Below are positions 1-20,353 of a stretch of DNA of 20,353 bases, one piece after another. Where the stretch lies: positions 1 through 20,353 of the IMG/VR virus record IMGVR_UViG_3300035670_004517. One strand, written 5' to 3'. The first letter of the stretch is position 1. Each line of letters opens with the position of its first letter. The notes under the pieces were generated by a model that searched no databases, had not been told where the DNA came from, and worked only from the letters and a program-made list of their open reading frames with translations. This DNA is from a virus. The position numbers and the translations under genes were made by a program.

Positions 1-348
1 ATCGCTTCCTATGCTGCTGCTCTTTATCTAATCAAAGAAAAATACTCAGTATCAGAAAAGAAGATCCTAAAAGGCTTATCCCAATTAGGTATTGATTCTA
101 CAGATCTGTTAGCCGAAGAAAGTAATTGGTTTGTATTACCAGATGGACAGTTAAGTCCAGGCGTATATAAACTCAAATACGAAAAGGTTGTAGAATCTGC
201 TGATGTGAATATCTTACCACATGACAAAATTAGGATTGAAGATAATTCTATGCCTGTTGGTCAGATGTTTGGTATAAATATTTACGAAGCAACCCACATT
301 AGATCGAGACAGAAGATCTATGTTACGTCACTGGAACTACTAAGATGA
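1..348 (+). CDS. C-terminal part of an unknown phage protein (5' end outside window)
   Basis: Frame 1 is open from the first base to a TGA at 346-348, giving 115 residues without a start, so the gene begins upstream of the window. The visible part has an Ala/Leu-rich helix-like beginning followed by a beta-rich end containing LSPGVYKLKYEKVV and, near the C-terminus, MPVGQMFGINIYEATHIRSR. I see no catalytic motif, no cysteine cluster and no membrane segment. The composition is ordinary for this genome. The next gene starts inside its stop codon (ATGA overlap at 345-348), so the two are probably translated together. I do not recognise the family. The coding assignment is supported by length, frame continuity and the coupled junction; function is unknown. 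Confidence 0.75.
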   Translation: MASYAAALYLIKEKYSVSEKKILKGLSQLGIDSTDLLAEESNWFVLPDGQLSPGVYKLKYEKVVESADVNILPHDKIRIEDNSMPVGQMFGINIYEATHIRSRQKIYVTSLELLR

Positions 349-596
349 AATGCGAAGATTGCGCCGAATATGGTTCAGAATTCTGTGAAGAATGTCTTAA
401 GGAAAAGAAGATGAAAGAACATCCTAATTGCGGAACTCCTGATTGCTGCGGTGAATGCCTCGATGAGATGATGACAACTGCTGATGCTGGAATCCCACAA
501 GATACGAAGAATATGGGTCCACGTGTAGTTGTAGATAGAAGAAAAAAGAAACAACCTGTTCTATTAAAAAGATTCAGAAAGTTTATTGAGCAATAA
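345..596 (+). CDS. Small cysteine-rich, probably zinc-binding protein
   Basis: An 83-residue protein starting in an ATGA overlap with the gene before it. The first 40 residues hold eight cysteines in pairs: C3/C6 (CEDC), C14/C17 (CEEC), then C29, C34/C35 and C38, plus H26. This spacing is typical of small structural zinc sites, probably two. The C-terminal half is different: basic (DRRKKKQP, then KRFRKF), which would suit contact with nucleic acid or a membrane surface. The stop overlaps the start of the i-spanin gene (TAATG at 594-598), so it is translationally coupled to the lysis genes, although its own role is not apparent. Zinc binding is inferred from motif spacing. I do not recognise a named family. 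Confidence 0.7.
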   Translation: MKCEDCAEYGSEFCEECLKEKKMKEHPNCGTPDCCGECLDEMMTTADAGIPQDTKNMGPRVVVDRRKKKQPVLLKRFRKFIEQ

Positions 597-1009
597 TGAT
601 TAGGTTATATCTCTTACTGTTTATTGTAGCGACATTTGGCACTGTGGTTTACAGTGCTTATGCCTATTATAATAGCACCCAGGCTACGATCGCACAACTG
701 CGTGAAAATAATACTAAGTTAGAGATGGTCGCAGAGACCATGCAGAATACCATTAGCACGATGGAAGCGGATGCCGAAAGAAATGCAAAGTTGAATAAAG
801 AGCTTACTGCTGCATTACAGAAAGCGGAATCCAATCTAAATAGATTAAGAAAAAGATTCAGTGAGATTGATATCAATAGAGAAGCGATTGCGAATCCAGC
901 AAATCTGGAAGGCAGAATCAATCGTGCCGTTGATAGACTCAGAGAGGAATTAAAGAATGAAACTACTACCATTATTGATCCTGCCCCTGTCGCTCCTGTT
1001 TCTGAGTAG
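596..1009 (+). CDS. i-spanin (Rz-like inner-membrane spanin subunit)
   Basis: A 137-residue protein with the classic i-spanin plan: a short N-terminus, one hydrophobic transmembrane segment at about residues 3-24 (LYLLLFIVATFGTVVY), and then a long periplasmic alpha-helical, coiled-coil-like domain from about 26 to 120 rich in Ala, Glu, Asn and Leu. It ends in a short Pro-rich tail. In tailed phages of Gram-negative bacteria this subunit sits in the inner membrane and pairs with an outer-membrane lipoprotein to fuse the two membranes at lysis. The o-spanin gene begins inside its 3' end in another frame (53-base overlap), the same arrangement as lambda Rz/Rz1. The call rests on topology and gene arrangement rather than on a sequence match, since spanins diverge widely. 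Confidence 0.8.
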   Translation: MIRLYLLLFIVATFGTVVYSAYAYYNSTQATIAQLRENNTKLEMVAETMQNTISTMEADAERNAKLNKELTAALQKAESNLNRLRKRFSEIDINREAIANPANLEGRINRAVDRLREELKNETTTIIDPAPVAPVSE

Positions 1010-1340
1010 TTGCGGCGCTATCAAACTACCAGAGAAAGAGGTCGTAGTCCAGAAGGAATACGTGAAGCAAAACATTATGCTTCAGCAGTCCCCTGCACCA
1101 GTTGACTTCCCTGATGTAGAATGGTTCGTAATCAATAAAGATAATCTAGATGAATCTTTAAAACGTATCGAAGAAGCTGGTGGATCAGTAGCATTCATGG
1201 CTATTACTCCTAAGGGGTACGAGAATCTTTCTGTTGGGGTAGCAGAGCTAAGAAGATATATCCTACAGCAAAAAGAGATTATTGCCTACTATGAAAAGGC
1301 AATACAAAGTGAGCCAGAGGTTCCACAAATCCCACAGTAA
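957..1340 (+). CDS. o-spanin (Rz1-like outer-membrane lipoprotein)
   Basis: A 127-residue lipoprotein. It opens with a Lys-containing hydrophobic signal (MKLLPLLILPLSLLF) and a lipobox L16-S17-S18-C19, so signal peptidase II should cleave before C19. Position +2 is Gly, which does not act as an inner-membrane retention signal, fitting outer-membrane sorting. The mature part has a proline-containing linker (QSPAPVDFPDVEW), a compact middle and a C-terminal helix rich in Gln, Glu and Tyr that could pair with the i-spanin coiled coil. A GAGG at 944-947 lies nine bases before the ATG, inside the i-spanin gene. The overlap with i-spanin is a hallmark of the spanin pair. It is longer than lambda Rz1 (60 residues) and therefore closer to separated or partly overlapped o-spanins. 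Confidence 0.8.
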   Translation: MKLLPLLILPLSLLFLSSCGAIKLPEKEVVVQKEYVKQNIMLQQSPAPVDFPDVEWFVINKDNLDESLKRIEEAGGSVAFMAITPKGYENLSVGVAELRRYILQQKEIIAYYEKAIQSEPEVPQIPQ

Positions 1341-1347
1341 ATTTTAC

Positions 1348-1384
1348 GTATGTAGTAAAAATATATTTCAAATGTACTACATAT
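1348..1384. repeat. Imperfect inverted repeat just upstream of the nrd promoter
   Basis: TATGTAGTA at 1349-1357 is the reverse complement of TACTACATA at 1375-1383, with a possible wobble pair outside and an A+T-rich 17-base spacer. It lies after the o-spanin stop and ends four bases before the GGTTTACA box of the nrd promoter. It has no T-run after it, so it is a weak terminator candidate. It could equally be a binding site for a dimeric regulator of the downstream promoter. Only the symmetry is seen; the role is inference. Confidence 0.4.
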
Positions 1385-1387
1385 AGT

Positions 1388-1418
1388 GGTTTACAAGAAG
1401 TGCGATTTCATATATAAT
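1388..1418 (+). promoter_or_regulatory. Sigma70-type promoter for the nrdBA operon
   Basis: The -35 element TTTACA (1390-1395), preceded by GG, and a perfect -10 TATAAT (1413-1418) are separated by exactly 17 bases. Transcription should start near 1425, giving an untranslated leader of about 85 bases before nrdB. The same GGTTTACA-N17-TATAAT pattern recurs at four other transcription-unit boundaries in the window, which supports it. It resembles promoters read by the unmodified host polymerase, so an early-expression role is likely. Confidence 0.75.
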
Positions 1419-1456
1419 ATCATTACTAAGAAACCATCACTATAACCTAGAACAAA

Positions 1457-1484
1457 AAGCCTGGTCTTACGGGACAGTAGGCTT
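1457..1484 (+). promoter_or_regulatory. Hairpin in the nrdB 5' leader
   Basis: AAGCCT (1457-1462) pairs with AGGCTT (1479-1484), and inside it GTC (1464-1466) pairs with GAC (1473-1475) around a TTACGG loop, leaving a small asymmetric internal loop. It is followed by the palindrome CGCATGCG (1493-1500), whose last base abuts the nrdB Shine-Dalgarno GGAGAG (1500-1505). Pairing of the palindrome region could modulate access to the ribosome site. This is a modest structure, and no known riboswitch is recognised. Confidence 0.35.
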
Positions 1485-1509
1485 GTGTTGTTCGCATGCG
1501 GAGAGTTAA

Positions 1510-2478
1510 ATGCTATTCGAAGAACAAATATCAAGAAAACCAGATCTTTATCCCTGGACCAAAGAATTCATAGATGCTATCTGGAGCGGATTTTGGACCC
1601 CCGAAGAGTTTAACTTTACCTCTGATTATTCCCAATTTAAAAGTGAAATGACCCCGCTCGAGCGCGAAGTGCTCGTGCGCGCGCTTTCGGCGATTGGTCA
1701 GATTGAGGTAGCAGTTAAAACATTTTGGGCCAACCTCGGAGATACGCTTCCTCATCCTTCTATTCGTGATCTTGGATATGCTATGGGTAACTCAGAAGTT
1801 ATTCATAACATGGCTTACGAGAAACTTCTTGATGTTCTCGGTCTTACCGATATCTTTGAGCGTAATCTGGAAAACCCTATTATTGCCGGCCGTGTAGAAT
1901 ATCTCCGCAAGTATAATAAAAAAGTCTACAAAGACAACAAGAAGCAATACATCTACGCTATCACGCTCTTTACCTTATTCGTAGAAAACGTTTCACTCTT
2001 CTCCCAGTTCTATATCATTCTGCATATGAATAAGAACAAAGCAATCCTCAAGGATACTGCACAGCAAGTGAAGTACACCCGCAACGAGGAAATGCTGCAT
2101 GCACAGTGTGGCATTAAACTTATTAACACAATGAGAGAAGAATATCCAGAGCTATTCGATGCTGAACTTGAAGCACGTATTGCTGAAGAGATTGAAGCAG
2201 CAATTGGATACGAATCAGAAGTAATCCGCTGGATCATGGGCGACTATGAAGAGCTCGGTCTTTCTAGTGAAATCCTTATCGAGTTCATTAAAAAGAGAAT
2301 GGTAGATAGTCTGGAACAGATCGGCTTTGCCCATAATATCGAATACAATAAAGACCTAGTGAAGCTAACAAAGTGGTTTGATGAAGGTCTATATGGTGCA
2401 AACATGGTTGACTTTTTCCATGGGCGACCAGTTGACTATGCCCGTGGTAAGGGCATCTCGGCAGATGATTTATTTTAA
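1510..2478 (+). CDS. nrdB: Ribonucleotide reductase class I, small (radical-generating) subunit
   Basis: A 322-residue NrdB/R2 protein that carries the metal cofactor and supplies the radical used by the large subunit to reduce ribonucleotides. The ferritin-like metal ligands are visible: E66 (at the position that is Asp84 in E. coli), E96-x2-H99 (NSEVIH), E159 (FVENVS) and E194-x2-H197 (EEMLH). Y103 lies four residues after H99, exactly where the radical tyrosine Y122 sits in E. coli, so this is a tyrosyl-radical type rather than a Phe-substituted class Ic protein. The C-terminus has Y310 and ends in ISADDLF, fitting the flexible tail that docks on NrdA. The SD GGAGAG is at 1500-1505. nrdA follows 12 bases downstream with its own GGAG. 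The gene has an unusual G+C-rich stretch around 1651-1697. Confidence 0.95.
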   Translation: MLFEEQISRKPDLYPWTKEFIDAIWSGFWTPEEFNFTSDYSQFKSEMTPLEREVLVRALSAIGQIEVAVKTFWANLGDTLPHPSIRDLGYAMGNSEVIHNMAYEKLLDVLGLTDIFERNLENPIIAGRVEYLRKYNKKVYKDNKKQYIYAITLFTLFVENVSLFSQFYIILHMNKNKAILKDTAQQVKYTRNEEMLHAQCGIKLINTMREEYPELFDAELEARIAEEIEAAIGYESEVIRWIMGDYEELGLSSEILIEFIKKRMVDSLEQIGFAHNIEYNKDLVKLTKWFDEGLYGANMVDFFHGRPVDYARGKGISADDLF

Positions 2479-2490
2479 TAGGAGTATATA

Positions 2491-4134
2491 ATGACTTTTA
2501 ATTGGCTAAACGATGATTCAAGGACTTTCCTTAGTCGTGGTTATCTTCAAGAAGGTATGTCAGCCGAAGACCGTATTGAAGAGATTGCACAGGCTGCAGA
2601 AAAGATCCTGAATAAACCAGGATTTGCTAAGAAGTTTTACAAGTACATGATTGCAGGTTACTATAGCCTGTCGTCACCGGTCTGGTCAAACTTTGGGGTA
2701 GATCGGGGACTACCTATCTCCTGTAATGGTGTATATGTAGAAGATTCTATTGAGCAGATCCTGCAAAAGACTGCTGAAGTTGGTATGCAAACGAAGCTTG
2801 GTGCTGGGACTTCTGGTTACTTCGGTGACCTTCGCCCTCGCGGAAGCTCTATTCGAGGAGGCGGCAAAGCAGATGGACCTATTCATTATCTTCGGCTCTA
2901 TGATACTGGCACTGATGTTATTAGTCAGGGATCAGTTCGACGAGGCGCATTTGCTGCTTATCTCAATATCGATCATCCTGATATCAATGAATTCCTAGAG
3001 ATTCGTGAACCAGGAGCTACCATCCAGAACATCTCTATCGGTGTTACTATTACCGACGAGTGGATGGAGAGCATGATTACCGGTGATAAAGCAAAGCGCG
3101 AAGTCTGGGCTAAGGTTCTTCGTAAGCGTAAAGAGACCGGTTATCCTTATTTGTTCTTTACTGACACGGTGAACAACAATAAGCCAAAGGTGCTAAAGGA
3201 TCATAACTATCCAATCTATGCATCGAACCTTTGCTCTGAGATTGCACTACCATCAAGCAAAGACTGGACGTTTGTCTGTAATCTTTCCTCTATGAACCTA
3301 GTTACCTGGGACGAGTGGAAAGAGACTGATGCAGTTGAGATTATGACTTACTTCCTTGATGCCGTCATGGAGGAGTATATTCGTAAGACCAAGAATATCA
3401 AGTTCATGGAAACTGCATACAAATTTGCCAAACATTGGCGTGCACTTGGCATCGGTCAGCTCGGTTGGCATTCGTTGCTACAGCTCAAGATGATTCCTTT
3501 CGAATCATTTGAAGCGCTTGAACTTACTGAAGAAATTAGCAAATTCATCGATGAGCGTTCGCTAGCTGCATCGAAAGAAATGGCAGAAATCTATGGTGAA
3601 CCAGAAGGACTAATCGGATATGGAATTCGTAATCTCACTCGTTGCGCTATCGCTCCTACAACTAGTAGCAGTTTTATTCTTGGTCAGGTCTCGCCGTCTA
3701 TTGAACCTCTTGCATCGAATTACTTCGTAAAAGATCTTGCGAAAGGTGTGTTTACTTACAAGAATCCTTACCTTGTAGAAGTTCTTGAAGCACATGGTAA
3801 GAACGATGACGAGACATGGGATTCTATTCTTATGCGCAAAGGTTCAGTACAGCATCTCGATTTCCTTACACAGAAGGAAAGAGATGTATTCAAGACCTTC
3901 TCTGAAATCTCTCCGTTGAACGTTGTCCAACAAGCTGCTGCTCGACAATCATATATAGATCAGAGCCAGAGCTTAAATCTCATGATTCCACCAGATGCTC
4001 CGGCAAAAGATGTTAATGCCCTAATTATCGAAGGATGGAGACTCGGAGTGAAGACATTCTATTACCAACGTTCCTCAAACCCAGCACAAGAGCTTGTTCG
4101 TGATATCATGACTTGCGTCTCATGCGAGGCTTAA
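2491..4134 (+). CDS. nrdA: Ribonucleotide reductase class I, large (catalytic) subunit
   Basis: A 547-residue R1 protein that reduces ribonucleotides to deoxyribonucleotides, feeding phage DNA synthesis. The catalytic set is complete: C78 (ISCNGV) and C263 (FVCNLSS) as the active-site disulfide pair, N246/C248/E250 (NLCSEI) with C248 as the thiyl radical site, Y524-Y525 (FYYQRS) for radical transfer, and a C-terminal C542-x2-C545 pair for re-reduction by thioredoxin or glutaredoxin. It is much shorter than E. coli NrdA (761 residues). It starts directly at the core domain (WLNDDSRTFLSRGYL) and so lacks an N-terminal ATP-cone, implying loss of the usual dATP shut-off. An SD GGAG precedes the ATG. 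The downstream zinc-ribbon gene begins at the base after its stop codon. Confidence 0.96.
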   Translation: MTFNWLNDDSRTFLSRGYLQEGMSAEDRIEEIAQAAEKILNKPGFAKKFYKYMIAGYYSLSSPVWSNFGVDRGLPISCNGVYVEDSIEQILQKTAEVGMQTKLGAGTSGYFGDLRPRGSSIRGGGKADGPIHYLRLYDTGTDVISQGSVRRGAFAAYLNIDHPDINEFLEIREPGATIQNISIGVTITDEWMESMITGDKAKREVWAKVLRKRKETGYPYLFFTDTVNNNKPKVLKDHNYPIYASNLCSEIALPSSKDWTFVCNLSSMNLVTWDEWKETDAVEIMTYFLDAVMEEYIRKTKNIKFMETAYKFAKHWRALGIGQLGWHSLLQLKMIPFESFEALELTEEISKFIDERSLAASKEMAEIYGEPEGLIGYGIRNLTRCAIAPTTSSSFILGQVSPSIEPLASNYFVKDLAKGVFTYKNPYLVEVLEAHGKNDDETWDSILMRKGSVQHLDFLTQKERDVFKTFSEISPLNVVQQAAARQSYIDQSQSLNLMIPPDAPAKDVNALIIEGWRLGVKTFYYQRSSNPAQELVRDIMTCVSCEA

Positions 4135-4293
4135 TTGAGATTAGCTGAGTACTTGTTAGAGTGCGATCACTGTGGCCTGGAATCCCGGGTCATAGTGATC
4201 AACAGTAGAGAAGAGCCCGCACATTGTCCTATGTGCGGGCTTGAATCGTATAGCTCATTAATGGATGAGGATGAAGACAGTGACGACATTTAA
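4135..4293 (+). CDS. 52-residue zinc-ribbon protein with TTG start, coupled to nrdA
   Basis: A small gene between nrdA and the next gene. A TTG at 4135 follows the nrdA stop (4132-4134) directly and has GAGG at 4126-4129, five bases upstream. The frame stays open for 52 codons to TAA at 4291. The product has two CxxC knuckles, C10-x2-C13 (CDHCG) and C31-x2-C34 (CPMCG), 17 residues apart, and an acidic tail (MDEDEDSDD). Two matched knuckles with Gly at the turn are characteristic of a zinc ribbon and unlikely by chance. Translation should be coupled to nrdA. It is not NrdR, which also has an ATP-cone, but its place in an RNR operon raises the possibility of RNR-linked or transcription-linked function. 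The sequence also forms two strong hairpins, so an RNA role is the alternative. Confidence 0.7.
   Translation: MRLAEYLLECDHCGLESRVIVINSREEPAHCPMCGLESYSSLMDEDEDSDDI
4165..4242 (+). other. Two strong hairpins in tandem inside the zinc-ribbon gene
   Basis: Hairpin one pairs GATCACTGTG (4165-4174) with CATAGTGATC (4191-4200), ten pairs including one wobble. Hairpin two pairs AGCCCGCACAT (4214-4224) with ATGTGCGGGCT (4231-4241), eleven Watson-Crick pairs around a six-base TGTCCT loop. Neither is followed by a T-run, so a simple intrinsic terminator is not supported. They could mark an mRNA processing or stability element at the end of the nrd operon, or could be a by-product of the coding sequence. 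Confidence 0.5.
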
Positions 4294-4840
4294 AATCCTC
4301 CATAATTTTCCTTCTGAAATTATTCAAGTAGCAAATGAAGACTGGGGTAATTTTATTCCTATTGATAAACAAAATTATTTTAAAATAGATGAACATATGG
4401 AAATCGGCATACCTCGACCCGATAGCCCAATTTATCTAATTTTAAAAAATTATTTTTCAGACTTTAAATGTAAATTTTTAGTTAATCCCCCAAACTGTGG
4501 TCTAGGACCTGTGCATACAGATAACTCTTTAAGCTGCGGTATTAATGTTCCTATTAAAGTCAACTTAGAAAAAAGTTGTTTCTTTTCTATTAAGCCAGAT
4601 CAATCTGCCACCCTCAGAGAAGCAAAAGATGATGAAGTCATACATGGTTCTGGGGCATTAAGGTTTTTATATGAACCAGAAAAGTATGACTATTATAATC
4701 TTCGAACACCTGTAACTTTAAATAATAAATTGTGTCATGGATATTATAATTTTGACAATGAAGAGCGGGTTCTTTTAAATATTTCTTTCTCATGTAACTA
4801 TGAAGAAATGATTAATTTGATACCAGAAGATTGGTTTTAA
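4280..4840 (+). CDS. 2-oxoglutarate/Fe(II)-dependent oxygenase-like protein
   Basis: A 186-residue protein when started at GTG 4280, chosen because GAGG (4267-4270) lies nine bases upstream. ATGs at 4265 and 4271 are in frame but have no well-placed SD. It shows the facial triad of double-stranded beta-helix oxygenases: H79-x-D81 (GPVHTDN) and a distal H153 (LCHGYYNF), with R163 ten residues further on for the 2OG carboxylate (EERVLLNISF). Such enzymes hydroxylate or otherwise oxidise an unknown substrate; marine phages carry many. The 5' end overlaps the zinc-ribbon gene by 14 bases. Its base composition is clearly more A+T-rich than nrdA, which suggests a separately acquired gene. The substrate cannot be inferred. 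Confidence 0.7.
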   Translation: MTTFKILHNFPSEIIQVANEDWGNFIPIDKQNYFKIDEHMEIGIPRPDSPIYLILKNYFSDFKCKFLVNPPNCGLGPVHTDNSLSCGINVPIKVNLEKSCFFSIKPDQSATLREAKDDEVIHGSGALRFLYEPEKYDYYNLRTPVTLNNKLCHGYYNFDNEERVLLNISFSCNYEEMINLIPEDWF

Positions 4841-4891
4841 ACGTCTCATATATAAGTCGTAAATGTGCTTTACGTACGATATATGAGGCGT
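4841..4891 (+). promoter_or_regulatory. Nested hairpin sequestering the ribosome binding site of the GIY-YIG gene
   Basis: Starting at the base after the preceding stop codon, 4841-4853 pairs with 4879-4891 over 13 base pairs (one G-U). Inside, CGTAAA (4858-4863) pairs with TTTACG (4869-4874) around a five-base loop, separated from the outer stem by a 4x4 internal loop. The right arm contains GAGG (4885-4888), the only Shine-Dalgarno for the ATG at 4893, which begins one base after the helix. In long transcripts reading through from upstream, the site would be buried. There is no T-run, so it is not a standard terminator. T4 homing endonuclease genes such as I-TevI are known to use RBS-sequestering hairpins. 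Confidence 0.75.
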
Positions 4892-4892
4892 T

Positions 4893-5327
4893 ATGTGGTA
4901 TTATAAAAATGAGGCTTACGAGCCGACTGAAGAAGAGCTAAAGCAGTGGGTGGGTTTCGTATATGTTATTACGGATAAATCCAACGACAAAATGTATGTC
5001 GGAAAGAAGACCTTCTGGTCAAAGAAGACATTACCACCACTCAAAGGAAAAACAAGAAAGCGGAGAAGTACCGTCGAATCTGATTGGAAAACCTACTACG
5101 GATCCAGCGATCTTGTTAAACAGCTACTTGTCGAACATGGGGAACAGAACTTTCATCGCGAGATATTATATTTCTGTCGATCAAAGGGAGAGATGGGATT
5201 CCTCGAGGCAAAAGAGCAGTTCGCTAGAAATGTTCTGCTAGATGACCGTTATTATAACGGAATAATAAACTGTCGTGTTCATAGAAATCATGTAAGGGGT
5301 TTACGAGACTCTTTAGATGATTTATAA
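4893..5327 (+). CDS. GIY-YIG family endonuclease
   Basis: A 144-residue protein with a GIY-YIG nuclease core. The first motif is GFVYVI (21-26, Y24), the second MYVGKK (34-39, Y35 and G37). Conserved downstream segments include ESDWKTYYGSS (62-72), and FLEAKEQF (103-110) with E105 as the probable metal-binding glutamate and N122 near the end of the domain. There is little beyond the catalytic domain, so any DNA-recognition part is very small, unlike full homing endonucleases such as I-TevI. It resembles free-standing GIY-YIG proteins I recall from T4-like phages. It lies between an oxygenase gene and rnh, with no sign of a surrounding intron. Translation initiation seems controlled by the hairpin before it. 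A role in gene homing, recombination or host DNA attack is inference. Confidence 0.8.
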   Translation: MWYYKNEAYEPTEEELKQWVGFVYVITDKSNDKMYVGKKTFWSKKTLPPLKGKTRKRRSTVESDWKTYYGSSDLVKQLLVEHGEQNFHREILYFCRSKGEMGFLEAKEQFARNVLLDDRYYNGIINCRVHRNHVRGLRDSLDDL

Positions 5328-5353
5328 TGGTGAGGAATTAACGGGAGTATACT

Positions 5354-6205
5354 ATGATTCTACTTGACTTCTCTGGTATTGCCATTGCACCAATCGTAAT
5401 GGGTCAAGCCAAATATGATGATGTGAACCTTATCCGTCACATGATCCTAAATTCTGTACGCATGTATCGTCAGAAGTTTAAAGACTATGGTGAAATGGTT
5501 ATTGTCGCTGACGGTGGTGGCAATTGGCGTAAAGAGGTTTATCCTGAGTACAAGGGTAAGCGTAAACAAAATCGGGATGAGTCTAAGATCGATTGGGATC
5601 TGGCATTCAAGAACATTACGACTGTTCTTGATGAGATTAAAGAGAATATGCCTTGGAAGGTTATTCACCAATGGGGCTGCGAGGCTGACGACTCTATTGC
5701 AGAGATTGTTAAGTGGACCCAAGAGTTTGGTAACTATGAAAAGGTTATGATTGTCTCTTCTGACCACGACTTTATCCAACTGCAAAAGTATGGTAATGTG
5801 GAACAGTTCTCGCCTGTCACTAAAAAGAAAGTAAAGAACGAGAATCCCCGACTGTACCAAGCAGAGCAGATCCTTGGTGGTTGTAGTGGTGACGGTGTTC
5901 CTAACGTTCTCTCTGACGATGATACTTTCCTCGTCGAAGGTAAGCGTCAGAATGTTCTGTCGGCTAAGAAGAAAGCAGCATTGCTTGAAGATCCGAAAGC
6001 GCTTGGTGAACAGGTCTACCGCAATTATATCCGTAACAAAAAGATGATTGTTCTTACAGAAGAGTCAGAATGTCCTGATTCTGTAAAGCAAGAAATCATA
6101 AATAAATTCGTAACACAGAAGGTAAACGCTCGTAATAAGGTTCTCCCCTATCTTATCTCGAAGCAATGCCGCCTGCTGGTTGAAGTAGTAGAGGAATTCT
6201 TTTAA
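5354..6205 (+). CDS. rnh: Rnh-type RNase H / 5'-3' exonuclease (FEN family)
   Basis: A 283-residue protein, close in length to T4 RNase H (305). It belongs to the FEN/5' nuclease family, which in T4 removes RNA primers and flaps from lagging-strand fragments. The acidic metal site is intact: D5 (LLDFSG), D53 (VADGGGNWRKEVYPEYK, followed by the conserved basic residues R59, K60, K67 and R70), E110/D112/D113 (CEADDS), D137 and D139 (SSDHDF) and D180 in the helix-hairpin-helix turn GDGVPN (179-184). A good SD (GGGAG) precedes ATG 5354. The downstream gene starts one base after its stop codon. The assignment as replication nuclease is strong from motif order; the specific symbol is by analogy with T4. 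Confidence 0.9.
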   Translation: MILLDFSGIAIAPIVMGQAKYDDVNLIRHMILNSVRMYRQKFKDYGEMVIVADGGGNWRKEVYPEYKGKRKQNRDESKIDWDLAFKNITTVLDEIKENMPWKVIHQWGCEADDSIAEIVKWTQEFGNYEKVMIVSSDHDFIQLQKYGNVEQFSPVTKKKVKNENPRLYQAEQILGGCSGDGVPNVLSDDDTFLVEGKRQNVLSAKKKAALLEDPKALGEQVYRNYIRNKKMIVLTEESECPDSVKQEIINKFVTQKVNARNKVLPYLISKQCRLLVEVVEEFF

Positions 6206-6206
6206 T

Positions 6207-6626
6207 ATGGCTAGAACATTAGAGATTTATGAAGTTTTCGAGAAATTCGAAAAGGCAAGTTCTCACGAAGAAAAGATTAAAGTCTTAAAACAAAACGAAT
6301 CATGGGCACTGAAGGACGTTCTCAAAGGTGCACTTGATCCTAAGATTGAGTGGTTGCTTCCAAAGGGTGAAGTACCATATACTGCATGCGAAGCACATAG
6401 TGCTCCATCGACTCTTCTTAGAAAGAATGTAGATTTCAAATATTGCGTCAAGGGCGGTCCAGGTACAAAGATGGAGAAGTTCAAGCGCGAAAAGGTATTC
6501 CTTGGAATCGTTGAATCGATTCATCCAAAGGATGCAGAATTGGTATGTGCCATGATTAATAAGCACCTACCAGTAAAAGATCTAACACCAGAAATAGTAA
6601 AGGAAGCTTTTCCAGGACTACTATGA
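6207..6626 (+). CDS. Conserved T4-like phage protein (DUF6433-like)
   Basis: A 139-residue protein starting one base after the rnh stop. Features are an N-terminal helical part (IYEVFEKFEKASSHEEKIKV), then ALKDVLKGALDPKIEWLLPKG and a C-terminal helical segment. The pattern of a helical start followed by a DPKIEW-LPxG-PY stretch is one I recall from a family of T4-like phage proteins annotated DUF6433; this is memory of the pattern, not a search result. No catalytic motif is evident. Position immediately behind rnh and before the terminator places it in the replication transcription unit. Function is unknown. Confidence 0.75.
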   Translation: MARTLEIYEVFEKFEKASSHEEKIKVLKQNESWALKDVLKGALDPKIEWLLPKGEVPYTACEAHSAPSTLLRKNVDFKYCVKGGPGTKMEKFKREKVFLGIVESIHPKDAELVCAMINKHLPVKDLTPEIVKEAFPGLL

Positions 6627-6659
6627 TGTTAGATAGAAAAACATAACAGTAATCAAAAA

Positions 6660-6689
6660 GGTGCACGTCTTCGGACGATGCACCTTTTT
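6660..6689 (+). terminator. Rho-independent terminator with UUCG loop
   Basis: GGTGCACGTC (6660-6669) pairs with GACG-TGCACC (6674-6684, one bulged A) around a TTCG tetraloop closed by C-G, followed at once by five Ts (6685-6689). A-rich sequence lies before the stem, so it might act on both strands. It closes the transcription unit ending with the gene at 6207-6626. Confidence 0.9.
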
Positions 6690-6706
6690 CTTTAGGAGAA
6701 CGCTAT

Positions 6707-6880
6707 ATGGTTTCAGCAACTATCGATCGCTTAAAAAAAGACTCTAGACAACTAGAATGGTACGCAGATAGATACAGAAAGCAGGGGAGAACTGATAGAA
6801 TGCAAAAAGTATTAAAGAAGAAAGCATATCTTGACGATCATATAGCAGAAATAGAAGAATCAATAGTAAAGGTAGGATAA
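6707..6880 (+). CDS. Small charged helical protein of unknown function
   Basis: A 57-codon frame from ATG 6707 to TAA 6878-6880, with a strong SD AGGAG at 6694-6698 placed just after the terminator. The product begins MVSATIDRLKKDSRQLEWY and is almost wholly charged and helix-favouring, with many Lys, Arg, Asp and Glu and no cysteine. It could form a short coiled coil. The next gene starts at the base after its stop. The good ribosome site and exact junction support a real gene. I do not recognise it. Confidence 0.65.
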   Translation: MVSATIDRLKKDSRQLEWYADRYRKQGRTDRMQKVLKKKAYLDDHIAEIEESIVKVG

Positions 6881-7207
6881 ATGGATTTAGGTGCAGGGTT
6901 AGCGTTGACCCTGCACCTGTTTCTAGAAGGAGATTATAACGCGATACATCCATATGTCGAGCTTGTAGAGAGTAAGTGGGCAATTGGAGCTTATATAAAT
7001 AGTGAAACAAACATATCCGGTTATCTTTCAAAGACCTTTGGGTTAGGTAATGGATATGAGCTAGAGATAGGTGCAGTAACAGGGTATTCAGATGCAGAGG
7101 TATTACCGATGCTAAGAATTAGGAAAGATTATCTTTTTGTAGCTCCAGTACAGGAAACATGGAATGGAGAAAAAAGATATGGTGTTGTTCTTGGTTTGCA
7201 ATTTTAG
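6881..7207 (+). CDS. Unknown beta-rich protein, possibly barrel-like
   Basis: A 108-residue protein starting immediately after the preceding stop, with AGGTAGG just upstream as SD. The sequence alternates hydrophobic and polar residues in several runs separated by Gly/Asn turns (for example KWAIGAYINSETNISGYL and YELEIGAVTGYS) and ends in Phe (LGLQF). This would suit a small beta-barrel or beta-sandwich. The final Phe is a feature of outer-membrane barrels, but there is no convincing signal peptide at the N-terminus (MDLGAGLALTLHLFLEGD), so membrane insertion is uncertain. A strong hairpin covers codons 3-13. No family recognised. Confidence 0.6.
   Translation: MDLGAGLALTLHLFLEGDYNAIHPYVELVESKWAIGAYINSETNISGYLSKTFGLGNGYELEIGAVTGYSDAEVLPMLRIRKDYLFVAPVQETWNGEKRYGVVLGLQF
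6889..6918 (+). other. Perfect 11-bp hairpin at the start of the 6881-7207 gene
   Basis: AGGTGCAGGGT (6889-6899) is the exact reverse complement of ACCCTGCACCT (6908-6918), with an eight-base loop. It starts nine bases after the start-codon A. The outer bases GGTGCA/TGCACC match those of the terminator at 6660-6684. It is followed by TGTTTCT, a poor T-run. It may damp translation elongation or stop some transcripts; neither is shown. Confidence 0.5.
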
Positions 7208-7210
7208 GGG

Positions 7211-7239
7211 TTTACAGATCCATAGTCCGCTGATATAAT
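7211..7239 (+). promoter_or_regulatory. Sigma70-type promoter
   Basis: GGGG precedes TTTACA (7211-7216), then a 17-base spacer and TATAAT (7234-7239), continuing ATTAAAGTGATT. It follows the stop of the gene at 6881-7207 and lies 37 bases before ATG 7277. The -10 and downstream bases are nearly the same as those of the promoter at 17458-17486. Confidence 0.8.
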
Positions 7240-7276
7240 ATTAAAGTGATTAATAGGACGGGATAGAATACACACC

Positions 7277-7834
7277 ATGAATATCTTCATCTTGGATAAG
7301 AACCCAATCAAAGCCGCACAGCTCCAGTGCGATAAGCATATCGTAAAGATGGTTCTAGAGTCAGCACAGATGCTATCTACTGCACATCGTGTACTAGATG
7401 GTAAGCTTACAAAGGTTCCATCAAAGTCTGGTAAGACTAGTGTAAAAGGTTGGATCCTTCCCGACGAACGTGAGAATCTTCTCTATAAGGCAGTTCACGT
7501 CGGTCATCCTTGCACTGTCTGGACTATGGAGTCTGTACAGAATTATATATGGCACTACGATCACTTCCAAGCTCTTGCAACTGAGTTCGAATATAGATAC
7601 GAGAAAAAGCATAAGTCTTGGGTAGATCTAGAAGAAGCTCTGTCTATTCCTCCTAGGAATATTCCTATGGGACCTCTTACGCCATTTAAACTTGCTATGG
7701 GTGCAGCACCAGAGTGTATTAATCCGCACGATCCGGTTGGTTCGTATCGTGCGTTCTATCAAACAAAACAAGACCGCTTCTCCATGGATTGGACTAAGCG
7801 AGATATTCCGGAATGGTTTAAAAAGGTAGCATGA
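7277..7834 (+). CDS. Conserved phage protein of unknown function (MNIF-LD-NP family)
   Basis: A 185-residue protein directly behind a promoter, with a G-rich SD-like stretch (AGGACGGG) upstream. The N-terminus MNIFILDKNPIKAAQLQCDK, followed by HIVKMVLESAQMLSTAHR, is a highly recognisable pattern I recall from marine T4-like phages, where it is normally left as hypothetical. The conserved Cys18-Asp-Lys-His set, a later HVGHPCTVW, and a third conserved part near PMGPLTPFKLAMG give several His, Cys and Asp residues that could bind metal or nucleic acid, but I know of no demonstrated activity. The next gene overlaps by an ATGA-like junction at 7831-7834. High confidence as a gene, none for function. 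Confidence 0.85.
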   Translation: MNIFILDKNPIKAAQLQCDKHIVKMVLESAQMLSTAHRVLDGKLTKVPSKSGKTSVKGWILPDERENLLYKAVHVGHPCTVWTMESVQNYIWHYDHFQALATEFEYRYEKKHKSWVDLEEALSIPPRNIPMGPLTPFKLAMGAAPECINPHDPVGSYRAFYQTKQDRFSMDWTKRDIPEWFKKVA

Positions 7835-8427
7835 GAACAGAAGAAGACGCATGGAACATCGTATCACCATATGATATGTGGGTTTTAGACAAGCTTATCC
7901 TGTCTAAGATGAGAGGATATGTTTGTGGACCAGTAGGAATTGACGTTCCGAAGCCTGGTTGGTATATGGTCCGTCCGTGTGTCAATATGAAAGGACTTGG
8001 TCTCGGAGCAGAAAAGAAATGGTTAGATGGTAGCACAGATCATCTTCCTCATGGTTATTTCTGGTGTGAGTTCTTTGAGGGTCGTCATATATCTGTAGAT
8101 TACTATTGCGGAAGTCAGGTATTAGCTGTTGAAGGGTTTAAGAGTGCGGACACCTTCACTCGCTGGGATAAGTGGGTGAAGGTGGACGATAAGATTCCGC
8201 TACCATATAGACTCTCGGACATTGCTGTTAACTATAAAGAAATCAACTGTGAATATATTGGGGACAAATTAATCGAAGTTCATCTAAGATGGAATCCAGA
8301 CTTCCAATCAGACATAAAAGAATATATTCCTGTGTTCAGTTTAAATAGTCCAGACCTTTCGAAAGAAGGATATAGATATATCGATGATCCGGAGATACAC
8401 GGCCGGATTGGTGCTTGGGTAAAATAA
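7831..8427 (+). CDS. Possible ATP-grasp-like protein
   Basis: A 198-residue protein starting in the ATGA overlap with the previous gene. Three segments recall ATP-grasp enzymes, which join a carboxylate to an amine or thiol using ATP: WYMVRPCVNMKGLGLGA (about 43-59, like the lysine and glycine-rich ATP loop), WCEFFEGRHISVDYYCG (about 78-94, like the E-GxE-xSVD segment) and EVHLRWNPDF (about 148-157, like the late acidic/Arg metal-binding segment). The protein is shorter than standard ATP-grasp enzymes and its N-terminal domain would be reduced. The assignment is from pattern memory and tentative; structure comparison would settle it. The neighbours give no substrate clue. Confidence 0.6.
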   Translation: MRTEEDAWNIVSPYDMWVLDKLILSKMRGYVCGPVGIDVPKPGWYMVRPCVNMKGLGLGAEKKWLDGSTDHLPHGYFWCEFFEGRHISVDYYCGSQVLAVEGFKSADTFTRWDKWVKVDDKIPLPYRLSDIAVNYKEINCEYIGDKLIEVHLRWNPDFQSDIKEYIPVFSLNSPDLSKEGYRYIDDPEIHGRIGAWVK

Positions 8428-8441
8428 CACGTAGGAAATAT

Positions 8442-8681
8442 ATGCCAGTATATACTTTGAAAGATCTACAGACCGAAGAGCAATGGGATGTAGTTTGTAG
8501 TTGGGATGAATTGAAGACTACGCTAGAAGAGAATCCGAATCTTCAGCAAGTTCTTCAGCCGCTTAAGATCATCGGTAATCGTATGGGTAACTCTGATATG
8601 AAAGTTCCCGATGGATTTAAAGATCTTCTAAAAAATAAAATCAAAAAAGGCTCAGGAAAGGGCAACACAATTAATGTCTAG
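8442..8681 (+). CDS. Conserved T4-like small protein (MPxYT start)
   Basis: A 79-residue protein beginning at ATG 8442, chosen over an upstream ATG at 8415 because AGGA lies just before it and because MPVYTLKD is the typical start of this group. The first half looks like FmdB-like phage proteins (YTLKDLQTEEQWDVVCSWDE) but lacks their zinc cysteines. The C-terminus, PDGFKDLLKNKIKKGSGKGN followed by TINV, is a strongly conserved tail I recall from T4-like phages. Its stop overlaps the phoH start (ATGTCTAG). The function is not known to me; it is usually found next to replication or neck genes. Confidence 0.8.
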   Translation: MPVYTLKDLQTEEQWDVVCSWDELKTTLEENPNLQQVLQPLKIIGNRMGNSDMKVPDGFKDLLKNKIKKGSGKGNTINV

Positions 8682-9366
8682 GTCTTATACCTCTAATACG
8701 ATTAAACTTGAAAATCTCCGCTCTTTCGAACCCAAAACCCAAAACCAAATGAATGCAAGAGAAGCCTGGAAAGACGGCTACAATCTTGTATTGAATGGTT
8801 CTGCTGGTACTGGTAAGACTTATCTTGGACTACGTCTAGCTCTTGAGAAAGTACTCGATAAAGAAACAGAGTTTGATGAACTCATTGTCATTCGCTCGAT
8901 CGTTCCCACGCGCGACATTGGATTCCTTCCTGGGGATGAAGCAGAAAAGAAACTAGCATATGAATCTCCCTACGTTGGTCTCTGTACTGAAATCTTTGGC
9001 GATGGCGAAGCCTGGTCTAAGCTAAAGAATCAGAACAAAGCCAGATTTGAGTCAACCTCTTTTATCCGCGGTAATACGTGGAACAATGCTATCATTGTTG
9101 TAGATGAAATGCAGAATCTAAGCTTCCATGAACTCGATTCGGTTATCACTCGTGTCGGTCACCAGTGTAAGTTTATTATGTGCGGCGACTATTATCAGTC
9201 TGACTTTACCAAGGAGAATGATAAAAAAGGGATTTTACAATTCATGAACATTGTGTCACAATTGAACCAATTCGAGGTTATCGAGTTCACCTGGAAAGAT
9301 ATTGTACGATCTGATTTCGTCAGAGATTATATCATGACAAAGGAAATGTTAGGTATAAAAGGATAA
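8674..9366 (+). CDS. phoH: PhoH-like P-loop ATPase
   Basis: A 230-residue protein with a textbook P-loop GSAGTGKT (42-49), Walker B IIVVDEMQN (140-148, D144/E145), a conserved RSIVPTRDIGFLPGD (74-88) and a sensor-like GDYYQSD (171-177). This is the PhoH family, cytoplasmic ATPases predicted to act on RNA and very common in marine phages. In bacteria phoH is linked to phosphate starvation, but the phage copies often lack that regulation and their role is not settled. The length is normal for the phage form. The start overlaps the stop of the gene before it, and the SD-like AGGAAAGGG lies upstream. Confidence 0.92.
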   Translation: MSRSYTSNTIKLENLRSFEPKTQNQMNAREAWKDGYNLVLNGSAGTGKTYLGLRLALEKVLDKETEFDELIVIRSIVPTRDIGFLPGDEAEKKLAYESPYVGLCTEIFGDGEAWSKLKNQNKARFESTSFIRGNTWNNAIIVVDEMQNLSFHELDSVITRVGHQCKFIMCGDYYQSDFTKENDKKGILQFMNIVSQLNQFEVIEFTWKDIVRSDFVRDYIMTKEMLGIKG

Positions 9367-9373
9367 AATAACT

Positions 9374-9982
9374 ATGGAACCCGGTTACACATATAGAGTT
9401 GATAATCAAGAACTTATTGATTTGGTTAGAGAAGATTTTTATTCTGACCCTAAACTAATAAGGGAAAACAGAGGGAAACAACATTATCAAAAATATCTTG
9501 GTACTCTCGAGAAAAATGACGTGTGGGGATGGAATAAATGGGCACCGAAATTCTGGAATGAACGCCCAGATTTGTATCATTATCTAAATGATATTACTTA
9601 CCCAAGAGACCCAGAATATTTTGTCGATAAAACATGGATGAAATATTATCCAAAAGATACATTTTCAAGCCTTCATCAAGATGAGGTTGAACCTAATGAA
9701 GCATTGCACGAGGATAGACATGTAAATGTTATTCTTATCGATCAAGATCCTGATATTGTTGGAGGAATTATAGTAATCGCCGGTGATGCTTATGAACCTA
9801 ACTTTAAGGATCCTAATGAAAAATATAACTTAAGAGAAAGATTATTAACAAGATTTCTGAAAACACCAGGTGATGCTATTACTTGGAGTGAAATCGCTAT
9901 GCATGGTGTATCTAAAATCGAGCATGGACACAGACTAGTTCTTGTTTGTAGTAAAATTAAAATGGAAAGGCAAAATGGCTAA
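9374..9982 (+). CDS. 2-oxoglutarate/Fe(II)-dependent oxygenase-like protein (second copy)
   Basis: A 202-residue protein with a clear double-stranded beta-helix iron site: H101-x-D103 (SSLHQDE), distal H177 (AMHGVSKI) and R187 (GHRLVLV) ten residues later for 2OG binding. The segment RHVNVILIDQDPDIVGGIIV, followed by IAGD, then TPGDAITW is also typical of prolyl-4-hydroxylase-like phage oxygenases. It is unrelated in detail to the oxygenase at 4280-4840. Its base composition is more A+T-rich than phoH before it. The substrate is unknown; phage-encoded members might act on proteins, nucleic acids or small molecules. It shares a short overlap with the next gene. Confidence 0.85.
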   Translation: MEPGYTYRVDNQELIDLVREDFYSDPKLIRENRGKQHYQKYLGTLEKNDVWGWNKWAPKFWNERPDLYHYLNDITYPRDPEYFVDKTWMKYYPKDTFSSLHQDEVEPNEALHEDRHVNVILIDQDPDIVGGIIVIAGDAYEPNFKDPNEKYNLRERLLTRFLKTPGDAITWSEIAMHGVSKIEHGHRLVLVCSKIKMERQNG

Positions 9983-10163
9983 ATATACACGCTTCGACCC
10001 GCGTAACAAAAAGAACGGTCGTAACAAGTCTAAGGTTCTTGGAAATGACTTCAAGAAAAAGATCCGTATGGCAGAAGATCATAAGGACGTTCACCGTTAC
10101 AAAGGGACGAAGATTAACTGGATCGTAACAGACGAAGTTGACGAAGACAGCGAATTATCCTAA
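9975..10163 (+). CDS. Small basic conserved phage protein
   Basis: A 62-residue protein started at ATG 9975, which overlaps the stop of the oxygenase gene and follows GGAAAGG; an earlier in-frame start at 9942 would add unlikely residues. The first 40 residues are very basic (KYTRFDPRNKKNGRNKSK), consistent with nucleic acid binding, and the tail is acidic (VTDEVDEDSELS). No known domain. The codon use is like that of core phage genes rather than the A+T-rich oxygenase. Function unknown. Confidence 0.7.
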   Translation: MAKYTRFDPRNKKNGRNKSKVLGNDFKKKIRMAEDHKDVHRYKGTKINWIVTDEVDEDSELS

Positions 10164-10171
10164 ATAGGGGA

Positions 10172-10200
10172 TTTACTATCAATACAAAATGATTTACAGT
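10172..10200 (+). promoter_or_regulatory. Weaker promoter candidate with overlapping inverted repeat
   Basis: GGGGA then TTTACT (10172-10177), a 17-base spacer and TACAGT (10195-10200), four of six matches to TATAAT. It lies in the 63-base gap before the HAD gene and keeps the G-run/TTTAC form of the other promoters. The -10 is overlapped by an inverted repeat, TTTACA (10193-10198) and TGTAAA (10205-10210), which covers the expected start site and might be an operator. Confidence 0.5.
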
Positions 10201-10226
10201 GAGATGTAAACGATAGGAGATACACG

Positions 10227-10811
10227 ATGGATAATGTGATTTTGGTTGACTGCGATGGCGTCCTCCTGAACTGGGAATACGCCTTTAATACTTGGATGCA
10301 TCGTCACGGTTATAAGATGAAAGCCGGCGGAGAGTTTCATTACGACATGGGTGATCGGTACGGTCTTCCTTATGACGAGAAAAAGCGTCTCGTAAAATTC
10401 TTCAACGAGTCTAGCGCTATTGGTTTCCTCCCGCCTCTGCGTGATGCTATCCACTACGTCCAGAAGCTACACCGTAAGCATGGGTACGTCTTCCATGTCA
10501 TTACTTCGCTTTCTCTGGAACCTTCTGCTCAAGAACTCCGCACCCAGAACTTGAAAAAGCTCTTCGGTGATGGTGTGTTCGAGAAGTTTGTCTATCTCGA
10601 TACTGGTGCTGATAAAGACGAAGCTTTGGAACCTTATCGTGATACCGGTTACTTCTGGGTAGAAGATAAACCAGAAAACTACATGGCTGGTTATAATATC
10701 GGCCTTGATGCGATCTTGGTTGAACATGGTCATAATATGCACCTGATCGATGAGAATTATCTTGTTCTTAAGAACTGGAAAGAAATCTACAAATACGTCA
10801 CCGGAGAATAA
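10227..10811 (+). CDS. HAD-superfamily phosphatase, 5'-nucleotidase-like
   Basis: A 194-residue HAD protein. Motif I is DCDGV (8-12), with D8 as nucleophile and D10 as acid/base. Motif II is ITS (92-94), a lysine K130 serves as motif III, and EDK (146-148) supplies the motif IV acids. The small cap between motifs I and II, rich in aromatic residues (WEYAFNTWMHRHGY), is like that of 5'(3')-deoxyribonucleotidases, so dephosphorylation of a nucleoside monophosphate is the likely role, perhaps adjusting precursor pools alongside RNR. Polynucleotide 3' phosphatases are an alternative. An SD AGGAG at about 10215-10219 precedes the ATG. The next gene begins one base after its stop codon. Confidence 0.8.
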   Translation: MDNVILVDCDGVLLNWEYAFNTWMHRHGYKMKAGGEFHYDMGDRYGLPYDEKKRLVKFFNESSAIGFLPPLRDAIHYVQKLHRKHGYVFHVITSLSLEPSAQELRTQNLKKLFGDGVFEKFVYLDTGADKDEALEPYRDTGYFWVEDKPENYMAGYNIGLDAILVEHGHNMHLIDENYLVLKNWKEIYKYVTGE

Positions 10812-10812
10812 T

Positions 10813-11010
10813 ATGAACGTTTTTGAGTATATGGAACTTCGTTACCAGTGGGAAGAACTTGTCCGGGAATATAAGATGGATGGTTCTCGTAAAGAAGGAA
10901 CTATTCAAAATCTTCAGTGGTATATAGAAAACGGAGCTTCGAAGAATCGTTTCCGTAATGGATTTAAAGAATCCTATGACCTTGCTGTGGAGATTTTGGA
11001 GAAGGCCTAA
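10813..11010 (+). CDS. Small unknown protein preceding the glycan cassette
   Basis: A 65-residue protein begun at ATG 10813, six bases after GGAG (10803-10806); an in-frame upstream start at 10750 would lie deep in the HAD gene. The product is helical and charged (YMELRYQWEELVREYKMDG, then NRFRNGFKESYDLAVEILEKA), with no cysteine or membrane segment. It links the HAD gene and the first glycosyltransferase through an overlap of one base at its stop (TAATG at 11008-11012). I do not recognise it. Confidence 0.7.
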   Translation: MNVFEYMELRYQWEELVREYKMDGSRKEGTIQNLQWYIENGASKNRFRNGFKESYDLAVEILEKA

Positions 11011-11789
11011 TGAAGAAGATAATCTATCAGGTTTACATTGGTAAACGATCTAAGCTATATGATCATTGTACGAATAGTGTAAAAGCTTATGCAAAACGTA
11101 TTGGTGCTGACTATGAGCTCCAGCGTACGCCTATTCTCATGATTAAGCCTGATGTCTTTATTACAAATCGTAGCAAAGAGTCCTATGAGAAGCATGGTGG
11201 ATTCCTTCCGATCTATGAGAAGGAAAACGCTTTTACCTATCTGAAGACATACGATCAGGTGGCTATTATCGATGCTGATGTTTATATCAGAGAAGATGCT
11301 CCATCTATCTTCGATGACCTGTCTGATGATTATGATTTTGGTGCAGTACTAGAACGGGATATGCCTATTACTCCTCAGTATAAGCAAAAGATTGCGAACT
11401 ACTCCAAGATGCAATATGGCATGTCTCCGTTGAATAATATTTTCAACTGGAATGAAAGTGGTGCTGATTTCTATAACATGGGAATCATGATTCTGAATAA
11501 ATCATTTAATAAGTATCTGAACGGAGAAACCCCACTACAGTTTCTCCGTCGTCCTCGTTTCAAAGTCTTCATTGATGGGATGGGGGCTTGGAAATGGTCA
11601 ACCGACCAGACCCTTCTAAACGTATTCGTAAAAGAAGAAAAAGTCCGTGTTAAGAATATGGACTGGCGCTGGAATGGTTTGTATACAGCAAATACTAAGA
11701 TTAAGGATTGTCACTTCGTACATTTCTTCCTGAAGGATAAACTACCTTCTGCAGGAGAGAATGTGGAAGAATTAATGAAGAATGTCTAA
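11010..11789 (+). CDS. GT-A fold glycosyltransferase (GT8-like)
   Basis: A 259-residue glycosyltransferase. IIDADVYIRED (86-96) holds the D88-x-D90 motif that binds nucleotide-sugar through a metal ion. YNMGIMILNK (155-164) and STDQTLLNVF (197-206) match the acceptor-side and D-Q segments of GT8-type enzymes, and HFVHFFLKDK (235-244) provides the late histidine that usually completes the metal site. It likely moves a sugar from an activated nucleotide to an unknown acceptor in the cytoplasm. It opens the cassette of coupled modification genes (TAATG junction with the gene before, eight-base overlap with the one after). The donor and acceptor cannot be read from sequence. Confidence 0.82.
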   Translation: MKKIIYQVYIGKRSKLYDHCTNSVKAYAKRIGADYELQRTPILMIKPDVFITNRSKESYEKHGGFLPIYEKENAFTYLKTYDQVAIIDADVYIREDAPSIFDDLSDDYDFGAVLERDMPITPQYKQKIANYSKMQYGMSPLNNIFNWNESGADFYNMGIMILNKSFNKYLNGETPLQFLRRPRFKVFIDGMGAWKWSTDQTLLNVFVKEEKVRVKNMDWRWNGLYTANTKIKDCHFVHFFLKDKLPSAGENVEELMKNV

Positions 11790-12432
11790 GCCACTTTTCA
11801 TACACATTCCTAAAAATGCGGGAACAGCTATCAGTCAATCTGGTTTAGTTGTTCCCGTAATTTTTGACTATATCTCAGATTTTTATAGAAGAATAGAGGA
11901 ATCTTTGGGAATAAGCCCTGCTATTATGTATAAGCACTTGCCTTATTCTTATCTAGATCCTAATATTCTAAGACAGTTTCATAGAAAATTTGCTGTTGTA
12001 CGTAACCCATGGTCAAGGGCTGTTTCAATGTATAACTACTCTGATAAGCTCAGAGAAAAATTCCCAGAGACCTATCCGAAAAGTTATCATAAGATTACGT
12101 TCAAAGAATTTTTAGACAGAAGACATAATTGGGAAATATCCCCCATTTACTATAGACAGTTTCCCTATGATCACTGGGCAAATCAAGTTCTCTGGCCACT
12201 GGGCGGTGACGTGGATATTTTGAGATACGAACATCTTAATGATGATATAAGCGACTACCTTGGCATGAAAGTTACTGTACCGGTTATTAATCAGGGTACA
12301 TATAAGGATGATTATAGATCTTACTATGACGAAGAATCTTATCAGGCGATCTATGATTGGTATAGAAAAGACATAGAGAAATGGGGATTTACTTTCGAAT
12401 CTGCAGCAACTAAAAATTACTGGAAACTATAA
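11782..12432 (+). CDS. Sulfotransferase-family protein (first copy)
   Basis: A 216-residue protein of the PAPS-dependent sulfotransferase fold. The 5'-phosphosulfate-binding loop is HIPKNAGTA (8-16, K11) and the 3'-phosphate-binding strand-loop is VVRNPWSRAVS (72-82, R74 and S82). RYEHL (148-152) is the usual later motif. The family adds sulfate from PAPS to hydroxyl or amino groups of glycans, lipids or proteins. It sits among glycosyltransferases, which makes a sugar the likely acceptor. It overlaps the previous gene by eight bases and the next by one (TAATG). It is more A+T-rich than the preceding glycosyltransferase. Only the fold and co-substrate site are supported; no acceptor is known. 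Confidence 0.85.
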   Translation: MSKPLFIHIPKNAGTAISQSGLVVPVIFDYISDFYRRIEESLGISPAIMYKHLPYSYLDPNILRQFHRKFAVVRNPWSRAVSMYNYSDKLREKFPETYPKSYHKITFKEFLDRRHNWEISPIYYRQFPYDHWANQVLWPLGGDVDILRYEHLNDDISDYLGMKVTVPVINQGTYKDDYRSYYDEESYQAIYDWYRKDIEKWGFTFESAATKNYWKL

Positions 12433-13028
12433 TGATTAATTCAGAACTTGGTCATGTAACCACATTAGAAGAATTTAACTCGGAGATTCGTAGACAGCAG
12501 GAAGAAGCACATGGTGCTGACTACTGTCAGATCCACGATGCTATTAAGAAATATATGAAAGACTGCACAAGTTATCTTGAGCTTGGTACTCATCAGGGTG
12601 GAACTGCGTCTGCTGCTATGCTATGCAATCCGGAAAGAGTTTATTTGCTAGATATCGATATGAGCAGATATAAAAAATTTCTTGCTCCGATTGCACAGAA
12701 ATATTGTCTAGAAAATCAGATTAAACTAAGTGTTGAACAAGCGGATTCCACAAGCACTACCACTAAGACTTATCTAGATACAACGCTCCAAACAGTAGAT
12801 ATGCTGGTAATCGACTCTTATCATCACCCATCACATATGACGAAGGAGTTGAATCTTTATGGTAAGAGTGTAAGGAAGTATATTCTTGCCCACGATACTT
12901 CGCAGTTATTGGGAAAAAATAACGATTCGTTATACCAGTGCTTAAAGGATTGGTCTAGTAAGAATGGATTTGAAGAGATTGAACGTGGCACTACTAGTGT
13001 AGGATACGTCGTTATGAGAAGAAAATGA
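12432..13028 (+). CDS. SAM-dependent methyltransferase (CmcI/rhamnosyl O-methyltransferase-like)
   Basis: A 198-residue class I methyltransferase. Motif I is YLELGTHQGGTAS (48-60), D74 follows in YLLDID, and IDSYHHPSHMTKEL (127-140) plus HDTS (154-157) give the acidic and histidine residues that bind a metal in CmcI- and rhamnosyl-O-methyltransferase-like proteins. O-methylation of a sugar hydroxyl is therefore a reasonable guess in this cassette. The protein overlaps the next gene by four bases (ATGA). The alternative is methylation of another small molecule. The family assignment is from motif pattern, not a search. Confidence 0.75.
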   Translation: MINSELGHVTTLEEFNSEIRRQQEEAHGADYCQIHDAIKKYMKDCTSYLELGTHQGGTASAAMLCNPERVYLLDIDMSRYKKFLAPIAQKYCLENQIKLSVEQADSTSTTTKTYLDTTLQTVDMLVIDSYHHPSHMTKELNLYGKSVRKYILAHDTSQLLGKNNDSLYQCLKDWSSKNGFEEIERGTTSVGYVVMRRK

Positions 13029-13606
13029 AACAGATCTTTATTAATATTGGTGCAGGATCTGGATCTGATATCAGAGGATTCGTGGATTTAAATCCAGATT
13101 ACGCAAATTGGGATTTGTTTGCATTCGAATGTAATCCTTCTTTGATAGAAAAAATTAGATCAGATTACCCGTTTGTAAATGTACAGCCTTATGCTGCCTC
13201 TACCGAGAATGGAATTTCTAAACTATTTTTAGGAAATAGTTATATTAATAGTTCGTTGATTTCTAATAAAATAAATGTATACGAAGATAAGTTTCTCGAG
13301 GTTAATACAATTGATATTAGTAAATGGATAATTGATAACTTTAGTAAGAACGATTATATTATTCTGACCTTGGATATAGAGGGTAAAGAATACGAAGTCC
13401 TTGAAAAGATGATGGAAGATAAATCGTTAGATTTAATAGATGAGTTATACGTAGAATTCCACGGTAAAAAAATCCCGGGTATTACCTCGGAATATGAAAA
13501 AAGCATTGTTGATTATTTAATCGGCCGATTTGGTGATAAAGTTTATATTTACGAATATCACAATAATGAGAAATTTATAGAACTTAACAAGGAAGCAGTG
13601 ATTTGA
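13025..13606 (+). CDS. FkbM-family methyltransferase
   Basis: A 193-residue methyltransferase of FkbM type. The glycine-rich SAM loop is NIGAGSGSD (7-15), the acidic residue in the second strand is E35 (AFECNPSL), and the hallmark LDIEGKEYEVLEKM (116-129) contains the D-x-E-G-x-E segment of the family. VNTIDISKWI (93-102) is the typical strand before it. FkbM proteins O-methylate sugars and polyketides and are common in surface glycan loci and in marine phages. The start is in an ATGA overlap. Its base use is markedly A+T-rich compared with the two glycosyltransferases after it, suggesting a different origin. Confidence 0.85.
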   Translation: MKQIFINIGAGSGSDIRGFVDLNPDYANWDLFAFECNPSLIEKIRSDYPFVNVQPYAASTENGISKLFLGNSYINSSLISNKINVYEDKFLEVNTIDISKWIIDNFSKNDYIILTLDIEGKEYEVLEKMMEDKSLDLIDELYVEFHGKKIPGITSEYEKSIVDYLIGRFGDKVYIYEYHNNEKFIELNKEAVI

Positions 13607-14295
13607 AAGTCTATGCTATTGTAGTTCCTGGTAATGAGATATCTGAATTAGGATTCCGGAACCTGAAACAATCCTCTGAGGAAGTTGGTAATGATTTTGA
13701 GATTCAAGCATATAAAGCAAGACCGCAATACGTTAACACTATTATGCTTGAGCGAGAACTCATGTGGAACTATCCCTGGAACCAACCCGTAAGGGATTTT
13801 GCTACAGGTCTATTGAAAACCCCGTATAAGACAGCAAATAAGATTTCCAGGATGAGTTGTGCTATTACCCATTATGAATTATGGGAAAGCTGTTACACCG
13901 AAAATGAAAACTATCTAATCCTAGAACACGATGCAATCTGGAAAAAGAAGTTAGAAGACTGGGTGTTCGACAATGAGAAATTTGATATAATTGGTATTAA
14001 CGATCCTCGTGGTGCTACACGAAAATCTTCGCTGTTCTACGAATTAGTTCAGAAGAAGGAAGATATGATCCAAAGACCGCCGGTGATCGATGAAGAGCAT
14101 ATCCCACAAGGCATCGCCGGAAATTCAGCATACATAATGAAACCATCGGGTGCAAAGAAGATGTTAGATCTTGTGGCACAATACGGACTTTGGCCCAACG
14201 ATGCTATCATGTGCCGACAACTTGTTCCTACCTTAGGCGTAACGAAAACCTTTTACACAGGAGTGCAGGGGTTACCCTCAACTACATCATTATGA
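13603..14295 (+). CDS. Glycosyltransferase family 25-like (first copy)
   Basis: A 230-residue GT25-like protein starting at TTG 13603, whose last two bases lie in the previous TGA; GGAAG lies about eight bases upstream. Family features include SCAITHYELWESC (85-97), the metal-binding-type ILEHDAI (106-112), GNSAYIMKPSGAKKML (173-188) and PNDAIM (198-203). Family 25 enzymes add galactose or glucose to lipopolysaccharide in bacteria or to collagen hydroxylysine in animals. Its likely role here is building the oligosaccharide made by this cassette. A 14-residue part of its end overlaps nothing; the next gene begins inside its stop (ATGA). The acceptor is unknown. Confidence 0.8.
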   Translation: MKVYAIVVPGNEISELGFRNLKQSSEEVGNDFEIQAYKARPQYVNTIMLERELMWNYPWNQPVRDFATGLLKTPYKTANKISRMSCAITHYELWESCYTENENYLILEHDAIWKKKLEDWVFDNEKFDIIGINDPRGATRKSSLFYELVQKKEDMIQRPPVIDEEHIPQGIAGNSAYIMKPSGAKKMLDLVAQYGLWPNDAIMCRQLVPTLGVTKTFYTGVQGLPSTTSL

Positions 14296-14957
14296 TCAGC
14301 AAAACACAATCCTATGTTATCACTATTATGACTAATGATAGATCCTGTACAGCAGCAAATCGTTGTATGGAATCTGCAAAGAAGTTCGGTATGGATTGCC
14401 ACATGTGGGCAGCTACTACCCCGGCTGATAATATCAAACTACTGTTTGATAAAGAAGGAATTGACCCTTCGAGATTTAATGAAAAGTATTCCCGTCTAGA
14501 AAACTGTATGTCTGCATTCTATTCACACTATTCACTTTGGAAGAAGTGCGTAGAACTCGGACACGAAATCACGATTTTCGAACATGATGCTGTTGTCACG
14601 GAGAATATTCCTGATTTTATTAACTTTAAGGGATGTGTCAACCTTGGTGCACCTTCATATGGTAAGTTTAAGACTCCTAAGAAACTGGGAGTAAATCCGC
14701 TTACTTCTAAGTCGTATCTCCCGGGCGCGCACGCGTATCGTATCACAGTCGCTGGCGCGAAGAAGTTTATTGAAGCTGCAAAGACGAAGGCAGAACCCAC
14801 TGACGTATTCATTCGTCTAGAGAATTTCCCGTGGTTAGAAGAATACTACCCTTGGCCGGTACAATGTAAAGACAGATTTACTACTATTCAGCACGAAGCC
14901 GGTTGTGCTGCAAAACATGGATATGACAAAGATTATGTGATTGAAAGGGATATCTGA
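14292..14957 (+). CDS. Glycosyltransferase family 25-like (second copy)
   Basis: A 221-residue protein related in plan to the gene before it: MSAFYSHYSLWKKCVELG (73-90), then TIFEHDAVV (94-102, with the E-H-D motif), then LPGAHAYRITVAGAKKFIEA (143-162) and PTDVFIRLEN (169-178). ATG 14292 overlaps the previous TGA; it has no good SD, so translation probably depends on reinitiation after the upstream gene. An in-frame upstream start at 14190 would overlap that gene deeply and is not favoured. The tandem GT25 pair may add two successive sugars or act on different acceptors. A short G+C-rich patch lies at 14721-14760. Confidence 0.78.
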   Translation: MISKTQSYVITIMTNDRSCTAANRCMESAKKFGMDCHMWAATTPADNIKLLFDKEGIDPSRFNEKYSRLENCMSAFYSHYSLWKKCVELGHEITIFEHDAVVTENIPDFINFKGCVNLGAPSYGKFKTPKKLGVNPLTSKSYLPGAHAYRITVAGAKKFIEAAKTKAEPTDVFIRLENFPWLEEYYPWPVQCKDRFTTIQHEAGCAAKHGYDKDYVIERDI

Positions 14958-15646
14958 TGAAAGCTGTTGTTTGTGTTCTATGGGGCGATAAGTTTTCTGT
15001 AGATTACGTCTACAATCTGAAAGCTATGGTCGAAAGAAATACCACTGTACCTTTCCGGTTTATATGCTATAGTGATAGAAACATCCCTGGTATCGAGACG
15101 GTAAGACTTAAACCTGGTTTTGAGGGATGGTGGAATAAACTACAGATGTTTGATCCGACTATGAAGGTAGGACACCACGTTCTTTATTTCGATCTGGATA
15201 CTGTTATTACCGGCAACATCGACTGGTTAGTTGGTTATGATACGTGGTTTATGGGGATTGAGGATGTAGGTGCAGTAAACCCATGGCAACCTCATTTGAA
15301 GAATGTATTGCAGACCGGTGTAATGACCTGGGACCACGAGGCAAATTCTCATATCTACCTTGACTTCGTTATGAACTACGATCGCATTAAAACCCAATTT
15401 AGAGGTGATGGTGAATATCTGAATACGAAGATTAATCCATATCATCGTAAACTTCTACAGCACGTATTTCCAGGTAAGTTGAAGTCTTACAAATATGATA
15501 TATATCCTGGACCGCCCAAGGACGAAGTATCGATCGTATGTTTCCACGGCCGGCCAAGTATTATCCAAGCTATGGAAGATACTATTACTACCCCAATTAA
15601 GACTTACGAACCACAAAAATGGATTAAGGACTACTGGTATCACTAA
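14957..15646 (+). CDS. GT-A glycosyltransferase with DLD motif
   Basis: A 229-residue protein that starts at the last base of the previous stop (TGATG). It shows an N-terminal VCVLWGDKFSVDYVYNL segment, a metal-binding D79-L-D81 in LYFDLDTVITG (76-86), an aromatic loop GWWNKLQMF (57-65) of the kind that stacks on donor or acceptor, FRGDGEYLN (148-156) and CFHGRPSI (195-202) with a late His. These are hallmarks of nucleotide-sugar-dependent GT-A enzymes. It is unlike the first GT in the cassette in detail, so the two may use different sugars. It overlaps the following gene by one base (TAATG). Confidence 0.78.
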   Translation: MKAVVCVLWGDKFSVDYVYNLKAMVERNTTVPFRFICYSDRNIPGIETVRLKPGFEGWWNKLQMFDPTMKVGHHVLYFDLDTVITGNIDWLVGYDTWFMGIEDVGAVNPWQPHLKNVLQTGVMTWDHEANSHIYLDFVMNYDRIKTQFRGDGEYLNTKINPYHRKLLQHVFPGKLKSYKYDIYPGPPKDEVSIVCFHGRPSIIQAMEDTITTPIKTYEPQKWIKDYWYH

Positions 15647-16239
15647 TGACGAGAGTTGTTCATGTAATAGGTAATGGTGACAACGCTTCGATGTATAAAC
15701 CATCGAAGGGGATTAAAGTCACGTGTAATTTACCTCCGTTTGCTATAGAGAATACCTATGCTACTTGCATCGTGGATTTCAAGATGATGAGAGCTATGAA
15801 TGAAGGCAGTGTGTTTCCGAAAGGCGACTGGATTCTAGGATTTAGACCTAAACACTTCCTTGAGATGAATCCTCATTTGCGTCTTAAATGGGCAAATCAT
15901 ATTAAAGAATTCTATACGGTGTTACCTTCGTACGTAAGTAACTATACTGATTTTAACTGTGGTCATATGGCTACACATTATGCAGCAAATAAGATTAAGG
16001 GAGATGAGATTCATCTTTATGGATTCGACTCAATGTTTGATACGAATCTAAGAAGCTGTACTGACTTCTATCTAGTTTCTGATCGTGGTGATACAAACAA
16101 TCACAGACTTGTAAATAACTGGAGACCGATCTGGTCACAGATGTTTGCTGAATTTCCAAAGACGAAATTTGTATTACATCATAAACATAGCAATATTAAA
16201 TTTCCTATTCCAGAAAATGTTGAGATTGTAAACAAATAA
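15646..16239 (+). CDS. Possible GT29/DUF115-like glycan-modifying protein
   Basis: A 197-residue protein with HVIGNGDNASMYKP (6-19), CNLPPFAI (27-34), IVDFKMMRAM (42-51), NCGHMATHYAA (104-114), LYGFDSMFD (124-132) and a late NHRLVNNWRPIW (152-163). The N-terminal G-N-G loop, the C-N strand, and the late G-x-D segment together recall sialyltransferase (GT29)-like and DUF115-like proteins from bacteria and phages. This is pattern recognition of moderate strength. In the cassette it would fit as another transferase acting on the same product. It overlaps its neighbours on both sides by one base. No evidence of a membrane segment. Confidence 0.6.
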   Translation: MTRVVHVIGNGDNASMYKPSKGIKVTCNLPPFAIENTYATCIVDFKMMRAMNEGSVFPKGDWILGFRPKHFLEMNPHLRLKWANHIKEFYTVLPSYVSNYTDFNCGHMATHYAANKIKGDEIHLYGFDSMFDTNLRSCTDFYLVSDRGDTNNHRLVNNWRPIWSQMFAEFPKTKFVLHHKHSNIKFPIPENVEIVNK

Positions 16240-17453
16240 TGTCCAAATATCTTATTTTTCCTTTTACCAACGGACCTGTTAACGAATTAACTTATATCGA
16301 TAAAACCGACAAACACCATGTGTATACAAAAAATGATGAGAAACTTTTAGATTACACATATTCCATAGCATTTACTTTGGGTTACAGCAACAAAGAGATT
16401 ATAGATGAAATTTGTAATGAATTGATGTCAGTTTCTAGATGCCAAACTCCGAGAGCTCAGACTACAGATAGTATAGAAGAGGTTTCTTCTTGGTTATGTG
16501 AAACTGGAGATTGGGCAGGATACGCGTGGTCTGTTACCGGAACTGGGGCAGTCGAGTGCGGAATTTCTATGAATGATAGGTATTGGAAAAACCTCGGTAA
16601 TTCAAAAAAGAAGAAAATAATATCCTTCTCTGGCACATGGCATGGTACTTCCTACCTAACAAAAAGTCTTGCAGTTCCTTTTTATAATAATTGGAATTCT
16701 GATAGATCTATTTACCTGAAGGGAGCTTCTTGGAGATTTGAACATGAAAGAGAAGAAGAGGAATCCAGAGTTTTAAGGGATGTGTTAGAAAATATAGACC
16801 GAAACCCGGATTCTATAGGAGCCATACTTTTCGACCCGGTACCTTGGTTTCAAACAAACCAATATAGCGAAAGATTTTGGAAAGAAATACGTTCTATATG
16901 CGATACTTATGATATCCTTATGATTGTAGACGACGTAGCCTGCGGTTTTGGTAAGATGGGAACCATACATACCCATAAAGCAAATGGTGGCGGAATCCAA
17001 TCTGATATTTCATGCCTGGGCAAAGCTATCACAGCAGGTCATGCACCCCTATCTGCAGCTGTATGCAATAAAAAAGTAAAAGACGTTATAGTGGATGGGT
17101 TTGATTACGGCCATACATATTGTCCGTATATGGGCGGCATCGGTGCTATGAAAGCAGTTAAGAGAATATATGAAAGAGATAAAATCTTAGATAATGTTCC
17201 TAAGATAAACGGTTGGTTAAATAATATGGGTGATTATTTCTTAAACCAAGGGCTAATCAGATCTTACAGGACTGCTGGAGTAATGATGAGTATGGACCTT
17301 ACTACTAAATTTCAAGGGAGATATCAGCATAAATTTGGTTTAAGTGGAAAATTAGCTGAGGTTCCCAATCTATTTCTTTGCGCTCCTTTGATCGCAGATG
17401 AAGCCTATATGGAAGAAATCACAGAGAAATTTTCTAATATTTTCTTACAATAG
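16239..17453 (+). CDS. Class III PLP aminotransferase (BioA/DAPA-aminotransferase-like)
   Basis: A 404-residue enzyme with complete class III aminotransferase features: GTGA (101-104) near the PLP phosphate, FSGTWHGTS (130-138), the pyridine-nitrogen Asp D231 in IVDDVACGFGKMG (229-241), the Schiff-base lysine K262 in CLGKAITAGHAPLSA (259-273), and HTYCPYMGG (292-300). The LGKAITAGxxPLSA segment is especially close to BioA, which makes 7,8-diaminopelargonate in biotin synthesis. The usual DEx motif reads DDV here. No other biotin gene is in the window. An amine-installing step for the glycan-type product is the contextual guess. It is A+T-rich. Its stop lies five bases before the next promoter -35, so it closes the cassette. 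Confidence 0.85.
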   Translation: MSKYLIFPFTNGPVNELTYIDKTDKHHVYTKNDEKLLDYTYSIAFTLGYSNKEIIDEICNELMSVSRCQTPRAQTTDSIEEVSSWLCETGDWAGYAWSVTGTGAVECGISMNDRYWKNLGNSKKKKIISFSGTWHGTSYLTKSLAVPFYNNWNSDRSIYLKGASWRFEHEREEEESRVLRDVLENIDRNPDSIGAILFDPVPWFQTNQYSERFWKEIRSICDTYDILMIVDDVACGFGKMGTIHTHKANGGGIQSDISCLGKAITAGHAPLSAAVCNKKVKDVIVDGFDYGHTYCPYMGGIGAMKAVKRIYERDKILDNVPKINGWLNNMGDYFLNQGLIRSYRTAGVMMSMDLTTKFQGRYQHKFGLSGKLAEVPNLFLCAPLIADEAYMEEITEKFSNIFLQ

Positions 17454-17457
17454 GGGG

Positions 17458-17486
17458 TTTACATCCTAGTTCTCCGTGTGTATAAT
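17458..17486 (+). promoter_or_regulatory. Sigma70-type promoter for the small-gene/tRNA unit
   Basis: GGGGG precedes TTTACA (17458-17463), a 17-base spacer follows and then a perfect TATAAT (17481-17486), continuing ATTAGAGTGATT. It begins four bases after the aminotransferase stop. From -10 to about +8 it matches the promoter at 7211-7239. It is expected to read the two small genes and probably the four tRNAs, since no terminator is seen between them. Confidence 0.82.
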
Positions 17487-17518
17487 ATTAGAGTGATTCA
17501 AAGGAGGGATACAATACT

Positions 17519-17761
17519 ATGATGTCTGACTTCGAAATGAGTGTTGCAGGTGAAGTTATGAACTTTGCCTTTGGTTATTTTACCGGTAAAAGTGAACTTA
17601 CCACTGAAGAAATGGTAAATACGTACTGGGATAACTACTTCAACTCATGTGAAATGAAGAACCCTGAAACTGGACTGGAAATGCCTCATGAAGAAACTTA
17701 CAACCACATCTTTTATTACCCTGGCAGTGATGTCGAGCTTGGCCGCACCGCTGTTGGCTGA
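17519..17761 (+). CDS. Small unknown protein overlapping the secreted protein gene
   Basis: An 80-residue frame from ATG 17519, preceded by AGGAGG (17502-17507). The strong SD right after the promoter argues that something is translated here. The product is acidic (EMVNTYWDNYFNSCEMKNPETG) with aromatic residues and no recognisable domain. Its last 74 bases are shared in another frame with the signal-peptide part of the next gene, so the C-terminal 24 residues (YNHIFYYPGSDVELGRTAVG) are constrained by that overlap. The alternative is that only the beginning is functional, as a leader for coupling. I do not recognise it. Confidence 0.6.
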   Translation: MMSDFEMSVAGEVMNFAFGYFTGKSELTTEEMVNTYWDNYFNSCEMKNPETGLEMPHEETYNHIFYYPGSDVELGRTAVG

Positions 17762-18167
17762 CACCAAGATTACTGGTAAAGTAAAAGATCAGTATGTCAC
17801 TATCTATGAACCCGTAGAGGTAGTGGATACTTTCTGTGACATTGTAAGTGTTCCTGTATATGAGACACGTCAGCGTGATGGAAATGCTGCTGGTGGTGCA
17901 TTGCTTGGTATGATTATTGGTGGCGCTACTGGTAAGGTAATTACTGGTAAGGATAACGGTGCCGCAGCTGGTGCAGTTATCGGTGGTATTATTGGTGCAG
18001 ATCAGGGTAACAAACCGAAGACCGAACAAGTGATCGTTGGTTACCGTGATGAGAAGCAGTGTTACGAGGAAGTCACATACCGCGATGAACCAAAAAAAGT
18101 TTATTCGCATTCCACTTTGGTGTTTACAACCGGCGGAAAAGAGTATAGTATAGACTTTGTCAAATAA
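17688..18167 (+). CDS. Secreted glycine-zipper (17-kDa surface antigen-like) protein
   Basis: A 159-residue exported protein. It begins with a signal peptide MKKLTTTSFITLAVMSSLAA and a likely signal peptidase I site after A24 (PLLA-DT). The mature part has a glycine-zipper two-helix segment at about 66-105 (AAGGALLGMIIGGATGK, then AAAGAVIGGIIGADQG), the plan of the Rickettsia 17-kDa antigen and related periplasmic or outer-membrane proteins. C50 and C125 could form a disulfide. There is no lipobox cysteine. Such a protein might act on the host envelope during infection. The start has only a weak SD-like GGAA and lies 74 bases inside the upstream gene, so coupled translation is likely. Confidence 0.8.
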   Translation: MKKLTTTSFITLAVMSSLAAPLLADTKITGKVKDQYVTIYEPVEVVDTFCDIVSVPVYETRQRDGNAAGGALLGMIIGGATGKVITGKDNGAAAGAVIGGIIGADQGNKPKTEQVIVGYRDEKQCYEEVTYRDEPKKVYSHSTLVFTTGGKEYSIDFVK

Positions 18168-18174
18168 GAGAATT

Positions 18175-18250
18175 GGTTCCGTAGCTCAGTGGATAGAGCA
18201 TCCGCCTTCTAAGCGGTAGGTCGAGGGTTCGAATCCTTCCGGGACCGCCA
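18175..18250 (+). tRNA. tRNA-Arg (anticodon TCT)
   Basis: A 76-base cloverleaf with the encoded CCA. The acceptor GGTTCCG (18175-18181) pairs with CGGGACC, the anticodon loop is CTTCTAA with TCT at positions 34-36, the T arm is GAGGG-TTCGAAT-CCTTC and the discriminator is G. The anticodon stem has a T-T mismatch at its outer end. It reads AGA codons, which are rare in many bacteria and common in this window, so it likely supports phage translation. Confidence 0.92.
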
Positions 18251-18255
18251 ATCTC

Positions 18256-18332
18256 GCCCCTGTAGGCCAATAGGTAGAGTCAGGAGACTTAAAATCTTCG
18301 TAGTGTCGGTTCGAGTCCGACTGGGGGCACCA
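18256..18332 (+). tRNA. tRNA with TAA anticodon (Leu by codon) but short variable loop
   Basis: A 77-base cloverleaf with CCA: acceptor GCCCCTG (18256-18262) with TGGGGGC, anticodon stem GGAGA/TCTTC around CTTAAAA (TAA at 34-36), T arm GTCGG-TTCGAGT-CCGAC and discriminator A. The variable region is only about five bases. Genuine leucine tRNAs normally have a long variable arm, so the anticodon and body do not match. The D arm is also poorly paired. Confidence 0.8.
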
Positions 18333-18341
18333 ATCAATTCT

Positions 18342-18433
18342 GGGAGTGAGACTGGGTAGTTAGAGAGGCCTTATAAGCCTTTTAGCGCCAGATTAGCGTT
18401 CTTGACAGGGTTCGAGTCCCTGCACTCCTACCA
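18342..18433 (+). tRNA. Class II-type tRNA with TAT anticodon (Ile by codon)
   Basis: A 92-base tRNA with CCA. The acceptor GGGAGTG (18342-18348) pairs with CACTCCT (one G-U), the anticodon stem GAGGC/GCCTT encloses CTTATAA with TAT at 34-36, and the T arm is CAGGG-TTCGAGT-CCCTG. A 24-base variable arm (18382-18405) forms a five-pair stem, AGCGC with GCGTT. Long arms belong to Leu, Ser and Tyr tRNAs, so a TAT anticodon is unexpected. The D stem is weak (two to three pairs), so the structure may be divergent. Confidence 0.75.
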
Positions 18434-18437
18434 ATTC

Positions 18438-18513
18438 GCTCCTGTAGCTCAGCGGTTAGAGCTGGGCGCTCATAACGCCTAGGTCCGGGGTTCGAATCCC
18501 TGCGGGAGCACCA
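18438..18513 (+). tRNA. tRNA with CAT anticodon (elongator Met, or Ile2)
   Basis: A 76-base cloverleaf with CCA: acceptor GCTCCTG (18438-18444) with CGGGAGC, anticodon stem GGGCG/CGCCT around CTCATAA (CAT), T arm CGGGG-TTCGAAT-CCCTG and discriminator A. The paired first base rules out an initiator. C4-G69 and C5-G68 are the pairs reported to let TilS choose tRNA-Ile2, so decoding of AUA after lysidine modification is possible. Confidence 0.9.
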
Positions 18514-18531
18514 ATATGAATGAGGTATACC

Positions 18532-19329
18532 ATGTTTAATCTTTTTAAGAAAAAAGTAGAAGAAAAAGAAGAAAAAGTCTTAGAGTTAGTTTGGGATAAG
18601 CCTCTTGAACATTGCCATGTTACTGTTAAACCAGCCCCACTGCAAAGAGAATGGATGGACGAAACACAAAGTAAGTACGCATATAGATGCTTACCTTTAA
18701 ATATTGCCAACCAACATGGTTGGGCAGTATATCCAAAAAGTGATCTTGTTGTTAGAGCTCATAGAGATGATAGAATCCATGGCGAAGATGTTGAAGTTAT
18801 TGTAGGTAATGAATCATTAGCAGTTTCCCATTTTGGATACGGTACTTTTACTATTGTTCTACCCTTTGTACCCAGACTTTCAAAAGGGTATAGTCTTTGG
18901 ATTGGTGGAGCACCAAACCATTTTATAAATGGAGCATCTCCCCTCACTGGAATTTATGAAGCTGATTGGGGACCTTTCTCTGCCACTATGAATTGGAAAA
19001 TAACTCGTAGAAACTTTAATATTCGATTTACCCCCAACGATCCTGTCTGTTTTATGTTTCCCATTTATAGGCCAGATATCGAAAAATTTAAAGTAAAAAA
19101 TTCTCTTTTGGATGACTACCATGATCAAGAATGGGTAAAAAACCACACGGAATGGAGAGACTCGAGAATAGATTTTGTAAAAAAACTGAGGGCAGGCGAT
19201 ACCGAAAAGGGCGAATGGCAAAGACATTATTTTCAAGGTAAATATGTTAACGGTGATAAGTGTCCGTTTACTGGGGACCTAAGACATCGAACGAAATTAG
19301 ACCTAGATGATCCGAGTAAAAATAAATGA
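18532..19329 (+). CDS. DUF6065-like protein
   Basis: A 265-residue protein begun at ATG 18532, six bases after GAGG (18522-18525). The first 18 residues are charged (MFNLFKKKVEEKEEKV). The body contains VKPAPLQREWMDETQSKYAY, then RCLPLNIANQHGW, then FGYGTFTIVLPF and later segments with WGPFSATMNW and a C-terminal GDKCPF. The R-x-W-M-D/YRCLPL-IAN-HGW pattern is one I recall for proteins annotated DUF6065, which occur in marine phages and in bacterial biosynthetic loci. It has no known activity. It is A+T-rich and directly coupled (ATGA) to a sulfotransferase gene, and begins 18 bases after the last tRNA. Confidence 0.75.
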   Translation: MFNLFKKKVEEKEEKVLELVWDKPLEHCHVTVKPAPLQREWMDETQSKYAYRCLPLNIANQHGWAVYPKSDLVVRAHRDDRIHGEDVEVIVGNESLAVSHFGYGTFTIVLPFVPRLSKGYSLWIGGAPNHFINGASPLTGIYEADWGPFSATMNWKITRRNFNIRFTPNDPVCFMFPIYRPDIEKFKVKNSLLDDYHDQEWVKNHTEWRDSRIDFVKKLRAGDTEKGEWQRHYFQGKYVNGDKCPFTGDLRHRTKLDLDDPSKNK

Positions 19330-19925
19330 TCTATAACGATAATTTTGCATATATTCATATTCCTAGAACTGCGGGACTATCCGTAAAAAATGCAATTAAA
19401 AATCGTCATAAAGACTCTATAACACCATATGAAGAAAATATAAACGGTTGGTTAAAAATGCACCAACCTTATTGGTATTGGGAAGAAATTATTCCAGAGT
19501 TAAAGGATCGTTGGGTATTCTCTACGGTCCGAAATCCTTATAAAAGAGCCGTAAGTCTATGGAAATACACGACTCAGGATATGCAAGAATATGCAAACTA
19601 TTTAAAAGGAGTTTCCTTTAAAAATTTCTGGGATCTAAATATTAAAGATATAGCACCACTTTTGAAATATAATATAAGATCTACTCAATGTGAATTTCTT
19701 TCTAGTATAGAAGGTGATATGGTACCGAATATTTTTAGAATTGAAGATCAACTCGACGGTATCGAGAAAAATTTAGAGATTAATATCAATCAAAAATTAA
19801 ACATGGCTAGGACCTATAACTATAAAACCTACTATAATAAAGAATCCCTAGAACTTATAAATGATATTTTTGAGGAAGACTTTCTTCAATTTGGATATGA
19901 CAGGAAAACATATGATACCTTCTAA
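19326..19925 (+). CDS. Sulfotransferase-family protein (second copy)
   Basis: A 199-residue protein with the PAPS-binding loop HIPRTAGLS (11-19) and the 3'-phosphate-binding FSTVRNPYKRAVSLW (65-79). The loop lysine seen in the first copy (K11) is Arg14 here, which is common in the Sulfotransfer_2-type phage proteins. The rest is A+T-rich and divergent from the first copy, so this is not a recent duplication. It starts in an ATGA overlap with the DUF6065-like gene, and the acyl carrier protein begins inside its end. Sulfation of a product held on, or made with, that carrier is an attractive inference but not shown. Confidence 0.8.
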   Translation: MIYNDNFAYIHIPRTAGLSVKNAIKNRHKDSITPYEENINGWLKMHQPYWYWEEIIPELKDRWVFSTVRNPYKRAVSLWKYTTQDMQEYANYLKGVSFKNFWDLNIKDIAPLLKYNIRSTQCEFLSSIEGDMVPNIFRIEDQLDGIEKNLEININQKLNMARTYNYKTYYNKESLELINDIFEEDFLQFGYDRKTYDTF

Positions 19926-20160
19926 AATAAAAGAAATCATTTTAGAGTATTACAAATATGAGGGAGAAATAACAGCTGATACTAGATTATCAGATTTTAT
20001 CCCCTCTAGCCTAGAGTACTTAGAATTTCTCTTCTTTATTGAAGAAAGATATAATATCGATCTTGGCCCAGAATTCATGCAGGATATGGAAACTTTGGGA
20101 GATTTGGTAAATAAAATGAAAAAATATCATTTTGGGGGTTTACAAAGCGATCTAGAATGA
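19912..20160 (+). CDS. Acyl carrier protein
   Basis: An 82-residue carrier protein, starting at ATG 19912 six bases after AGGA, with a 14-base overlap with the sulfotransferase gene; an in-frame ATG at 19897 is the alternative. The helix II motif is FIPSSLEYLEFLFFIEERYN (29-48), where S33 aligns with the serine that accepts 4'-phosphopantetheine in D-S-L of standard carriers; the Asp is replaced by Ser32. LSDF before it and NIDLGP after it fit the four-helix carrier fold. It would carry an acyl or aminoacyl group as a thioester. No synthase or phosphopantetheinyl transferase is in the window, so host enzymes may be used. Confidence 0.85.
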   Translation: MIPSKIKEIILEYYKYEGEITADTRLSDFIPSSLEYLEFLFFIEERYNIDLGPEFMQDMETLGDLVNKMKKYHFGGLQSDLE

Positions 20161-20168
20161 TATATACT
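20139..20168 (+). promoter_or_regulatory. Promoter at the end of the ACP gene
   Basis: GGGGG then TTTACA (20139-20144) and TATACT (20163-20168) with an 18-base spacer; TATATA at 20161-20166 with 16 bases is an alternative -10. It overlaps the last codons of the ACP gene and continues the G-run/TTTACA pattern of the other promoters. It should direct the short ORF and whatever lies beyond the window. Confidence 0.65.
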
Positions 20169-20198
20169 AATAACATCAACACTAACGAGACCCTTTCT

Positions 20199-20309
20199 AT
20201 GTACAACGTCTTTAATTATCAACCACTCTTTTCGAAAGCACGCCAGTGCAATCGATTCCCGGTGGGCGAATGGATTATCGACTACACGGAAGGATACGGC
20301 AACGGATAG
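20199..20309 (+). CDS. Short putative ORF after the last promoter
   Basis: A 36-codon frame from ATG 20199 to TAG 20307-20309, starting about 30 bases after the promoter -10. It encodes an aromatic, slightly basic peptide (MYNVFNYQPLFSKARQCNRF, then PVGEWIIDYTEGYGNG). There is no clear SD; CGAGA lies ten bases upstream. It could be a real small gene, a leader peptide, or non-coding. The last 44 bases of the window show nothing I can support. Confidence 0.4.
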   Translation: MYNVFNYQPLFSKARQCNRFPVGEWIIDYTEGYGNG

Positions 20310-20353
20310 GTACTAAGAACATACCCAATCCTTTCCGCCCTTCCAATCGAAAG

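Follow-up and report, generated by a model that had tools for sequence, protein, structure and literature searches.

The window analysed here is a fragment of 20,353 bases from a marine T4-like virus, with T4-type genes. On its plus strand, nrdB (1510-2478) and nrdA (2491-4134), both assigned by NCBIfam ribonucleotide reductase models and synteny, are followed by a zinc-ribbon ORF (4135-4293), the variable ORF191 (4265-4840), a nested hairpin directly 3' of it, the gene of a SegE-type GIY-YIG nuclease of 144 aa (4893..5327) and, as the next gene of the operon, a T4-type RNase H/flap exonuclease gene (5354..6205; Pfam PF02739 and PF09293). The nuclease protein matches Pfam PF19835 (SegE_GIY-YIG; E 7.9e-37, 126.7 bits against a cut-off of 25), carries GIY-YIG-type residues that are invariant in alignment A1 (including Y24, Y35, G37 and N122) and also matches phrog_447, whose label as NAD synthetase is apparently an error. 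No solved relatives were found by sequence. An Rfam scan of the window returned tRNAs as the sole families, and three tRNA genes, Arg(tct), Leu(taa) and Met(cat), lie at 18175-18513.

The packing of nrdB, nrdA, the zinc-ribbon ORF, ORF191, the nuclease gene and the RNase H gene on one strand provides sequence-level evidence for a read-through location, and no terminator-like site was found on the plus strand between the interior of nrdB and the hairpin. The candidate source of read-through transcripts is a sigma70-type promoter-like site in the gap before nrdB (TTTACA-17-TATAAT, 1390..1418, plus strand), which is purely a consensus match (11/12) in a region where such sites are no more numerous than expected by chance. 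Two other sites that are likewise consensus matches only lie at 5300-5328, where the nuclease gene ends ahead of RNase H, and at 7211-7239, with a TG before the -10 element and ahead of an ORF at 7277. An interpretation of the zinc-ribbon ORF as an extension of NrdA through stop-codon read-through was discarded, as the frame of the ORF differs among relatives.

Most close relatives share the order nrdB, nrdA, zinc-ribbon ORF, an optional ORF, GIY-YIG gene and RNase H, and among the 80 relatives with enough upstream sequence, essentially all have the GIY-YIG gene 5' of RNase H (the one doubtful case, L141, has 1.5 kb upstream and no match). Each of 10 genomes searched holds a single copy, and neither sporadic presence nor clear empty sites, the pattern of mobile homing endonucleases, was found at this locus. 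Given this synteny and the one copy in each of ten genomes, the nuclease gene appears to be resident in the operon and conserved there, unlike homing genes with their sporadic distribution. That the hairpin arrived together with a homing gene was rejected in view of the conserved synteny and the lack of clear empty sites.

The hairpin (4840-4892) occupies nearly the whole leader between the upstream stop codon (4838-4840) and the nuclease ATG (4893-4895). In its outer stem the left arm (4840..4853) pairs with the right arm (4879..4892) over 14 bp if the pair of A4840, the last stop-codon base, with T4892 is included and over 13 bp otherwise, with one G.U pair (T4844-G4888). The inner stem-loop (4856..4877) consists of 6 bp between 4858-4863 and 4869-4874, a further pairing of 4856-4857 with 4876-4877, and a loop at 4864-4868. 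The hairpin has a minimum free energy (MFE) of -23.7 kcal/mol, compared to -11.5 +/- 2.6 in dinucleotide shuffles (z -4.7; 0/200 as low), and none of the inverted repeats found in the window is longer. Its rank by raw 76-nt MFE is only 155 among 10,140 window positions because GC-rich stretches fold lower. Folding and shuffles thus bear out the sequence-only reading, which had described a 13-bp outer and a 6-bp inner stem with the Shine-Dalgarno (SD) sequence GAGG in the right arm. This GAGG (4885..4888) lies 4 nt 5' of the ATG and was rightly taken for the only ribosome site, with no other purine-rich SD-like site found in the leader. On every read-through RNA tested it is predicted to be unpaired with a probability of 0.0003, compared to 0.86 for RNAs starting at 4856, 4860, 4862 or 4864 and 0.95 for a start at 4858.

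Two other hairpins lie upstream, inside the zinc-ribbon ORF. One is a 16-bp hairpin (GATCACTGTGGCCTGG-AATC-CCGGGTCATAGTGATC) at 4168-4203 by gene coordinates (4165-4200 in the numbering of the inverted-repeat search), 33 nt past the start of the nrdA stop codon, and its stability far exceeds that of synonymous recodings (z -7.9, 0/3000). It is listed in the window and in L002, L003, L089, L091, L096, L098, L106, L111, L271 and L278, and it is kept in 11 relatives via compensatory changes, some of them altering amino acids, with one cell of one pair broken. The other is a perfect hairpin of 11-12 bp at ~4213-4242 (AGCCCGCACAT...ATGTGCGGGCT), and together the two give the window its minimum in 76-nt folding energy (-47.5). 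The 16-bp hairpin may be as interesting as the one before the nuclease gene.

The left outer arm of the nuclease hairpin holds three overlapping promoter registers. The sequence-only reading had proposed a late promoter in this arm and named the octamer TATATAAG (4849-4856). The element that aligns with relatives is CATATATA at 4847-4854, 2 nt upstream, and it was therefore preferred over both TATATAAG and TATAAGTC. The proposed location of a promoter in the left arm is supported: many relatives carry an exact NATAAATA in the left arm, and CATATATA also occurs at a conserved late-promoter site of the clade. CATATATA matches TATAAATA at 6/8 positions, and the window contains it 4 times where 1.8 are expected by chance. 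In the window's clade the octamer in register is CATATATA, CATAAATA, TATAGATA or GATAGATA, and in the clade leader alignment its first base lies 46 nt 5' of the ATG in six lineages. CATATATA itself is found in register in the window and in L084, L091, L003, L106, L111, L158, L260 and L271, with varying adjoining bases. In 20-kb pieces of three clade phages, on which our check of clade promoters drew, TATAAATA precedes virion genes, and NATAAATA, as well as CATATATA in register, stands before structural genes of the clade. For a tail-sheath-like gene of these three phages, so named from its conserved N-terminus and position and not from a profile result, the octamer exactly 60 nt 5' of the ATG is TATAAATA, CATATATA or GATATATA. 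Because of the clade octamers in register and this site at -60, CATATATA at 4847-4854 is plausible as a late promoter. T4 late promoters begin at -13 and their octamer spans -13 to -6 (PMC2988020), and NATAAATA is used as a late promoter by cyanophages (PMC2984593). By the T4 geometry, a 5-nt spacer (4855..4859) would separate the octamer from a predicted late transcription start at 4860. As GAGG is freed from every start tried between 4856 and 4864, the conclusion does not depend on the exact start; the late RNA predicted for the window leaves the SD free and has a partly paired AUG.

We propose that early or middle transcripts from upstream would run through nrdB, nrdA, the zinc-ribbon ORF and ORF191 and carry both arms of the hairpin, so that GAGG would be locked in the stem of 13-14 bp and no nuclease made. 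At late times, transcription by the late RNA polymerase of the phage would initiate from CATATATA, itself part of the left arm, and transcripts starting at ~4860 would lack this arm, be unable to form the outer stem and be translated. We infer from the sequence the use of CATATATA in this leader, the precise start position and the altered translation.

Four scans of viral contigs yielded 177 distinct leaders of the GIY-YIG gene family, and in a large subset of them NATAAATA and the 5 nt after it, a late promoter of T4 type, form the left arm and the right arm carries the ribosome site. A rule-based sort placed 45 leaders in a class with promoter and strong arm pairing (a few of these, e.g., L208 and L218, probably being chance matches within coding sequence), 16 in a class with promoter and without strong pairing, 29 in a class with the octamer right at the ATG and 58 in a class that overlaps the upstream stop codon, leaving 29 that belong to none of these. 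An octamer with at most 1 mismatch to TATAAATA is present at -24 to -40 in 39/177 leaders, or 21 once near-copies were removed at a threshold of 75% identity. In these 21, the duplex of the octamer plus its five following bases (N5) with the remaining leader averages -6.0 kcal/mol for the leader's own partner and -2.9 for swapped ones, with 0/20,000 permutations as low, and in the window's clade alone (14 leaders) the values are -9.7 and -7.0 (p 0.00015). In 26 leaders picked by hand as an extended set, the first N5 position pairs as T-A, A-T, G-C and C-G, and such a variety of pair types implies changes on both sides. The check for compensatory changes that the sequence-only reading had called for thus finds that diverged relatives keep the pairing between promoter arm and ribosome-site arm with differing sequences.

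The folding energy of promoter-bearing leaders is mostly -6 to -14 for the full leader and near 0 for the late version. As a control we took genes other than the nuclease that follow NATAAATA in the same loci, and only 3/30 of them pair as strongly, compared to 11/16 GIY-YIG leaders (Fisher p 8e-5). The gain in SD accessibility from read-through to late RNA is 0.37 for 38 GIY-YIG leaders, hand-chosen for a promoter-like octamer, and 0.11 for other late genes (p 6e-5). Two other genes, at ~3476 of L243 and ~2611 of L258, lie behind TATAAATA with the same hairpin of promoter arm and SD arm, so genes besides that of the nuclease may use the device. Since the same arrangement is rebuilt with different letters in many relatives, it is very probable that the hairpin is a timing switch for the nuclease of the I-TevI type. 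The swap tests, the pair types and the presence of NATAAATA in the left arm of relatives support this reading, as it had been put forward from the sequence.

The alternative that survives best, though we consider it unlikely, is that the switch has decayed in this particular phage, leaving the hairpin with a dead octamer and a gene that is merely poorly translated. The two mismatches of the octamer would fit such decay, as would the weak SD matches of the nearest hairpin-bearing relatives L084 and L091 and the lack of the whole leader in close relatives. L002, L085, L088 and L104, with proteins 92% identical, have neither ORF191 nor the hairpin, and the stop codon of their zinc-ribbon ORF overlaps the nuclease ATG (TTAATG). 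Their nrdA is 99% identical to that of the window, as is that of L084 and L086, and the two groups differ by ORF191 and the hairpin; the loss or gain of both among near-identical phages is, judged from these genomes, a switch of expression mode. In some other leaders a promoter is present and a strong stem absent, and leader types switch often on the protein tree, which is poorly resolved and excludes the window row. These points, together with the further copies of CATATATA in the window and the partly paired AUG, also weigh against the timing switch itself. Decay is nevertheless difficult to reconcile with the register of CATATATA, which is held in nine leaders including the window while neighbouring bases change, and with the occurrence of the same octamer at the conserved late-promoter site of the clade.

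It is still less likely that the palindrome is a DNA operator at which the nuclease or another protein binds and represses an overlapping promoter. I-TevI and probably I-TevII and I-TevIII do bind operators overlapping their own promoters (PMC2988022), and the near-palindrome of the window covers a promoter-like site. However, an operator should keep its sequence, and the arm sequences diverge widely among nucleases of 50-90% identity while their pairing is kept, which argues against this explanation. An operator could coexist with the RNA switch.

We give slightly less credence again to a role in mRNA processing or stability, as an RNase III/E site or a protector of the 3' end of the ORF191 message, that would have nothing to do with timing. 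Phage operons contain processing sites, and the hairpin is a stable stem that separates two operon genes, but such an element would leave unexplained why, across independent leaders, the left arm is a late-promoter octamer plus 5 nt and the right arm holds the SD. An intrinsic terminator, despite the position of the hairpin between genes, can be rejected as already contradicted by the sequence, since no U run follows the stem, which is AT-rich with a right arm reaching the ATG and is not among the terminator-like sites detected.

Returning to the timing switch, a different late design seems to exist among relatives. A late-promoter octamer lies exactly 13 nt before the ATG in 15/112 non-redundant GIY-YIG leaders (including L035, L066, L188, L194, L199, L200, L204, L205, L214 and L217), while every other distance occurs in at most 5, and spacer and context are variable. 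With the T4 geometry, position +1 would be the A of the ATG, so the late mRNAs of this class would be leaderless. It is conceivable, though we hold this only tentatively, that the SegE-like GIY-YIG protein of marine T4-like phages has ceased to be a homing protein and is now a late nuclease residing in the nucleotide-metabolism operon, maybe with a gp49-like job, and that its late-only synthesis was solved twice, by a hairpin with a promoter as left arm and, in other lineages, by leaderless messages. That the protein replaces endonuclease VII (gp49) was considered separately and dropped, as the mixed pattern of PF02945 is only a weak hint: 9/14 cultured GIY-bearing phage genomes (T4 not counted) have no match, 4 have a clear one and phiM12 one below threshold.

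If the timing switch operates as proposed, a device known from only a few T-even genes would also be present in a large group of uncultured marine phages, in which promoter DNA and RNA hairpin would co-evolve across many viruses because the same bases serve as late promoter and stem. The leaders of relatives form a natural mutation set for the limits of late-promoter variation. Bench tests should be easy, since leaders comparable to that of the window are available from T4 segE and the cultured cyanophage S-SCSM1. The switch also raises the question why a nuclease with a fixed place must be withheld until late infection.

The mechanism itself is already known from I-TevI, segB, Aeh1 mobE and T4 e, soc and 49, and the leader studied here is predicted to function like theirs. 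The SD of T4 I-TevI, I-TevII and I-TevIII likewise lies in the right arm of a hairpin, with the nuclease gene inside an early or middle unit and, as in the layout proposed for the window, a late or middle promoter whose transcripts omit the left arm (PMC2988022); these genes are intron-encoded, whereas that of the window is free-standing, without an intron, in a marine T4-like operon. T4 segB and mobE of Aeromonas phage Aeh1 are free-standing endonuclease genes with the SD in a hairpin as well (PMC2988022; PMC3014915), but of other nuclease subfamilies (HNH for mobE) and at other loci, and the mobE hairpin was tested experimentally while that of the window is known from sequence. T4 e, soc and 49 are late genes within early read-through that have a hairpin over the ribosome site and a late promoter in or after its left arm (PMC3014915), and differ in not being GIY-YIG genes.

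T4 segE encodes the same nuclease type, with 29% identity to the window protein, and TATAAATA 36 nt 5' of its ATG pairs with the part of the leader that follows it (predicted SD accessibility 0.32 in read-through and 0.96 in late RNA), but its immediate upstream neighbour, inh, has the opposite orientation, so no read-through is expected at this locus. The GIY-YIG gene of Synechococcus phage S-SCSM1 (MK867354.2, 98328; 40% identity) comes after nrdB and a small ORF, comparable to the window, and its leader, TCTAAATA-TTCCA|GACAATGGAATATATGA-ATG, has an SD-like TGGAA in the right arm with a predicted unpaired probability of 0.01 in read-through and 0.92 in late RNA; here, the gene follows a terminator-like stem with a T run. 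The literature searched, which included few subscription papers, yielded no earlier reports of hairpins at this marine gene. New compared to these systems are the spread of the device over a syntenic, single-copy marine gene and the alternative late design of other relatives, which is apparently leaderless.
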